In this document: one piece after another, positions 1 through 64,000 of the stretch
Position numbering within the stretch: position 1 is the first letter of the stretch
Layout of the letters: the number at the start of each line of letters is the position of its first letter
Assembly: GCF_026625865.1 (NCBI RefSeq)
Contig: NZ_CP113067.1
Coordinates: forward strand, 2,914,001-2,978,000
Length of the DNA stretch: 64,000 nt
Source of the DNA: Microbacterium sp. SL75
GTDB lineage: Bacteria > Actinomycetota > Actinomycetes > Actinomycetales > Microbacteriaceae
Direction of reading: 5' to 3'
Program-made: the position numbers and the translations under genes
Notes under the pieces: generated by a model
Databases searched by the model: none
The model's input: the letters and a program-made list of their open reading frames with translations, nothing else
What the model was told of the DNA's origin: nothing

Positions 1-2
1 TG

Positions 3-485
3 GCGACGAACCCCTGTCCCTGCGGTCAGTACGGGGTAGCGGGCGGTTCGTGCGAGTGCGCTCCGCAGGCGATCCGGCGATACACGCGGCGTCTCTCCGG
101 CCCGCTTCTTGACCGCATCGACATCGACCTGCGGCTGCAACGTGTGTCGACCGCCCGTCACGAGGGCAGCGCGCGATCGATGTCGTCCGAGGAGGCACGC
201 GCCATCGTGGCGCGTGCGCGTGCGCGCGCCGCGCAGAGATGGGCGCAGACGCCCTGGCGCCGAAACGCCGACGTCCCGGGGACGTGGCTGCGCGGACCCG
301 CGGCTCCTTCGCCCGATGTGCTGCGGCCCCTCGACACGGCCCTGCGTCGCGGTGCCCTGACCTTGCGCGGGTACGACCGGCTGCTGCGCGTTGCCTGGAC
401 GGTCGCCGATATCGCCGGTCACGACGCGCTTCGATCCGAAGACGTCGGTCGCGCTCTGTTTCTGCGCCGGGGAGCGGTCGCGTGA
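3..485 (+). CDS. ComM/YifB-type Mg-chelatase-like AAA+ protein, C-terminal part
   Basis: The reading frame is open from the left edge, so the N-terminal ATPase region lies outside the window and about 160 residues remain. The first visible residues are ATNPCPCGQYG, the signature of the YifB/ComM family (usually A-N-P-C-P-C-G). A C-terminal Mg-chelatase helical domain follows (RRYTRRLSGPLLDRIDIDL, then the LRGYDRLLRVAWTVADIAG segment). In other bacteria ComM is a hexameric helicase for branch migration in natural transformation. The stop overlaps the GTG start of dprA by 4 nt, so the two are translationally coupled and probably handle incoming single-stranded DNA together. Confidence 0.9.
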   Translation, partial: ATNPCPCGQYGVAGGSCECAPQAIRRYTRRLSGPLLDRIDIDLRLQRVSTARHEGSARSMSSEEARAIVARARARAAQRWAQTPWRRNADVPGTWLRGPAAPSPDVLRPLDTALRRGALTLRGYDRLLRVAWTVADIAGHDALRSEDVGRALFLRRGAVA

Positions 486-1639
486 CGGCGTTCGTCGTCG
501 ATCCCGGGCAGGCTCGCCGGGCGCTCGCGGGGCTCAGAGAGACCGACGAGGAGGTCGAGGAGGCCTACGCCCGGGCCGTCTGGAGCGTCCTCGCCGAACC
601 GGGCGACGGATCGGCGGGTGCGCTCATCGCGACGCACGGGGCAGTGGAGGCCCTACGCGTCGCCACCGAGACGCAGGACGCGCAGTTCCGGGCCGCGAGA
701 GCGCGCTGGCTTCCGCGCCTGCAGCCGGAGGCCATCGCCGCGGTGCTCGACGCCGCTCGTCGCGCGGGCGCCTCGCTCGTCGTGCCGGGGGACGACCGTT
801 GGCCTACGCGGCTCGACGACCTCGGCGATCACGCGCCGGCGGCTCTCTGGCGTCGTGGGGGAGATGTGGCGAGCGATCGTCCCGCCGTCGCGCTGGTGGG
901 TGCTCGGGCGTCCACGGCCTACGGCGAGGGCGTGGCGGCCGACCTCGCCGCGGAACTGTCGGCCGCCGGCGTCGTCGTCGTCTCGGGTGCGGCCTACGGG
1001 ATCGACGGGGCGGCCCATCGCGCCGCGTTGTCGACGGGGGGTAAGACGCTCGCCTTCCTCGCCGGGGGTGTGGACCGCGCTTATCCCCGCGGGCACGAGA
1101 GCCTGCTGTCGAGGATCGCAAGCGAGGGCGCGGTGTGGAGTGAGACGCCCTGCGGTGCGGCACCCACCAAGTGGAGGTTCCTCGCGAGGAACCGTCTGAT
1201 CGCGGCGATAGCCGATGCGGTCGTGGTCGTCGAGGCCGGCTGGCGGAGCGGCTCGCTCAACACAGCCGCTCACGCAGCGAGCCTCGGCCGCGCGCTCGGT
1301 GCGGTACCCGGGCCCGTCACGAGCGCCGCCTCCGCGGGATGCCACCGGATCCTCCGCGAGTTCGGCGGGGTGTGCGTGACGTCGTCGGCGGACGTTCTCG
1401 AGATGATCGGGACGCACGTGCAGGAGCCGCAGAACCCGACGGATCGAACGGACGAGACGACGAGGGTGATCGACGCGCTCTCCCCGCGCGCGGCTCGTTC
1501 GACGGTCGAGATCGCACGCCGGAGCGGGTTGTCGGTCGATGAAGCGGGCGTGCTCCTCGGCTTCGCCGAGCTCGAGGGCAGAGTCCGCCGCGATGACGAC
1601 GGTCTCTGGACGGCGGCGCGCTCGCGGGGGGAGCGATGA
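482..1639 (+). CDS. dprA: DNA-processing protein DprA
   Basis: This 385-aa protein loads RecA on single-stranded DNA during transformation. The Rossmann-like DprA core is clear: VALVGARAST, then VVVVSGAAYGIDGAAHRAAL, then FLAGGVDRAYPRGH, then FLARNRLIAAIADAVVVVEA and the SGSLNTAAHA loop. A C-terminal winged-helix-like tail (SPRAARSTVEIARRSGLSVDEAG) ends the protein. I chose the GTG at 482 because it overlaps the comM stop (GTGA); a longer frame reaching back to 239 runs through comM and is not credible. The comM-dprA pair argues for a retained competence module. Confidence 0.95.
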   Translation: MTAFVVDPGQARRALAGLRETDEEVEEAYARAVWSVLAEPGDGSAGALIATHGAVEALRVATETQDAQFRAARARWLPRLQPEAIAAVLDAARRAGASLVVPGDDRWPTRLDDLGDHAPAALWRRGGDVASDRPAVALVGARASTAYGEGVAADLAAELSAAGVVVVSGAAYGIDGAAHRAALSTGGKTLAFLAGGVDRAYPRGHESLLSRIASEGAVWSETPCGAAPTKWRFLARNRLIAAIADAVVVVEAGWRSGSLNTAAHAASLGRALGAVPGPVTSAASAGCHRILREFGGVCVTSSADVLEMIGTHVQEPQNPTDRTDETTRVIDALSPRAARSTVEIARRSGLSVDEAGVLLGFAELEGRVRRDDDGLWTAARSRGER

Positions 1640-1695
1640 ACGAGATCTCGCGCGTCGTCGAACCATCGAGGGCGATCGGCGGGCAGTCTGGATGA

Positions 1696-2685
1696 ATGCA
1701 CCTGACGGAAGCCGTGGAGGGATACCTGGCCCATCTGTCCGACGTGCGTCGGCTTTCCGTCGCGACGGTGCGGTCGTATCGGTCCGACCTCGCCCACCTC
1801 GCCTCGGCCCTGGGCGACCGAGTCCTGGCGGACGTCGATGTCGAAGACCTGCGTGAGTGGCAGTGGCAGGCCGCGAAATCGGGGCAGTCGAAGGCGACCG
1901 CGGCGCGTCGGGCGTCGACGGTCAGAGGGTTCTTCGCGTGGGCGGTCGAGGAGGAAATCGTCGCCTCTGATCCCTCGCAGCGGCTCGTGTCACCCAAACG
2001 CGGACGAACGCTTCCCGTGGTGGCCACGGCGGATGCGATGGAGCGCGTGCTCGCCGCCACCGCCGAGCACGCGGCCGGCGGAGATCCGGTCGCCCTCCGC
2101 GATCATGCCCTGCTCGAACTGCTGTACGGCTCCGGCGCTCGTGTGTCCGAGGTGTGCGCGCTGGACCTCGACGACGTCGATCACGAGCGACGGACCGTCC
2201 TGCTGCGAGGTAAGGGCGACAAGGACCGAGTGGTCCCGTTCGGGCTCCCCGCGGCTCGTGCGCTGGAGGCCTATCTCGTGCGAGCACGTCCGGCACTGCG
2301 GGCTCGTGCGTTGGAAGCCTCCACGACTCCCGACGCGGGGGGCGACGGTGCCGCGACGCGGGGCCCGAACGGTCGCGGAAAGACGCGCGAGGTGGCCCCT
2401 GGCGCTGGTCGCGCCGTCTTCCTCGGCGCGAGAGGGGCCCGGCTCGGGCCGCGGGCCGTTCACACGCTCGTCACGAGGACGGTCGCGCCGAGCGTCGGCA
2501 CGGAGGTGCTCGGCCCCCACGCCCTCCGCCACTCTGCGGCGACCCACCTGCTCGACGGCGGGGCGGATCTGCGCGCCGTGCAGGAGATCCTCGGCCACGC
2601 GAGCTTGGGCACGACCCAGATCTACACGCATGTCTCGGCCGAGCGTCTGCGCGAGGCCTACCGTCTCGCCCACCCCCGAGCCTGA
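1696..2685 (+). CDS. xerC: Tyrosine recombinase XerC
   Basis: This 329-aa site-specific recombinase should resolve chromosome dimers at dif with XerD. The N-terminal SAM-like core-binding domain spans about residues 1-90. The catalytic residues are all visible: R149 (GSGARVSE), K173 (RGKGDKDR), H275-x-x-R278 (HALRHS), H301 (LGHASLGTTQ) and Y310 (IYTHV). The protein is longer than the usual 300 aa because of a Gly/Arg-rich insertion at about 207-240, between the catalytic Lys and the HxxR box. The dprA-xerC neighbourhood is common in actinobacteria. The start at 1696 gives a normal N-terminus, though the ribosome site in front is weak. Confidence 0.93.
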   Translation: MHLTEAVEGYLAHLSDVRRLSVATVRSYRSDLAHLASALGDRVLADVDVEDLREWQWQAAKSGQSKATAARRASTVRGFFAWAVEEEIVASDPSQRLVSPKRGRTLPVVATADAMERVLAATAEHAAGGDPVALRDHALLELLYGSGARVSEVCALDLDDVDHERRTVLLRGKGDKDRVVPFGLPAARALEAYLVRARPALRARALEASTTPDAGGDGAATRGPNGRGKTREVAPGAGRAVFLGARGARLGPRAVHTLVTRTVAPSVGTEVLGPHALRHSAATHLLDGGADLRAVQEILGHASLGTTQIYTHVSAERLREAYRLAHPRA

Positions 2686-2787
2686 CAGACGGGGTCTCGC
2701 GCGGTGTCTTCCGCGTACTCGGCCCGCGCAGCTCGGCAGCGCGCTCGCGTCGACGGCGCCTCGCGTGCGCACGTGCGCCCCACCCCT

Positions 2788-2793
2788 TAGCGT
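2788..2793 (+). promoter_or_regulatory. -10 box TAGCGT, leaderless
   Basis: TAGCGT lies 6 nt before the GTG of the DUF3060-like lipoprotein gene, so the transcript probably begins at the start codon. Confidence 0.5.
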
Positions 2794-2799
2794 GGACTC

Positions 2800-3417
2800 G
2801 TGGACCTTCACCGTCTAGCGCCCGCCGCGATCGGCGTGATCGGCCTCGCCGTCGCGCTCAGCGCCTGCAGCCTGACACCCGAGCCGGTCGAGACCCGTCT
2901 GCCTCCCGGACTCGCCGTCTCGAGCCCGCCGCCCGCTGCGGCGGTTCCGTCTCCGTCCGTCGTGACGGCGTCTCCCGTGCCGGCCCAGATCGGTGTCTCG
3001 ACCAGTCCTCCCGGGGACGCTCCGGCTGACGCGCTTTCGTGCGGCGACGGCGGCAGCCAGTCGGTGTCAGGGGCCGAGCAGACCGTCCGCATCGTCGGCA
3101 CCTGCTCCGAACTCACCGTGTCGGGCTCCGCCCTCTCGGTCGACGCTTCGGCGGCATCCATCCGCACCCTCCGCATCTCAGGAGACCGCGCTCGAGTGGA
3201 TGCCGCGGCGATCGACGTGCTCGTCCTCCAGGGCAACGACGGTTCTGTCCGCGCCGCCGGAGCCATCGGCAGCATCGATCTGAGCGGAGATCGCTCGACG
3301 GTCGACGCGGGAGGCGCGGTCTCGTCCGTCACCGTCCGCGGTCAGGACAACGTCATCCGCGCCACGGGGGGAGTGGGCCCGCAGACGGTCGAGGGCCGGG
3401 GCAACCAGATCGGCTGA
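2800..3417 (+). CDS. DUF3060-like lipoprotein
   Basis: The 205-aa product has an N-terminal signal sequence ending in a lipobox (ALSAC, Cys at about residue 25), so it should be anchored on the outer face of the membrane. A Pro/Ser/Thr-rich linker (25-75) leads into a domain of short repeating beta units (for example [46 protein letters not shown]), the pattern of DUF3060 proteins. Function is unknown. The GTG start sits 6 nt after a TAGCGT box. It ends 7 nt from the convergent M23 peptidase gene, with a short GCTGAGC/GCTCAGC hairpin over the junction. Confidence 0.75.
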
Positions 3418-3429
3418 GCGCGGCTCAGC
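3413..3429. terminator. Short inverted repeat between convergent genes
   Basis: GCTGAGC-gcg-GCTCAGC covers the two stop codons. It is small and lacks a T-run, so termination activity is only a suggestion. Confidence 0.3.
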
Positions 3430-3922
3430 AGCATGGCAGGAGCACGGCCCGCGGTACCCCACCCAGCAGCCTCAGAGGGTTGACGTAGTCGCTCTGGAAC
3501 CGGACGCCGAAGTGGACGGTGCCGGGCGTCGCGTGACCGCCCGCGGAGACCCTGCCCACGAGCGCTGCCCGCGCGACCGTGTCGCCCACGGCGAGCTCGG
3601 TGACGACCGGCTCGAAAGTCGTCACGAGCCCGCCCCCGTGGTCGATCGTGAGGATGTCGCGACCGGCGACCATCCCGACGAAGGCGATCCGTCCATCTGC
3701 GGGGGATCGAACCGCGTCGGCGCGCAGATCGATGCCGCGGTGCCCCGGACCGTACGCGTGCGCGGGGGCGACGAACGCTCGAGTCACCTGCGCGGGTGTC
3801 GCCGGCCACACCCATCCGAGATGGGCGAGCGGATCGGTTTCCGCGGCCTCTGCTCGTGGCGGTACGAGCACGACCGCGATCAGGACGACCAGGCCCAGAG
3901 AGCGAAGCAATGTCGAAAACAT
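3425..3922 (-). CDS. M23-family secreted metallopeptidase
   Basis: This 165-aa product should be a secreted zinc endopeptidase of the LytM/M23 type acting on peptidoglycan. Starting at the ATG at 3922 gives a proper signal peptide ([22 protein letters not shown]); an extension to 4120 has no signal character. The M23 fold is recognisable: GHRGIDLRA (first His/Asp zinc ligands), the [13 protein letters not shown] barrel start, [11 protein letters not shown], and [19 protein letters not shown], which carries the terminal His. The second His of the usual HxH is replaced (TVHFG), so activity is not certain. An M23 gene divergent from rpsB is a common actinobacterial arrangement. Confidence 0.85.
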
Positions 3923-4237
3923 CCCGGAAGTCTTCCGCGCTCCGCGTTCCGGCCGCGGGCGGGGAGGTGCCACCGGGGAGAGTCCGCGCCCCGCACGCGG
4001 CTGGGGAGGAGCAGTCCTGTATGCTGGACCCTGCATCTCGCTCGTCGAGATGACTCCGCGTGCCCACAGCGCAACGCGACGCCCCTCGGGGTGGCGCACC
4101 GCGCGGCATCCACACCCCATGGTCCTCCGCTTCGGCGGTCGGCGGGTGTGCGCCGGGCACCAGGCTCGTCAGACGGACCGTCCGACGCGAACAACCACAA
4201 CCACGGCGCGAAAGCGCCCAGAAACAGGAGTACGACC
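3923..4237 (+). other. Long rpsB leader and divergent promoter region
   Basis: This 315-nt gap separates the divergent M23 gene from rpsB. A possible -10 (TATGCT) is at 4020-4025. If used, it gives an rpsB 5' UTR of about 200 nt with a stem at 4034-4052 (CATCTCG/CGAGATG) and further GC-rich inverted repeats. A structured leader would fit feedback control by protein S2, but this was not modelled. No convincing open reading frame lies inside. Confidence 0.35.
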
Positions 4238-5116
4238 ATGGCCGTCGTCACCATCCGCCAGCTGCTCGACAGCGGCGTTCACTTCGGACACCAGACCCGC
4301 CGGTGGAACCCGAAGGTGAAGCGCTTCATCCTGACCGAGCGCTCGGGCATCCACATCATCGACCTGCAGCAGTCGCTCGGGTACATCGACAAGGCGTACG
4401 AGTTCGTCAAGGAGACCGTCGCGCACGGCGGCACCATCCTCTTCGTCGGCACCAAGAAGCAGGCGCAGGAAGTCCTCGCCGAGCAGGCGACCCGCGTGGG
4501 CCAGCCCTACGTGAACCAGCGCTGGCTCGGTGGCCTCCTCACCAACTTCCAGACGGTGTCGAAGCGCCTCGCCCGCATGAAGGAGCTCGAGGAGCTCGAC
4601 TACGAGAACCCGGCCGAGAGCGGCTTCACCAAGAAGGAGCTGCTGCTCAAGAAGCGCGAGCTCGACAAGCTGCACAAGTCGCTCGGTGGTATCCGCAACC
4701 TGCAGAAGACCCCGTCGGCCATCTGGGTCGTCGACGCCAAGCGCGAGCACCTCGCGGTCGACGAGGCCAAGAAGCTCGGCATCCCCGTGATCGGCATCCT
4801 CGACACGAACGCCGACCCCGACGAGTTCCAGTACCCGATCCCCGGTAACGACGACGCGATCCGCTCCGTGAGCCTGCTCACGCGCATCATCGCCGACGCC
4901 GCCGCCGAGGGCCTGATCCAGCGTCACCAGCCCGCCGGCGAGGAAGAGGTTGCCGAGCCCCTCGCCGAGTGGGAGCGCGAGCTTCTCGAGGCGCCCGCCG
5001 AGTCGACCGAGGCTCCCGCCGCCGAGTCGACCGAGGCGCCCGTCGCCGAGTCGGCCGAGGCTCCGGCCGCCGAGTCGACCGAGGCCGCCGACGCCGAAGC
5101 CACCGACAGCAAGTAA
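4238..5116 (+). CDS. rpsB: 30S ribosomal protein S2
   Basis: S2 (292 aa) binds the 30S head-body junction. The N-terminus [20 protein letters not shown] is the classic S2 start, and [33 protein letters not shown] and [14 protein letters not shown] follow. The ATG at 4238 has a good ribosome site (CAGGAG). From about residue 250 the protein carries an acidic Ala/Glu/Ser/Thr tail made of a near-repeating 8-residue unit (APAAESTE), encoded by tandem 24-nt repeats. Actinobacterial S2 often has a disordered tail, so only the repeat structure is notable. It is paired with tsf downstream, as in most bacteria. Confidence 0.98.
4990..5100 (+). repeat. Tandem 24-nt coding repeats in the rpsB tail
   Basis: About four imperfect copies of a unit reading gcgcccgccgagtcgaccga encode APA(A)ESTE repeats. 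Copies differ at the first and fourth positions. Length variation between strains is likely. Confidence 0.7.
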
Positions 5117-5269
5117 GCCGCGAGGCAATCCGTTCGTCTACGTGTGAACGGTGCGTCACCCGCACAGGCTACGATCCGGCGGGGTCGTGACAGCTCCCTC
5201 TTCGCAGGGCAGCGGCACGGCCCCGCCGGGCTCACATCGAGAACGAAAACGACAAGGAGACGCCACACC

Positions 5270-6097
5270 ATGGCAAACTTCACGATCGCCGACATCAAGG
5301 CGCTGCGCGAGCAGCTCGGCACGGGCATGGTCGACACGAAGAAGGCGCTCGAAGAGGCTGACGGCGACGTCGAGAAGGCCGTCGAGATCCTGCGCCTCAA
5401 GGGCGCCAAGGGCAACGCCAAGCGCGCCGACCGTTCGACCAGCGAGGGCCTCGTCGCCGCTCGCGAGAACGACGGTTCCGTGACGCTGCTCGAGCTCGCC
5501 TGCGAGACCGACTTCGTCGCCAAGAACGAGCGCTTCATCGCGCTGGCCGACAAGGTCGTCGACGCGGCCGCCGCCGCCGGTGCCGACTCGGTCGAGGCCG
5601 CCCTGGCCGCCGACGCCGACGGCAAGACCGTCGAGCAGCTCATCTCGGACGAGGCCGCGATCATCGGCGAGAAGGTCGAGCTCCGTCGCGTGCGCACCAT
5701 CTCGGGCGACAAGTTCGAGGTCTACCTGCACAAGACCAGCAAGGACCTGCCCCCGCAGGTCGGCGTGGTCCTCGCCTACTCGGGCGACGACGCCGAGACC
5801 GCTCGCTCGATCGCGCAGCACATCTCGTTCGCGAACCCCTCGTACCTCACTCGCGACGCCGTGCCCGAGGCCGACGTCGAGAAGGAGCGCGAGATCGTCA
5901 CCGAGATCTCCCGCAACGAGGGCAAGCCCGAGGCCGCGCTGCCGAAGATCGTCGAGGGACGCGTCAACGCGTTCTTCAAGCAGGTCTCGCTGCTCGACCA
6001 GGACTACGCGAAGGACAACAAGCTGTCCGTCGCCAAGGTCGCGTCCGACGCCGGTCTCACGCTGACCGACTTCGCCCGCTTCAAGGTCGGCGCGTAA
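5270..6097 (+). CDS. tsf: Translation elongation factor Ts
   Basis: EF-Ts (275 aa) is the nucleotide exchange factor for EF-Tu. The start MANFTIADIKALREQLGTGM with DTKKALEEADGD and KAVEILRLKG is the UBA-like N-terminal domain. The core contains the family's LLELACETDFVAKNERF motif (TDFVAKN contacts EF-Tu). The ATG at 5270 follows an AAGGAG site at a good distance. It lies 153 nt after rpsB and is followed by a strong hairpin terminator that closes the rpsB-tsf unit. Confidence 0.98.
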   Translation: MANFTIADIKALREQLGTGMVDTKKALEEADGDVEKAVEILRLKGAKGNAKRADRSTSEGLVAARENDGSVTLLELACETDFVAKNERFIALADKVVDAAAAAGADSVEAALAADADGKTVEQLISDEAAIIGEKVELRRVRTISGDKFEVYLHKTSKDLPPQVGVVLAYSGDDAETARSIAQHISFANPSYLTRDAVPEADVEKEREIVTEISRNEGKPEAALPKIVEGRVNAFFKQVSLLDQDYAKDNKLSVAKVASDAGLTLTDFARFKVGA

Positions 6098-6126
6098 CCC
6101 TTAGACAGGCTCAGGGCCCGTCATGA

Positions 6127-6158
6127 GGCCCGGGATGCCACGGCATCCCGGGCCTTTT
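6127..6158 (+). terminator. Rho-independent terminator of rpsB-tsf
   Basis: The arms ggcccgggatgcc and ggcatcccgggcc form a very stable hairpin followed by TTTT. The arms contain the GGATGCC/GGCATCC heptamer seen in several other hairpins of this window. Confidence 0.9.
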
Positions 6159-6241
6159 CCCTGCCCGCTACCCATATCGGATCCGTCGTATCGGTCGCAG
6201 GTGCGGGGAGATAGTTTGTTCAAGACGAGAGGACATCACAC

Positions 6242-6961
6242 GTGATCGATGAATCCACCAAGCGCCGCCGAGTACTGCTGAAGCTGTCGGGGGAGGCGTT
6301 CGGCGGCGGCCAACTGGGCGTGAATCCCGACGTCGTGGGACAGATCGCCCGCGAGATCGCCGAGGCGGTGGACCGCGTCGACATCGCCATCGTCGTCGGC
6401 GGTGGGAACTTCTTCCGGGGTGCCGAGCTCAGCCAGCGCGGGATGGACCGCGGGCGTGCGGACTACATGGGCATGCTCGGCACGGTGATGAACTCCCTCG
6501 CACTGCAGGACTTCCTCGAGCAGGCCGGTGCCGCCACCCGCGTGCAGTCCGCCATCTCGATGACGCAGGTGGCGGAGCCCTACATCCCGCGCCGCGCGGT
6601 GCGTCATCTCGAGAAGGGCCGCGTCGTGATCTTCGGCGCGGGTGCGGGCCTTCCCTACTTCTCGACCGACACGGTCGCCGCCCAGCGCGCGTTGGAGATC
6701 GGCGCGACCGAGGTCCTCGTCGCCAAGAACGGCGTCGACGGCGTCTACACCGCCGACCCGAACGTGGATCCGGATGCGACCAAGCTCGACCACGTCACCT
6801 ACGGTGATGCGCTGCAGAAGGGACTCAAGGTCGTGGACTCCACCGCGTTCAGCCTCTGCATGGACAACGGTATGGACATGCGCGTGTTCGGCATGGAGCC
6901 CGCGGGGAACGTCACGCGGGCCCTGCTCGGCGAGACGATCGGCACGCTCGTCACCGCATGA
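6242..6961 (+). CDS. pyrH: UMP kinase
   Basis: This 239-aa enzyme phosphorylates UMP to UDP. It belongs to the amino-acid-kinase fold and is unlike eukaryotic UMP kinases. Motifs: [12 protein letters not shown] near the N-terminus, [11 protein letters not shown] (phosphate binding), [45 protein letters not shown] and the C-terminal TALS-type region. The GTG at 6242 has a GAGAGGA site upstream. It begins its own unit after the tsf terminator; a TAGTTT box about 25 nt before the start may be its -10. frr follows, the usual rpsB-tsf-pyrH-frr order. Confidence 0.97.
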
Positions 6962-7036
6962 CGCGCCGCGCGAGCCCGGGGAGCCGGGCTCGCGCGCGAC
7001 TAGACTAATCAGTCAGTCCCAACGAATGGAGTCACC

Positions 7037-7591
7037 GTGATTTCCGATGTCCTCGCCGATGCCGGAGCGCGTATGGATCGCGCCGTGGAGGCCGCCAAGG
7101 AAGACTTCGCGACGGTCCGTACCGGGCGCGCGAACCCCCAGATGTTCCAGAAGGTGATGGTCGACTACTACGGGTCGCCCACCCCTCTCGCCCAGCTGGC
7201 TTCGCTGAACAACCCCGAGGCACGCACTCTCGTCATCAACCCGTACGACAAGTCGGCGTTGAAGGCCATCGAGCAGGCCATCCGCGACATGCCGAACCTC
7301 GGGGTCAACCCGACCAACGACGGCACGATCGTGCGCGTCACGATGCCCGAGCTCACCCAGGACCGCCGCAAGGAGTACGTGAAGATCGTGCGCGGCAAGG
7401 GCGAGGACGCCAAGGTGCAGGTGCGCAACCTCCGCCGCAAGGCCAAGGACGACCTCGACGCGCTGAAGAGCGACGTCGGAGAAGACGAACTCGTTCGCGC
7501 CGAGAAAGAGCTCGACGCGGTCACGCGCACGCACGTCGACCTGATCGACGAGGCGCTCAAGCGCAAAGAGGCAGAGCTCCTCGAGGTCTGA
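7037..7591 (+). CDS. frr: Ribosome recycling factor
   Basis: RRF (184 aa) splits post-termination ribosomes with EF-G. The family's [10 protein letters not shown] motif is at about residues 30-39. [28 protein letters not shown] and [12 protein letters not shown] are typical of domain I and the hinge. The GTG at 7037 has a GGAG site. A TAGACT box about 30 nt upstream (near 7001) may allow expression separate from pyrH. cdsA starts 5 nt later, so the two are probably co-transcribed. Confidence 0.97.
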
Positions 7592-7596
7592 CACCC

Positions 7597-8649
7597 ATGC
7601 CCGACGCCCCCGAAATCGGCGAAGGCGAGCCGGTCCACCCGACCGCCTCGCCTCGCCGGCTCGATCCGGCGCGCCGTTCGCCGAACACGGGCGAGGGCGT
7701 GAACGCGATCGAGTCGCAGCTGCGCGCCATGCGATCGGATGCCGAGCAGCACATCGCCAACGCCCGTGCGGAGTTCGATCAGGCGAATGAGCGGCTCAAA
7801 CAGCGCACCGGCCGCGACCTCATCGTCGCGACCCTGATCGGTGTGGCCATCGGTGCGATCGTCGTCGCCTCGCTGATCTTCATCAAGTGGTTGTTCGTGC
7901 TGTTCGCCGCCGCCGCCATGGTGCTCGGCGTCCTGGAGTTCTCGCGGGCCCTGCAGGTGTCGGGTCGACGCGTCGATGTCGTTCCCCAGCTCGTCATGGG
8001 CTTCCTGCTGCTGCTCAGCGGATTCTTCCTCGGGCCATGGGTGCACTGGGTCGCGACCCTGGCGGCCGTCGTCGTGGTCATCGTGTGGCGGCTCACCGCG
8101 CAGATGTTCGCCTCCGACGGGCGCGCGCACATCGAGGTCATCGGCGACGTGCTGGTCGCGAGCTTCGTTCAGCTGTACGTGCCGTTCCTCACGAGCGTCG
8201 CGATGATCCTGCTCGCACAGCCCCGCGGCGAGTGGTGGGTGCTCGCGTTCCTGATCCTTGCGGTGGCTGCCGATACCGGGGCCTACGTCTCGGGCCTGAC
8301 GTTCGGCCGGGGTGGGCGGCATCCGATGGCCCCTCGCATCAGTCCGAAGAAGACCTGGGAGGGCTTCGCGGGCGCGTGCGTCGCCGCTCTCCTCGCCGGT
8401 GCCCTGCTCGCTGCCTTCATGCTGCAGGTGCCGTGGTGGGCCGGGCTCATCTTCGGTGCCGTCGTACTCGCGACGGCGACAGTCGGCGATCTCGGCGAGT
8501 CGATGCTCAAGCGCGATCTGGGAATCAAGGACATGAGCTCGTGGCTCCCCGGTCACGGGGGAGTGCTCGACCGGCTCGATTCGATTCTTCCGTCGGCGAC
8601 CGCTGCCCTCGTGATGTTCTATCTGCTCGCCCCGTTGGGAGTGTCATGA
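7597..8649 (+). CDS. cdsA: Phosphatidate cytidylyltransferase
   Basis: CdsA (350 aa) makes CDP-diacylglycerol from phosphatidate and CTP in the cytoplasmic membrane. A soluble N-terminal extension of about 65 residues with a short amphipathic segment precedes eight or so hydrophobic helices. The signature near the C-terminus, SMLKRDLGIKDMSSWLPGHGGVLDRLDS, contains the conserved K-D...PGHGG.DR.DS pattern. DTGAYVSGLTFGR and RISPKKTWEGFAGA are also characteristic. The stop overlaps the next start (ATGA). Confidence 0.95.
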   Translation: MPDAPEIGEGEPVHPTASPRRLDPARRSPNTGEGVNAIESQLRAMRSDAEQHIANARAEFDQANERLKQRTGRDLIVATLIGVAIGAIVVASLIFIKWLFVLFAAAAMVLGVLEFSRALQVSGRRVDVVPQLVMGFLLLLSGFFLGPWVHWVATLAAVVVVIVWRLTAQMFASDGRAHIEVIGDVLVASFVQLYVPFLTSVAMILLAQPRGEWWVLAFLILAVAADTGAYVSGLTFGRGGRHPMAPRISPKKTWEGFAGACVAALLAGALLAAFMLQVPWWAGLIFGAVVLATATVGDLGESMLKRDLGIKDMSSWLPGHGGVLDRLDSILPSATAALVMFYLLAPLGVS

Positions 8650-9221
8650 CCGAGACGCCGATCCACGACACCGCGGCCGCGACACCGTTCCCGACGACCT
8701 CGGGTCGCACCAAGGGGTACGAGAAGCGTGCCGTGGACGTGTTCCTGGCCCGTGCCCGTGAAGCCTTCGAGGCCGATGATCTGGGTGCGTTGCGTTCGTC
8801 CGAGGTGCGCGCCGCCGCGTTCCCGCTCGTCAAGGGCGGGTACCGGGTGGAAGTGGTCGACGCCGCCCTCGGGCGCGTCGAAGACGCCTTCGCCGCGCGC
8901 GAGCGCGAGTACGCCCTGTCTCGTCTCGGTGCCCGCGCCTGGGTCGCCGAAACCCGCGACACGGCGCAGGTGGTCCTCGACCGACTCCGTCGACCGCGCG
9001 GTTCGCGATTCGACCGTGTGGGTGTTCTCCGTTACGGCTACCGCGTGGACGAGGTCGACGTCGTCGCGGAGCGTGTCGCGCGCTATCTCGCCGCGGGTGA
9101 TCCGGTGACGCCCGAGCAGGTCCGCTCCGTCGCCTTCCGGATGCAGCGGGGCGGGTATCGCGAGACGCAGGTCGATGCGGTGCTCGACGCGGTCGTCGAA
9201 GTGATGCTCGCTGTCGGATGA
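8646..9221 (+). CDS. DivIVA-domain-like protein
   Basis: This 191-aa soluble protein holds two copies of a motif typical of short actinobacterial DivIVA-domain proteins: VRAAAFPLVKGGYRVEVVDAALGRVEDA at about 57-84 and VRSVAFRMQRGGYRETQVDAVLDAVVEVM near the C-terminus, each followed by a helix. These resemble the F-x-x-x-x-x-GY-x-x-x-x-VD motif that binds membrane in DivIVA/Wag31. A third weaker copy (VGVLRYGYRVDEVDVVAERVARYL) sits between them. It is coupled to cdsA by a 4-nt overlap. A role at the cell pole or septum is inferred only from the family. Confidence 0.7.
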   Translation: MTETPIHDTAAATPFPTTSGRTKGYEKRAVDVFLARAREAFEADDLGALRSSEVRAAAFPLVKGGYRVEVVDAALGRVEDAFAAREREYALSRLGARAWVAETRDTAQVVLDRLRRPRGSRFDRVGVLRYGYRVDEVDVVAERVARYLAAGDPVTPEQVRSVAFRMQRGGYRETQVDAVLDAVVEVMLAVG

Positions 9222-9270
9222 CTCCCGCGCGTGGCATCCTCGCTCGGGCCTCGGTAGAATCGGGCGCACT

Positions 9271-9984
9271 GTGACTTCTGGTTCGGAACTTTCGCGTGCA
9301 TCCGCCTCCCGTGTCGCCCGCCGGGGCGCGTGGGTCGACGTGGTCCCGCCGACGCTCCCTCGTCGCTCCGGTCCGCGGTGGTCGCGTCGTCGTGGGGTGG
9401 TCGGCGTCTTCGGAGCCGCCGCCGCCGTTCTGTTCGTGGGAGCCTACGTGGGCCCCATGGGGGCCTCACTCCTGCCCGCGCAGGCCGAGGAGCCGCACAC
9501 CGTCACGCTGTACGCCGAGGGCCTCGGCGATACGCAAGCCGTCTCGACCTCGGGAGAGAAGCAGGCTCCGCAGCTCGATCGCGCGAGCTACAACGTCTAC
9601 GTGAAGCCCAAACCGACCCCGACGCCCACCCCGGCTCCGTCGCGCTCGAAAGACGCGGGCTCGGGTTCGTCGTCGGGCAACTCCGGCCCCGTGCTGTATT
9701 CCGGCGGCGGGGCTCCCGCCGAGTGGATGGCCGCAGCCGGCATCTCCGAAGCCGACATGGGCTACGTCGACTACATCGTCAGTCGCGAGAGCGGCTGGAA
9801 CCCGAACGCGACGAACCGGTCGTCGGGAGCGTGCGGCCTGGTCCAGGCCCTGCCGTGCAGCAAGGTCCCCGGCAACGGCTACGACCCGGTCGACAACCTG
9901 CGTTGGGGAACCGGTTACGCCACCGGTCGCTACGGCGGCTGGGCCGGCGCGTACGCGTTCTGGACCGCCAACCACTGGTGGTGA
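9271..9984 (+). CDS. Secreted lytic transglycosylase-like protein
   Basis: The 237-aa product has a basic N-terminus, a transmembrane or signal segment (about 45-65) and a Lys/Pro/Thr linker (KPKPTPTPTPAPS, about 112-125). The C-terminal domain of about 75 residues is lysozyme-like: IVSRESGWNPNATN carries the catalytic Glu, SSGACGLVQALPCSKVPG matches the G-[AL]-x-Q stretch, and NLRWGTGYATGRYGGWAGAY closes the fold. It resembles aggregation-promoting-factor and resuscitation-type transglycosylases. It probably trims peptidoglycan strands. The start is a GTG 12 nt after a TAGAAT box. Confidence 0.85.
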   Translation: MTSGSELSRASASRVARRGAWVDVVPPTLPRRSGPRWSRRRGVVGVFGAAAAVLFVGAYVGPMGASLLPAQAEEPHTVTLYAEGLGDTQAVSTSGEKQAPQLDRASYNVYVKPKPTPTPTPAPSRSKDAGSGSSSGNSGPVLYSGGGAPAEWMAAAGISEADMGYVDYIVSRESGWNPNATNRSSGACGLVQALPCSKVPGNGYDPVDNLRWGTGYATGRYGGWAGAYAFWTANHWW

Positions 9985-9993
9985 GCGGCATCC

Positions 9994-10281
9994 ATGCCCC
10001 GCTCCCGTAAGAGACGCCCCGATTCGTCGCGCAGCGACGACTCTCTCGACCGTTTGATCGCGGGGTGGAAGCGCACCGAGGTCAAACGCGGCGGCGAGTG
10101 GACGGTGCAGCCGATCTCTGCTGCCCAGGCGGTCAAGGACTACCTGTGTCCGGGCTGCGGTCGCACCGTCGAGGCCGGAACCGCTCATCTGGTCGTCTGG
10201 CGCGCCGATGGCGTTCTCGGAGACGCTGCCGACCTCGCCGCCCGGCGTCATTGGCACACGCACTGTTGGAGGATCGCCTGA
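9994..10281 (+). CDS. Small protein with CxxC and HxxC zinc-type motif
   Basis: This 95-residue protein is very basic at the N-terminus (RSRKRRPDSSR). Its C-terminal half has CPGCGRTV and later HWHTHCWRI, so two Cys plus His/His/Cys could bind one zinc ion. Similar small proteins recur in actinobacteria next to hydrolase genes, but no function is known. It lies 9 nt after the transglycosylase gene, and its last base is the first of the hydrolase ATG (TGATG), so the three look co-transcribed. Confidence 0.7.
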   Translation: MPRSRKRRPDSSRSDDSLDRLIAGWKRTEVKRGGEWTVQPISAAQAVKDYLCPGCGRTVEAGTAHLVVWRADGVLGDAADLAARRHWHTHCWRIA

Positions 10282-11003
10282 TGGAGATTCGCGGACCCGT
10301 TCTGCTGCCCGCCCGCCGTGAGGAGGTCGAGCTGCGCACGGTCGACGAGCTGACCCTCGTGGGCGAACTCGCTCTTCCCGCCGATGGCGAGCCGGTCGCG
10401 ACCCTCGTCACTCTTCATCCGCTGCCCACCGCGGGCGGATTCATGGACTCGCACATCCTGCGCAAGGCCGCTGGCCGGCTTCCGGCGCTTGCGAACCTCG
10501 CCGTGCTGCGGTTCAACACCCGCGGCACCACGTCTGCGCGGGGAACGAGCGAGGGCGCCTTCGACGGGGGCGCGAAGGAGTGCTTCGACGTGGCTGCGGC
10601 CGTCGACTTCGTGCGGGAGCGCGGTCTTCCGCGCCCCTGGCTCGTGGGGTGGTCGTTCGGCACCGAGCTCGCCCTGAAGTACGGACGCGATCACGACATC
10701 GAGGGCGTCATCCTGCTCTCACCCCCGCTGCACCGCGCGACGGCCGAAGAGGTCGGCGCCTGGGCGGGCGATGCACGCCGGATGGTCGTGCTGGTGCCCG
10801 AGTTCGACGACTACCTGCGTCCCGCCGAAGCCCGTGAGCGTTTCTCATCCGTTCCGGATGCCACCCTCATCGCGGTCGACGGCGGCAAGCATCTGTGGGT
10901 CGGCGAGACGCAGACGCGCCGCGTGCTGACCGAGATCGTCGCTGCGGTGAACCCCGACGCCCTGCCGTTGCCGACCGAGTGGGACGGCGAGCTCGGGGGC
11001 TGA
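10281..11003 (+). CDS. Alpha/beta hydrolase
   Basis: The 240-aa cytosolic protein has the alpha/beta hydrolase fold. TLHPLPTAGGFMDS supplies the oxyanion region, LVGWSFGTELALKYG carries the nucleophile elbow G-W-S-F-G with Ser at about 122, VPEFDDYLRP offers the acid, and VDGGKHLWVG the catalytic His. It is most like short esterases of the KANL3/Tex30 or dienelactone type (NTRGTTSARGTSEG after strand beta 4). The substrate is unknown. The start shares one base with the upstream stop, so it is translationally coupled. Confidence 0.8.
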   Translation: MEIRGPVLLPARREEVELRTVDELTLVGELALPADGEPVATLVTLHPLPTAGGFMDSHILRKAAGRLPALANLAVLRFNTRGTTSARGTSEGAFDGGAKECFDVAAAVDFVRERGLPRPWLVGWSFGTELALKYGRDHDIEGVILLSPPLHRATAEEVGAWAGDARRMVVLVPEFDDYLRPAEARERFSSVPDATLIAVDGGKHLWVGETQTRRVLTEIVAAVNPDALPLPTEWDGELGG

Positions 11004-11006
11004 GGA

Positions 11007-12083
11007 TCAGCGCTCGTTCTGCCGCGGGATGATGACCTCGCGGTAGATGATGAGGATGCTCGCCGCCACCGGGATCGCGATGAGCGCGCCCAGCAGGTTC
11101 AGCAGCGCGCCGCCGGCCAGTGCCGAGATGACCACGACCGATCCCGGCACCGACACGGCGCGGTTCATGATGCGCGGGGAGATCACGTACGCCTCGATCT
11201 GCATGTAGACGAGGTAGTAGATCGCCGCGGCCACGATCGCCCAGGTGGGTGTGCCGAGGCCGGGGATGAGGCAGGTCAGGACGATGATCGTCGAACCCGT
11301 GAGCGTGCCGACGAGGGGGATCAGCGAGAAGAAGAACGCGATCACCGCGAGGACGGCGGGGAAGGGGGCGTTGATGATGGACAGGAAGATCGCGCTCAGC
11401 ACGCCGTTGATGACGCCGAGGCTGACCTGTCCCATGACGTAGTAGCCGACGGAGTCGGTGATCTTCTCGGCCAACTCGATGAAACGAGCACGTTTCGACG
11501 CCGGAACCAGCTGATAGACGGCCGACTTCAGCGAGGGGGTGGATGCCGTGAAGTAGATCGTGAGGATCAGCACGATGAAGGCGCCGCCGAGGCCGGCCGC
11601 GACCGCGCCGCCGATGGTCAGCAGACTGTTGCCGATCATGGTGGAGATGCTTCCGACATCCAGCGTCGAGAACCAGTGCTGGATACCCGCCCAGACCTCG
11701 TCGATCTTGAGCCAGGGGAGCGTCTGCGACACCCAGGTCTGCACGTCGGTGACGATCTCGTTCCATCGGCCGGGCTGCAGCAGCTGCTCGATCTGCGTGA
11801 CGAGCTGGGCGATCTGGCTGACGATGATGGGCACGACCATGAAGATGATGCCGGCGAAGACGCCGAGCACCGCCAGGATCGTGACGAGCACGGCCGCCCA
11901 GCGGGGGAGCCCGCGACGCTCGAGGAACGAGACCACGGGGTCCAGGCCCAGGGAGAGGAACAGCGCCGTTCCGACGTACAGCAGGATCGTCGAGAGGTTC
12001 TGCACGCTGCCGATGAGCAGCAGGCCGACTCCCACGCCGAGGGTGGCGAGCAGAGCGACCCGGAAGGGGTTGTGGATCTTCAT
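11007..12083 (-). CDS. AI-2E family transporter (permease)
   Basis: This 358-aa membrane protein of the YdgG/PerM (AI-2E) family has an N-terminal helix pair (LLATLGVGVGLLLIGSV...LYVGTALFLSLGLDPVVSFL), a soluble loop with repeated amphipathic segments (VTQIEQLLQPGRWNEIV), and five C-terminal helices. GVINGVLSAIFLSIINAPFP and FFFSLIPLVGTLTGS are the family hallmarks. Substrates of actinobacterial members are not settled. I used ATG 12083 (a GGGAG site precedes it); ATG 12101 is possible. Longer frames overlap the divergent gene that starts at 12253. Confidence 0.85.
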   Translation of the reverse strand: MKIHNPFRVALLATLGVGVGLLLIGSVQNLSTILLYVGTALFLSLGLDPVVSFLERRGLPRWAAVLVTILAVLGVFAGIIFMVVPIIVSQIAQLVTQIEQLLQPGRWNEIVTDVQTWVSQTLPWLKIDEVWAGIQHWFSTLDVGSISTMIGNSLLTIGGAVAAGLGGAFIVLILTIYFTASTPSLKSAVYQLVPASKRARFIELAEKITDSVGYYVMGQVSLGVINGVLSAIFLSIINAPFPAVLAVIAFFFSLIPLVGTLTGSTIIVLTCLIPGLGTPTWAIVAAAIYYLVYMQIEAYVISPRIMNRAVSVPGSVVVISALAGGALLNLLGALIAIPVAASILIIYREVIIPRQNER

Positions 12084-12252
12084 GCCGAACGACTCCCGCA
12101 TCAGCCGGGCAGGTGCGCCCGTGTCGTCAGGATACTGAGCCGACAGCCGTCCGAGCGCGCGACGGGCCTTGCCGAGAACTTTCAGGCACCCTCGGATAGT
12201 CTGAAATGTCGATTCGGTGGCGCCCGAGCCACCGGTGGGGATGGTGTGAAGC

Positions 12253-14064
12253 GTGAGATTCGTCTGGGCCGTGGTGGCATTCGTCATCGCTGCGGCCATG
12301 ATCGGTGCCGGTATCGCTCAAAGGACCGTGTTCCACGGACCCTCGGAGACCTCGGCGAACGTGCAGACCGAGGGATCGACGGCGTTCACGTTGATCGACG
12401 GAGCGGTGCTGAACAGCGTCCCGGGTGCGCAGACGCTGCGCGTCCAGGGCGACGGCGCCGTGTTCGCTTCGTACGGGCGCACCGCCGATGTGAAGGCGTG
12501 GCTCGCCGACGTCGCGTACACCTCCGTCACGCTCGACGGCGAGGGAACGGTGCAGACCTCCGAGGTCGAGCCGACGGTGACACCCGCCTCCGGCGCCGCG
12601 ACGACCGGACGCTCTCCCGTGGACTCCGATCTCTGGCTCGATGAGTTCGAGCAGACCGGGTCGCTGTCGACCACCCTGCAGCTCCCGCGCGACATGAGCG
12701 TCCTCGTCGCCTCCGACGGGACCGCCCCGGCGCCCGCGAACATCAGCCTCACCTGGCCGATCGACGATTCCACGCCGTGGGCCGGTCCCCTCATCGTCGG
12801 CGGTGGGATCGTCCTGTTGATCGGCCTGATTCTCTACCTGCTGGGCATCCGCCATGTGCGTCGCCAGCGTCGTCCGCGCCGCAAGGGCCTGCCGCTGCCC
12901 GTGACCGAGCCGATCTCGACGATCGGCGCGGATGGCGAGAGCAAGGGGGTCGTGACCCAGAGCCCCGGGCGCCGGGCAGGCGCGCGCGTACGCGGCGCCC
13001 TCGGTGGTCGTCGTGCGCTGGTGGCCGTGCCGGCTCTGGGCGTGTCGGTGGCCCTTCTCGCGGGCTGCTCCGCCGATGCCTGGCCGCAGCTCGCCGCGAC
13101 GGATTCGCCGAGCCCCACACCCACGGTGATCGTCCCGGAGGGACAGTTCCCGCCCGCGGTGACCGAGGCTCAGGCCCAGCGCATCGTCTCGAAGGTCTCG
13201 TCGACCGTTGCCCAGGCGGACGCCTCGCTCGATGCGAACGTGGTCGCCGAGCGCCTCTCGGGTCCCGCCCTGGCCGAGCGCCAGACCAACTACAAGCTGC
13301 GCGCCGCGATCGCCGATCGTCCGGCTCTGCCCGCGATTCCCGCGGAGCCCGTGCAGATCGTCCTCCCGCAGACCACGGGAACGTGGCCCCGCACCCTGAT
13401 GACGGTGGTGGAGTCGGCGGATGCCGCGACCCCGACGACCACGATCATGATGATGACGCAGCAGACGCCGTGGGAGGAGTACAAGGCCTCCTACGTCGGC
13501 AATCTCGAAGCCTCCACCAACCTCCCCGAGCTGGCGGCTCCGTATGTGGGCGCGACCCAGGTCCCGCCGGACTCCTCGTTCCTGGTGATGGCGCCCGAGA
13601 AGGTCGCCGCGGCCTACGCCGACGTCATCAACAACGGTCAGAACAGCGCTTCGTTCGCGAAGTTCGACACGGCCAACGATCTCCTGCTGTCCGCGATCCT
13701 GGACAACAAGACCAAGCGCACCGACGAGCTGAACCAGACCGGTGCGGGAACGGCGGAGATCAGCTTCTCGGCTTCGGCGGGAGCGGCTACTCCGATCGCG
13801 CTGGCCACGCTCGACACGGGTGCCATCGTCGCCGTCAACGTGTACGAGAGCGACACGGCGAAGCCCACGAACAAAGACGCCGTGATCAAGCTGGACAACA
13901 ACCCCGCGGTCAAGGCCCTCACCGGTGTCGACCAGTCCGCGACAGGCTTCACCACGACATACTCCGACCAGGTCTTCTTCTACGTGCCCAGCCAGGGCTC
14001 CGATGACCAGATCCGCCTGCTCGGCTACCGATCCAGCCTCCTCGAAGCGAAGGTGTCCCCGTGA
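12253..14064 (+). CDS. Large membrane-anchored protein of unknown function
   Basis: This 603-aa protein is not one I can assign to a function. A transmembrane helix at 3-21 is followed by an extracellular domain of about 150 residues, a second helix (about 179-199, PLIVGGGIVLLIGLILYLLGI), a basic cytoplasmic loop (RHVRRQRRPRRKG) and a third hydrophobic segment ending in ALLAGCSAD at about 273. That segment looks like an internal lipobox. The rest (about 330 residues) is extracellular, alpha/beta and Thr/Ala-rich. It looks like a fusion of a membrane protein and a lipoprotein. The GTG start is about 50 nt downstream of a TAGTCT box, and the stop overlaps the thioredoxin-TPR start. Confidence 0.6.
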   Translation: MRFVWAVVAFVIAAAMIGAGIAQRTVFHGPSETSANVQTEGSTAFTLIDGAVLNSVPGAQTLRVQGDGAVFASYGRTADVKAWLADVAYTSVTLDGEGTVQTSEVEPTVTPASGAATTGRSPVDSDLWLDEFEQTGSLSTTLQLPRDMSVLVASDGTAPAPANISLTWPIDDSTPWAGPLIVGGGIVLLIGLILYLLGIRHVRRQRRPRRKGLPLPVTEPISTIGADGESKGVVTQSPGRRAGARVRGALGGRRALVAVPALGVSVALLAGCSADAWPQLAATDSPSPTPTVIVPEGQFPPAVTEAQAQRIVSKVSSTVAQADASLDANVVAERLSGPALAERQTNYKLRAAIADRPALPAIPAEPVQIVLPQTTGTWPRTLMTVVESADAATPTTTIMMMTQQTPWEEYKASYVGNLEASTNLPELAAPYVGATQVPPDSSFLVMAPEKVAAAYADVINNGQNSASFAKFDTANDLLLSAILDNKTKRTDELNQTGAGTAEISFSASAGAATPIALATLDTGAIVAVNVYESDTAKPTNKDAVIKLDNNPAVKALTGVDQSATGFTTTYSDQVFFYVPSQGSDDQIRLLGYRSSLLEAKVSP

Positions 14065-15011
14065 GCACTCCCGCCCCCGGTTCCGTGATGCGCGGTGCCG
14101 TCGACCTCTCGTCGCTGCGTAACCGTCCGCAGCCGCCCGCCGCTCCCGCAGCCGGCGCCCCCGCCGCGCCGGCGGACGCGGTCGGCGCCCTGCCGCTCGT
14201 GTTCGACGTGACCGACGAGACGTTCGGCGAGGTGCTCGAGCTCTCGCGCACCGTGCCGGTGGTCATCGACCTGTGGGCCGAGTGGTGCGGACCGTGCAAG
14301 CAGCTCAGCCCCGTCCTCGAGAAAGTCGTCACCGAGCTCGCCGGTCGACTCGTGCTGGCCAAGGTCGACGTCGATGCGAACCCGCAGCTCGCGCAGGGCT
14401 TCCGGGCGCAGTCGATTCCGATGGTGCTCGCCCTCGTCGCCGGTCAACCGGTTCCCCTCTTCACCGGCGCCGTGCCCGAGCAGCAGGTGCGCGACGTGTT
14501 CGCCCAGCTCCTGCAGCTCGCCGCCCAGCACGGTGTCACCGGAACCGTGCCGGTCGAGGGGAGCTCCGCCCCCGACGCCCCCGTTGCCGAGCCGGAGCTG
14601 CCCCCGCTGCATGCCGAGGCCTTCGCCGCCATCGAAGAGGGCGACTACGCGCGCGCGATCCGCGCCTACGAGCAGGCCCTCGCCGAGAACCCCCGCGATG
14701 CCGATGCCCGCGCAGGTCTCGGACAGGTCCGCCTTCTCGATCGCGTCCAGGGTGCCGACCTCCAGGCGGCACGCGCTGCCGCGGCCGCGGATCCGAAGGG
14801 TCTCGAGGCGCAGTTCCTCGTCGCAGACCTCGATGTCGTGGGCGGTCACGTCGACGACGCCTTCGGCCGCCTGCTCGACCTTTTCGCCGCTCTGCCGACC
14901 GACGAGCGCGCTCCGGTTCGCGAGCGCCTGCTCGACCTCTTCGGGCTCGTCGGCGACGACGACGCCCGCGTCATCCGCGCGCGCTCGCGTCTGGCGTCGC
15001 TGCTCTTCTGA
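14061..15011 (+). CDS. Thioredoxin-TPR co-chaperone (YbbN/CnoX-like)
   Basis: The 316-aa cytosolic protein joins an N-terminal thioredoxin domain to TPR repeats. The active site is WAEWCGPCKQLSP (Cys76 and Cys79); a Pro/Ala-rich stretch (22-42) precedes it. The cis-Pro (IPMVLALVAGQP) is present. From about residue 185, ALAENPRDADARAGLGQVRLLDR and later helices form two or three TPR-like units. Homologues protect substrates for GroEL under oxidative stress. Unlike E. coli CnoX, the CGPC pair is intact, so redox activity is plausible. It is coupled to the preceding gene by a 4-nt overlap. Confidence 0.85.
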   Translation: MSTPAPGSVMRGAVDLSSLRNRPQPPAAPAAGAPAAPADAVGALPLVFDVTDETFGEVLELSRTVPVVIDLWAEWCGPCKQLSPVLEKVVTELAGRLVLAKVDVDANPQLAQGFRAQSIPMVLALVAGQPVPLFTGAVPEQQVRDVFAQLLQLAAQHGVTGTVPVEGSSAPDAPVAEPELPPLHAEAFAAIEEGDYARAIRAYEQALAENPRDADARAGLGQVRLLDRVQGADLQAARAAAAADPKGLEAQFLVADLDVVGGHVDDAFGRLLDLFAALPTDERAPVRERLLDLFGLVGDDDARVIRARSRLASLLF

Positions 15012-15025
15012 CGCCGGACGATCCG

Positions 15026-15057
15026 CGGCCCCGCCCTCCCGCAGGAGGACGGGGCCG
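15026..15057 (+). terminator. Terminator after the thioredoxin-TPR gene
   Basis: The arms cggccccgccctcc and ggaggacggggccg lie just after the stop codon, between convergent genes. There is only a weak T-run. Confidence 0.7.
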
Positions 15058-15083
15058 TTCGTCGTTCGCGAAGGTGCACGCGT

Positions 15084-15136
15084 GACAGACCCCGGGCACC
15101 GGGACGCGGCATGCGGTCCAGTACCCGGGGTCTGTC
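15084..15136. terminator. Long hairpin ahead of the convergent glgB 3' end
   Basis: Perfect 13-bp arms gacagaccccggg / cccggggtctgtc enclose a 27-nt loop that itself pairs (GGAC/GTCC). It probably terminates the glg transcript from the minus strand. Confidence 0.6.
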
Positions 15137-15145
15137 GTGCCGGTG

Positions 15146-17284
15146 TCAGCTTCCCGCGCGGTGGTGGAGCCAGAGAACGCCGAGGGGCGGGAGGGTCAGG
15201 GTGGCGCTTCCGCGGCCGTCCGTGTCGACGGCGCCGAAGTTTCCTTGACCCGAACCGCCGAACACTTCGGCATCGCTGTTGAGGATCTCGCTCCAGGTCC
15301 CCGATTCGGGCAGATCCAGCGGGAAATCGGTCAGCGGGACGCCCGAGAAGTTGCAGACGACCACGATGGTGTTGCCGTGATGATCGCGGCGCGCGAACGC
15401 GAGCACGTTCGGGTTCCACGCGGGAGCGCCGAGACGCGAGAATGCCGCACCGTCGTGATCGCGCGACCAGAGGGCCGCCTGATCCTTGTAGACGCGGTTC
15501 AGCTCGGCGACGAAGGAGTGCAGCTGCTTGTGAGAGGGCTGGTCGAGCATCCACCAATCGATGCTGCGGGACTCCGACCATTCCGACATCTGGCCGAACT
15601 CCTGGCCCATGAACAGCAGCTGCTTTCCGGGATGGCCCCACATGTAGGCCAGGAACGCGCGCATGTTGGCGAGCTTCTGCCAGTGGTCTCCCGGCATCCG
15701 GCCGAAGAGGCTGCCCTTGCCGTGCACGACCTCGTCGTGACTGATCGGCAGGACGAAGTTCTCGCTGAACGAGTACACGAAGGAGAACGACAGCTCGCCC
15801 TCGTGATGGGAGCGGTACATCGGGTCGCGCCCGATGTACTGCAGCGAGTCGTTCATCCAGCCCATGTTCCACTTGAACCCGAAGCCGAGGCCCGCGTGAG
15901 AGGTGGGGGCGGTGACCCCCGGGAAGCTGGTCGACTCCTCGGCTATCAGGGCGATGCCCGGGTAGCGCTTGTATGAAGTCGCGTTGACTTCCTGCAGGAA
16001 GCGGATGGCTTCGAGGTTCTCACGTCCACCGAACTGGTTGGGCGCCCATTCACCGTCGTTGCGGGAGTAGTCGAGGTAGAGCATGGAGGCCACGGCATCC
16101 ACCCGCAGGCCGTCGACGTGAAACTCCTCGAACCAGTACAGCGCGTTGGCGACGAGGAAGTTGCGCACCTCGTTGCGGCCGTAGTCGAAGATGAGCGTTC
16201 CCCAGTCCTTGTGCTCTCCGCGACGGGGATCGGGGTGCTCGTACAGCGCCTCGCCGTCGAAGCGCGCGAGGGCGAAGTCGTCCTTGGGGAAGTGCCCGGG
16301 GACCCAGTCCATGATCACGCCGATACCGGCTCGGTGCAGGCGGTCGATCAGGTAGCGCAAGTCGTCGGGGGAGCCGAAACGGCTGGTGGGGGCGTAGTAG
16401 CCCGACACCTGGTAGCCCCACGATCCGCCGAAGGGGTGTTCGGCGAGGGGCAGGAACTCGACGTGGGTGAAGCCCTGAGCACCCACGTAGTCGATGATCT
16501 CGTCGGCGGCCTCGCGGTACGACAGGCCCTGCTTCCACGAGCCGAGGTGGAGCTCGTAGATCGACATCGGCCGGTCGAGCGGTGCGGTGCGCGAACGCTC
16601 TTCGATCCACTCGTCGTCGGCCCAGTCGTACTCGGATGCGGTGACGACGGATGCCGTGGCGGGAGGCACCTCGGCGAGACGGGCCATGGGGTCGGCCTTC
16701 TCGATCCACTGGCCGGCGCGGGTGAGGATCTCGAACTTGTAACGGGTGCCGACGCCGATACCGGGGACGAAGACCTCCCAGACACCGCTGCCGCCCATCG
16801 AGCGCATGGCGTGTCCGGCCCCGTCCCAGCCGTTGAAGTCGCCGATCACACGCAGGGCGCGCGCATCGGGGGCCCAGACGGTGAAAGCGGTGCCGGCCGA
16901 ACCGTCGAGCTCTCGCACGTGCGCACCCAGGACGCGCCAGAGCTCTTCGTGGCGGCCCTCGGTGATGAGGTGCAGGTCGAGCTCGCCGAGGGAGGGCGCG
17001 TGGCGGTACCCGTCGTCGGACACGTGCTCGGAACCGTCGTAGGACGCACGCACGGTGTAGGCGCCGGGGTAGGTCTCGACGGGCGCCTCCCAGATGCCTC
17101 CGCGCACGTGCTCCAACGCAACCGCCGTACCGTCGGCGAGCTCGGCGACCACCTCGCGGGCGAGGGGGCGCCGCGAGCGGATGACCCACCCGGCGCCCGT
17201 CTCGTGCACACCCAACACACTGTGCGGGTCGTGGTGGGCGCCGTGGGCGACGGCGTCCAGGATCTCGGGGGGAAGAGAGGTCAT
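15146..17284 (-). CDS. glgB: 1,4-alpha-glucan branching enzyme GlgB
   Basis: GlgB (712 aa) creates alpha-1,6 branches in glycogen. An N-terminal CBM48 domain (VLGVHETGAGWVIRSRRP) and the linker FTVWAPDARALRVIGDFNGWD precede the GH13 barrel. Catalytic residues lie in DGLRVDAVASML (Asp at about 391) and LIAEESTSFPG (Glu at about 448). ISHDEVVHGKGSL and FMGQEFGQMSEW are the family's late motifs. Its start overlaps the glgE stop by 4 nt (ATGA). That pairing with the maltosyltransferase GlgE is the actinobacterial GlgE pathway, in which GlgB branches the linear chains GlgE makes. Confidence 0.97.
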   Translation of the reverse strand: MTSLPPEILDAVAHGAHHDPHSVLGVHETGAGWVIRSRRPLAREVVAELADGTAVALEHVRGGIWEAPVETYPGAYTVRASYDGSEHVSDDGYRHAPSLGELDLHLITEGRHEELWRVLGAHVRELDGSAGTAFTVWAPDARALRVIGDFNGWDGAGHAMRSMGGSGVWEVFVPGIGVGTRYKFEILTRAGQWIEKADPMARLAEVPPATASVVTASEYDWADDEWIEERSRTAPLDRPMSIYELHLGSWKQGLSYREAADEIIDYVGAQGFTHVEFLPLAEHPFGGSWGYQVSGYYAPTSRFGSPDDLRYLIDRLHRAGIGVIMDWVPGHFPKDDFALARFDGEALYEHPDPRRGEHKDWGTLIFDYGRNEVRNFLVANALYWFEEFHVDGLRVDAVASMLYLDYSRNDGEWAPNQFGGRENLEAIRFLQEVNATSYKRYPGIALIAEESTSFPGVTAPTSHAGLGFGFKWNMGWMNDSLQYIGRDPMYRSHHEGELSFSFVYSFSENFVLPISHDEVVHGKGSLFGRMPGDHWQKLANMRAFLAYMWGHPGKQLLFMGQEFGQMSEWSESRSIDWWMLDQPSHKQLHSFVAELNRVYKDQAALWSRDHDGAAFSRLGAPAWNPNVLAFARRDHHGNTIVVVCNFSGVPLTDFPLDLPESGTWSEILNSDAEVFGGSGQGNFGAVDTDGRGSATLTLPPLGVLWLHHRAGS

Positions 17285-19365
17285 CGGTTCTCCTTGACGT
17301 GCAGGATGTGCACCGGCTCGACGAAGGCGTCGAGGCGCACGAAGTTGTGGTCGGCCCAGGTCCAGACCTGGCCCGTCACGAGGTCCTCGACCTCGTACGA
17401 GACGCCGGGTTCGATGCCGAACACGGTCGTGTCGAGGTGCACGGTGCTCTCGCGGGCGGAATGCGGATCGACGTTCGCGACGACGATGATCGTGTCGCTG
17501 GAACCGGTGGGGGAGAGCTCTGCGGTCAGGTGCTTGGAGTAGACGAGGATCGAGTCGTCGTCACTCCAGTGGATGTCGAGGTTGCGCAGCTGCAGCAGGG
17601 CCGGGTGCGCACGACGCGCCGCGTTGAGCATCCGAATGTACGGGGCGAGCGAGTCGCCCGCGGCCTCGGCGCCGGCCCAGTCGCGGAACTTGTACTCGAA
17701 CTTCTCGTTGTCGATGTTCTCTTCGGCACCCGGGCGCGCGACGTTCTCGAACAGCTCGTAGCCCGCGTACACCCCGTAGGTGGGCGCCGCCGTCGCGGCG
17801 ATCGCGGCGCGGATCTTGTACGCCGGGCGGCCGCCGAACTGCAGGTACTCGGTGAGGATGTCGGGAGTGTTGACGAAGAGGTTGGGCCGCAGGAAGTCGG
17901 AGGTCTCGTGAGCGAGGCCGCCGAGGAACTCCTCGAGCTCCTCCTTCGTGTTGCGCCACGTGAAGTACGTGTAGCTCTGCTGGAACCCGGCCATCGCGAG
18001 TCCCTGCAGGGGGGCGGGGCGCGTGAACGCCTCGGCGAGGAACACCGCTCCGGGTTCCTCGGCGCTGACGGTGGCGATGAGCCACTCCCAGAACTGCAGG
18101 GGCTTGGTGTGGGGGTTGTCGACGCGGAAGATCGTGACGCCCTGCGCGATCCAATGGCGCACGATTCGCAGGACCTCTGCGCGGATACCCTCAGGGTCGT
18201 TGTCGAAGTTGATCGGGTAGATGTCCTGGTACTTCTTGGGCGGGTTCTCGGCGAACGCGATCGAGCCATCGGGCAGCGTCGTGAACCACTCGGGGTGCTC
18301 CGTGACCCAGGGATGGTCGGGCGAGGCTTGGAGCGCCAGGTCGAGAGCGACCTCGATGTCGTTCTCACGGGCGGCCTGCACGAAGGCGCGGAAATCGTCG
18401 AGCGTTCCGAGGTCGGGATGCACGGCGTCGTGCCCGCCCGCGGCGGCGCCGATCGCCCAGGGCGAGCCCGGGTCGCCCGGCTCGGTGACGAGGGTGTTGT
18501 TCGGGCCCTTGCGGTTGGTCTGTCCGATCGGGTGGATCGGCGGGAGGTAGAGGACGTCGAAGCCCATGTCGGCGACGGCCGGGAGGCGCTCGGCGGCGGT
18601 GCGGAAGGTGCCGCTGACCACACTGCCGTCCTCGGCGCGACGCGCACCCTCGGACCGGGGGAAGAACTCGTACCAGGCGCCGACGCCGGCGCGTTCGCGT
18701 TCCACGAGCAGCTCGGCATCCCGTCCGACCGATACCAGGCCCATCATCGGGCGCGCTTCGAAAAGCGACGCGATCTCGGGATCGCGGACGATCTGGAGGG
18801 CGGTGTCGTCGTGCACGTCCGGGTCGCGCAGCGCGCGGGCCGCGTCGTAGAGACGGTCTTTGTCGCTGGCCGGGCGCTTCTTCTCGCCGCGAGCACGGTC
18901 GAACAGCTGCGCGCCCATCTCGCGCATGAGCGCGACGTCGATGCCTGCCGCGATCTTGAGCTCGGCGGCGTGCTCCCAGGTGGCGAAGTCGTCGGCGAAG
19001 GACTCGAACCGGAACCGCCAGATTCCCTGCTCGAGGGGTGCCACGAGTGTCGACCAGCGGTCGAAGCCGTCGTTCAGCGGGCTCAGACGGTGCAGCGATT
19101 CGTCGCCCGACGGCGAGAACAGGCGCACCTGCACGCCGATGCGGTCGTGGCCCTCGCGGAACGCCGTGACGGTGAACGGCACGGCCTCGCCCACGTACGC
19201 GGAAGGCCGGAAGCGGCCACCCGGAACGCTCGGATGCGGCAGCGCCATGGGGATGCGCGGGGTGACCACGCTGCGCGAGGTGGGCGTCGGCTTGACCGGA
19301 CGCACGGGAATCGAGGCGGCGCTGCGCCAGGGCAGCTCGGGCGAGGGAGTCGTCGTGGTGGCCAC
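17281..19365 (-). CDS. glgE: Alpha-1,4-glucan:maltose-1-phosphate maltosyltransferase
   Basis: GlgE (694 aa) extends alpha-1,4-glucans with maltose from maltose 1-phosphate. GH13_3 hallmarks: an N-terminal FRPSAYVGEAVPFTVTAFREGHD domain, FDVLYLPPIHPIG, NRKGPNNTL, the nucleophile Asp in TIFRVDNPHTKP (about 414) and the acid Glu in VFLAEAFTRP (about 442). The GTG start is supported by a TAGGTT -10 box 6 nt upstream. That implies a leaderless message and its own promoter rather than read-through from glgX. Confidence 0.95.
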   Translation of the reverse strand: MATTTTPSPELPWRSAASIPVRPVKPTPTSRSVVTPRIPMALPHPSVPGGRFRPSAYVGEAVPFTVTAFREGHDRIGVQVRLFSPSGDESLHRLSPLNDGFDRWSTLVAPLEQGIWRFRFESFADDFATWEHAAELKIAAGIDVALMREMGAQLFDRARGEKKRPASDKDRLYDAARALRDPDVHDDTALQIVRDPEIASLFEARPMMGLVSVGRDAELLVERERAGVGAWYEFFPRSEGARRAEDGSVVSGTFRTAAERLPAVADMGFDVLYLPPIHPIGQTNRKGPNNTLVTEPGDPGSPWAIGAAAGGHDAVHPDLGTLDDFRAFVQAARENDIEVALDLALQASPDHPWVTEHPEWFTTLPDGSIAFAENPPKKYQDIYPINFDNDPEGIRAEVLRIVRHWIAQGVTIFRVDNPHTKPLQFWEWLIATVSAEEPGAVFLAEAFTRPAPLQGLAMAGFQQSYTYFTWRNTKEELEEFLGGLAHETSDFLRPNLFVNTPDILTEYLQFGGRPAYKIRAAIAATAAPTYGVYAGYELFENVARPGAEENIDNEKFEYKFRDWAGAEAAGDSLAPYIRMLNAARRAHPALLQLRNLDIHWSDDDSILVYSKHLTAELSPTGSSDTIIVVANVDPHSARESTVHLDTTVFGIEPGVSYEVEDLVTGQVWTWADHNFVRLDAFVEPVHILHVKENR

Positions 19366-19371
19366 GGTCCG

Positions 19372-19377
19372 AACCTA
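19372..19377 (-). promoter_or_regulatory. -10 box TAGGTT for glgE, leaderless
   Basis: On the minus strand TAGGTT is followed by 6 nt and then the GTG start of glgE. Confidence 0.5.
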
Positions 19378-19433
19378 TCGCGGGCCACCGACGTTGCCGT
19401 ACGGTTTCGCTCGGCCTTGACAGCGGGCCCGGA

Positions 19434-21512
19434 TCAGTCGACGCGGAACAGGCGCATGCTGGCCCCGGCGACGGGGACCACGTCTCCGGGAGCGAAACGC
19501 TCGGCCTGGTCGGACGGCCTCTCGTCTGCGCTCGACCACAGCGAGACGTACCGCGCGCCCTCGAGCTCGGGGAGGACGATCTCGGTGGCTGCCTCGGTGC
19601 CGTGGACGACGAGCAGCACGCGGTTGGGCTCCTCGTCCTCGGGCGTCGAGGTCGCCAGATACTGCAGCGTCCGGTGCGCGGGGTCGTTCCAGCCGTCGAT
19701 CGACATCGTCTCGCCGCGTTCGTCGAACCATTCCATGACGGATGCCGAGGGGATGACCTCGCCGAGCCGGGCGAATCGTCGCGGGCGCAGCGCGGGGTTC
19801 TCGCGCCGGAGCTGCGTGAGCCGCTGCGTGTGCGCGAAGAGATCGCGCTGCCACGGCGCCAGGTCCCACGAGAGCCAGGTGAGCGCGGAGTCGTGGCAGT
19901 AGGCGTTGTTGTTCCCGCGCTGCGTGCGCCCCATCTCGTCGCCGGCCGTGATCATGGGCACTCCCGCCGAGAGCAGCAGAGTACCCATGAGGTTGCGCAT
20001 GGCTTTGCGTCGGGTGGCGAGCACGCGCTCGTCGTCGGTGCGCCCTTCGGCGCCGTGGTTGAAGGACCGGTTCGTGTCGGCCCCGTCGCGATTCTGCTCG
20101 CCGTTGCCGAGGTTGTGCTTGACGTCGTACGACACGAGGTCACGCAGTGTGAAACCGTCGTGAGCGGTGACGAAATTGACGCTCGCGAGCGGGCCGCGCT
20201 CCTCGCTGAAGGTGTTGGACGACCCCGCGAGCCGCGTGGCGAAGCCCCCGATCCCGACGGGGGCGGTGGCGGCCCGACGTGCGTAGTCGATGTCGCTCAG
20301 CCAGAAGTTGCGGACGCGGTCGCGGTACCGATCGTTCCACTCGAGCCAGCCCTCGCCGAAGTTGCCGGTCTGCCAGCCGCCCATTCCGACGTCCCACGGT
20401 TCGGCGATCAGCTTGGTGCTCGCCAACCGGTCGTCGTCGCGGATCGCCTGGAGCAGGGGATGCTCGGGCGTGAACGAATGGTGCTCGTCGCGACCGAGGG
20501 TGACCGCCAGATCGAAGCGGAAGCCGTCGATCTGGACCTCTTCGCTCCAGTACCTCAACGAATCCAGGATCAGACGCGCGGCGGCGTCCGTCGAGGTGTT
20601 CACGGCGTTGCCGCAGCCGGTCTCGTCGATGTACGCGCCCTCGGCTGTCTGCCGGTAGTAGGCCCTGTTGTCGAGGCCGCGCAGGCTCGTGCGGGGGCCG
20701 CCGATGCCCTCTTCCGCCGTGTGGTTGTAGACGACGTCGAGAAGAACCTCCAGGCCCGCCTCGTGGAGGAGTTTCACCATGCCCTTGAACTCGCGCAGCA
20801 CCGCTTCGGGCCCCTCGGCGCGGCTCGCCGCTGTGGCGTAGGGAGCGTGGGGGGTGAAGAAGTTCAGCGAGTTGTAGCCCCAGTAGTTCGACAGTCCGAG
20901 CTGCAGCAGCCGCGGCTCGGTGGCGAAGGCGTGCACCGGCAGCAGCTCGACGCTGGTCACCCCGAGGGAGAGCAGGTGGTCGATCATCGCGGGGTGCGCG
21001 AGACCCGCATACGTTCCGTGGAGGGCGGGCGGAATGAACGGATGCCGCTTGGTGAGGCCCTTCACGTGACCCTCGTAGATGACCGTGCGGTCGAGGGGCA
21101 CGCGCGGCTTGGCCGAGCTGCCCCAGTCGAAGGATCCGTCCACGACCACCGAGCGCCAATCGCCGTAGCTGCCCGACACGAGCCCGCGGGAGTACGGCTC
21201 GATGAGAAGCGACTGCGGGTTGAAGGTGTGTCCCGGCCCGTGCGGTCCGCCGACGCGGATCGCGTACCGGGCGCCGGGGCGGAGCAGTGCGGTGGTCGCC
21301 TCGAAGACGCCCTCGCCGACGGGGTCCATGGTGATCGTCTCGGTCGCCCAGTCGAGGTCGAGGTCGTCGAAGACGAGCAGCTGCATCGCGTCGGCCGACC
21401 CGGACCAGACGCGCAGCGTGCCGCCGTCGGGGCCGAGGCGCACCCCCAGGTCGTCGAGGGACGAGCTGAGCAGGGCGGGGCGAGCGGGCAGGACAGTCTC
21501 GGGTCGGGACAT
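19434..21512 (-). CDS. glgX: Glycogen debranching protein GlgX
   Basis: GlgX (692 aa) hydrolyses alpha-1,6 branches. An N-terminal CBM48 domain (GTLRVWSGSADAMQLLVFDD) precedes the GH13_11 barrel. YEGHVKGLTKRHP, NYWGYNSLNFFTPH, VVYNHTAEEG, DGFRFDLAVTLG (Asp about 332) and LIAEPWDVGMGGWQTG (Glu about 370) are textbook isoamylase/GlgX motifs, followed by MITAGDEMGRTQRGNNNAYC. A minus-strand TAGCCT box 7 nt before the ATG suggests a leaderless start. It sits 68 nt upstream of glgE in the same direction, so the three glg genes may be partly co-transcribed. Confidence 0.95.
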   Translation of the reverse strand: MSRPETVLPARPALLSSSLDDLGVRLGPDGGTLRVWSGSADAMQLLVFDDLDLDWATETITMDPVGEGVFEATTALLRPGARYAIRVGGPHGPGHTFNPQSLLIEPYSRGLVSGSYGDWRSVVVDGSFDWGSSAKPRVPLDRTVIYEGHVKGLTKRHPFIPPALHGTYAGLAHPAMIDHLLSLGVTSVELLPVHAFATEPRLLQLGLSNYWGYNSLNFFTPHAPYATAASRAEGPEAVLREFKGMVKLLHEAGLEVLLDVVYNHTAEEGIGGPRTSLRGLDNRAYYRQTAEGAYIDETGCGNAVNTSTDAAARLILDSLRYWSEEVQIDGFRFDLAVTLGRDEHHSFTPEHPLLQAIRDDDRLASTKLIAEPWDVGMGGWQTGNFGEGWLEWNDRYRDRVRNFWLSDIDYARRAATAPVGIGGFATRLAGSSNTFSEERGPLASVNFVTAHDGFTLRDLVSYDVKHNLGNGEQNRDGADTNRSFNHGAEGRTDDERVLATRRKAMRNLMGTLLLSAGVPMITAGDEMGRTQRGNNNAYCHDSALTWLSWDLAPWQRDLFAHTQRLTQLRRENPALRPRRFARLGEVIPSASVMEWFDERGETMSIDGWNDPAHRTLQYLATSTPEDEEPNRVLLVVHGTEAATEIVLPELEGARYVSLWSSADERPSDQAERFAPGDVVPVAGASMRLFRVD

Positions 21513-21519
21513 GCGTCTT

Positions 21520-21525
21520 AGGCTA
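21520..21525 (-). promoter_or_regulatory. -10 box TAGCCT for glgX, leaderless
   Basis: TAGCCT on the minus strand lies 7 nt before the ATG of glgX. Confidence 0.5.
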
Positions 21526-21558
21526 GTGAAAGGCGCGGGAGATACGGGGAGGGTGAGG

Positions 21559-22743
21559 ATGCGGGTTTACCTCGATCACGCGGCGACCACCCCTCTGCGC
21601 CCCGAAGCGCGCGAAGCGTGGCTCGCTGCCCACGACGTGCTCGGCAACCCCTCGTCGATCCATGCCGCGGGGCAGGATGCCCGGCGTCTCCTCGAAGACG
21701 CGCGCGAGAGCGTCGCCGCGGTCCTGGGGTGCCAGCCCATCGAGGTGGTCTTCACCTCGGGTGGCACCGAGTCCGCCAACCTCGCCCTGAAGGGCCTGTG
21801 GTGGTCGCGTCAGCCGGCGACGGACGCGATCGTGCTGCCCGACGGGGAGCACCACGCGACGCTGGACGCCGTGGGGTGGCTCGCTGCGACGCAGGACGCG
21901 CAGGTGCGCGCCGCGCCCCTCGATCCGCTCGGACGCATCGACGTCGAGGCGTTCTTGACCGTTCTGCCCGGTGCTGCCCTCGCCACCGCGCTCGTGGCGA
22001 GCAACGAGGTGGGAACGATCCAGGATGCCGCCGATCTGGCCTTGCGCGCGCACGAGGCCGGAGTGCCGCTGCACCTGGACGCCGTCTCGGCGCTCGGCCA
22101 GATCACGGTGGACTTCGCCGCGTGGCGCGGGGCGGGCACCGATTCCTCCGGGCTCGTCGCGATGTCGGTGTCGGCTCACAAGGTCGGCGGTCCGGTCGGC
22201 GTCGGTGCAGCGGTCGTCTCGCGACACGCCCGCCTCACGCCCCTCGTCCACGGCGGCGGGCAGCAGCGCAGCCTCCGTGCCGGCACCCAGGACGTCGCGG
22301 GAGCCGCCGCCTTCGCCGCCGCGATCACGGCGGCCGAGCACGAGCGCCGCGACGAGGCCGTGCGTCTCGAGGCCCTGCGGGATCGCCTGGTGGCCGGCAT
22401 CCGCTCGTCCATCCCTTCGGCCCGACTGCTCGGGCATCCCACCGAGCGTCTCCCCGGTAACGCGCACGTGCTCTTCCCGGATGCCGCGGGCGAGACGCTG
22501 CTCTTCCTGCTCGACATGGAGCAGATCGCGGTGTCGACGGGGTCCGCGTGTCAGGCCGGGGTCGCGGAGCCCTCGCACGTGGTTCTGGCTCTCGGGCTGG
22601 ACGATCGTGCGGCGCGCTCGGTTCTGCGATTCACGCTCGGCCGCACCTCGACGGACGCCGACGTCGACGCCGTGCTCTCCCGTCTGCCCGATGCGTACGC
22701 CCGGGCCGTCGCATCCGGCGCCCGTTCAGACCGACGTTCGTAG
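21559..22743 (+). CDS. Cysteine desulfurase (NifS/IscS-like)
   Basis: This 394-aa PLP enzyme moves sulfur from cysteine to acceptors. YLDHAATTPLRPEA opens the fold, FTSGGTESANLALKG binds the cofactor phosphate, LHLDAVSALGQI carries the Asp, SAHKVGGPVGVGA holds the PLP Lys (K208), and STGSACQAG carries the persulfide Cys (C331). The ATG at 21559 follows a GGGAGGGTGAGG ribosome site. mnmA starts 9 nt downstream, so this desulfurase most likely feeds MnmA for tRNA thiolation; iron-sulfur cluster work is also possible. Confidence 0.92.
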   Translation: MRVYLDHAATTPLRPEAREAWLAAHDVLGNPSSIHAAGQDARRLLEDARESVAAVLGCQPIEVVFTSGGTESANLALKGLWWSRQPATDAIVLPDGEHHATLDAVGWLAATQDAQVRAAPLDPLGRIDVEAFLTVLPGAALATALVASNEVGTIQDAADLALRAHEAGVPLHLDAVSALGQITVDFAAWRGAGTDSSGLVAMSVSAHKVGGPVGVGAAVVSRHARLTPLVHGGGQQRSLRAGTQDVAGAAAFAAAITAAEHERRDEAVRLEALRDRLVAGIRSSIPSARLLGHPTERLPGNAHVLFPDAAGETLLFLLDMEQIAVSTGSACQAGVAEPSHVVLALGLDDRAARSVLRFTLGRTSTDADVDAVLSRLPDAYARAVASGARSDRRS

Positions 22744-22746
22744 ACT
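22741..22746 (+). promoter_or_regulatory. -10 box TAGACT for mnmA, leaderless
   Basis: TAGACT overlaps the stop codon of the desulfurase gene and lies 6 nt before the mnmA ATG. mnmA may thus have its own leaderless transcript inside the operon. Confidence 0.45.
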
Positions 22747-22752
22747 GGGACG

Positions 22753-23850
22753 ATGCGAGTTCTGGCGGCGATGAGCGGTGGGGTCGACTCCGCGGTGGCT
22801 GCGGCCCGCGCGGTGGAGGCGGGTCACGACGTGGTCGGCGTACACCTGGCGCTGTCGCGCGCCGGGGGGACTCTCCGCGCCGGTAGCCGCGGCTGCTGCA
22901 CGATCGAAGACGCCATGGACGCACGGCGTGCCGCCGACAAGCTCGGCATGCCCTTCTACGTCTGGGATTTCTCGGAGCGGTTCCGCGACGACGTGATCGA
23001 TGACTTCGTGGCGGAGTACCGTGCCGGGCGCACCCCGAATCCCTGCATGCGCTGCAACGAGAAGATCAAGTTCGCCGCGCTTCTGGAGCGCGCGCTGGAG
23101 CTCGGCTTCGACGCCGTGTGCACGGGTCACTACGCCACGCTCGTCGATACGCCCGACGGGCGCGAGCTGCATCGGGCTTCCGACAACGCGAAGGACCAGT
23201 CCTACGTGCTGGGCGTGCTCACGGCCGAGCAGCTCGCTCACACCTACTTCCCGCTCGGTTCGACGCCCTCGAAGGCGCTCGTGCGCGCCGAGGCGGAGGA
23301 GCGCGGGCTGTCGGTGGCGCAGAAGCCCGACAGCCACGACATCTGCTTCATCCCCGACGGCGACACGCGCGGCTGGCTCGCCAACAAGGTCGGTGCCGAG
23401 CGCGGAGAGATCCTCGATCGCACAGGTGCGGTGGTCGGCACGCACGAGGGGGCGCACGCCTTCACGGTCGGTCAGCGTCGCGGCCTGCAACTGGGGGTTC
23501 CCGCGGCCGACGGCAAACCGCGATTCGTGCTCGAGGTCCGCCCGATCAACAACACGGTCGTGGTCGGCCCCAAGGAGGCGCTCGCGTGCTCCGAGATCGC
23601 GGGGGAGCGCTTCACCTGGGCGGGTCGGGCACCCTCGTCGACCTCTTTCGCGTGTCACGCGCAGATCCGCGCGCACGCCGATCCCGTCCCGGCGACGGCC
23701 GAGCTCGTCGACGGTGTGCTGACGGTGCGTCCCGAGACGCCGTTCGACGGTGTGGCGCCCGGGCAGACCGCGGTGCTCTACGACGGCACGCGCGTGCTCG
23801 GGCAGTTCACGATCGATCGGACGGTGTCGGCGGTTCCGGTCGAGGCGTGA
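22753..23850 (+). CDS. mnmA: tRNA 2-thiouridylase MnmA
   Basis: MnmA (365 aa) makes 2-thiouridine at position 34 of tRNA-Lys/Glu/Gln. The PP-loop ATP site MSGGVDSA is at residues 7-14. The two catalytic cysteines match the family: C101 in [12 protein letters not shown] and C198 in [17 protein letters not shown] and [10 protein letters not shown] are also conserved. Sulfur probably comes from the desulfurase encoded directly upstream. The ATG at 22753 is 6 nt after a TAGACT box. Confidence 0.97.
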
Positions 23851-23903
23851 CCGGTGAGGGACTTGGTGGTGCAAGGCCCTCCGAGGATGTCGGAACCCCT
23901 CCC

Positions 23904-23909
23904 TAAGCT
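23904..23909 (+). promoter_or_regulatory. -10 box TAAGCT for ligA, leaderless
   Basis: TAAGCT lies 6 nt before the GTG start of ligA. Confidence 0.45.
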
Positions 23910-23915
23910 GGATGA

Positions 23916-26366
<2,451 letters not shown>

Positions 26367-26373
26367 GAGAACG

Positions 26374-26407
26374 AGAGAGGGCGGGAGTCGAAGCCCCCGC
26401 CCTCTCT
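26374..26407. terminator. Bidirectional terminator between ligA and the lipoprotein gene
   Basis: The arms agagagggcggg and cccgccctctct are perfectly complementary and lie between convergent genes. Confidence 0.85.
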
Positions 26408-26425
26408 GCTCGGTCGTGTCCGGCG

Positions 26426-26926
26426 TCAGCCGGCGCAGGCCGTTGCAGCCTCGGTGAAGCTCGACTGCAGAGTGCTGATCTGGTCGCTCAGCCCGCTGGC
26501 CTTCGACGGGTCCGCGACGACGGTCTCGAGGTACGCGGCGTAGTTGCTGAGCGCACCGCTGGCCTTCTGCGCCGCGGGCGCGATCTCTTCATTGGTGATC
26601 GACGAGAACTGGGTGCCGACGTCGGATGCGAGCTGCTTGAACGCCGTGAGCGTCGCCTGCGGGTCGGAACTGTCGACCGTGCTGCCCGCACCGCTGACCG
26701 CCTGGAACTGCTCGCGGACGATGTCGCAGGCCTCCGCCTTCGACTGGTCGCCCGCGGGAGCGGCGGGCGTTGCGGGCGCCGTGGTCTCCTGCGTGGTGGT
26801 GGTACCGCCGTCGTTCGAGCTGTTGTCGCTCGACTCGGCGGTGTTCGACGCGCCGCCCGAGCAGCCGGCGAGTAGGAGCAGCGCAGAGGCTGCGACGAGA
26901 GCGAACGGAGTGCGCTTGATGATCAT
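26426..26926 (-). CDS. Putative lipoprotein
   Basis: The 166-aa product has a signal sequence with lipobox LLAGC (Cys about 22), a Ser/Asn/Thr-rich linker (23-60) and a mostly helical C-terminal domain of about 100 residues (AEACDIVREQFQAV, FKQLASDVGTQFSSI, AAQKASGALSNYAAYLETV). Two cysteines at the ends of the domain (ACDIV and TACAG) could form a disulfide. No family was recognised. It ends at the shared terminator with ligA and seems to be monocistronic. Confidence 0.65.
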   Translation of the reverse strand: MIIKRTPFALVAASALLLLAGCSGGASNTAESSDNSSNDGGTTTTQETTAPATPAAPAGDQSKAEACDIVREQFQAVSGAGSTVDSSDPQATLTAFKQLASDVGTQFSSITNEEIAPAAQKASGALSNYAAYLETVVADPSKASGLSDQISTLQSSFTEAATACAG

Positions 26927-27057
26927 GTGATTCCCCCAAGGTCACACCCGGGCACGACACGGCCCGGATTCGCCCACCGTATCGACCCCGTGGCCGGCCA
27001 TGCCAATTCGACCCCTGCCCTTGCGCGACGAGCTCGGGTGTAGCAGGGACCGGGTCC

Positions 27058-28738
27058 TCAGCCCTCGAGGAGCCTGTCGCGCACCTGGCGCCGGAGCACC
27101 TTGCCGATGAGGGAGCGGGGGAGTTCGTCGACCACGACGATCCGCTTCGGCACCTTGTACGGCGTCAGGATGCCGCGGGCGAACGCCCGCACCGCCTCGC
27201 CGTCGAACTCGCCCGGCGACGACGGCACCACCGCGGCGATGACCTCTTCGCCCGAGTGCTCGCTCGGCACGCCGACGACCGCGACATCCACGACAGAGGG
27301 GTGCTGACGCAGCACGTTCTCGACCTCGGTGGGGGCGACGTTGAAGCCGCCCGTGATGATGAGCTCCTTGATGCGGTCGACGATCCGGACGAACCCGCCG
27401 TCGTCGATCGTGACGATGTCTCCGGTGCGGAACCACCCGTCGACGAAGACCGCCTCGGTCTCTTCGGGTTTGCCGTAGTAGCCGGAGAAGACCTGCGGAC
27501 CGCGCACGAGCAGTTCTCCGCGCTCGACGTCCGTGCGGGGATCGTCGGGGTCGACCACGCGGCACTCGGTGCCGGGAAGGGGCAGGCCGACGGTGCCCGC
27601 GACCCGGTTGTCGGCCACGGGATTGGCCATGAGCACGGGGGAGCACTCGCTCAACCCGTAACCCTCGACGAGGAACCCGCCGGTGGCCTGCTCGAAGGGG
27701 ACGACCAGGGAGTGCGGGAGCGCCATGGCCCCCGAGATCGCGACATCCGTGCCGGTGAGGGACACCCCCTTCTCGTTCGCGGCCGCGAGCAGGCGCTCGG
27801 CGATCGGTGGCACCAGCGGAAGGAACGTCGCGGGGTGCTTCTTCGTGACCTCGAGCACGAGGTCGGGGTCGAACTTCGGGAACAGCACGAGACGCGCGCC
27901 CATCGACATCGCGAAAGTCAGGCACAACGTCAGGCCGTAGGCGTGGAACATCGGCAGCACCGCGTAGACGACGCAGCCCTCGCCGCGCACGATCTGCGGT
28001 ACCCAGGCCCGTGCTTGCGCGGCGTTGGCGAGGAGGTTCGCGTGGGTGAGCATCGCCCCCTTGGGGGTCCCGGTCGTGCCGCTCGTGTACTGGATGATCG
28101 CCAGATCCGTCGAGCCCGGCCGAGGGTGCGTCTCGGGAAGGGGCTGGTGGCGTGTCAGGTCGGCCCAGCGGTCGGCATCCTGGGTCTTCGTCGTCAGGGC
28201 GGCACGGGCCTCGCGTGCCCTGGCGATCGGCAGACGCAGGGCGAGTCGGGTGCGCAGCGGCATGGCGGTGGTCACATCGACCGAGACGAGCGTGTCGACC
28301 TTCAGATCTGCGGGAAATTCCTGCACGGTCGCGACGACCTTGCTCCACACGATGGCGTGCTTCGCGCCGTGGTCCTCGAACTGCTTGCGGAGCTCCCGCG
28401 GCGTGTAGAGCGGATTGTGCTCGACCCACGACCGCACCCAGTCGCAGCACGGCGTAGAACGCCACGATGTGCTGCGGGCAGTTCGGCAATACGAGGGCGA
28501 CCGGATCCCCCGCCTTGACGCCGCGCTCTGCGAGAGCACTGGCGACGCGGGCGATCTGGTCGGACATCTCGGCGTAGGAGGTCTCACGGCCGAAGAACTG
28601 CAGGGCCGGGGCGTCGGGGTAATCCCGCACCGAGGCGTCGACGATGTCGACGAGCGACCCGCCCTGGGGCGCCAGGTCTTCGGGCACCCCCGCGGCATAG
28701 CTCGAGGTCCAGGGGCGCGGCGGATCGAAGCTCGTCAC
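27058..28738 (-). pseudogene. Long-chain acyl-CoA synthetase (FadD-like), frameshifted
   Basis: An AMP-forming acyl-CoA ligase is split by a single-base insertion. The N-terminal frame starts at GTG 28738 and reads correctly through FYAVLRLGAVV; the rest of the protein (VEHNPLYTPRELRKQFEDHG onward) is in the next frame. The extra base lies in the CCC at 28425-28427. All motifs downstream are intact: IQYTSGTTGTPKGAMLTH (ATP binding), VEGYGLSECSPV, FRTGDIVTIDD, IKELIITGGFNVAP and the C-terminal Lys in IGKVLRRQ. The reconstructed protein would be about 560 aa. Because only one base is wrong, a sequencing error or recent mutation is as likely as old decay. The start has a TAGGCT box 6 nt upstream. 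Confidence 0.85.
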
Positions 28739-28744
28739 CCCGCC

Positions 28745-28750
28745 AGCCTA
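28745..28750 (-). promoter_or_regulatory. -10 box TAGGCT for the fadD-like gene, leaderless
   Basis: TAGGCT on the minus strand is 6 nt before the GTG at 28738. It supports that start and divergent transcription from gatC. Confidence 0.5.
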
Positions 28751-28799
28751 TGGGCGCGTACGCGGCGGGGTCGAGGCGGGCGCGGCACCGCGCGCGAAC

Positions 28800-28805
28800 T
28801 AGACT
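28800..28805 (+). promoter_or_regulatory. -10 box TAGACT for gatCAB, leaderless
   Basis: TAGACT lies 6 nt before the GTG of gatC, with no ribosome site between them. Confidence 0.55.
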
Positions 28806-28811
28806 TGCCGG

Positions 28812-29111
28812 GTGTCTGAAATCACTCCTGATCTCGTGCGCCATCTCGGTGTGCTCGCCCGGATCCAGTTGAGCGACGAGGAGGTCCAGAGCCTCACCGG
28901 TCAGCTGGATGCCATCGTCGACAACATCGCGAAGGTGTCCGAGGTGGCGACCCCCGAGGTCGTCGCGACGAGCCACCCGATCCCGCTCGAGAACGTCTTC
29001 CGCCCCGATGTCGTGCAGCAGCAGCTCACGCGCGAGCAGGTGCTCCAGAACGCTCCCGACCAGGCCGACGGCCGTTTCCGTGTGACCGCGATCCTGGGAG
29101 AAGAGCAGTGA
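28812..29111 (+). CDS. gatC: Asp/Glu-tRNA amidotransferase subunit C
   Basis: GatC (99 aa) stabilises the GatA-GatB complex. Typical features are [21 protein letters not shown] at the N-terminus, the [19 protein letters not shown] helix and PLENVFRPD. It overlaps gatA by 4 nt (GTGA), the first of a tight gatC-gatA-gatB operon. Confidence 0.97.
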
Positions 29112-30628
29112 CCGACCTCACCCGCCTGACCGCGGCCGACCTGGCCGCCAAGCTCGCCTCGTCCGAGGTGTCGAGCGTCGAGGCCACGCGAGCGCACCTC
29201 GACCGCATCGCCGCCGTCGACGGCGACGTGCACGCCTTCCTGCACGTGAGCGATCACGCCCTCGAGGTGGCCGCCGACATCGACCGCCGTCGCGCGGCGG
29301 GCGAGCAGCTCCACGAGCTCGCGGGCGTCCCACTCGCCGTCAAGGACGTGCTCGTGACCACTGACATGCCCTCCACGAGCGGGTCGAAGATCCTCGAGGG
29401 GTACATGTCGCCGTACGACGCGACCGTCGTCGCGCGCTCGCGCGCCGCCGGTCTCGTACCCCTCGGCAAGACGAACATGGACGAGTTCGCGATGGGCTCG
29501 TCCACCGAGTTCTCGGCCTACGGTCCCACCCGCAACCCCTGGGATCTCGACCGCATCCCCGGCGGCTCCGGCGGCGGGTCGGCTGCGGCCGTCGCCGCTT
29601 TCGAGGCGCCGCTGGCCCTCGGCTCCGACACCGGCGGCTCGATCCGCCAGCCGGCGCACGTCACGGGCACCGTGGGAGTGAAGCCGACCTACGGCGGCGT
29701 GAGCCGTTACGGCGCGATCGCCCTGGCATCCAGCCTCGATCAGGTGGGGCCCGTCACACGCACCGTGCTCGATGCGGGGCTTCTGCACGACGTCATCGGC
29801 GGGCACGACGCGAACGATTCGACCTCGCTCTCCGACGCGTGGCCGTCGTTCGCCGCCGCCGCCCGCGAGGGCGCGACCGGAGAGGTCCTCAAGGGCCTCA
29901 AGGTCGGCGTCATCCGCGAACTCGACGACCGCGGCTTCCAGAAGGGCGTGTCCGACTCGTTCCGCTCGTCGCTGGCGGCCATGGAGGCGCAGGGCGCCGA
30001 GATCGTCGACATCAGCGCCCCGCACTTCGAGTACGGCGTCGCCGCGTATTACCTCATCCTCCCCGCCGAAGCCTCGAGCAACCTCGCGAAGTTCGACTCG
30101 GTGCGCTTCGGGATGCGGGTGAACCCGCAGGGGGCAGCCACCGTCGAGAACGTCATGGCGCTCACGCGAGACGCGGGCTTCGGCCCCGAGGTCAAGCGTC
30201 GCATCATCCTGGGCACCTACGCCCTGTCCGCGGGCTACTACGACGCCTACTACGGCAGCGCGCAGAAGGTCCGCACGCTCATCCAGCAGGACTTCGACGC
30301 CGCTTTCGCGCAGGTCGACGTGATCGCGACGCCGTCGGCACCGACCACGGCCTTCCGACTGGGCGAGAAGATCGACGACCCGCTGCAGATGTACCTGAAC
30401 GACGTGACGACGATCCCCGCGAACCTCGCGGGAGTCCCCGGCATCTCGGTGCCGAGCGGTCTCGCCGCCGAAGACGGCCTGCCCGTCGGCATCCAGTTCC
30501 TCGCCCCCGCTCGCGAGGACGCGCGTCTGTACCGCGTCGGTGCGGCGCTCGAAGCGCTGCTCGTCGACCAATGGGGCGGACCGCTGCTCGACAAAGCCCC
30601 TTCCCTCACGAACGGAGCGTCGCTCTGA
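29108..30628 (+). CDS. gatA: Asp/Glu-tRNA amidotransferase subunit A
   Basis: GatA (506 aa) is the amidase that releases ammonia from glutamine. The Lys-Ser-cisSer triad is visible: [10 protein letters not shown] (Lys), [13 protein letters not shown], and [14 protein letters not shown] with the nucleophilic Ser. [26 protein letters not shown] is the amidase signature continuation. The last base of its stop is the first base of the gatB ATG. The complete GatCAB set implies that Gln-tRNA and/or Asn-tRNA is made by transamidation. Confidence 0.97.
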
Positions 30629-32145
30629 TGGCGAAAGACGCACTCATGGACTTCGACGAGGCGCTCGAGATGTTCGAGCCCGTCCTCGGCTTCGAGGTGC
30701 ACGTCGAGCTGAACACGGCTACGAAGATGTTCTCGGCCGCACCCAACCCCGCGAACGAGGCCAACCACGGTGCCGAGCCGAACACGCTCGTCGCGCCGGT
30801 CGACATGGGTCTTCCCGGAGCCCTTCCCGTGGTGAACGCCGAGGCGATCCGCTCGTCGATCAGCCTGGGCCTGGCGCTGGGGTGCTCTATCGCTGCGTCG
30901 AGCCGGTTCGCGCGGAAGAACTACTTCTATCCCGATCTCGGTAAGAACTATCAGATCTCCCAGTACGACGAGCCGATCGCCTTCGAGGGCTCGGTCGAGG
31001 TCGAACTCGAAGACGGCACCATCGTGACCGTGCCCATCGAGCGTGCGCACATGGAAGAAGACGCGGGCAAGCTGACCCACATGGGCGGCGCGACCGGTCG
31101 CATCCAGGGCGCCGAGTACTCGCTGGTCGACTACAACCGCGCGGGCGTCCCCCTCGTCGAGATCGTCACCAAGCCGATCTTCGGCGCCGAGCACGCCGCT
31201 CCCGCTCTGGCGAAGGCGTACGTCGCGACCATCCGCGACATCGTGCGCGGTCTGGGTATCTCCGAGGCCAAGCTCGAGCGCGGGAACCTCCGCTGCGACG
31301 CCAACGTCTCGTTGCGCCCCCGCGGCCAGGAGAAGCTGGGCACGCGCACCGAGACGAAGAACGTCAACTCGATGCGTTCGGTGGAGCGTGCGGTGCGCTA
31401 CGAGATCCAGCGTCAGGCGGCGATCCTCGCCAAGGGCGGCACCATCACGCAAGAGACGCGTCACTGGCACGAGGACACGGGTCGCACCTCGCCGGGTCGT
31501 CCGAAGTCGGATGCCGACGACTACCGTTACTTCCCCGAGCCAGACCTGCTGCCGGTCGTGCCCGCTCCCGAGCTGATCGAGGAGCTGCGCGCCGCACTGC
31601 CGGAGCCGCCGGCGGCACGTCGTCGCCGGCTCAAGGCCGAGTGGGGCTTCACCGACCTCGAGTTCCAGGACGTCGCCAACGGCGGACTGCTCGACGCGGT
31701 GGCCGACACGATCGCCGCGGGTGCTGCGCCGGCTTCTGCCCGCAAGTGGTGGACGGGGGAGATCACCCGCGTCGCCAACGCGCAGGAGCGCGACGCCGCC
31801 GATCTCGTATCGCCCGAGAACGTCGCCGCCCTGCAGAAGCTGATCGACGCCGGGACCCTCACCGACAAGCTGGCGCGCCAGGTGCTCGAGGGTGTCATCG
31901 CCGGCGAGGGCACCCCGCAGGAGGTCGTCGACGCCCGCGGTCTCGCCGTCGTCTCGGATGACGGAGCGCTCATCGCGGCGATCGACGATGCCCTGGCGGC
32001 TCAGCCCGACGTACTCGCGAAGATCCGTGACGGCAAGGTTCAGGCCGCCGGCGCCGTCATCGGCGCGGTCATGAAGGCGATGAAGGGCCAGGCCGACGCC
32101 GCGCGCGTGCGCGAGCTCGTCCTGGAGCGCGCCGCCGCGCAGTAG
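30628..32145 (+). CDS. gatB: Asp/Glu-tRNA amidotransferase subunit B
   Basis: GatB (505 aa) phosphorylates the mischarged aminoacyl-tRNA and binds t[73 protein letters not shown] and [11 protein letters not shown] are all standard. The C-terminal YqeY-like tail ([19 protein letters not shown] and the final [20 protein letters not shown]) is complete. The ATG at 30628 overlaps the gatA stop. Confidence 0.97.
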
Positions 32146-32150
32146 GACTC

Positions 32151-32200
32151 CGGATGCCACGACCTCGGCCGTCTCGTACGGCTCGGGGTCGTGGCATCCG
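32151..32200 (+). terminator. Long GGATGCC-type hairpin after gatB
   Basis: The 14-bp arms cggatgccacgacc and ggtcgtggcatccg enclose a loop that also pairs partly. There is no clear T-run. It probably ends the gatCAB transcript. Confidence 0.7.
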
Positions 32201-32265
32201 TCGTTCGCGGAGTTCCCTCTGCGGGGCCGGATCCGATGTCGGAGGTCCGGGAGAGAATGGATGCC

Positions 32266-33522
32266 ATGGGACGAGGTGATGGGACGGGACGCATCGTCTC
32301 GCGCCCCGACGCCGACGACACGGGTGCGGGTATTCTGCACGTCGACATGGACGCGTTCTTCGCTTCCGTCGCGGTCCTCGACGATCCGTCGCTCGCGGGG
32401 AAGCCGCTGATCATCGGCGGCTCCGAGGGGCGCGGTGTCGTCTCGAGCGCCTCGTACGAAGCGCGCCGATACGGCGTCAAGTCGGCGATGCCGGTGGCCA
32501 TCGCGCTGCGACTGTGCCCGACGGCGATCGTCGTGAATCCGCCGTATCACCGGTACACAGAGATGTCGCGACAGGTCATGGGGATCTTCCACGACGTTAC
32601 GCCGCTGGTCGAGCCGCTCTCGATCGACGAGGCCTTTCTCGACGTCCGCGGCGCGAGACGACTCTGGGGGAGTCCCGGCACGATCGCCCGCGACCTTCGC
32701 GCGCGGGTGAAGGCCGAGACGGGGCTCACCTGCAGTATCGGTGTCGCCGCGACCAAACACGTCGCCAAGATGGCCTCGACGATCTCGAAGCCCGACGGAC
32801 TGCTGGTCGTCGCGGCCGCCGACACCGAGGCGTTCCTTCGCCCTCGGTCGGTGCGGGCGCTGTGGGGCGTCGGGCCGAAGGCCGCCGAAGCACTCGAATC
32901 GCGCGGCATCCGTCTTGTCTCCGACGTCCTCGACACCCCGCGGCACGCGCTCGACCAGGTCCTCGGTGCGGCGATGGGGGAGCGGATCTGGCACCTCTCG
33001 CGCGGGATCGACGCTCGCGAGGTGCACACGGGCCGCACCGAGAAGAGCATCGGGCACGAAGAGACGTTCCACACCGACATCTCCGACACGCGCCTGTTGC
33101 ACGTCGAGCTGCGACGGCTGGCCGATCGGGTCGGGGCGCGTCTTCGCGGGCAGCAGTATGAGGCGTCGACGATCTCGATCAAGGTGCGCTTCTCGGACTT
33201 CACGACCCTCAGCCGTTCGCGCACGCTGAAGGAGCCGACATCGGTCGGCCAGCGCATCGGCGACGCGGCGATCGAGCTCTTCGACGGGCTCGAGCGCCGG
33301 CAGGCCGTGCGCCTCGTCGGAGTCCGTGGAGAGAAGCTGAAGCCCGCGGTGATGGCCGCAACCCTGTGGGATGACGACGCCGAGTGGCGCCGCGTCGAAG
33401 GCGCCCTCGACGGTGCCACGGCGCGCTTCGGTCGGGGGGCGGTGACACGGGGATCGCTTCTGGGGCCGTCGCGCGGAGGGGGAGCGCTGCCGACGAATGC
33501 CCGCCCGTCGTACGATCACTGA
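32266..33522 (+). CDS. dinB: DNA polymerase IV
   Basis: This 418-aa Y-family translesion polymerase shows ILHVDMDAFFASVAVLDD, VSSASYEARRYGVKSAMP, LSIDEAFLDV (two catalytic carboxylates), TCSIGVAATKHVAKMAS and LWGVGPKAAEALESRG, then a little-finger domain (KSIGHEETFHTDI, STISIKVRFSDFTTLSRS). No clamp-binding pentapeptide is obvious at the C-terminus, which is a short Gly/Ser-rich tail. The ATG at 32266 has a GGGAGAG site 10 nt upstream; ATG 32257 is possible. Confidence 0.93.
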   Translation: MGRGDGTGRIVSRPDADDTGAGILHVDMDAFFASVAVLDDPSLAGKPLIIGGSEGRGVVSSASYEARRYGVKSAMPVAIALRLCPTAIVVNPPYHRYTEMSRQVMGIFHDVTPLVEPLSIDEAFLDVRGARRLWGSPGTIARDLRARVKAETGLTCSIGVAATKHVAKMASTISKPDGLLVVAAADTEAFLRPRSVRALWGVGPKAAEALESRGIRLVSDVLDTPRHALDQVLGAAMGERIWHLSRGIDAREVHTGRTEKSIGHEETFHTDISDTRLLHVELRRLADRVGARLRGQQYEASTISIKVRFSDFTTLSRSRTLKEPTSVGQRIGDAAIELFDGLERRQAVRLVGVRGEKLKPAVMAATLWDDDAEWRRVEGALDGATARFGRGAVTRGSLLGPSRGGGALPTNARPSYDH

Positions 33523-33611
33523 ACCGCCACCTGTCGTGGAGCGCTCCGTCGGCTTCTGGTGCACGGCCGGACGCCGTATGCAACACCCTGGGCCGGTCGC
33601 CGGCGGGCCGC

Positions 33612-33617
33612 TACGGT
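33612..33617 (+). promoter_or_regulatory. -10 box TACGGT, leaderless
   Basis: TACGGT lies 6 nt before the ATG of the YtfJ-like gene. Confidence 0.4.
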
Positions 33618-33623
33618 GGGCTC

Positions 33624-33944
33624 ATGCCCAACATCGCATTGGAACTCGGCAAGCAGGCCACGAGCTTCGGCGTCACCTCCGCCTATGGCGAGCAGCAGGA
33701 CGTCGACGGTGTGCGCATCGTCCCCGTCGCCCTCGTCTGGGCCGGGTACGGCGGCGGCTCCGACGAGCAGGGGAACGGCGGCGGTGGCGGGGGCGGTTAC
33801 ACCCTTCCGCTCGGCGCCTACATCCGTCGTGGCGACGATCTGCGGTTCGACCCGAACCTCGTCTCGCTCTTGGCCGTCGGCATCCCGTTCGTGTGGGTAG
33901 CAGGCCGTGCCCTCAGCCGTGTCATCCGCGCTCTCAAGAAGTAG
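33624..33944 (+). CDS. GerW/YtfJ-like small protein
   Basis: The 106-aa product resembles the YtfJ/GerW family: VTSAYGEQQDVDGVRIVPVALVWAGYG, a poly-Gly stretch (about 52-61, eight glycines) and PLGAYIRRGDDLRFDPN, which match the family's beta strand - Gly-rich - beta strand layout. A C-terminal hydrophobic helix (LVSLLAVGIPFVWVAGRAL) could anchor it in the membrane. The family is named after a spore germination protein, but this lineage does not sporulate, so the role is unknown. It overlaps the next gene by 38 nt. Confidence 0.6.
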   Translation: MPNIALELGKQATSFGVTSAYGEQQDVDGVRIVPVALVWAGYGGGSDEQGNGGGGGGGYTLPLGAYIRRGDDLRFDPNLVSLLAVGIPFVWVAGRALSRVIRALKK

Positions 33945-34512
33945 CGCAGACCCGGTCGACGACGCTCTCACGGCGGCCCTCGGGGCGGTGAGAGCGCATA
34001 TCGTCGCGGTCGGGGCCGCGAATCCGGTCGTCGCCCTCGACGGCCGTAGCGGGGCGGGGAAGAGCTCTCTGGCCCGACGGCTCGTTGCGGCGTGGCCCGG
34101 GCGCGGGCGCGTGCAACTGGTCGCGCTCGACGATGTGTATCCCGGGTGGGACGGGCTCGCCGCCGGCGTCGAGTACGCACGGCAGACGATCCTGTCGCCG
34201 CACGCTCGTGGTCTCGTCGGCGTATGGGAGAGATGGGACTGGGAGACCGGCTCGCGCGCGGAGCCGTACGCCGTCGATCCTTCGTTGCCGCTCGTCGTGG
34301 AAGGGGCAGGACTCCTGACGCCCGAGGTCGCCCGCCTCGCCGACGTCTCGGTGTGGGTCGATGCGCCGCTCCCGTCGCGCAAGGCGCGCGCCCTCGGGCG
34401 AGATGGCGACACCTACCGTCCGCATTGGGCCCGGTGGGCCGCCCAGGAGGACCGCCACCTCGCAGCTCACGACCCGGCGGGCCTCGCCGACCTCGTCCTG
34501 TCCATTCCCTGA
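33907..34512 (+). CDS. P-loop NTPase, small nucleoside/uridine-kinase-like
   Basis: The 201-aa protein has a Walker A motif (VVALDGRSGAGKSSLARRL, about 42-60), a base-binding region (LVALDDVYPGWDGLAAG) and a Walker-B-like strand (LPLVVEGAGLLTPE). The Ala/Ser/Arg-rich stretch (APLPSRKARALGRDGDTYRPHW) looks like a lid. It resembles actinobacterial uridine-kinase-like ATPases, but the substrate cannot be read from the sequence. The GTG start overlaps the preceding gene by 38 nt, an unusually long coupling. Confidence 0.7.
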   Translation: MPSAVSSALSRSSADPVDDALTAALGAVRAHIVAVGAANPVVALDGRSGAGKSSLARRLVAAWPGRGRVQLVALDDVYPGWDGLAAGVEYARQTILSPHARGLVGVWERWDWETGSRAEPYAVDPSLPLVVEGAGLLTPEVARLADVSVWVDAPLPSRKARALGRDGDTYRPHWARWAAQEDRHLAAHDPAGLADLVLSIP

Positions 34513-34531
34513 TCATTGGTGGCGAGTGGGG

Positions 34532-34885
34532 ATGCCGGTGAGCGGGAAGAGACGTCTGTGGTTCGCCGCGTTCGCGACGATCGTCGTGGTGGCGTCGATC
34601 ACCTCTCGGGCGGTTTCAGAGCCTCCCCGCCCGCTCCAGCGCGAGGGGGACAGGTCCGCGGCCGCCTTCGCAGATGAGACGGTGCTCGATCACCTGCGCT
34701 CGTTGGTTCGGGTCTCGGACCATCCCTCTCGCGAGGCGGCGGCGTTCCTCGCCCGCGCCGCAACGGAGCTGGGGGACCTCTTCCCGTTCGATCTCGTGCT
34801 GCTGTCGCAGAAGGGCGATACCTTCGTGGTGGCTTCGTACCGCTTCGAGGAAGGTTCCGACCTGCTGGGGCTGACGGGCGCCTAA
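34532..34885 (+). CDS. Hypothetical membrane-anchored protein
   Basis: The 117-aa product has an N-terminal hydrophobic segment (LWFAAFATIVVVASITS) that is probably a signal anchor. It continues with an Arg/Glu/Asp-rich helical region (VLDHLRSLVRVSDHPSREAAAFLARAATEL) and a short beta hairpin (DLVLLSQKGDTFVVASYRF). I recognise no family. It is 19 nt downstream of the P-loop gene. The ATG at 34532 is preceded by a weak site. Confidence 0.5.
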   Translation: MPVSGKRRLWFAAFATIVVVASITSRAVSEPPRPLQREGDRSAAAFADETVLDHLRSLVRVSDHPSREAAAFLARAATELGDLFPFDLVLLSQKGDTFVVASYRFEEGSDLLGLTGA

Positions 34886-34908
34886 TGGGTTCGAGCGTGC
34901 CGGGAGTA

Positions 34909-34936
34909 CGTCGTGGCGACGGATCGCGTCACGACG
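34909..34936. terminator. Possible hairpin between convergent genes
   Basis: Arms cgtcgtg and cacgacg are separated by 14 nt in the 120-nt gap before the DUF2017 gene end. The signal is weak. Confidence 0.35.
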
Positions 34937-35005
34937 TCCGCCGTCGCCTGCCCGCCAGGGACACCGGAACGGCCCCGCGGGCGCGGCGACTGACGACCTA
35001 TCGCG

Positions 35006-35488
35006 TCAGGCCCTGCCGAGGGCGCCGATGAGCCCGTCCAGTCGGTAGCCGATCCAGTCGTACACGCCGAACCGGGGATCATCCGAGTCGTGGTCGTCGT
35101 CGTTCTGGATGCCGAGACGGGTCGCCATGACCAGCCGCAGCGCCGAGAGGGTCCGCATCCAGGCGAGCGCCTCCGTTTCGCCGAGGGCCACGGCGATCGC
35201 CGCGTCCGGGTCGCTCTCGGGGTCGAGGTCGGCCCCGTCCAGACCGAGCGTGTGCAGCACCGTCGCGACGTCCTGGGATCGGCGCTCCAGGAGGTCCTCG
35301 CCCGTGAGGCGGCGGAACTCACGGCTCGCGTCGGCGTCGTCGGGGTAGGCGTCGGGAAGCAGACGCTCGATGGCGGGGTCGGCTTCGGAGCGGGAGTCCG
35401 CCAGGAGGTCGCGGAACTGTCCGACGATGCCGGCCAGGTGCAGGGCTTCGAGTCCGCTGATCTCCAGCACGACGATTCGCTCGTTCAC
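35006..35488 (-). CDS. DUF2017 family protein
   Basis: This 160-aa protein matches the DUF2017 family that sits beside clpS in actinobacteria: LEISGLEALHLAGIVGQFRDLL, LLPDAYPDDADASREFRRLTG, and the C-terminal FGVYDWIGYRLDGLIGALG. Its function is unknown; family conservation with clpS suggests a link to ClpAP/ClpCP proteolysis. The GTG at 35488 overlaps the clpS stop. Confidence 0.9.
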   Translation of the reverse strand: MNERIVVLEISGLEALHLAGIVGQFRDLLADSRSEADPAIERLLPDAYPDDADASREFRRLTGEDLLERRSQDVATVLHTLGLDGADLDPESDPDAAIAVALGETEALAWMRTLSALRLVMATRLGIQNDDDHDSDDPRFGVYDWIGYRLDGLIGALGRA

Positions 35489-35784
35489 GCGGGGTCCTTC
35501 CTGAGCGTGGCCCACAGGCCGAAGTCGTGCATCGCCTGCACGTGCGCTTCCATCACCTCGCGGGGACCGCGAGCCACGACCGCGTGACCGTCGTGGTGAA
35601 CCGCGAGCATGAGTCTGTTCGCGGTGGGGGCGTCGAACCCGAAGTACGTGCGGAAGATGTGCGTGACGTAGCTCATGAGGTTGACGGGGTCGTTCCACAC
35701 GACCGTCTGCCACGACGCCGGCGGTGCGGCAGCGAGGCTCGTGTCGAGATCGACGTCGAGATCGGGAGTGGCCAGGCCCGCCAT
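35485..35784 (-). CDS. clpS: ATP-dependent Clp protease adaptor ClpS
   Basis: ClpS (99 aa) delivers N-degron substrates to ClpC/ClpA. WQTVVWNDPVNLMSYVTHIFRTYFGF is the core: the WNDPVN loop and the Met hydrophobic pocket are present. LAVHHDGHAVVARGPREVMEAHVQAMH completes it. The start at 35784 overlaps the preceding stop by one base (TGATG). Together with the metallopeptidase and DUF2017 genes it forms a three-gene operon. Confidence 0.95.
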   Translation of the reverse strand: MAGLATPDLDVDLDTSLAAAPPASWQTVVWNDPVNLMSYVTHIFRTYFGFDAPTANRLMLAVHHDGHAVVARGPREVMEAHVQAMHDFGLWATLRKDPA

Positions 35785-36161
35785 CACGCCCACCCCAGCT
35801 CGTGCAGGCGCTCGTCGTCGATGCCGTAGAAGTGTGCGATCTCGTGGACCAGAGTGGTGTGGATCTCATCGCGCAGCTGGGTCTCGTCGTCGCACGCGGC
35901 GAGGTGAGGCTCGCGGTAGACGATGATCCGGTCGGGGAGTTCGCCGACCCCGTACCTCTCGCGCTCGGTGAGCGCCCAGCCGTCGTACAGGCCGAGCAGA
36001 TCGAGAGACCCGTCCTCCGGGCGGTCTTCGACGACGAAGATCACGTTGTCCAGACCGTCGACCATGTCGTCGGGCAGCTGGTCCAGCTCATCGATCACGA
36101 GCTTCTCGAACGACGCTGCGTCCATCTCGAGCGTCGGGCGCGCGTCGACATCGTCGTTCAC
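35784..36161 (-). CDS. Metallopeptidase family protein (HExxH)
   Basis: The 125-aa protein contains HEIAHFYGIDDERLHELGW: an HExxH zinc-binding motif followed by a downstream Asp/Glu, as in the small bacterial metallopeptidase family (TgtA5/UPF-like) that sits next to clpS. DRIIVYREPHLAACDDETQLRDEIHTTLV leads into it. It is the first gene of the operon with clpS and the DUF2017 gene. The GTG start is 36161, with a possible TAGAAT box about 70 nt upstream. Confidence 0.85.
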   Translation of the reverse strand: MNDDVDARPTLEMDAASFEKLVIDELDQLPDDMVDGLDNVIFVVEDRPEDGSLDLLGLYDGWALTERERYGVGELPDRIIVYREPHLAACDDETQLRDEIHTTLVHEIAHFYGIDDERLHELGWA

Positions 36162-36194
36162 GGCGGGCCTCCCGGGGGTCTCGAGCCGTCTGAG

Positions 36195-36221
36195 GGATGC
36201 CGGCGGCTTGCCGTGGCATCC
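36195..36221 (-). repeat. GGATGCC hairpin upstream of the metallopeptidase
   Basis: Arms GGATGCC and GGCATCC enclose an inner CGGC-TT-GCCG stem. It is one of several such hairpins in the window. It lies downstream of the tRNA-His terminator and inside the promoter region of the metallopeptidase operon. Confidence 0.7.
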
Positions 36222-36264
36222 TTCGTCGATTCTACGGCGCGGGGGAGTGCGGGGTTCGGATGAC

Positions 36265-36298
36265 GAAGGCCCGGCGAGCGATGCTCTGCCGGGCCTTC
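36265..36298 (-). terminator. tRNA-His terminator
   Basis: Perfect 11-bp arms gaaggcccggc and gccgggccttc lie just downstream of the tRNA-His gene (minus strand). Confidence 0.85.
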
Positions 36299-36306
36299 GG
36301 GAATGG

Positions 36307-36380
36307 GGTGGCTAACGGGACTTGAACCCGCGACCCCCGCGACCACAACGCGGTGCTCTACCGACTGAGCTATAGCCACC
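36307..36380 (-). tRNA. tRNA-His (GTG)
   Basis: The minus strand reads GTGGCTATAGCTCAGTCGG, an anticodon loop TTGTGGT (anticodon GTG at 36344-36346) and GGTTCAAGTCC in the T arm. An extra G at the 5' end (36380) pairs with the discriminator C, the special feature of tRNA-His. No CCA is encoded. Confidence 0.95.
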
Positions 36381-36415
36381 ATGTGCCTGCCGAAGCAGAC
36401 AACTGAACGATTATG

Positions 36416-37042
36416 TCATACGTCCAGCGCGAACGACGACACGGCCGTGGCCGAGACGGCCTTGGCCTCTTCGCTCGTCGGACCGGGCTGCGGCACGAAG
36501 ACCGCTGCACGGTAGTAGGCGAGTTCGCGGATCGATTCGCGAATGTCGGCCAGCGCGCGGTGCCCGCCGTTCTTCGCCGGGGCCTGGAAGTAGGCGCGCG
36601 GGTACCAGCGGCGCGACAACTCCTTGATGCTGGACACATCGACATTGCGGTAGTGCAGCCAGCGATCGACCCGCGGCATGTACTTCGCCAAGAACATGCG
36701 ATCCGTGCCGATCGTGTTGCCCGCGAGGGGGGCTTTGCCCTCGACCGGTGCGAAGCGCTGGATGTACTCGAGGGTCTGGAACTCGGCATCCGCCAGGCTC
36801 ACACCGTTCGGGATCTCGTCGAGAAGCCCGGAGGAGCGGTGCATCTCGGTGACGAACTCGCCCATGTTGGCGAGAGCGGAGTCGTCGGGCTTGATGACGA
36901 TCTGGAAGCCCGGGTCGAGCACGTTCAGCTCGAAATCGGTGATGACGACCGCGATCTCGACCAGCTCGTCGACGCCGAGGTCGAGGCCCGTCATCTCGCA
37001 GTCGATCCAGACGAGCCGGTCGTTCTCGGAGGCGTTTACCAT
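36416..37042 (-). CDS. orn: Oligoribonuclease
   Basis: Orn (208 aa) degrades RNA dinucleotides, the last step of RNA and c-di-nucleotide turnover. DEDDh motifs: LVWIDCEMTGLD (Asp, Glu), GNTIGTDRMFLAKYMP (Asp) and NGGHRALADIRESIRELAYYR (His, Asp). SIKELSRRWYP is also typical. I chose ATG 37042 because a TAGGAT box lies 6 nt in front of it, giving a leaderless start; GTG 37048 would overlap that spacer. It sits between tRNA-His and tRNA-Arg. Confidence 0.96.
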   Translation of the reverse strand: MVNASENDRLVWIDCEMTGLDLGVDELVEIAVVITDFELNVLDPGFQIVIKPDDSALANMGEFVTEMHRSSGLLDEIPNGVSLADAEFQTLEYIQRFAPVEGKAPLAGNTIGTDRMFLAKYMPRVDRWLHYRNVDVSSIKELSRRWYPRAYFQAPAKNGGHRALADIRESIRELAYYRAAVFVPQPGPTSEEAKAVSATAVSSFALDV

Positions 37043-37048
37043 TCCCAC

Positions 37049-37054
37049 ATCCTA
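37049..37054 (-). promoter_or_regulatory. -10 box TAGGAT for orn, leaderless
   Basis: TAGGAT on the minus strand is 6 nt before ATG 37042 and decides between two possible starts. Confidence 0.5.
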
Positions 37055-37080
37055 GTGAGGGGTTCCGGCACCGGTTCTGG

Positions 37081-37153
37081 TCCCCCAGACACGATTCGAA
37101 CGTGTGACCGGCGGATTAGAAGGCCGCTGCTCTATCCACTGAGCTACTGGGGG
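37081..37153 (-). tRNA. tRNA-Arg (TCT)
   Basis: The minus strand reads CCCCCAGTAGCTCAGTGG, an anticodon loop CTTCTAA (anticodon TCT, reading AGA), GGTTCGAATC-type T arm (ACACGTTCGAATCGTGT) and a 7-bp acceptor stem closing with GGGGGA. It has no encoded CCA. Confidence 0.93.
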
Positions 37154-37254
37154 TCGAACCCAGGATATCGCCCGGTCCCGCCACGCCGCGCCAGCCCCTG
37201 GCGCGTCCGTCGGGGCGGCGGTACATTCCGGGCATCGAGAGCAAAGGAGCGCTC

Positions 37255-37464
37255 ATGTCCGAGACAGCGACACGACGAATCTGGGTGGCCTACGGGCCCA
37301 ACGGAGTCGTGGGCAAGATCCAGAAGGATGCAGACGGCTATCGCGTCCACATGGCGGGTAAAGACGCCCCGTTGGGGGTGTACCCCTCGATGGAGATCGC
37401 GAAGAACGCGGTGCACTCCCACCTGAAGCCCGGGAGCGAGCGGCCGGAGTTCCGCGAGCACTGA
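37255..37464 (+). CDS. Small conserved hypothetical protein
   Basis: A 69-residue soluble protein: RIWVAYGPNGVVGKIQKDADGY, then RVHMAGKDAPLGVYPSMEIAKNAVHSHL. The strand-strand-helix layout and the 'A-K-N-A-V-H-S-H-L' end look like a compact alpha/beta domain. It has an AAAGGAG ribosome site at a good distance and normal codon use, so it is a real gene. No function is known. Confidence 0.75.
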   Translation: MSETATRRIWVAYGPNGVVGKIQKDADGYRVHMAGKDAPLGVYPSMEIAKNAVHSHLKPGSERPEFREH

Positions 37465-37506
37465 GGGCGGCCGGCCCGGTCGCGCAGGGCTTTTCCCCGC
37501 GCTGAC

Positions 37507-38115
37507 TCAGGCGTTCGCCACGGCGCGCGGACGACTCACGGGCTTCGGCGTGGCGAACAGGGGCAGAGCGAGGTGGACCAGCGGTCCGATGCCCAGGGCG
37601 AACACGACGGTACCGATTCCCACGGTGCCGCCGAGGAGCCACCCCAGAGTCAGCACGGATCCCTCGACCCCGAGCCGGCAGGCCCAGATGGGCCAGCCGA
37701 AGCGCAGGTTCATGCCCGTCATGAGCCCGTCTCTGGGGCCGGGTCCGAAGTGGGCTCCGATGTAGAGCCCGGATGCCACGGCCACCAGCACGACCCCGGC
37801 GACCAGCATGAGCGCCTGGAGCCAGAATGCGTCGGGGTGGGGGAGGAACCCCAGTGCCAGCTGAAGGCTCGTGCCCACCAGCAGGATGTTGGCCACGGTT
37901 CCGACACCCGGCTTCTGACGCAGCGGGATCCACAGGAGCAGGACGCCCACTCCGACGATGTTCGTGATCCAGCCGATCCCGATCCCGGTGACGCGGGAGA
38001 GGCCCTGCGCGAACACGGTCCAGGGGTCGACGCCCAGGCCGGCGGCGACGGTGACGGCACAGCCGAGGCCGTACAACACGAGTCCGACGAGGAGGCGGGC
38101 GATCCGAGAAGGCAT
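37507..38115 (-). CDS. YczE/YitT-like membrane protein
   Basis: This 202-aa membrane protein has about five to six hydrophobic helices: LLVGLVLYGLGCAVTVAAGLG, WITNIVGVGVLLLWIPL, ANILLVGTSLQLALGFLP and LVAGVVLVAVASGLYIGA. GLGVDPWTVFAQGL and GPGPRDGLMTGMNLRFGWPIW are YczE family signatures. YczE proteins are often divergent from a MocR regulator, as here. The transported substrate is not known. ATG 38115 is preferred over the TTG at 38127. Confidence 0.85.
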   Translation of the reverse strand: MPSRIARLLVGLVLYGLGCAVTVAAGLGVDPWTVFAQGLSRVTGIGIGWITNIVGVGVLLLWIPLRQKPGVGTVANILLVGTSLQLALGFLPHPDAFWLQALMLVAGVVLVAVASGLYIGAHFGPGPRDGLMTGMNLRFGWPIWACRLGVEGSVLTLGWLLGGTVGIGTVVFALGIGPLVHLALPLFATPKPVSRPRAVANA

Positions 38116-38123
38116 GGACAGAT

Positions 38124-38139
38124 CCAATCATGCGATTGG
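38124..38139. promoter_or_regulatory. Palindromic operator candidate in the MocR/YczE divergent gap
   Basis: CCAATC-ATGC-GATTGG is a perfect inverted repeat in the 61-bp gap. A third half-site GCCAATT at 38154-38160 is inverted to ATTGGC at 38135-38140. This is where a regulator of both genes would bind; the natural guess is the adjacent MocR protein. Confidence 0.6.
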
Positions 38140-38164
38140 CTTTTGGGAAGGATGCCAATTCGAC

Positions 38165-38170
38165 TATGGT
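38165..38170 (+). promoter_or_regulatory. -10 box TATGGT for the MocR gene, leaderless
   Basis: TATGGT lies 6 nt before the ATG of the regulator, immediately beyond the CCAAT-type half-sites, consistent with autoregulation. Confidence 0.45.
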
Positions 38171-38176
38171 GGCCGC

Positions 38177-39595
38177 ATGGACTCGCGCGTATCGGCTAGG
38201 ACGCTCGCCTCGTCTCTCGGCGGATGGCGAGGCAAGGGCCCGGCGTACGAGGCCCTCGCCGATGGGGTTCGCCTGCTCTGTCTGGACAACCGGCTCGCTC
38301 CCGCCACCGCGCTCCCCGCCGAGCGCGAGCTCGCCGCAGCGCTCGGGGTGAGCCGGACGACGGTGGCGGCCGCCTATCAGAGCCTTCGCGATACCGGGCA
38401 CATCGAAAGCCTTCGCGGCAGCGGCAGCGTGACCCTGCCCCTGCGCCGCACCGACCCCGGCCGTCACGAGCTCGATGCCGAAACGATCGACCTGCAGCAG
38501 GCGAGCCCGGCGGCGTGGCCCGGTCTGCCGGGCGTCATGGCCGAGGTCGTTCAAGACGCCCCCGCGCTCGTCGCGCGGATCGGCTACGACGTCGTCGGCG
38601 ATCTCGGGCTGCGCCAGGCGATCGCCGAGCACTATCGCGATCGGGGGTTCTCGACCTCGCCCGATCAGATCCTGGTGACCACGGGCGCTCAGAGCGCCAT
38701 CCATCTGATTGCCTCGGTCCTGCTCCACCGGGCGGATCGGGTCATGATCGAGACTCCCACCTACCCGCACGCCGCCGAAGCCTTCCGCCGTGTCGGCGCC
38801 CGCCTCGTGGGGGTGCCCGTCTCGCCCGCTCAGGGGTGGGATCTGGAGCGAGCGGAGCAGACGTTCGCGCGAGCCCTGCCTTCGCTGGCCTATCTCATGC
38901 CGGATTTCCACAACCCGACCGGCAGGACGATGACCGCCGCGGAGACCGAGGCGTTTCTCATCGGCGCGCGTTCGGTCGGCACGCTGCTGGTGATCGACGA
39001 GACCACCGCCCAGCTGGGCATCGACCGCGCAGTCGGCCCGGCGCCCTTCACGGACGATGAGCGCGTCATCCGTGTCGGATCCCTCGGCAAGACGGTGTGG
39101 GGCGGATTGCGTATCGGATGGGTACGCGCGGCGCCCGACATCGTGCGTCGACTGGCGAGTGGTCGCCCCGTGCACGATCTGGGCACCCCCGAGCTCGAAC
39201 AGGCCGTCGCCGCCCGGCTGATTCCTCGTCTCGGTGAGATCGCGGCGCAGCGTGGGACGCTCCTGCGAGCCGGTCGCGACTGCCTCGTTCCAGAACTGCG
39301 GCGGGTGTTCCCCGAGTGGGACGTCCCCGACGTGCACGGCGGCGTGTCGCTGTGGGTGGGGATCGGCGAGCCGCTCAGCACTCCATTGGTCATGTCCGCG
39401 CGTGCGCGCGGACTGGCCTTGTCGGCGGGGTCGCGGTTCGCGGTCGAAGGGGGGCATGACCGACGATTGCGCGTCCCGTTCACCGCGGCTCCGTCGACCC
39501 TGCAGCGGGCTGTCGCTCTTCTGCGCGAGGCATGGGACGACGTCCGCGGGGGAGGCGCGATTCCCTCGCGCACAGACTTCGCGACCGTGGTGTGA
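38177..39595 (+). CDS. MocR-type (GntR + aminotransferase) regulator
   Basis: This 472-aa MocR-subfamily regulator has an N-terminal GntR winged helix (LPAERELAAALGVSRTTVAAAYQSLRDTGHI, about 45-77) and a C-terminal fold-type-I aminotransferase-like domain from about 105. PTYPHAAEAFRRVGA, PDFHNPTGRTM and the Lys in SLGKTVWGGLRIGW (likely PLP lysine) are visible. It is divergent from the YczE-like permease gene. The pairing and the palindrome between them suggest it controls that gene in response to a PLP-related or amino acid signal. Confidence 0.88.
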   Translation: MDSRVSARTLASSLGGWRGKGPAYEALADGVRLLCLDNRLAPATALPAERELAAALGVSRTTVAAAYQSLRDTGHIESLRGSGSVTLPLRRTDPGRHELDAETIDLQQASPAAWPGLPGVMAEVVQDAPALVARIGYDVVGDLGLRQAIAEHYRDRGFSTSPDQILVTTGAQSAIHLIASVLLHRADRVMIETPTYPHAAEAFRRVGARLVGVPVSPAQGWDLERAEQTFARALPSLAYLMPDFHNPTGRTMTAAETEAFLIGARSVGTLLVIDETTAQLGIDRAVGPAPFTDDERVIRVGSLGKTVWGGLRIGWVRAAPDIVRRLASGRPVHDLGTPELEQAVAARLIPRLGEIAAQRGTLLRAGRDCLVPELRRVFPEWDVPDVHGGVSLWVGIGEPLSTPLVMSARARGLALSAGSRFAVEGGHDRRLRVPFTAAPSTLQRAVALLREAWDDVRGGGAIPSRTDFATVV

Positions 39596-39647
39596 GCCCC
39601 GATATGACTTCGCGCGAGGAGCTGCGTCCTGAACCCGGCCCCGGGCC

Positions 39648-39905
39648 TCAGCGCAGGTAACGGAGGCACTCGACAGCGTCTGCGGAGGACCAGAACTCTC
39701 CGAGGCGCCGGAAGCTTCCGGAAGCGGTGTGAAACCGCTCCGCGGCGTATCGCCAGCCCCCGTCGGCGGCGATCGCGCGGATGTGGCCGACCACGATGCC
39801 GCGCGGATCGGCGATGCGCCACAGGCCCGCGGCGACATGCGTCGCCGCTCCCCACCCGGCCGGACGCGGGGCCGGAGCGAGATCGTTCCACAGTGCCGTG
39901 CTCAT
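39648..39905 (-). CDS. Small hypothetical protein
   Basis: The 85-aa product starts MSTALWNDLAPAPRPAGWG. It continues with LWRIADPRGIVVGHIRAIAADGGWRYAAERF and FRRLGEFWSSADAVECLRYL. The Trp/Ala/Arg-rich strand-turn-strand followed by a helix suggests a small DNA- or protein-binding fold, but no family was recognised. The ATG at 39905 replaces a longer frame that runs through the intergenic hairpin. Confidence 0.55.
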   Translation of the reverse strand: MSTALWNDLAPAPRPAGWGAATHVAAGLWRIADPRGIVVGHIRAIAADGGWRYAAERFHTASGSFRRLGEFWSSADAVECLRYLR

Positions 39906-40047
39906 GCGACGACGGTAGAACCAACCTCCGACATTGACCGGGGCGAGCGAGTGAGTGCCTCCTCCCCAGGTGAGAAACCGCCCGATCCCTCCACAAAGTT
40001 GCGGAACCGCCTCGAAGGACCGGCCCGGTCCGGTCATTCTGGGCCTG

Positions 40048-40082
40048 GCTCCGGCATCCGTCGGGCACACGGATGCCGGAGC
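40048..40082. repeat. GGATGCC palindrome in the leader of the SSB-like gene
   Basis: Arms gctccggcatccgt and acggatgccggagc are perfect over 14 bp with a 7-nt loop. It lies 28 nt before the SSB-like start, between divergent genes, so it cannot be a simple terminator for either. Confidence 0.75.
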
Positions 40083-40110
40083 GCACACCACGTCGAGAGG
40101 AACCACGAAC

Positions 40111-40644
40111 ATGAGCGATCACATCACCCTGGTGGGCAACATCGTCGGAGAACTGGAGCAGCGCTCCACGCGCGGGGGAGGTCCCATCGCGGCGTTCCGC
40201 CTCGCAGTCGGAGAGCGCAAGCTCGACCGCGAGCGGGGGGAGTGGGTGGACGGTCACACGAACTACTACAACGTCTCCGCGTTCGGTGACCTGGGGGCAC
40301 ACGCACTGCACTCGCTCAGAAAGGGCCAGCGGGTCGTTCTGACCGGTCGCTTGCGTCTGCGCGAGTGGGAGAACGAGGTCAAACGCGGCATCAGCGCAGA
40401 CGTGGTGGCCGACGCCATCGGCCATGATCTGCGCTGGGGCACTACGCGCTTCGAGAAGGCGGCCAAAGCGCCGGGATCCCCCGCCGCGACAGGGGATGAG
40501 GCGGCGGATCCGTCGGCGGAGGAGGCCTGGGCGATTCCCGGTGGAGCAGACGAGGGTGCACCCGGCCTCGAGATGGCCGGTGCGGGTGCGGCCCCGGCCG
40601 ACGGCGGTTCGTCGTCGGAGGCGGGGTCGAGCGGTCCGTTCTGA
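40111..40644 (+). CDS. Single-stranded DNA-binding protein-like (second SSB)
   Basis: The 177-aa protein has an OB-fold SSB domain: ITLVGNIVGELEQRSTRGGGPIAAFRLAVGERKLDR, NYYNVSAFGDLGAHALHSLRKGQRVVLTGRLRLREWE and a strand AVVADAIGHDLRWG. The C-terminal half is an Ala/Glu/Gly/Pro-rich disordered tail ending SSGPF; the usual acidic SSB tip is absent. It is probably an SSB paralogue (SsbB-like), possibly used in transformation with the comM-dprA system, though that link is speculative. Confidence 0.8.
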   Translation: MSDHITLVGNIVGELEQRSTRGGGPIAAFRLAVGERKLDRERGEWVDGHTNYYNVSAFGDLGAHALHSLRKGQRVVLTGRLRLREWENEVKRGISADVVADAIGHDLRWGTTRFEKAAKAPGSPAATGDEAADPSAEEAWAIPGGADEGAPGLEMAGAGAAPADGGSSSEAGSSGPF

Positions 40645-40722
40645 CGCGGGTCTTCGAGGCGGCGCGGGGCCGGGGCCACGCACGTCCGCGTGCGGCAGCC
40701 AGGAGCAGCGCGGGAGGGTACG

Positions 40723-40728
40723 TAGACT
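40723..40728 (+). promoter_or_regulatory. -10 box TAGACT, leaderless
   Basis: TAGACT lies 7 nt before the GTG of the lipoprotein gene at 40736. Confidence 0.5.
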
Positions 40729-40735
40729 CGGTCGC

Positions 40736-41233
40736 GTGTCTCGCCTTCTCGGTCGTCCCCTCGCCGCCCTGACCCTCGTCGCGGTGCTGGGCCTCGCGGG
40801 CTGCACCGGCCAGTCGCCCACCCCCGGTCCCGTCGAGACGACGGAACCGTCCGCCTCCGTCGTCGACACGCCTTCTTCGACCCCCACGGCCGCCGCGACG
40901 CCGACGCTGGTCGCGGGGGGAACGGCGGCAGAGAACCTGCCGTTCTTCACGCAGGTCGTCCGCGGCGTCTGGTCGGGGCCGAACCAGGTCGCCGGACGCG
41001 CCTACATCGACGCCCTGGCGGCGGCGGGCTTCGACAAGGCAGCGATGCAGGTCACTGCCGACCAGACGACCGTCGGCAACCCCGCGGAGAGCATCGAGTT
41101 CTCGGTCCGGCTCAGCGACCAGTGTCTCGTCGGCCAAGTCGGTCCCTCGATCGGCAACCCCGTCACCGCGGTGCTGCCTGGCCTGTCGTCCGGCGGGTGC
41201 CTGATCGGCCAGACGAGGGCGATCGACTGGTGA
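40736..41233 (+). CDS. Putative lipoprotein
   Basis: The 165-aa product has a signal with lipobox GLAGC (Cys about 22), a Thr/Ser/Pro linker (GPVETTEPSASVVDTPSSTP) and a small folded domain: NLPFFTQVVRGVWSGPNQV, FDKAAMQVTADQTTVGNPA and SVRLSDQCLVGQV with two cysteines near the end. Similar lipoproteins occur in Microbacteriaceae; the role is unknown. Confidence 0.65.
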   Translation: MSRLLGRPLAALTLVAVLGLAGCTGQSPTPGPVETTEPSASVVDTPSSTPTAAATPTLVAGGTAAENLPFFTQVVRGVWSGPNQVAGRAYIDALAAAGFDKAAMQVTADQTTVGNPAESIEFSVRLSDQCLVGQVGPSIGNPVTAVLPGLSSGGCLIGQTRAIDW

Positions 41234-41274
41234 CGCAGGGCTGACGGCACGTCAGCGGAATGTCCCATCGCCCC

Positions 41275-41280
41275 TAGACT
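41275..41280 (+). promoter_or_regulatory. -10 box TAGACT for ettA
   Basis: TAGACT is 9 nt before the ettA ATG, so the 5' UTR is at most a few nucleotides. Confidence 0.45.
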
Positions 41281-41289
41281 GAGAGGGTT

Positions 41290-42961
<1,672 letters not shown>

Positions 42962-42969
<8 letters not shown>

Positions 42970-43507
42970 CGATTCCGCCATGAGCACTCCCGACGAGGGT
43001 CCGGCCGCTGCCGGGCCCTCGCGGGTGCACGTGCCGATCCACCTCCGGTGGGGCGATCTCGATGCGCTCGGGCATGTCAACAACACCTCGATGCTGAAGC
43101 TGCTCGAAGAGGCGCGCCTGCGCGCCTTCTGGTTCAGCGACGGCGAAGGCGAGCCCCTGCCGACGGCGGTGTTCGACATGGACGTGCTCGAGAGCGGCGG
43201 CGACCGGGCCACGCTGATCGCGCGTCAAGAGATCGAGTACCTGCGTCCCGTGCCCTACAGCCAGCGTCCCCTCGACGTGCGGATGTGGATCGGTGCGATG
43301 GGCGGCTCCAGCGCCGACATCTGCTACGAGGTCTACAGCCCCGTCGGAGACGCCGAGCGCGTTCTCTACGCCCGGGCCACCGCTGTGACGGTGCTCGTCG
43401 ACACGGCGACCGGTCGGCCGACCCGCTGGACCGAGGCGGAGCGTGCGGCCTGGGCGCCGTACACCGGAGACCCGATCGAGTACCGCCGCCGTTCCTCACG
43501 CGGCTGA
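42962..43507 (+). CDS. Acyl-CoA thioesterase (4HBT/hotdog)
   Basis: This 181-aa hotdog-fold thioesterase shows PIHLRWGDLDALGHVNNTSMLKLLEEARLRAF: RWGD-D..GHVNN is the 4HBT catalytic region. VARQEIEYLRPVPY is the second strand. It probably hydrolyses short acyl-CoA thioesters. GTG 42962 overlaps the ettA stop by 8 nt; ATG 42980 is an alternative start giving 175 aa. Confidence 0.85.
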
Positions 43508-43643
43508 CGCCGACATCGCCCCAGAGCTTCGAGCTCGCCCGCTGTTCTCCATCGGCGATCTCCCGGTTCTCGGCGGGTGCGACGCACCGCCGGCCTCGAG
43601 CCTCGCCTCGCGAACGCAGTCGCCGGGGTGCCGGCATCCGGGA

Positions 43644-44513
43644 TCAGTCTCGCGGGACGCGCACCATGACCTCTTGCGCGACACTGGCCAACAGGGCGCC
43701 GTCGCGCGTGTAGATCCTGCCCGTCGCGAGACCGCGGCCACCGCGGGCGTTGGGGGACTCCTGCACGTACAGCAACCAGTCGTCGACACGGCCGGGGCGG
43801 TGCCACCACATCGCGTGGTCCAGGCTCGCGACCTTGAGCCCGGGGGCGTTCCACGCCACGCCGTGCGCGCGCATGATCGACTCCTGGATCGTGAGGTCGC
43901 TCAGGTACGCGAGAGCGGCGCGGTGAACGGCCGGGTCGTCGGTGATCGCCCGACGCAGCTTCATCCACACCGCCTGTCGCGGAACCTGCGGACCGTCCGC
44001 AGACGCATACAGCGGCGAGGTCACGTGCCGGACATCGACAGGGCTCTCTGAGAAGATCCGTCGGCTGACCGGGTGCAGGGCGTCGACGTCGAGGACGGGG
44101 GCGTCCTCGGGCTGCGGGATGCCGCCGGGCATCGGCTCGAAGTGCTCGAGACCCGGGTCCTCGTCCTGGAACGACGCGATCATCGAGAAGATGGGCACAC
44201 CCGACTGGAACGCCTGGGTCCGCCGGGTCGAGAAGGAACGACCGTCGTGGATGCGATCGACAGAGAAGGTGATCCCGTCCGTCGGATCCCCGGGGCGAAG
44301 GAAGTAGCCGTGCATCGAGTGCACGGATCGCTCGGGCGGGAGGGTTCGCGAGGCGGCCACGACCGTCTGTGCGAGAACTTGTCCGCCATAGACGCGCCCG
44401 GTCGGCATGGGCTGCGACACCCCCGTGAAGATGTCTTCGGTCGTGCGCGCTCCCGCGTCGCGCAGGTCGAGCACGGCGAGCAGCGACGCCACGGGATCGA
44501 TGGCCTCGGACAC
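43644..44513 (-). CDS. tesB: Acyl-CoA thioesterase II (TesB-like)
   Basis: TesB (289 aa) is a double-hotdog acyl-CoA thioesterase. GRVYGGQVLAQTVVAASRTLP, VHSMHGYFLRPGDP, GRSFSTRRTQAFQSGVPIFSMIASFQ and the C-terminal LDHAMWWHRPGRVDDWLLYVQESPNA (Asp/Gln/Thr triad region) match the family. It probably hydrolyses medium- to long-chain acyl-CoAs. I chose GTG 44513; a longer start at 44546 would add 11 residues. Confidence 0.9.
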   Translation of the reverse strand: MSEAIDPVASLLAVLDLRDAGARTTEDIFTGVSQPMPTGRVYGGQVLAQTVVAASRTLPPERSVHSMHGYFLRPGDPTDGITFSVDRIHDGRSFSTRRTQAFQSGVPIFSMIASFQDEDPGLEHFEPMPGGIPQPEDAPVLDVDALHPVSRRIFSESPVDVRHVTSPLYASADGPQVPRQAVWMKLRRAITDDPAVHRAALAYLSDLTIQESIMRAHGVAWNAPGLKVASLDHAMWWHRPGRVDDWLLYVQESPNARGGRGLATGRIYTRDGALLASVAQEVMVRVPRD

Positions 44514-44553
44514 ACTGACTCCCGTTCCGGCGCGATGAACCCGCACCGCTTGA

Positions 44554-44559
44554 TAGTTT
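44554..44559 (+). promoter_or_regulatory. -10 box TAGTTT, leaderless
   Basis: TAGTTT lies 7 nt before the GTG of the hypothetical gene at 44567. Confidence 0.45.
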
Positions 44560-44566
44560 AGGGCGG

Positions 44567-45235
44567 GTGTCCGCGCGCCTGTTGTTCCCCGACCCGCAGG
44601 CGGCAGCCGACCTGCTCACTTTCGCCGCCCGAACGATCCGCCTCGGTGACGGCACCGTGCGACTGCGCGCCGACGGGGGAGTACTCGTCGCGACGGCCGC
44701 ACCGCTCGCCCCGCGGGGGCTGCTCGATGCGACCCCGACGGTCCTGGGCCTTCGCGTGTCGGCCATCGACCCCGAGCTCGAATGCGACGTGGTCGTCGAC
44801 GCCTCGGCCCTGCTTCCCGCTCCCGACGACGCCTCCGCCGTCGTGCTGCCCGAGACCGCGACGTCTCCCGCCTGGGCCGGCATCTCGCCCCCTCGCGGAG
44901 GGTGGGAACAGACGGATGCCGTCGACGCGGCCGTTCTGGCATCCCGAGCCCAGTACGGCGTCGCCGCCGTCGCCGACGCGCTCCCCGCCGACGCGGGTGA
45001 AGACGTCGTGCGGCTCGTGCGGGCTCAGGTGTGGGGTCAGCCCGACGACGCTCTCGGCGGACTGCCGCTGGGTACGGCCTTCGCGGCTTTCGCCCTGGGT
45101 TTCATCGCCGGGTCCGAAGAAGCCCCCGTGCGTCGCAGCGGCGCCTGGACGCGCGTGAGCCTCGCGCGTGGCCACGTGCTGGTGCGCGGGCCGGTGCGTT
45201 CCGGACTCACCGCCGTCCGCGCGACGGGCAGCTGA
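44567..45235 (+). CDS. Hypothetical protein
   Basis: The 222-aa soluble protein is alpha/beta with a high Ala/Asp content. Recognisable stretches are FPDPQAAADLLTFAARTIRLGDGTVRLR and LPLGTAFAAFALGFIAGSEEAPV; it ends in RVSLARGHVLVRGPVRSGL. It may be a conserved actinobacterial protein, but no domain or active site is evident. The GTG start has a TAGTTT box 7 nt upstream. Confidence 0.65.
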   Translation: MSARLLFPDPQAAADLLTFAARTIRLGDGTVRLRADGGVLVATAAPLAPRGLLDATPTVLGLRVSAIDPELECDVVVDASALLPAPDDASAVVLPETATSPAWAGISPPRGGWEQTDAVDAAVLASRAQYGVAAVADALPADAGEDVVRLVRAQVWGQPDDALGGLPLGTAFAAFALGFIAGSEEAPVRRSGAWTRVSLARGHVLVRGPVRSGLTAVRATGS

Positions 45236-45261
45236 TCCAGCAAGCGCACAGCTGGCGTCAT

Positions 45262-45267
45262 TACGCT
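45262..45267 (+). promoter_or_regulatory. -10 box TACGCT in front of the riboswitch
   Basis: TACGCT lies 9 nt before the first base of the riboswitch P1 stem, so transcription would start almost exactly at the aptamer. Confidence 0.5.
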
Positions 45268-45276
45268 GAAGAACAG

Positions 45277-45368
45277 CAAGGGGAGTACTCCCGTCGCGGC
45301 GTATCCGTCATCACGAGTCCACGGTTGGATTCCGGGTACGTCGGTCCGTAAGGGCGGAGGAGACCTTG
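45277..45368 (+). promoter_or_regulatory. yybP-ykoY-type manganese riboswitch
   Basis: The 92-nt aptamer starts CAAGGGGAGTA and ends GGAGGAGACCTTG: CAAGG and CCTTG form stem P1, and GGGGAGTA and GAGACC are the conserved L1 and 3' junction of the class (compare the well-known start AAAGGGGAGUAG and end AGACCUUU). CCGTCATCACGA in the middle matches the L3 region. The class binds Mn2+ and usually turns on Mn exporters (MntP, TerC-type, P-type ATPase). Here the next gene, 38 nt on, is an unassigned membrane protein. The call is by eye; an Rfam covariance search was not run. Confidence 0.8.
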
Positions 45369-45406
45369 ACGTCGCGGCCGCGTGCCGCCCGTCGAGAGGT
45401 TCCTCC

Positions 45407-46243
45407 ATGGTCTCGTTCTCCCGTCTGTTCGATCTCGCTTCCAAGGCTGCGGGCAAGGCCTCGTCGTCGCAGCGCACGCCGGGCGCCGCCGGCGGCAAGG
45501 ACTGGCGCGACATGGTGCGCTCGGCGGCTGACGCGGTCACGGGCGATCGCCGCACGAATCCCCCGCACGCGGCGGCGCCGAACGGCTATGCCCCGCCCGC
45601 GTCGCAGGGCCGTTACGCCCCGCCGGCCTCTTCTCGTACGTCATCCACGCTGTCGACCGAGGACCGCGCGGCAATCGCCCGTTACGACTACCTCGTGCGC
45701 ACGGCCGAGCCCGATCGGGTGGAGCAGATGCACCGTGAGGCCTTCGCCCGCCTCACCCCGGCCCAACGCGCGCTGGTGAAGGAGCGGATGGATGCCGATC
45801 TGGCTCCCCACGAGCGTCCCCGCACCGACGCCGCCGATGATCTCGCGCGCACCGCTGCTCGGGCGGAGGCCGCGCGGCCCGGACGCATGTCGGGGCTGTT
45901 GGCCAAGGCCGGGCGCGGAGGCCTCGTCGGTGCCGGCATCGTGGGGGCCGGGGGACTGCTGGCCGCAGTGGCCGGCGGCGCGGTCGTCAGCGCCGTCGCC
46001 GGCCCGCTGCTGGCTCAGGCCGGGCAGCTGGGCGTCGACTTCACGGGACTCGCGGAGGGCGTCGACCTGGAGGCCATGGCATCCGGAGTCGATCTCACCT
46101 CGCTCGCGGAGGGCACGGGGATCGGCGAGTGGGCGGGAGGCGCACAGGACGCCGTCTCGGGAGCGGGTGAGCAGATCAGCGGCTTCGGTGAGGGGCTGTC
46201 CAACCTCGACATCCCCGGATTCGGAGACTTCCTCGGGCGGTGA
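45407..46243 (+). CDS. Unknown membrane-associated protein behind a Mn riboswitch
   Basis: This 278-aa protein matches no family I know. The N-terminal half is soluble: a basic amphipathic start (FSRLFDLASKAAGKASS), a Pro/Tyr/Ala-rich stretch (PPHAAAPNGYAPPASQGRYA) and helices (RAAIARYDYLVRTAEPDRVEQMHREAF, LVKERMDADLAPHERP). Then comes one long Gly/Ala-rich hydrophobic segment (GLVGAGIVGAGGLLAAVAGG...VAGPLLA) and a C-terminal Gly/Glu-rich domain. It does not look like an ion-pumping ATPase or a known Mn exporter. A manganese riboswitch and its own promoter lie directly upstream, so expression should rise with Mn2+. It ends 1 nt before the convergent globin stop. Confidence 0.6.
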   Translation: MVSFSRLFDLASKAAGKASSSQRTPGAAGGKDWRDMVRSAADAVTGDRRTNPPHAAAPNGYAPPASQGRYAPPASSRTSSTLSTEDRAAIARYDYLVRTAEPDRVEQMHREAFARLTPAQRALVKERMDADLAPHERPRTDAADDLARTAARAEAARPGRMSGLLAKAGRGGLVGAGIVGAGGLLAAVAGGAVVSAVAGPLLAQAGQLGVDFTGLAEGVDLEAMASGVDLTSLAEGTGIGEWAGGAQDAVSGAGEQISGFGEGLSNLDIPGFGDFLGR

Positions 46244-46693
46244 TCAGTCGATCGCGCGGACCGGGAGCCCGGTATCGGGTCGCCCGCCTTGCTGCGGGCC
46301 GATACCGCGTGACTCGAAGGTGTTGACCATCGCGTAGGCCGCCCGTTCGAGGTAGTCCCACAGGGGTGCTTCGAACGCGGGCGGCAGGGCGATCTCGTCG
46401 ACGGCCGTGCGCATGTGCCGCAGCCACCGGTCGCGGGCGTCGGGGTCGACGTGGAAGGGCATATGGCGCATCCGCAGGCGCGGGTGCCCGCGCGTCTCAC
46501 CGTAGGTGGTCGGGCCACCCCAGTACTGCGCGAGGAACAGGGTCAGCCGCTCGGCTGCAGGGCCGAGGTCCTCCTCGGGGTACATCGGCTTCAGTACCTC
46601 GTCCGAGGCGACCCCGCGGTAGAACGCATCGACCAATCGACGGAAGGTGTCCATGCCCCCGACCTGGTCGTAGAAGTTCACAGGCTCGGTCAT
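46244..46693 (-). CDS. Truncated haemoglobin (group II)
   Basis: The 149-aa globin shows NFYDQVGGMDTFRRLVDAFYRGVASDEVLKPMYP (helices A-C, Tyr in FYRG), LTLFLAQYWGGPTTYGETRGHPRLRMRHMPFHVD (the proximal His region) and DRWLRHMRTAVDEI (the Trp of group II TrHbO). Family members bind O2 and NO. Its ATG overlaps the stop of the MscS gene (ATGA), so it is co-transcribed downstream of the channel. Confidence 0.9.
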   Translation of the reverse strand: MTEPVNFYDQVGGMDTFRRLVDAFYRGVASDEVLKPMYPEEDLGPAAERLTLFLAQYWGGPTTYGETRGHPRLRMRHMPFHVDPDARDRWLRHMRTAVDEIALPPAFEAPLWDYLERAAYAMVNTFESRGIGPQQGGRPDTGLPVRAID

Positions 46694-47934
46694 GTCTGGT
46701 CCTTGTCGTCGGCGCGCACGGCCGGGGGCGTGGGCTTGGGCGTGTCGGCTCCGGGGGCGGGAGGCAGGTCCACTACGGCGGTGGGCGTGTCGTCGCGGAC
46801 GGTCTTCTTCTTCACCTTGGATGTCGAAGTGTCCGCCGCATGATCCTCCACGATCTCGGACACGTCCAGCTTGCTGCGGCGGGGCCGCCAGATGGGCCGG
46901 CTCGCGCCGACGGTGACCTGGGTCTCCTTGGTCTTGGGCGGGTGTGCGCCGCGCACGCTCTGTGCGCCCTCGGCGCCTGTCAGAACGATCGAGTTCAGCT
47001 GCGGGAGGGCGATGCCCATCGCGTCGATCGCCTTCTTCAGACGCGCGCGCAGCTCTCGGGCCACGTCGTCCTTCGCGCTCGAGCGTGTCTTCATCACGAG
47101 CCGGATGACGAGGGCATCGCCGCTGATGGATTCGAGGCCCCAGATCTCGGGCTGCTCGATGATGCGCGAGCGCCACTTCGTCTCTTTCGCCATCGTCTTC
47201 GCCGCGGTGAGCATGGCCTTCTCGACGTCGTCGATATCGGCGTCCACGGGCACGGCGAGGTCGATGATGACGCGGGACCAGCCCTGCGACATGTTGCCGA
47301 TGCGGGTGATCTCGCCGTTGCGGACGTACCAGAGCGTGCCGTTGACGTCGCGGACGTGGGTGATGCGGACGCTGACGAACTCGACAATGCCCGTCGCGAG
47401 TCCGAGATCGACGACGTCGCCGATGCCGATTTGGTCTTCGGCGACGATGAAGATCCCGTTGAGGACGTCTTTGACGATGTTCTGCGCGCCGAAGCCGAGA
47501 CCGGCGCCGATCGCCGCGGTGAGCAGGGTCAGCGAGGCGAGGGCGTTCGGAGCGACGATGCTGGCGATCCAGACGAGGGCGACGATCACGAGGATGACGT
47601 TCACGATGTTCTGCAGGATCGTGCCGAGCGTGCGCGTGCGCTGCACGAGGCGCACCGCGTTGAGCGGAGAGCGATCGAGGGCTTGCGTGTCGTCCACACG
47701 CGCCTTGCTCTTGGCCCCGTTGACGATGCGATCGACCACGCGCCGAATGATCAGGCGAAGCAGCCAGGCACCCACGGCCACACCCACGATGATCCCGAGG
47801 ATCTGCAGCAGCGTGCCGCCGAAGCTCAGCAGCTGGCCGCCGATCCAGCCCCACGTGTCCGGGTTGGCGAGATCGCTCGGCGACGTGATCGAGGGCGACG
47901 GGGTCGGTTCGGGGTTTTCGGCGAGAACGAACAT
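46690..47934 (-). CDS. MscS-family mechanosensitive channel
   Basis: This 414-aa channel has N-terminal membrane helices (LSFGGTLLQILGIIVGVAVGAWLLRLIIRR; VIVALVWIASIVAP), then the MscS pore helix ALASLTLLTAAIGAGLGFGAQNIVKDVLNGIFIVAEDQIGIGD and the beta domain (VEFVSVRITHVRDVNGTLWYVRNGEITRIGN). The long C-terminal tail (about 300-414) is Lys/Thr/Pro-rich and disordered. The ATG at 47934 has a TAGGCT box 7 nt upstream. It opens under hypo-osmotic shock. Confidence 0.92.
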   Translation of the reverse strand: MFVLAENPEPTPSPSITSPSDLANPDTWGWIGGQLLSFGGTLLQILGIIVGVAVGAWLLRLIIRRVVDRIVNGAKSKARVDDTQALDRSPLNAVRLVQRTRTLGTILQNIVNVILVIVALVWIASIVAPNALASLTLLTAAIGAGLGFGAQNIVKDVLNGIFIVAEDQIGIGDVVDLGLATGIVEFVSVRITHVRDVNGTLWYVRNGEITRIGNMSQGWSRVIIDLAVPVDADIDDVEKAMLTAAKTMAKETKWRSRIIEQPEIWGLESISGDALVIRLVMKTRSSAKDDVARELRARLKKAIDAMGIALPQLNSIVLTGAEGAQSVRGAHPPKTKETQVTVGASRPIWRPRRSKLDVSEIVEDHAADTSTSKVKKKTVRDDTPTAVVDLPPAPGADTPKPTPPAVRADDKDQT

Positions 47935-47941
47935 CGGCTTC

Positions 47942-47947
47942 AGCCTA
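47942..47947 (-). promoter_or_regulatory. -10 box TAGGCT for the mscS-globin operon, leaderless
   Basis: TAGGCT on the minus strand is 7 nt before ATG 47934. Confidence 0.5.
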
Positions 47948-47950
47948 ACG

Positions 47951-47989
47951 ACGGATGCCTCGGCGCCGGCTGAGCGTCGAGGCATCCGT
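47951..47989 (-). terminator. GGATGCC-type hairpin after the ABC exporter operon
   Basis: Perfect 12-bp arms acggatgcctcg and cgaggcatccgt, loop 15 nt. It lies 12 nt after the permease stop and just before the mscS promoter. It again carries the GGATGCC heptamer. Confidence 0.75.
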
Positions 47990-48000
47990 GTGGACGACGC

Positions 48001-48801
48001 TCAGGCGTCGCGCGAGCGCAGGGCGACCCACCCCAGCAGCAGCGGGCCCACGACCCAGCCGGCCATCGTGAGGGCGGGCTCGAGGAGGTCTTGGGCACCG
48101 GGCTGCGTGAGGGAGCCCGCCGCGCTGACCGGGAGGTACTTGCCGGCCTCGACGACCCACATCCAGTCCGGACCGGCGATCGAGAACAGGCTGAGCATGA
48201 TCGGCAGGACGAAGAGCACCCCCACGGTCACGGCGATCGCGCCGGCGCCGCTACGCAGCAGGAATCCGAATCCGACGCCCATGAGGGTGAAGCAGGCCAT
48301 CGACAGCACGCCGAGGGCCAGTGGGACGAGGGAATCGGCCGGGCGCGCCCAATCGATGCTGGTGCCCGACAGGGGAGCGGTGGCCGCGATCGCGACGGCG
48401 TAGATGACCACCGTGGTCCCCATCATGGTGAGAGCCACGACGATCGCCTTCGCCAGCAGCACGGCGCCCCGGCGCGGCTGGGCGGTGAGCGTCGACCGGA
48501 TCATCCCGGTGGAGTACTCCCCGGTCACCACGATCGCGCCCAGGATGCCGGCGACGAGCATCGTGAACTGGGTGGGCGCCAGGATGACGTTGGTTGGCGC
48601 CATGCTCCCACCCATGCCGCTGGTGGCCAGGGCGATCAAGAGCGAGATGCCGACGGACAAGGCGGCCGTGACCCCGAGCGACCACCACGTCGAGCGCAGG
48701 GTGAGGATCTTGATCGCCTCGCTCCGGAGGAGGTGGGCGAAGCTCAGACGGTGTCCGGTGGTGTGGGTGGCCCGGCGGGGAGCGGCGGCGAGAGCGGTCA
48801 T
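48001..48801 (-). CDS. ABC-2 type transporter permease
   Basis: This 266-aa membrane protein has six predicted helices typical of ABC-2 permeases. The N-terminal FAHLLRSEAIKILTLRSTWWSLG and the GEYSTGMIRSTLTAQPRRGAVLLAKAIV loop between helices 2 and 3 are the family's signature. It overlaps the ATPase gene by 4 nt, so the two form one exporter. The substrate is unknown; such pairs often export antibiotics or lipids. Confidence 0.9.
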   Translation of the reverse strand: MTALAAAPRRATHTTGHRLSFAHLLRSEAIKILTLRSTWWSLGVTAALSVGISLLIALATSGMGGSMAPTNVILAPTQFTMLVAGILGAIVVTGEYSTGMIRSTLTAQPRRGAVLLAKAIVVALTMMGTTVVIYAVAIAATAPLSGTSIDWARPADSLVPLALGVLSMACFTLMGVGFGFLLRSGAGAIAVTVGVLFVLPIMLSLFSIAGPDWMWVVEAGKYLPVSAAGSLTQPGAQDLLEPALTMAGWVVGPLLLGWVALRSRDA

Positions 48802-49709
48802 GCGATCTCCTTGGTCTTGTACTCGACGGAGTCGTCGGTGAGGGCGAGGTAGGCGTCTTCGAGAGATCCGACGCGCGGGCTGAGCTCGTAGAGGGGGATG
48901 CCGTGGGCTGCGGCGATGTCGCCGACGGTCTCGGGGGTGATCCCGGTGATCTGGGCCGCGCCCGGTTCGACGGCCGAGATGGTGGCATCCGGGATCTCGA
49001 GGGCGGTGACGAGCTCGCCCAGGCGAGGAGAGCGCACGAGCAGTGTGGTCGTGGTCCAGGTGCGCACGAGTTCGGGCAGGGGCGCGTCGGCGAGCACGCG
49101 GCCGCGACCGAGGACGATCACGTGATCCGCGGTCTGCGACATCTCGCTCATCAGGTGGCTCGACAGCAGCACCGTGCGACCCTCGGCGGCGAGGTGCCGC
49201 ACGAACTGGCGCACCCAGCGCACTCCCTCGGGGTCGAGGCCGTTGACCGGCTCGTCGAGGATGAGCGTGTGCGGGTCGCCGAGCAGGGCCGCTGCGATCC
49301 CGAGCCGCTGGCCCATGCCGAGCGAGAATCCGCCTGCGCGCTTTCCGGCGACGGTGCCGATACCGGTGAGCTCGATGACCTCGTCGACGCGCTGCGCACC
49401 GATGCCGTGCGTGGCGGCCATCGCGCGAAGGTGGTTGCGCGCCGATCGGCCGGTGTGGACGGCCTTCGCATCCAGCAGCACGCCGACCTCGGTGAGGGGG
49501 GAGCGCAGCTGACGGTAGTCCTGGCCGCCCACGGTGACGCGTCCCGCGGTGGGGCGGTCGAGCCCCACGATCATGCGCATCGTCGTCGACTTACCCGCAC
49601 CGTTCGGTCCGAGGAAGCCGGTCACCCGGCCCGGGGCCACCGTGAACGAGATGCCGTCGACGGCGGTCTTGTCGCCGTATCGCTTGGTGAGGTTCTCTGC
49701 AACGATCAT
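48798..49709 (-). CDS. ABC transporter ATP-binding protein
   Basis: The 303-aa ATPase has Walker A FLGPNGAGKSTTMR, Q-loop VGVLLDAKAVHTGRSA, signature FSLGMGQRLGIAAAL, Walker B LILDEPVNGLDPEG and the H-switch LLSSHLMSEM. A C-terminal domain of about 80 residues follows. It belongs to the DrrA/CcmA-type group that pairs with ABC-2 permeases. The ATG at 49709 follows a TAGCGT box on the minus strand at about 7 nt, with an overlapping GGAGGC ribosome site. Confidence 0.93.
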   Translation of the reverse strand: MIVAENLTKRYGDKTAVDGISFTVAPGRVTGFLGPNGAGKSTTMRMIVGLDRPTAGRVTVGGQDYRQLRSPLTEVGVLLDAKAVHTGRSARNHLRAMAATHGIGAQRVDEVIELTGIGTVAGKRAGGFSLGMGQRLGIAAALLGDPHTLILDEPVNGLDPEGVRWVRQFVRHLAAEGRTVLLSSHLMSEMSQTADHVIVLGRGRVLADAPLPELVRTWTTTTLLVRSPRLGELVTALEIPDATISAVEPGAAQITGITPETVGDIAAAHGIPLYELSPRVGSLEDAYLALTDDSVEYKTKEIA

Positions 49710-49794
49710 GCCTCCACGCTATGAAGCACGCCTCAGCCACCGCGTCCCTCGAAAGGATGACTCGCGCCGTCGCGAGGATGATCCCGAGAACGAC

Positions 49795-49826
49795 GAATGC
49801 CCCCTCCCCGGAGGGAGAGGGCATTC
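49795..49826 (-). terminator. pepN terminator
   Basis: Arms gaatgccccctccc and gggagagggcattc lie just after the pepN stop, between it and the ABC operon start. Confidence 0.75.
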
Positions 49827-49841
49827 GATCGGGGCGGACGC

Positions 49842-52391
49842 TCAGGCTGCGTCGCGCTCCTGCACGGCCAGCGCGCGCTCGACACCGGCGAGGTTCTCAC
49901 CGACGAGGCGACGCAGCGCGGGCGCGGCGTCGGCGTTCTGCGACAGCCATGCGCGCGTCGCGTCACGCAGAGCCGTGTTCGCCAGCGCGGCCGGGTACAG
50001 CCCCACGATCAGGTAGTTCGCGATCTGGTAGCTGCGCGACTCCCAGATGGGCAGCAGCATCGCGAAGTACGGCTCGACGAAATCGGCGAGCACATCGACC
50101 GTCGCCGGGTTCGTGAAGCCGGCAGCCGTAGAGCGAACGATCGTGTTGGGGGCGTCGGTGCGCTCGATGAGCGAGTCCCAGGCCTCCTGCTTCGCCGCGT
50201 GCGAGGGCAGCGACGCCTTGGCCATGGCCGCAAACTCGCCGCCCTTGGCGGTGTTGTCGGCGGCGCGGGCTTCGTCGATGTCAGCGGCGGTTGCGGCACC
50301 CGCGGAGGCGAGCGACACCAACAGCTGCCACGACAGGTCGGTGTCGATCTCGAGGCCCTCGAGCGTCCTGTCGCCCTCGCGCAGGGCCCGCACCGTCTCG
50401 GCGTGCGCCGGGGTGGTGGCGGCCGAGGCGAAGGCGGTGACGAACTGCAGCTGGCTGTCGCTGCCGGCCTCCGCCGCCTGCGCGAGTGCCCAGAGCCCGT
50501 CGGCGACGCGCTCGCGCGCGGCCTCGCGGGTCGTCGGGGCGACGTAGGAGTTGGCGGCGAGCTGCAGCTGACCGAGGGTCGTGCGCACGGTGGTCGACTC
50601 GGTCTCGGAGCCGATGTTCTGCAGGACGAGGTCGAGGTAGTCGGTCGCGGAGGACTCGGCATCCCGGGTCTGATCCCACGCCGCGCCCCAGACGAGCGAG
50701 CGTGCGAGGGGGTCGGAGATGTCCTTCAGGTGCGCGATGGCCGTGGCCAGCGAACGCTCGTCGAGGCGGATCTTCGCGTAGGCGAGGTCGTCATCGTTGA
50801 GCAGCACGAGATCGGGGCGACGGATGCCGCGCAGCTCCGCGACCTCGGTACGGTCCCCGTCGACGTCGATCTCGACCCGGTGCACGCGCTCGAGCGCCCC
50901 CGCGTCGTTCAGCGAGTAGAAACCGACTCCGAGGCGGTGCGGACGAATCGTCGGGTAGTCCGCCGGGGCGGTCTGCACGATGGCGAAACGCGTGATCGTG
51001 CCGTCGGGGCCCTCTTCGATGAGCGGGGCGAGGGTGTTGACGCCCGCCGTCTCGAGCCACTTCTTCGACCAGTCGCCCAGGTCGCGACCGCTGGTGGCCT
51101 CGAGCTCGACGAGCAGGTCGCCGACCTCGGTGTTGGACCACTGGTGCTTCTGGAAGTACGCGGCGACACCGGCGAAGAACTGCTCGATGCCCACCCACGC
51201 GGCGAGCTGCTTGAGCACCGAACCGCCCTTGGCGTACGTGATGCCGTCGAAGTTCACCTGCACGTCTTCGAGGTCGTTGATCTCGGCGACGACCGGGTGG
51301 GTCGAGGGCAGCTGGTCCTGACGGTAGGCCCAGGTCTTCTCCATCGCGTTGAAGGTCGTCCATGCGGCCTCCCACTCGGTGGCCTCGGCGGTGGCGATGG
51401 TGGACGCCCACTCGGCGAACGACTCGTTCAGCCAGAGGTCGTTCCACCACTTCATGGTGACCAGGTCGCCGAACCACATGTGCGCGAGCTCATGCAGGAT
51501 CGTGACGACGCGGCGCTCCTTGACGGCGTCGGTCACCTTGCTGCGGAAGACGTAGGTCTCGGTGAAGGTCACCGCGCCCGCGTTCTCCATCGCGCCGGCA
51601 TTGAACTCGGGCACGAAGAGCTGGTCGTACTTCGCGAAGGGGTAGGGGAAGCCGAACTTGTCCTCGAAGTAGGCGAATCCCTGACGGGTCTTCTCGAAGA
51701 CGTAGTCGGCATCCAGGTACTGCCACAGGCTCTTGCGGGCGAACACGCCGAGCGGGATGACGCGGCCGTCGGCGCTGGTGAGCTCGCTGTAGGTGGCCTC
51801 ATAGGGGCCGGCGACGAGGGCGGTGATGTACGAGGAGATGCGCGGGGTCGCGGGGAAGTCCCAGCGGGCGGTGTCGTCGGACACGGGGACCGGGTCGGGG
51901 GTCGGCGAGTTCGAGACGACCTTCCAGCGCGCGGGGGCGGTGACCGAGAAGGTGAACTCGGCCTTGAGGTCGGGCTGCTCGAACACCGTGTACATACGGC
52001 GCGAATCGGGCACCTCGAACTGCGAGTAGAGATACACCTCGCCGTCGACGGGGTCGACGAAGCGGTGCAGGCCTTCACCGGTGTTGGTGTACTCGCAGTC
52101 GGCCTCGACGACGAGTTCGTTCTGCGCGGCGAGGTCGTCGAGCGCGATGCGCGAATCGGCGAACACCGTGGCGGGGTCGAGCGAACGGCCGTTGAGCGTC
52201 ACCGAGTGCACCGTGCGCGCGACGAGGTCGATGAAGGTCGACGACCCCTCGGTAGCGGCGAAGGACACGACGGTGCGGGAGGAGAACACCTCTTCACCGC
52301 GGGTGAGGTCGAGCTGCACATCGTAGGAATGCGTGTCGACGATCGCGCGGCGCTCCTGCGCTTCGATGCGGGTGAGGTTCTCTCCTGGCAC
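49842..52391 (-). CDS. pepN: Aminopeptidase N (M1 family)
   Basis: PepN (849 aa) removes N-terminal residues from peptides. The exopeptidase motif GAMENAG is at about 267 and the zinc site HELAHMWFGDLVTMKWWNDLWLNESFAEW at about 300 (HExxH plus the downstream Glu). Its N-terminal MPGENLTRIEAQERRAIV and the C-terminal helical ERAP1-like region of about 330 residues match actinobacterial PepN. The start is GTG 52391. It is divergent from hemH. Confidence 0.96.
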   Translation of the reverse strand: MPGENLTRIEAQERRAIVDTHSYDVQLDLTRGEEVFSSRTVVSFAATEGSSTFIDLVARTVHSVTLNGRSLDPATVFADSRIALDDLAAQNELVVEADCEYTNTGEGLHRFVDPVDGEVYLYSQFEVPDSRRMYTVFEQPDLKAEFTFSVTAPARWKVVSNSPTPDPVPVSDDTARWDFPATPRISSYITALVAGPYEATYSELTSADGRVIPLGVFARKSLWQYLDADYVFEKTRQGFAYFEDKFGFPYPFAKYDQLFVPEFNAGAMENAGAVTFTETYVFRSKVTDAVKERRVVTILHELAHMWFGDLVTMKWWNDLWLNESFAEWASTIATAEATEWEAAWTTFNAMEKTWAYRQDQLPSTHPVVAEINDLEDVQVNFDGITYAKGGSVLKQLAAWVGIEQFFAGVAAYFQKHQWSNTEVGDLLVELEATSGRDLGDWSKKWLETAGVNTLAPLIEEGPDGTITRFAIVQTAPADYPTIRPHRLGVGFYSLNDAGALERVHRVEIDVDGDRTEVAELRGIRRPDLVLLNDDDLAYAKIRLDERSLATAIAHLKDISDPLARSLVWGAAWDQTRDAESSATDYLDLVLQNIGSETESTTVRTTLGQLQLAANSYVAPTTREAARERVADGLWALAQAAEAGSDSQLQFVTAFASAATTPAHAETVRALREGDRTLEGLEIDTDLSWQLLVSLASAGAATAADIDEARAADNTAKGGEFAAMAKASLPSHAAKQEAWDSLIERTDAPNTIVRSTAAGFTNPATVDVLADFVEPYFAMLLPIWESRSYQIANYLIVGLYPAALANTALRDATRAWLSQNADAAPALRRLVGENLAGVERALAVQERDAA

Positions 52392-52517
52392 TGGCGTACT
52401 CCCGGGGATCTGGGTGGAATTGTCGCGGGTGACGCGGTTGACGTCGCTGACAACCGTATAAGCCTAGTAGCGAGATATCTCGCCTCGCGCTCGTCAGCCA
52501 GGTGGGAAGATGTGATC

Positions 52518-53705
52518 GTGAGCACGACCGACACGGACACCAGCCCTGACACCGTCCTTTACGCGTCGTCCGCCGCAGCGTCCGGACCCAAGTGGGTCGA
52601 GACGCCGGTGGCATACGACGGCATCCTCCTCGCCGGCTTCGGCGGGCCCGAGGGCCAAGACGACGTCATCCCGTTCCTGCGCAACGTCACGCGCGGGCGC
52701 GGCATCCCCGACGAGCGCCTCGAAGAGGTGGCACACCACTACCGGCACTTCGGCGGCGTGAGCCCGATCAACCAGCACAACCGCGAGCTGAAGGCCGCGC
52801 TCGAAGCCGAGATCGCCGAACGCGGCCTGGGTCTTCCGGTCTACTGGGGCAACCGCAACTGGGAGCCGTATCTCGAAGAGGCCGTGACAGAGGCAGCCGA
52901 GGCCGGAGACACGACTCTGCTGGCCATCGCGACGAGCGCCTACAGCTCGTTCTCGAGCTGCCGCCAGTACCGCGAGGACTACGCGCGCGTTCTCGAGGCG
53001 ACCGGCCTCGGCGAGACGGTGACCATCGACAAGGTCCGCCAGTTCTTCGACCACCCCGGCTTCGTCACCACGTTCGTGCGTGGAGTGACGGATGCCGTTT
53101 CGGCGTACGTCGCCGACGGAATCGCGCCCGAGAAGATCCGTGTGCTGTTCTCGACGCACTCCATCCCCACCGCCGACGCGCAGCGTTCGGGCCCCCGCGA
53201 CGTCGACTTCGGCGAGGGCGGGGCCTATGAGGCGCAGCACAAGGCCGTCGCCGCGTTCGTCATGGCCGAGGTGGCCGCCGCCGTCGCCGACGTCGAGTGG
53301 GAGCTCGTCTACCAGTCGCGCTCGGGCCCGCCCACGCAGCCCTGGCTCGAGCCCGACGTCAACGACGTCATCGCGGAGCTGCCCGGGCGCGGCGCCGAGG
53401 CCGTGGTGATCGTGCCGCTCGGCTTCGTCAGCGACCACATGGAGGTGCTCTGGGACCTCGACACCGAGGCCATGGAGGCGGCCGAAGAAGCCGGTATCCG
53501 CGCGGTGCGCACGCCGACTCCGGGCATCGACCCGGCGTACGTCTCGGGCTTGGTCGACCTCGTGGAAGAGCGGCTGAAGGGCACGCCGAAGTCCGAGCGA
53601 CCGCACCTCACCGACCTCGGTCCCTGGTACGACGTCTGCCGCCCCGGATGCTGCGAGAACATCCGTGCCGGCTTCAAGCCCGTCGCCGCGGGGCTGCGCC
53701 CCTGA
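52518..53705 (+). CDS. hemH: Coproporphyrin ferrochelatase
   Basis: This 395-aa enzyme inserts Fe2+ into coproporphyrin III, the actinobacterial heme route. GILLAGFGGPEGQDDVIPFL, VYWGNRNWEPYLEEAV, LFSTHSIPTAD (catalytic His214), SRSGPPTQPWLEPDV and PLGFVSDHMEVLWDLD (catalytic Glu) are clear. Cys148 (SSFSSCRQY) and the C-terminal Cys374, 378 and 379 (YDVCRPGCCENIR) fit the [2Fe-2S] cluster site known from actinobacterial members. I chose GTG 52518 for its GGGAAG site; GTG 52512 is also in frame. Confidence 0.94.
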   Translation: MSTTDTDTSPDTVLYASSAAASGPKWVETPVAYDGILLAGFGGPEGQDDVIPFLRNVTRGRGIPDERLEEVAHHYRHFGGVSPINQHNRELKAALEAEIAERGLGLPVYWGNRNWEPYLEEAVTEAAEAGDTTLLAIATSAYSSFSSCRQYREDYARVLEATGLGETVTIDKVRQFFDHPGFVTTFVRGVTDAVSAYVADGIAPEKIRVLFSTHSIPTADAQRSGPRDVDFGEGGAYEAQHKAVAAFVMAEVAAAVADVEWELVYQSRSGPPTQPWLEPDVNDVIAELPGRGAEAVVIVPLGFVSDHMEVLWDLDTEAMEAAEEAGIRAVRTPTPGIDPAYVSGLVDLVEERLKGTPKSERPHLTDLGPWYDVCRPGCCENIRAGFKPVAAGLRP

Positions 53706-53713
53706 CCATCCTC

Positions 53714-53749
53714 GACGCCGCCCGTTCCTTTTGAGGAGCGGGCGGCGTC
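53714..53749 (+). terminator. hemH terminator
   Basis: Nearly perfect 15-bp arms (gacgccgcccg... and ...cgggcggcgtc) with a TTTTGA loop. Confidence 0.85.
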
Positions 53750-53782
53750 GTCATGTCCGCCCGCGATGTCGGACCCTCTCAA

Positions 53783-53788
53783 TAGACT
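53783..53788 (+). promoter_or_regulatory. -10 box TAGACT for rpiB, leaderless
   Basis: TAGACT lies 6 nt before the rpiB ATG. Confidence 0.55.
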
Positions 53789-53794
53789 TGCCGC

Positions 53795-54337
53795 ATGCGT
53801 ATCCACATCGGCACCGATCACGCCGGTCTCGAGTTCTCCACCCAGATCCAGCACCACCTCGCCGAGCAGGGCCACGAGGTCATCGACCACGGTCCGATCG
53901 AGTACGACGCTCTCGACGACTACCCCTCGTTCTGCATCCGCGCAGCTCAGGCGGTCGTCCGCGACCAGGCCGCGGGCGTCGACGCCCTCGGGGTCGTGTT
54001 CGGCGGTTCGGGCAACGGCGAGCAGATCGCCGCGAACAAGGTGCTCGGAGTGCGCGCCGCGCTGGTGTGGAACATCTCCACGGCAGAGCTCGCCCGCGAG
54101 CACAACGACGCCAACGTCATCTCGATCGGTGCGCGTCAGCACACCTTCGACGAGGCCGCGTCGTTCATCGACCGTTTCATCGCCACCCCCTTCTCGGGCG
54201 AAGAGCGCCACGCGCGCCGTATCGGCCAGCTCGCCGCCTACGAGCAGGACGGGGTGCTGTTGCCCGACCCTCGCGCCGGCGAGAAGCCGAACACGATGAC
54301 CGACGCCAGCGACTCGTTCGACCCCGAGGCAGGCTGA
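53795..54337 (+). CDS. rpiB: Ribose-5-phosphate isomerase B
   Basis: RpiB (180 aa) interconverts ribose 5-phosphate and ribulose 5-phosphate. MRIHIGTDHAGLEFST, VIDHGPIEYDALDDYPSFC, GVVFGGSGNGEQIAANKVLGVRAAL and NDANVISIGARQHTFDEA are signatures; in this actinobacterial subtype a Glu acts in place of the Cys as base. Its last base is the first of the next ATG (TGATG). Confidence 0.95.
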   Translation: MRIHIGTDHAGLEFSTQIQHHLAEQGHEVIDHGPIEYDALDDYPSFCIRAAQAVVRDQAAGVDALGVVFGGSGNGEQIAANKVLGVRAALVWNISTAELAREHNDANVISIGARQHTFDEAASFIDRFIATPFSGEERHARRIGQLAAYEQDGVLLPDPRAGEKPNTMTDASDSFDPEAG

Positions 54338-55329
54338 TGCCCGAAGGGCATTCCGTCCACCGCATCGCGCGTCAGTTCGAGCGCAACATCGTGGGCCGGA
54401 CCGTCGCGGCATCCAGTCCTCAGGGGCGTTTCGTCGAGGGTGCTGCGGTGATCGACGGTCGCGAGGCGCTCGAGGTCCGCGCCGTGGCGAAGCAGATGTT
54501 CCTCCGGTTCGACGGCGACGTGTGGTTGCGCGTCCATCTCGGCATGTACGGCGCGTGGGACTTCTCGGGTGAGGTGGTCGTCGACGCCACGATCGCGTCG
54601 GCCAACGGCCGGATGGGCCACACGAATCAGCGCGGCACCGTGCTCGACGACGAGCCCATCTTGGATGCGGCGGGCGAGAACTCGCTGAGCTCGATCGGGG
54701 CCCCGCGGCGTACTCGCGTGCGCATGTCGGAGCAGACGACCGGGCTCGAGGAGCAGACGGAGTGGCCGCCGCCCGTCGTCGGCGCGGTGCGGCTGCGTCT
54801 GCTGACCGAGACGACTTGCGCCGACCTGCGCGGACCGACCGCGTGCGCGCTGCAGACGCCCGACGAGGTGGCGGCGACGATCGCCAAGCTCGGGCCCGAT
54901 CCGCTCGTCGACGACCTCGCCGAGGGCGAGGAGCAGTTCACGGCGACCGTGCGCAAGAAGCCCACGGCCATCGGCCTGCTGCTCATGGACCAGTCCGTCG
55001 TCAGCGGGATCGGCAACGTCTACCGCGCCGAGTTGCTCTTCCGCGCACGGCAGAACCCGCACACCCCCGGTCGCGATGTGCCGGAGGAGGTCGTGCGGGG
55101 GCTGTGGCGCGATTGGGCCCGACTTCTGCCGATCGGCGTCGAGACCGGTCAGATGATGACGATGGACGACCTCGACCCCGAGGCCTACCGTCGCGCGATG
55201 GCCCACCGCGACGACCGGCACTGGGTGTACCACCGGGCGGGGCTGCCCTGCCGGGTGTGCGGGACGACGGTGCTGATGGAGGAGGCCGCGGGGCGCAAGC
55301 TCTACTGGTGCCCGAACTGCCAGGCATAG
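54337..55329 (+). CDS. Fpg/Nei-family DNA glycosylase
   Basis: The 330-aa glycosylase removes oxidised bases and nicks the abasic site. MPEGHSVHRIARQF holds the catalytic Pro2 and Glu3, VRLRLLTETTCADLRGPTACAL and SVVSGIGNVYRAELLFRARQNPHTPG are the H2TH region, and the C-terminal zinc finger is CRVCGTTV...WCPNCQ. This looks like the Nei-type (endonuclease VIII) branch common in mycobacteria and their relatives. A long insertion of about 55 residues (AGENSLSSIGAPRRTRVRMSE) lies in the N-terminal domain. Confidence 0.93.
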   Translation: MPEGHSVHRIARQFERNIVGRTVAASSPQGRFVEGAAVIDGREALEVRAVAKQMFLRFDGDVWLRVHLGMYGAWDFSGEVVVDATIASANGRMGHTNQRGTVLDDEPILDAAGENSLSSIGAPRRTRVRMSEQTTGLEEQTEWPPPVVGAVRLRLLTETTCADLRGPTACALQTPDEVAATIAKLGPDPLVDDLAEGEEQFTATVRKKPTAIGLLLMDQSVVSGIGNVYRAELLFRARQNPHTPGRDVPEEVVRGLWRDWARLLPIGVETGQMMTMDDLDPEAYRRAMAHRDDRHWVYHRAGLPCRVCGTTVLMEEAAGRKLYWCPNCQA

Positions 55330-55382
55330 CCGCGTGGGCGTCCGAGTCGTTGAGCCTGTCGTACGGCCGGCTCCCCGCGTTC

Positions 55383-55388
55383 TAGGCT
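55383..55388 (+). promoter_or_regulatory. -10 box TAGGCT, leaderless
   Basis: TAGGCT lies 6 nt before the GTG of the PaiB-like gene. Confidence 0.45.
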
Positions 55389-55394
55389 GATCCG

Positions 55395-56021
55395 GTGCGT
55401 CAGAACCCGAGCTTCGCGATGACCGACGTCGGTGAGATCCGCCGTCTCATCGATCTCAACCCGTGGGTCACTCTCGTCAGCCAGGCCGAGGAGGGCCTCG
55501 TCGCCTCGCACTACGCCGTCATGCTCGACGAAGACCGCGACGACCTCACGATCGTGGGGCACGTCGGCAAGCCCGACGACGCGATCCTGGGTCTCGGCGC
55601 TCGTGAACTGCTCGTCGTGGTTCAGGGCCCGCACGGCTACATCACACCGCGCTGGTACGGCGAGGTGGCGGCCGTGCCCACGTGGAACTTCGTGTCGGCC
55701 CATCTCCGTGGCATCCCGGAACTTCTTTCTCCCGAAGAGAACCTGCGCGTCCTCGACAGACTGGTCGACCGATTCGAAGGTCACGGAGACGACGCCCGCG
55801 GCCTCTACACGCTGCCGAACGACGTCACGTTCGTCGAGCGCCTCGAGCGGGGCACGGTGGGGTTCCGCCTCACTCCGACGCATGTGACGGCCAAGCGCAA
55901 GCTCAGCCAGAACCGCACGGTCGAGGTCGTCGAGACGATCATCGACGGTCTGACCGCCGAGGGGCGCCACGAGCTCGCCGACGAGATGCGGCGCGCCGCC
56001 GACGCCCGGGTCCGTCCGTGA
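55395..56021 (+). CDS. FMN-binding PaiB-like protein
   Basis: This 208-aa protein has the split-barrel flavin-binding fold of the PaiB/FMN-binding negative regulator family: LVSQAEEGLVASHYAVMLDE, LTIVGHVGKPDD, VVQGPHGYITPRWYGEVAAVPTWNFVSAHLRG and the C-terminal AKRKLSQNRTVEVVETIIDGL. Bacillus PaiB regulates sporulation genes; a role here is unknown. The GTG start has a -10 box 6 nt away. The stop overlaps the amidohydrolase start (GTGA). Confidence 0.85.
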   Translation: MRQNPSFAMTDVGEIRRLIDLNPWVTLVSQAEEGLVASHYAVMLDEDRDDLTIVGHVGKPDDAILGLGARELLVVVQGPHGYITPRWYGEVAAVPTWNFVSAHLRGIPELLSPEENLRVLDRLVDRFEGHGDDARGLYTLPNDVTFVERLERGTVGFRLTPTHVTAKRKLSQNRTVEVVETIIDGLTAEGRHELADEMRRAADARVRP

Positions 56022-57511
56022 TCGGCGAGGAGGCGGGGTTCGTCCGTGCGGTGCGGGTGGCCGGCCCGGGGCGGGAGTTCCTCCCCACCACCGAACCGGT
56101 CGACATCGTCGTCGCCGATGGGCGTATCGCCGACATCGCCCCCACGGGAAACCTGCGTCCCACCGGCTTCGTCGTCGACGGCGAGGGCGGGTGGCTCCTC
56201 CCAGGGCTGTGGGACCACCACGTGCACGTGTTGCAATGGGCTCTCGCCGCCGACCGCGTCGCCCTCGGCGAGGTGGCGAACGCGCGCGACGCCGCCGCGA
56301 TCATGGCCCTCGCCCCCGAGACCGACGGGCGCCGCATCGGCACGGGCTTCCGCGACGGCCTCTGGCCTGATTCGCCGAGCCTCGACGTGCTGGATGCCGC
56401 GACCGGCGGCGTCCCCACCTATCTGATCAACGCCGACGTGCACAGCGTGTGGATGAACACGGCGGCCTTCCGCCGCGAGGGCTTCGAGCTCGTGGCATCC
56501 GGGGTCGTCGTCGAAGAGGACGCGTTCGAGATCTCGCGGCGGCTCAACGCCGTCGCCCCCGAAGTGGCGGACGCGGCCGTCGAGCGAATGGCGCACGCGG
56601 CGGCGGCGCGGGGCGTCGTCGGCCTCGTCGACCTCGACATGACCTGGAACGACGAGCCGTGGCAGCGACGTTCCGCACGCGGGTTCGACGCGCTGAGGGT
56701 GTCGTACGGAACGTATCCGCAGGACCTCGACCGCGCCATCGCCGAAGGACTGCGCACCGGCGAACCCGTCCGCGGGTCGACGAACGGCCTCGTTCGCGTC
56801 GGACCGCTCAAGGCCATCACCGACGGCTCGCTGGGGACCCGAACCGCCGCTTGCGCTCACCACTATCCGGGCGAGGTCGGCAATCACGGCCTGCTCACGG
56901 TTCCGCCGGACGAGCTCGTCGAGATGATGACGCGCGCGACGGCCGCGGGGCTGGAGTGCGCGATCCACGCGATCGGTGATCTCGCCAACGCCCACGCCCT
57001 CGACGCCTACGCCCGCACCGGCGCGGTCGGCACGATCGAGCACGCCCAGCTCGTCGCGCACGCCGACATTCCGCGCTTCGCCCGTCTGGGAGTCGCCGCG
57101 AGCGTGCAGCCCGAACACGCGCTGGATGATCGGGACATGACGGATGCCATCTGGGCCGAGCAATCCGCCCAGCCCTACCCGCTCCGCGCCCTCGCCGACA
57201 GCGGCGCCAACCTGCGCTTCGGCTCCGACGCGCCGGTCGCGCCCCTCGATCCCTGGGCAGCCATGGCATCGGCGGTCTTCCGCACGCGCGATGGTCGGGA
57301 CGCGTGGCAGCCTCACCAGCGAGTCGACATCGACACCGCCATCGCGGCATCCACCGCCGGGGGTTCGACGGACGCGGCGGAGATTTCACCCGGCGCGGTC
57401 GCCGACGTGGTCATCGTCGGCGCGGATCCGCTCACGGCCGACGAGCGGAGCCTTCGGTCGATGCCGGTGCGCACGACGCTCCTGGCCGGACGCGTGACGC
57501 ACGGCGTCTGA
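56018..57511 (+). CDS. Amidohydrolase family protein (YtcJ-like)
   Basis: This 497-aa amidohydrolase shows the HxH metal motif in LLPGLWDHHVHVLQWAL, KAITDGSLGTRTAACAHHYPG, CAIHAIGDLANAHALDAY (His), TIEHAQLV (His) and FGSDAPVAPLDPW (Asp). This is the YtcJ/LAF3-like exoenzyme group. Substrate is unknown. It is coupled to the PaiB-like gene by a 4-nt overlap, so the two may share a flavin- or amide-related role. Confidence 0.87.
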   Translation: MIGEEAGFVRAVRVAGPGREFLPTTEPVDIVVADGRIADIAPTGNLRPTGFVVDGEGGWLLPGLWDHHVHVLQWALAADRVALGEVANARDAAAIMALAPETDGRRIGTGFRDGLWPDSPSLDVLDAATGGVPTYLINADVHSVWMNTAAFRREGFELVASGVVVEEDAFEISRRLNAVAPEVADAAVERMAHAAAARGVVGLVDLDMTWNDEPWQRRSARGFDALRVSYGTYPQDLDRAIAEGLRTGEPVRGSTNGLVRVGPLKAITDGSLGTRTAACAHHYPGEVGNHGLLTVPPDELVEMMTRATAAGLECAIHAIGDLANAHALDAYARTGAVGTIEHAQLVAHADIPRFARLGVAASVQPEHALDDRDMTDAIWAEQSAQPYPLRALADSGANLRFGSDAPVAPLDPWAAMASAVFRTRDGRDAWQPHQRVDIDTAIAASTAGGSTDAAEISPGAVADVVIVGADPLTADERSLRSMPVRTTLLAGRVTHGV

Positions 57512-57559
57512 ACTTCCCCGCGCGGGGGCTACCCGTCGCCTTCGCGCGTTCGCCGACAG

Positions 57560-57580
57560 GAGCCGACTCTCGGCGGCTCC
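57560..57580. terminator. Hairpin after the amidohydrolase gene
   Basis: Arms ggagccg and cggctcc with a short loop in the 128-nt gap between convergent genes. Confidence 0.5.
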
Positions 57581-57595
57581 CGCGTGCGGGAACGA

Positions 57596-57629
57596 CGAAG
57601 GGGGCGATGCCGAAGCACCGCCCCCTTCG
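57596..57629 (-). terminator. dps terminator
   Basis: Perfect 11-bp arms cgaagggggcg and cgcccccttcg directly after the dps stop. Confidence 0.85.
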
Positions 57630-57639
57630 CAGAGACGTC

Positions 57640-58125
57640 TTACGCGGCGAGGTGCGCGAAGAGGAACCAGCGGTCCTTGTCGAGACCGCGCTTGATCTCG
57701 ATCGCGACGTCCTGGCTCGACATGTCGATCTCGTCGAGACCCTCGATGGCGGTCTCGATGTCGACGAGCACGGCGTCGATGTCGGCGATCACCGCGCGGA
57801 TGACGACGTCGGACTGCGCGAAGCCGGCGGGAACCTCGGTGGCCTTGGCCTTGGCGGCGACCGTCGACAGACGCGAATCGATGGGAAGCCCCAGGGCGAC
57901 GATGCGCTCGGCAGCCAGGTCGGCCCAGTCCTGCGCGTGGGCGACCACCGAGTCGAGCAGCTCGTGCACGCCGATGAAGTTGGAGCCGCGGACGTGCCAG
58001 TGGGCCTGCTTGCCGTTGACGACGAGGGCCTCGAGGCCGATCACGACGGGGGAGAGGAACTGGGCGGTGCCGGCGGCCATCGTGGGGTCGACGGTGGTGG
58101 CGGCGGGGGTCTGAACGGTGCTCAT
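57640..58125 (-). CDS. dps: Dps family DNA-binding ferritin-like protein
   Basis: Dps (161 aa) forms a 12-mer that stores iron and protects DNA. The ferroxidase site residues are in NGKQAHWHVRGSNFIGVHELLDSVVAHAQDWADLAAERIVALG (His, Asp and Glu of the inter-subunit site). The N-terminal tail (STVQTPAATTVDPTM) is short with no Lys-rich arm, so DNA binding may be weak. An AAGGAGC site lies 7 nt before ATG 58125, and a DtxR/IdeR-like box lies about 105 nt upstream. Confidence 0.92.
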   Translation of the reverse strand: MSTVQTPAATTVDPTMAAGTAQFLSPVVIGLEALVVNGKQAHWHVRGSNFIGVHELLDSVVAHAQDWADLAAERIVALGLPIDSRLSTVAAKAKATEVPAGFAQSDVVIRAVIADIDAVLVDIETAIEGLDEIDMSSQDVAIEIKRGLDKDRWFLFAHLAA

Positions 58126-58227
58126 TTTTTTTGCTCCTTAGGCGACGTTCGAAGTCTCGATGGATGCAACGCTACTCACGTGAGAGCATTCCGCAAGCAA
58201 GATGAGGCTCGGCTAAATACCTGGTGA

Positions 58228-58246
58228 ATAGGCAAACCTCACCTAG
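58228..58246 (-). promoter_or_regulatory. DtxR/IdeR-type iron box upstream of dps
   Basis: On the minus strand CTAGGTGAGGTTTGCCTAT matches 13 of 19 positions of the consensus TTAGGTTAGGCTAACCTAA. It lies about 105 nt before dps, near the expected promoter. A weaker second copy (AGGCTCGGCTAAATACCT) lies immediately next to it on the plus strand (58206-58222). Iron-dependent repression of dps by a DtxR-family regulator is the simplest reading. Confidence 0.6.
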
Positions 58247-58394
58247 CCTCGACACCCCCGTGAGGAGCGCCGGGCACAGGGCCGAAACTCATCAGGACGC
58301 GTCCGCACCGGCGGCTGCGAGTGTGGAGCGTGCCCGAACGGCCATCTTTCCGACGTCCGGAACGGCAGCCACCACCGCCGAACCCCAGACGCGT

Positions 58395-58400
58395 TAGCCT
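58395..58400 (+). promoter_or_regulatory. -10 box TAGCCT, leaderless
   Basis: TAGCCT lies 6 nt before the ATG of the gamma carbonic anhydrase gene. Confidence 0.45.
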
Positions 58401-58406
58401 CGGCCC

Positions 58407-58976
58407 ATGCCGATCGCCCCCGATGCCGCTGTCCTGGCCCTTCCCGACGCTGCTCCGAGCCTTCACGACACGGCTTTCGTGGCATCCGGTGCGCGCATCA
58501 TCGGGGCCGTGACTCTGCAGGAGGGGGCAAGCGTCTGGTACAACGCCGTCGTGCGCGGCGATAGCGCGTCGATCACGGTCGGGCCCCGCAGCAACCTGCA
58601 GGACAACGTGTCTGTTCATGTCGACCGCGGACGGCCGGTCACCATCGGGGCCGATGTCTCGGTGGGGCACAACGCCGTCGTGCACGGCTGCACCATCGGC
58701 GACGGCTCGCTGATCGGGATGGGCAGTGTCGTGCTGTCGGGGGCCGAGATCGGACCCGGATGCCTCGTCGCCGGGGGAGCGGTGGTGCTGGAGGGTGCCG
58801 TCATCCCCGCGGGCTCACTGGTCGCGGGCGTCCCCGGCAAGGTGCGTCGCGCCCTGACCGACGAGGAACGCGACGGCATCCTGCGCAACGCGCAGACCTA
58901 CCTCGCCCACACCGCTCGCCACGCCTCGGCGACACCGACCCCGGATGCCGACACCCCGGCGATATCGGCCGGCTGA
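58407..58976 (+). CDS. Gamma carbonic anhydrase family protein
   Basis: This 189-aa left-handed beta-helix protein has the hexapeptide repeat pattern and the three zinc histidines of gamma carbonic anhydrases: SVHVDRG, then SVGHNAVVHGC. VWYNAVVRGDSASITVGPRSNLQDN and MGSVVLSGAEIGPGCLVAGG complete the fold, and RRALTDEERDGILRNAQTYL is the C-terminal helix. Activity in such small bacterial members is often low, so carbonic anhydrase function is not certain. Confidence 0.9.
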   Translation: MPIAPDAAVLALPDAAPSLHDTAFVASGARIIGAVTLQEGASVWYNAVVRGDSASITVGPRSNLQDNVSVHVDRGRPVTIGADVSVGHNAVVHGCTIGDGSLIGMGSVVLSGAEIGPGCLVAGGAVVLEGAVIPAGSLVAGVPGKVRRALTDEERDGILRNAQTYLAHTARHASATPTPDADTPAISAG

Positions 58977-59001
58977 GCTGTCTCGCGGCGCGCGGTCGGC
59001 G

Positions 59002-59007
59002 TAGTCT
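59002..59007 (+). promoter_or_regulatory. -10 box TAGTCT, leaderless
   Basis: TAGTCT lies 6 nt before the ATG of the macro-domain-like gene. Confidence 0.5.
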
Positions 59008-59013
59008 CGCCGA

Positions 59014-59373
59014 ATGCAGATCACGTCTCTGGAACCGAACGAGATCTTCGTCTTCGGCTCGAACGCCGCAGGTGCTCACGGGGGCGGAGCAGCGCGTTTC
59101 GCCCTGGACCGCTTCGGCGCGGTGTGGGGGCAGAGTGAGGGTCTCCAAGGCCGGTCGTACGGCATCGACACGATGTCGGGGCTCGGCGTTCTGGAAGAGC
59201 AGGCCCGGCGCTTCTTGGCGTTCGCGCGGACGCATTCCGAACTGCGGTTCCTCGTGACCGAGGTCGGATGCGGGATTGCCGGCTATCGTCCGCAACAGGT
59301 GGCGGCCTTCTTCGCGGGTGCGGGCGCGAACGTCGTGCTGCCGGAATCGTTTCAGGCTGCGCTGAGGGCGTGA
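59014..59373 (+). CDS. Macro-domain-like protein (A1S_2505-type)
   Basis: The 119-aa protein has EIFVFGSNAAGAHGGGAARFALDRFGA and GLQGRSYGIDTMSGLGVLEEQARRF, then RFLVTEVGCGIAGYRPQQVAAFF. The F-G-S-N-x-x-G-x-H-G-x-G-A-A segment and the G-C-G-I-A-G loop look like an ADP-ribose-binding macro domain of the short phage-associated type. It lies just outside the left repeat of the integrative element, on the conserved side. It may remove or read ADP-ribose marks; this is inference. Confidence 0.65.
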   Translation: MQITSLEPNEIFVFGSNAAGAHGGGAARFALDRFGAVWGQSEGLQGRSYGIDTMSGLGVLEEQARRFLAFARTHSELRFLVTEVGCGIAGYRPQQVAAFFAGAGANVVLPESFQAALRA

Positions 59374-59410
59374 GGAGAAAATCGCAACGACGAATCTCTC
59401 GCTCGCGGAA

Positions 59411-59461
59411 TGTGGAGGGGCTGACGAGAATCGAACTCGCATCATCTGTTTGGAAGACAGA
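59411..59461 (-). repeat. attL: 3' half of tRNA-Gly (51 bp)
   Basis: Identical to 62315-62365, it covers the anticodon to the CCA end of tRNA-Gly(TCC). It marks where the element joined the old tRNA end and is not a functional tRNA. Confidence 0.9.
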
Positions 59462-59553
59462 TGAAAGACCCTTTTGGCTGCGACTAGACCCGCGTCGTTT
59501 CAGGAAACAAGGCGGTTCCCTCGCGTCATAAGGCACCCGTCTGAGAGCAAAGA

Positions 59554-59571
59554 TTGTCCACGGATTGTCCA
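59554..59571 (+). repeat. Direct repeats TTGTCCA near attL
   Basis: TTGTCCA occurs at 59554-59560 and 59565-59571, both in the context GATTGTCCA[CT]G. A third TTGTCCA lies at 62239-62245 near attR. They could be arm-type binding sites of the integrase. Confidence 0.4.
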
Positions 59572-59638
59572 TGCCGAGACACGCGGACTATCTATCGGCC
59601 ATGATGGACCAGTACGAGTTTCCGAGATGGGGGCAGCG

Positions 59639-59842
59639 ATGTCGCGGTGGGTGGATCAGATGTTCGACGCGCAGGCAGTTCTTGCGGGCGGAGTCGTCCG
59701 TCGGAGCGTGCACGATGTGCGGCGCTTTGGCGCGATGGACGAGATCGTCGAGAGAGCACAGGAAAATGGGTGGCACGTCGTCGAAACGGGAGACCAGATA
59801 GTGGTGCTCTGTCACGCAGGAGCGCTCGCTATCCACTGCTGA
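59639..59842 (+). CDS. Small element-encoded protein
   Basis: A 67-aa protein MSRWVDQMFDAQAVLAGGVV..., then SVHDVRRFGAMDEIVERAQENGWHVVETGDQIVVLCHAGALAIHC. The C-terminal beta hairpin with Cys and His (VVLCHAGALAIHC) is the most striking part. Similar small proteins occur beside actinobacterial integrative elements, but no function is known. The ATG at 59639 is preferred over 59627. It could be a regulator or an antitoxin for the HEPN protein 40 nt downstream, which is speculation. Confidence 0.6.
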   Translation: MSRWVDQMFDAQAVLAGGVVRRSVHDVRRFGAMDEIVERAQENGWHVVETGDQIVVLCHAGALAIHC

Positions 59843-59870
59843 TAAGTATCAGCGATCAGGTGCGCCTGGC

Positions 59871-59876
59871 TATTAT
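59871..59876 (+). promoter_or_regulatory. -10 box TATTAT for the HEPN gene, leaderless
   Basis: TATTAT, close to consensus, lies 6 nt before the ATG at 59883. The HEPN gene therefore has its own strong -10 and probably no 5' UTR. Confidence 0.6.
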
Positions 59877-59882
59877 GCGTGT

Positions 59883-60695
59883 ATGGCTCTTGAACCCAGT
59901 GAATCTGTAGCAGTCTTCGAGAGCGCCCTGCGTAGCGCCATACGCGAGGTTTTGCCCGTGTGGCAGACAAAGCTCACGGCTGAGGCTGTTGAGAAGCTAA
60001 AAGAGAAGCAGTCAATTGACAACAAAAAGCGAGACGGTGCAGTCGCCAGCTCCGATCTTCTCGACTACACAGAGACGACGCAGCTAACTCGTCTGGTGGA
60101 GTCGAATTGGGATAGCTTCAAGCCCTTGTTTCAGGACCTGGCGCGACTCAAAGTGATGTTCGAGCTGGTGAATGACTATCGAAACCCGGCACAACACAAC
60201 CGCGTGGTCCTGCCGTTCGAGCGCGATCTTCTGTCAGGGGGCGCGCAGCAGGTACAGAATCAGGTAGCTATCTTCAGGGGTACCTCGGGGAGCAAGACTA
60301 GGTACTACCCGCGAATCGAGTCCGCGACGGATCATCTAGGACGTGCTTCGGTTGTGCCCGCGGACATCTATAGCCAACCCGCCCGTCCGCGCCTCGATGT
60401 TGGAGATTGGGTGGAGGTGCAGGCTAGCGCCGTCGCGGCCCGCGGGTTCGACTTGGAATGGTGGATCTTCGCTGGCGACCTGTTGCCTGGGTTCGAGATG
60501 ATGACGCGCCCTAATCGCGGCCCAGATGCCATCGGGTCTGAGGTGGTGCTGCGATATCGAATGACCGCGGCTGATGTGAGCGAGCAGCGGACGGTTCACG
60601 TGCGCATGGCCAGCACGTCGAAGTTCCATCGGACCGATTGGTACGACGGTCACGCCTACTTCCACTTCGCCGTGAACCCACCCGAGGGTGAATAG
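59883..60695 (+). CDS. Swt1-type HEPN domain protein (candidate defence/toxin effector)
   Basis: The 270-aa protein has an N-terminal helical HEPN domain of the Swt1 kind: SDLLDYTETTQLTRLVESNWDSFKPLF (about 57-83) and FELVNDYRNPAQHNR (about 93-107). R100 and H105 form the RX4H active-site motif of HEPN ribonucleases. Residues about 160-268 form a beta-rich C-terminal domain (LDVGDWVEVQASAVA, DLEWWIFAGDLLPG, TVHVRMASTSKFHRTDWYDGHAYFHF) of unknown type. It is the only intact sizeable gene of the element. HEPN proteins commonly cleave RNA in toxin-antitoxin and phage-defence systems; here no partner is obvious apart from the 67-aa protein. Confidence 0.75.
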   Translation: MALEPSESVAVFESALRSAIREVLPVWQTKLTAEAVEKLKEKQSIDNKKRDGAVASSDLLDYTETTQLTRLVESNWDSFKPLFQDLARLKVMFELVNDYRNPAQHNRVVLPFERDLLSGGAQQVQNQVAIFRGTSGSKTRYYPRIESATDHLGRASVVPADIYSQPARPRLDVGDWVEVQASAVAARGFDLEWWIFAGDLLPGFEMMTRPNRGPDAIGSEVVLRYRMTAADVSEQRTVHVRMASTSKFHRTDWYDGHAYFHFAVNPPEGE

Positions 60696-60710
60696 CTAGC
60701 GCCCCGTCAG

Positions 60711-61085
60711 TGGCCTCTCCCGGGTTGAGCTGGCGATTACACGATGCCAGCTCGGCCAGCTCGGCCAGCTCGACAACGAGACCCACATCGCCCCTCAGGC
60801 CCTCGATGGCCTCCTGGGTGATCCTGTCCAGCTCGCCCTGCGTGAAGCTCGCGCCCTTCCGGATGGGCTGCCGGTTGGCCGTGGAGCGGCACGTGTCGCA
60901 CCGGCAGCCGGAGCGGTAGGCCAACGCCACCGGCGTGCCCGGGAGAGGGCACAGGATGGCGGTGCTGGTCTTGCGCTTCTGGACGCGGTCACCCCGGCGG
61001 CGCCGCTGACGCTCGCTCTTCGCGGTGTTTTCGGCTGTGCACGTATCGGCACCGGCATCCGCGGCGCTCGTACGCCGTGCGCCAT
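60711..61085 (-). pseudogene. Frameshifted Cys-rich remnant (GCRCDTC motifs)
   Basis: Reading with two single-base corrections (near 61073 and 61048-61049), the minus strand gives MAHGYERRGCRCDTCTAEN and, further on, PVALAYRSGCRCDTCRSTANR followed by ASFTQGELDRITQEAIEGLRGDVG. The H-G-Y-x-x-G-C-R-C-D-x-C motif occurs in small actinophage and element proteins. Two copies in tandem suggest a duplicated or fused domain. The 3' end is unclear, because the frame stays open into the HEPN gene. A 9-bp tandem repeat (60747-60773) encodes AELAELAEL here. Confidence 0.45.
60747..60773 (-). repeat. Three 9-bp tandem repeats (ccagctcgg)
   Basis: ccagctcgg is repeated three times with one mismatch in the last copy. 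It lies inside the frameshifted remnant. Confidence 0.8.
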
Positions 61086-61113
61086 CCCACGCCCCGCACG
61101 GGGCACTAGACGC

Positions 61114-62006
61114 TCACGCCTTCTTCCGCTTCTTGCCTTGCTGAAGTTTGGACACCAGAGCGTCCACCTTCTCCACGGCGTCGACGTGCATGCGCTCGTT
61201 GGAGTGGAGGTAGCGCCTGGTACTCGTAGCCGAGGCATGTCCGGCGCGCTCCTGAACAACTCGCTCTGAGGCGCCATCCTCGGCCACGAGGCTGAGACCG
61301 ATATGCCGGATGTCGTGCGCGTGGAAGTTCTCCAGCCCGGCAGCGATGACGGCATTGTTCCAGGTGTCTTGCAGTGACCTGCGTGGCATGTGTGCCCCAC
61401 GCTCGCCGGGAACACAGGAGTGGCTCCGAAGCCGCGGGGGAGTGCCTGGAGGGCGTCCGCGCGCCGCTGGAGCAATCTGATGCGCTTGTGCTGGCCAGTT
61501 TTTGTGTCCGCGGTGATTCCCAGCCCCAGGCGCTGCTTCGTTACCGTGAGCATGCCGTCACGCGACACGTCCGACCAGTCCAGCGGGATCAGCTCGCCGA
61601 GTCGAAGATGACCGGCGAACATCACCTCGATCGCTGGTCGGTAGAAGGGGGCCACGTGAGCCAGCACGGCGTCGGAATCCTCGACGCCCCACGTCGGCCG
61701 CTTCTTCGACACGTCCCTGCCGGGGTCTTTCACCTTGCACGGTGACGCGGAGAGCATGCCCCAGTCCACGGCCTGCTCCAGCGCGCCCCTCAGGGCGTAG
61801 TAGCTGTTGCGGCGCTGCACGGGGTGGGTCGAGTGCTTCGCCCACCAGTTGTCCACACTGCGGCGCGTGATGGGGTTGAGCTTCTTGGTCCCGAAGGTGG
61901 GGCTGAGCATCGTCTTGTTGATGCTTACGAGATTTTTGTACGTGCTCGGCTTGACCTCCATCTCCCGGATGGCCAGCCAGTCCGAAAAGAAGCCGTCGAA
62001 GGTCAC
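61114..62006 (-). pseudogene. Tyrosine integrase, frameshifted
   Basis: The core-binding domain (MTFDGFFSDWLAIREMEVKPSTYKNL) and the first catalytic Arg region (FAGHLRLGELIPLDWSDV) are read from GTG 62006. The rest is in another frame: MPRRSLQDTWNNAVIAAG, HAHDIRHIGLSL (H-x-x-R), ERAGHASATSTRRYLH (His and the nucleophile Tyr). A missing G in the run at 61395-61398 (CCCC on the plus strand) explains the break. The reconstructed protein would have every catalytic residue. It may be inactive, or the base may be a sequencing error. Confidence 0.85.
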
Positions 62007-62182
62007 TGACCCTCGCCCTTCTCAACCTCGGTGAGGATGCGTCGAAGCTCTCGTTCCGCCTGAGGCCGAGTAGAGGGTCTGAAGACCTTCGAGCCACGTC
62101 CACCCTCAGGGGTCGACCACTTGAACTGATGTCCGTCCTTGTACGCGGTGACGGTGCCCGTCCCGTGGGAGCGTTTGGCCAT
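62003..62182 (-). CDS. N-terminal arm-binding (AP2-like) fragment of the integrase
   Basis: This 59-aa product starts MAKRSHGTGTVTAYKDGHQFKWST and contains SKVFRPSTRPQAERELRRILTEVEK. It looks like the amino-terminal DNA-binding domain that tyrosine integrases carry before the core-binding domain. Its stop overlaps the next start (GTGA), so it is either a genuinely split two-gene integrase or one more frameshift. ATG 62182 is preferred over GTG/ATG starts further upstream. Confidence 0.7.
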   Translation of the reverse strand: MAKRSHGTGTVTAYKDGHQFKWSTPEGGRGSKVFRPSTRPQAERELRRILTEVEKGEGQ

Positions 62183-62238
62183 GTTCGTGCTTCCGGTCAT
62201 ATCTTCTGTACGCCGGAGAGCGGGTGCTATTCAAGACT

Positions 62239-62245
62239 TTGTCCA
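62239..62245 (+). repeat. TTGTCCA near attR
   Basis: A third copy of the heptamer seen near attL, 70 bp inside the right core repeat. Confidence 0.35.
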
Positions 62246-62314
62246 TGGAGGGTCAGAGGCTCCAGCGGAGGGAGCTGAATTAGCTACGGAAACGGTGCTT
62301 GACCAGGCACTTAC

Positions 62315-62365
62315 TGTGGAGGGGCTGACGAGAATCGAACTCGCATCATCTGTTTGGAAGACAGA
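62315..62365 (-). repeat. attR: matching 51-bp repeat inside tRNA-Gly
   Basis: Identical to 59411-59461, this is the 3' part of the intact tRNA-Gly gene together with its CCA end. Confidence 0.9.
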
Positions 62366-62390
62366 GGCTTTACCACTAAGCTACAGCCCC
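62317..62390 (-). tRNA. tRNA-Gly (TCC)
   Basis: The minus strand reads GGGGCTGTAGCTTAGTGGT, an anticodon loop CTTCCAA (TCC, reading GGA), GAGTTCGATTC in the T arm and CAGCCCC in the acceptor stem. CCA is encoded (62319-62317). Its 3' end is the integration site of the element. Confidence 0.95.
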
Positions 62391-62538
62391 GGATTTTCGC
62401 GGATCTTTCGACGAACCGCGAAGTCGGACGACACCAACTCTACGACACGTCGACGCTCCTCGCGAACGCGCGACGAGACATCCAGGCGTCCTGGATGGCA
62501 AGGGGGCCGGTGAAATCGGCGGAGCCAGGGCTATCGAC

Positions 62539-62544
62539 TAGACT
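62539..62544 (+). promoter_or_regulatory. -10 box TAGACT for tRNA-Pro
   Basis: TAGACT lies 39 nt before tRNA-Pro in a gap with no gene. Confidence 0.4.
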
Positions 62545-62583
62545 TTCAGCGGTCGTTTCGTCGGCGCGTGCCGCGCGCCGCCC

Positions 62584-62657
62584 CGGGGCGTAGCTCAGCT
62601 TGGTAGAGCGCCCGCTTTGGGAGCGGGAGGCCGCAGGTTCAAATCCTGTCGCCCCGA
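62584..62657 (+). tRNA. tRNA-Pro (TGG)
   Basis: CGGGGCGTAGCTCAGCTTGG, anticodon loop with TGG (CGCTTTGGGAGCG), GGTTCAAATCC in the T arm and a CGCCCCG acceptor strand followed by A. No CCA is encoded. Confidence 0.95.
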
Positions 62658-62728
62658 CGTCACGGCCCCACAGACCACAGGCCTAGCCGGCCCCCGCGTG
62701 CGCGCGGGCCACACGAGGAGAACGAACC

Positions 62729-64000
62729 GCATGGTCAACAGCACCGTCGAGAAGCTCAGCCCCACCCGGGTCAAGCTGCACATCACGGTTTCGCCTGACG
62801 AGCTCAAGCCGAGCATCGCCCACGCCTACGAGCACATCGCCCGTGACGTGCAGATCCCCGGCTTCCGCAAGGGCAAGGTCCCCGCGCCGATCATCGACCA
62901 GCGCATGGGCCGTGGTGCCGTCATCGAGCACGCCGTCAACGAGGGTCTCGACGGGTTCTACCGCGAGGCCGTCGAGGCCAACGAGCTGCGAGTGATCGGT
63001 CGTCCCAACGCCGAGATCGTGGAGCTCCCCGAGCTCAAGGACTTCTCCGGCGACCTGATCGTCGACGTCGAGGTCGACGTGCGTCCCGAGTTCGACCTTC
63101 CCGCGTACGACTCGATCACGGTGACGGTCGACGCCGCCGAGGTCGACGAGGCCGGCATCGACGCCGAGCTCGACCGCCTGCGCGCGCGCTTCGGCACGCT
63201 CATCACGGTCGACCGCCCCGCCAAGACGGGTGACTTCGTCGAGCTCGACCTCGTCGCCACGATCGACGGCAACGAGATCGACCGCGCCGAGGGCGTGTCG
63301 TACGAGATCGGCTCCGGCGAGCTGCTCGAGGGCATCGACGAGGCCATCGAGTCGCTCACGGCAGACGAGCAGACCACGTTCCGCTCGAAGCTGGTCGGTG
63401 GCGAGCACGCCGGTGAAGAGGCCGAGGTCTCGGTCACCATCACCGCCGTCAAGGAGCGCGAGCTCCCCGAGGCCGACGACGACTTCGCGCAGATGGCGTC
63501 GGAGTTCGACACCATCGCCGAGCTCCGCGAGTCGCTGAGCGAGCGCGTCTCGCAGCAGTCCGTGTTCACGCAGGGCTCCGCCGCGCGTGACAAGTTCATC
63601 GAGGCGCTCCTCGAGGCCGTCGAGATCCCCGTGCCCCCGCAGCTCATCGAGGACGAGGTGCACCAGCACCTCGAGGGCGAGAACCGCCTCGAAGACGACG
63701 AGCACCGCGCCGAGGTCACCGAGGCGAGCGAGAAGCAGTTCCGCACGCAGATGGTCCTCGACAAGATCGCCGAAGACGCCAACGTCCAGGTGTCGCAGGA
63801 CGAGCTGACGCAGTACCTCATCCAGTCGGCCGCGCAGTACAACATGGCGCCGCAGGACTTCGTCAACGCGCTGCAGCAGGGCAATCAGCTGCCCGCGCTC
63901 GTCGGTGAGGTCGCCCGCAACAAGGCCCTCGCGATCGCGCTCGGCAAGGTTTCGGTCGTCGACACCAACGGCAAGCCCGTCGACCTGACCGGCTTCGTCG
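62729..64000 (+). CDS. tig: Trigger factor, N-terminal and middle part
   Basis: The ribosome-associated peptidyl-prolyl isomerase and chaperone (424 codons visible, cut off by the window edge). [13 protein letters not shown], then [21 protein letters not shown] is the ribosome-binding signature (GFRKGKVP). The FKBP-like PPIase domain ([35 protein letters not shown]) and the C-terminal helical arms ([22 protein letters not shown]) follow. An ACGAGGAGAA ribosome site precedes the ATG. The clpP genes normally follow it. Confidence 0.97.

Follow-up and report, generated by a model that had tools for sequence, protein, structure and literature searches.

A relic tRNA-Gly element in Microbacterium carries a HEPN-Ig fusion protein that may be a one-protein abortive-infection effector

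Introduction

Can a Swt1-kind HEPN protein act in phage defence without a partner gene? The question is raised by a locus of Microbacterium sp. SL75 in the 64,000-nucleotide stretch analysed here (the window; contig NZ_CP113067.1, positions 2,914,001 to 2,978,000), in which an earlier note, made from the sequence alone, had pointed to a small element integrated at tRNA-Gly with a HEPN protein as its cargo. It is already known that HEPNs of this kind form half of PDC-M34, listed by PADLOC as a phage-defence candidate and consisting of a two-gene operon of DUF5343 and HEPN_Swt1. Among the open-licence PubMed Central papers listed (titles and partial abstracts) we found no description of a fusion of HEPN with an Ig-like domain, hereafter HEPN-Ig, and likewise no mention in that open-licence literature of PDC-M34, PDC-M34B, DUF5343 or HEPN_Swt1. 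The reading we prefer, to which we give about an even chance of being right, is that HEPN-Ig is a stand-alone, one-protein abortive-infection effector combining an Ig-like sensor with a HEPN RNase. If so, a minimal single-gene effector with a built-in sensor joins a HEPN group that, in this analysis and the literature consulted, comprises two-gene (PDC-M34) and RNA-controlled (AbiF) systems and domains within large proteins. It would also be a compact example on which intracellular phage sensing by Ig-like domains could be tested.

Results and discussion

A broken element at tRNA-Gly(TCC)

A tyrosine integrase once placed an element in the 3' end of tRNA-Gly(TCC), and the locus is what is left of it, 2.9 kb long. 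The target tRNA gene is intact (62317..62390, minus strand), and the 51-bp direct repeat reported by the earlier note is perfect and lies at both ends of the element, with a left attachment-site copy (59411..59461) that corresponds to the 3' part of the tRNA gene and is 100% identical to the right copy (62315..62365), which overlaps the tRNA gene. Comparison with relatives, as the note had proposed, revealed an exact empty site in another genome of the genus (G006, locus L078) where the two flank matches overlap by precisely 51 bp, so that the insert measures 2,904 bp. The direct repeats, of which one completes the tRNA gene, and the empty site in a relative are attributes of a tRNA-integrated element of the tyrosine-integrase type.

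The integrase adjoins the tRNA gene, as had been noted, and is broken, its core-binding and catalytic parts lying in different frames (61114..62006, minus strand). A 65-aa open reading frame (62003..62200, minus strand) encodes an N-terminal integrase piece that is separate here and joined to the main integrase frame in G710, a genome of the same species. At this tRNA, G710 shows the integrase end of the element with the identical frame break; the cargo there is out of view because the contig starts within the integrase. Because the integrase is split between frames in both the window and G710, we take the element to be a relic and no longer functional, so the earlier description of a minimal integrative element is accurate as to integration at tRNA-Gly and fails as to function. 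The element also has a 139-aa frame (60511..60930, minus strand) that extends across the end of the HEPN-Ig gene; this frame gave no tblastn match at 1e-3 in sequence around the family loci and is probably a fragment or chance frame.

A HEPN domain of the Swt1 kind

The intact cargo is the 270-aa HEPN-Ig gene (59883..60695, plus strand), identified by its open frame, a PDC-M34B match and the family alignment. Its HEPN domain (aa 1-137; 59883..60293, plus strand), supported by motifs, profiles and model, retains every motif residue, namely E13xxxR17 and the RX4H motif to which the earlier note had drawn attention, R100-NPAQ-H105 (codons 60180-60182 for R100 and 60195-60197 for H105). Seventeen further loci have the fusion and one more has a frameshifted copy, which with the window makes 19 loci. 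All 19 have R[ND]xxxH, with a polar residue after the arginine, and E-x-x-[LF]-R (Ex3R-type) within the first 40 residues; these are the kinds of the two HEPN signatures described in the accessible part of PMC3710099. In alignment A2, which holds 12 of the 19 loci and not the frameshifted L011 (179 aa read), the PADLOC profile PDC-M34B matches all 12 members at E<=1 (best 2.4e-14; window protein 3e-10). PF18731 (HEPN_Swt1) matches 11 of them at E<=1 (best 4.1e-7), the window protein itself being the one without a match. The model of the N-terminal part has a pLDDT of 87, and its best 14 fold matches include chains of an archaeal HEPN homologue, Csm6', MntA-HepT and SO_3166. Motifs and profile matches support the assignment to the Swt1 kind made in the earlier note. 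In the closest pair (L002 and L008, 90% identical) dN/dS is about 0.27, and purifying selection thus keeps the protein.

Distribution of the family

HEPN-Ig is rare and patchily spread among genomes. Single-protein searches of genomes and viral contigs gave no relative, but alignment-based searches did find relatives. Among the 396 genomes searched 17 match, a figure that includes matches to the HEPN part only (11 of genus g49, G358 and G360) and, in G279, to the C-terminal part only; all of these are excluded from the family, and L017 and L088, being the same locus as L012, are counted once with it. We label the g49 group SAV2148-like, a provisional name prompted by the match of PF18725 to four of the 12 A2 members. 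In a tree of 25 rows, where g49 is represented by L022 and L024 (L021, L023 and L025 being left out), the 19 HEPN-Ig rows do not form one clade because the long-branch L086 falls among them.

Mobile settings are seen at 11 of the 19 loci, carriers including four plasmids, two viral contigs and one phage-tail gene cluster, and L010 lies in a type I restriction-modification neighbourhood, hsdM starting about 0.6 kb downstream of HEPN-Ig; homologues thus do occur in the mobile and defence contexts that the earlier note had anticipated. The other eight loci bear no mobile label, the window element is broken and no phenotype is known, all of which would suit an RNase with a housekeeping or regulatory role outside defence, or a gene left behind without function in a dead element. 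We regard this as unlikely, though the possibility deserves weight, as the reading frame is uninterrupted and no motif residue is lost, its spread is patchy with plasmid and viral carriers, and the closest pair is under purifying selection.

A C-terminal half modelled as Ig-like

The earlier note had described the C-terminal half as beta-rich, which is borne out; as modelled, it is a linker followed by an Ig-like beta-sandwich (aa 138-270; 60294..60692, plus strand). The predicted structure has strands across aa 144-265 and its fold search matches are beta-sandwiches, with only common beta-sandwich folds among the matches listed for the whole model. The Ig_3 profile matches one of the 12 A2 members (1.3e-3). 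The Ig half diverges more than the HEPN half in three of four pairs, the pairs being of our choosing, which we count as suggestive of sensor-like evolution. Recognition of foreign proteins has been proposed as the role of an Ig-like domain in PglZ of BREX (PMC12839542). An effector without a clear sensor or antitoxin, as the earlier note put it, is right in that no conserved partner gene is found (see below) and doubtful as regards the sensor: the Ig-like domain is likely to be one, being joined to the HEPN in 18 of the 19 copies, with a frameshift in the remaining copy. Among the matches followed in 396 genomes of the phylum and in plasmids, the Ig domain was not seen fused to any other effector; these matches were HEPN-Ig genes, the G279 fragment and, on a Hoyosella plasmid, a copy broken into pieces (30 of the 396 genomes match at E<=0.1, and 29 further rows at E 0.003-0.1 were left out).

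Partner genes and upstream control

HEPN-Ig looks like a one-gene unit without a widely shared neighbour. No neighbour family (open reading frames of at least 45 aa within 5 kb, blastp 1e-6) occurs in more than two of the 19 loci, a search that very divergent or shorter partners could escape and in which several loci end at contig ends. Apart from the gene and its overlapping frames there are just two neighbour matches, L002/L005 and L004/L012, and L002 and L008 share the reading frame and 27 nt upstream with no match in the 500 nt downstream.

Directly upstream of HEPN-Ig, as had been noted, lies a small gene on the same strand, ending 40 nt before it (71 aa, 59627..59842, plus strand; 67 aa from the second ATG, 59639-59842). 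Its position, and the real conservation of its product (53-54% identity to two plasmid-borne copies), would fit a type II toxin-antitoxin pair that stabilises the element, with HEPN-Ig as toxin and the small protein as antitoxin. We consider this highly improbable, given that no other neighbour is widely shared and that the small protein gave no tblastn match (1e-3) in sequence around any of the other 18 loci, so none of these has the pair sought in other elements. It also belongs to a small plasmid- and virus-borne family of its own, whose members are seen without an adjacent HEPN-Ig: near genes for replication or transfer on plasmids of Streptomyces and Clavibacter, in four of 294 other genomes of the genus, none with a full-length HEPN-Ig, and on one viral contig. 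The 67-aa protein, put forward earlier as the candidate partner, is therefore unlikely to be one and is probably a bystander.

Could HEPN-Ig instead be half of a PDC-M34-like two-gene system whose DUF5343 partner is lost or elsewhere in the genome? The uniform PDC-M34B match indicates the same kind of HEPN, and true DUF5343 and HEPN_Swt1 pairs occur in G611, G618 and G358; that of G611, a genome of the same genus, sits in an element of its own at this tRNA-Gly. Within the genus, Swt1-HEPN systems of two kinds have thus entered one chromosomal tRNA-Gly site, which is therefore a place to look for more. However, three DUF5343 queries gave no convincing tblastn match around the 19 loci (best E 0.038, L003), PF17278 had no match in the window's genome in a search without a positive control, and HEPN-Ig differs from PDC-M34 in having its HEPN at the N-terminus, joined to an Ig-like domain. 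In the tree, too, the HEPN-Ig HEPNs lie on another branch than the three PDC-M34B HEPNs (94/85, not starred). We therefore think a lost or distant DUF5343 partner very unlikely.

Control by RNA, a type III-like arrangement, is suggested by AbiF/AbiD of the Abi2 HEPN family, placed under one heading with Swt1-like HEPNs in the accessible part of PMC3710099. AbiF occurs on prophages and inhibits growth, and C. difficile AbiF is neutralised by an upstream non-coding RNA, as far as PMC12373285 is accessible. L004 and L015 do have about 110 nt upstream in common; the closest pair has just the 27 nt mentioned above, Rfam matches are confined to the two tRNA copies and one at chance level (E 0.76), and the HEPN-Ig locus, in contrast to that of AbiF, shows no clear sign of a neutralising RNA. 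The leaderless-type starts of four of 18 family genes would also give a 5' RNA hardly any space in those genes, and overall an RNA antitoxin seems to us quite unlikely.

These starts bear on the near-consensus leaderless promoter that the earlier note had assigned to the gene, a claim borne out in part. A leaderless start is plausible, with TATTAT (59871..59876, plus strand) as candidate -10 element 6 nt before the ATG, whereas a -35/-10 pair is not found between 59460 and 60900 (none; shuffle mean 0.3). TANNNT stands 5-9 nt before the start codon in four of 18 family genes, window included (mean 0.49, maximum 2 at 140 control offsets), in a test devised after viewing the upstream sequences and covering 18 of the 19 loci, L002 being left out.

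Proposed mechanism and related systems

For HEPN-Ig as a stand-alone effector we infer RNase activity, dimerisation, Ig-like sensing, the nature of the trigger and protection against phage. The HEPN domains would form a dimer in which R100 and H105, helped by E13, constitute a metal-independent RNase, kept silent by the Ig-like domain until an invader is present. Binding of an invader protein by the Ig-like domain, probably a virion or tail component, would then release unspecific RNA cleavage and abort the infection. By analogy we propose that HEPN-Ig works like Tha of S. aureus prophages, to which it is likened by published description. Tha, according to PMC11087260, is a single protein whose HEPN motif reads RNSIMH and which phage tail proteins activate. 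Like HEPN-Ig, it is about 300 aa long, is carried on mobile DNA and combines an RNxxxH HEPN with a second part. The domain order is reversed, however, the Tha HEPN lying at 184-296 behind an N-terminal part without a confident fold.

A bolder view, which we hold tentatively, is that HEPN-Ig may be a complete one-gene immune receptor whose intracellular Ig-like domain recognises a phage protein in antibody-like fashion and directly activates the HEPN RNase, a bare single-gene cassette that moves between plasmids, phages and tRNA elements.

Large Swt1-HEPN fusions, of the DUF499 ATPase and MTES_1575 types, belong by PF18731 to the same HEPN clade and differ in being multi-domain proteins, whereas HEPN-Ig stands alone at 270 aa. 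Swt1-type HEPN matches (1e-3) occur in 45 of 295 genomes of the genus, and 36 of 51 such matches lie in open frames of 1,119-1,221 or 2,167-2,240 codons, which, judging by size and the accessible part of PMC3710099, would represent these two types.

Insertion at tRNA-Gly and state of the element

The element in the window comprises a 2,904-bp insert flanked by a perfect 51-bp direct repeat (59411-59461 and 62315-62365), its right end contained in a tRNA-Gly(TCC) gene (62317-62390, minus strand). In G006, a genus relative, window segments 58402-59461 and 62315-63612 match adjoining DNA (locus L078) and overlap there by exactly 51 bp, and this locus is the precise empty site for the element. The left repeat copy is itself still tRNA-like (59416-59471, 28.8 bits vs the Rfam threshold of 29). 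In G710, a genome of the same species, this tRNA is likewise followed by the right-hand portion of the element (97% identity over about 2.65 kb), on a contig that starts within the integrase and so leaves the cargo region outside it (genome rated 84% complete).

The element is a relic. Its integrase has a phrog_1 match in one frame and the catalytic part in another, a frame break also present in G710, and a 65-aa N-terminal integrase piece, joined to the main frame in G710, is separate in the window. The 270-aa HEPN-Ig ORF (59883-60695) is the sole intact sizeable gene. The small protein encoded upstream (59627-59842) is a member of a real family, with 70% identity to a relative in a viral contig, 53-54% on Streptomyces and Clavibacter plasmids and 32% on a Tropicibacter plasmid; relatives also occur in 4 of 294 other genomes of the genus. 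None of the other 18 HEPN-Ig loci has a match to it, and on the two plasmids read (Streptomyces, Clavibacter) its gene lies near replication or transfer genes. The protein is probably a remnant of the backbone of the element. Two plasmid records give the family unlikely enzyme names.

The same tRNA-Gly(TCC), likewise adjoining tRNA-Pro(TGG), is occupied in G611 by a separate 4.6-kb element (L082, 6075-10743), where a 35-bp repeat of the tRNA 3' end lies 4,596 bp off (94% identity). Inside this element are a fragmentary integrase and two paired genes, DUF5343 + HEPN_Swt1, that strongly match PDC-M34A and PDC-M34B, the two genes of a PADLOC phage-defence candidate, so two different Swt1-HEPN systems have entered one site in one genus. 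Beside this tRNA-Gly in G009 lies another tyrosine integrase (L080, 5147-6304; 36% and 45% identity to the window's two integrase pieces), with no direct repeat of at least 25 nt in the stretch examined. About 10 kb of extra DNA lies downstream of tRNA-Pro(TGG) in G007 (L100, 3176-13200), ahead of the gene that is next in the window, and here too no direct repeat of at least 25 nt was found.

HEPN-Ig as a one-gene unit

Within 5 kb of the 19 HEPN-Ig loci no neighbour family is common to more than two, and two locus pairs each have one neighbour in common. The Rhodococcus and Nocardia copies (L002, L008), 90% identical (dS 0.17, dN 0.046), have in common the ORF and 27 nt upstream, with no match in the 500 nt downstream; L004 and L015 have about 110 nt upstream in common. 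A mobile setting is seen at 11 of the 19, the window included, a raw count without a background rate. Four loci are plasmid-borne (L002-L005) and two lie in viral contigs: L035 is accompanied by genes for an SU10-type portal and for a DNA methylase that includes an Mrr-like part, L036 by an integrase. A DUF6093 gene follows 28 bp downstream of L015, and a phage tail-tube gene lies beyond it. L010 is flanked by a transposase and hsdM-S-R, L012 is close to both a GmrSD_N gene and an integrase, and L008 is close to a resolvase. A restriction-type gene lies within 7 kb at five (L003, which follows a HEAT/Mrr protein gene, L005 by annotation, L010, L012 and L035), again a raw count without a background rate. 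No mobile label was found among scanned neighbours at L006, L007, L009, L011, L013, L014, L084 and L085; the scan covered 30 chosen neighbours, to which L011 and L085 contributed none. L084 has a PIN/RHH pair in its neighbourhood.

In three of the four pairs compared the Ig-like half is the more divergent of the two (HEPN vs Ig identity 78 vs 52%, 70 vs 62%, 65 vs 31%), the halves of the closest pair, L002/L008, being equally divergent (90 vs 91%). Averaged over all pairs in the alignment of 12 loci, identity is 40% in residues 1-137 against 34% in residues 171-268.

Putative mode of action

The finding is real, and HEPN-Ig belongs among the Swt1-HEPN defence candidates, not in a new class. 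The function we infer by analogy would most simply be that of a one-protein abortive-infection effector, the Ig-like domain acting as sensor of the invader. This reading draws on HEPN chemistry as described in PMC3710099 and on the Tha system of S. aureus prophages, in which, according to PMC11087260, one protein with an RNSIMH motif is a non-specific RNase switched on by tail proteins. In BREX PglZ an Ig-like domain is proposed to recognise foreign proteins (PMC12839542). Sensing in cis would agree with, though it is not proved by, the repeated occurrence of the fusion, the absence of any partner or flank shared widely among the loci, and the faster divergence of the Ig half. The main mechanistic rival is control by an RNA antitoxin, for which AbiF is the precedent (PMC12373285); at the window locus Rfam returns just the tRNA copies and one chance-level match.

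HEPN tree and variant relatives

The HEPN-Ig HEPNs are separate from three PDC-M34B HEPNs (support 94/85, not starred). They are not one clade because L086 falls among them, a long-branch HEPN whose placement is unsure; this 390-aa protein (G360, 6405-7577; PDC-M34B 4.7e-10) has a different C-terminal part, in which the sensor domain may have been swapped. The row nearest to the window (99/98) is L006, which lies on a 3.6-kb contig provisionally binned into a Gemmatimonadota MAG; the end branch leading to the window is itself long. A degenerate fragment of the Ig-like half in G279 (L032, about 1500-1780), adjoining an apparent tRNA gene judged by eye, is possibly a decayed HEPN-Ig element. On the Hoyosella plasmid pAS9A-2 three consecutive small ORFs (L124, 3341-4264), one of which matches the Ig-like half, may possibly represent a broken-up HEPN-Ig gene.
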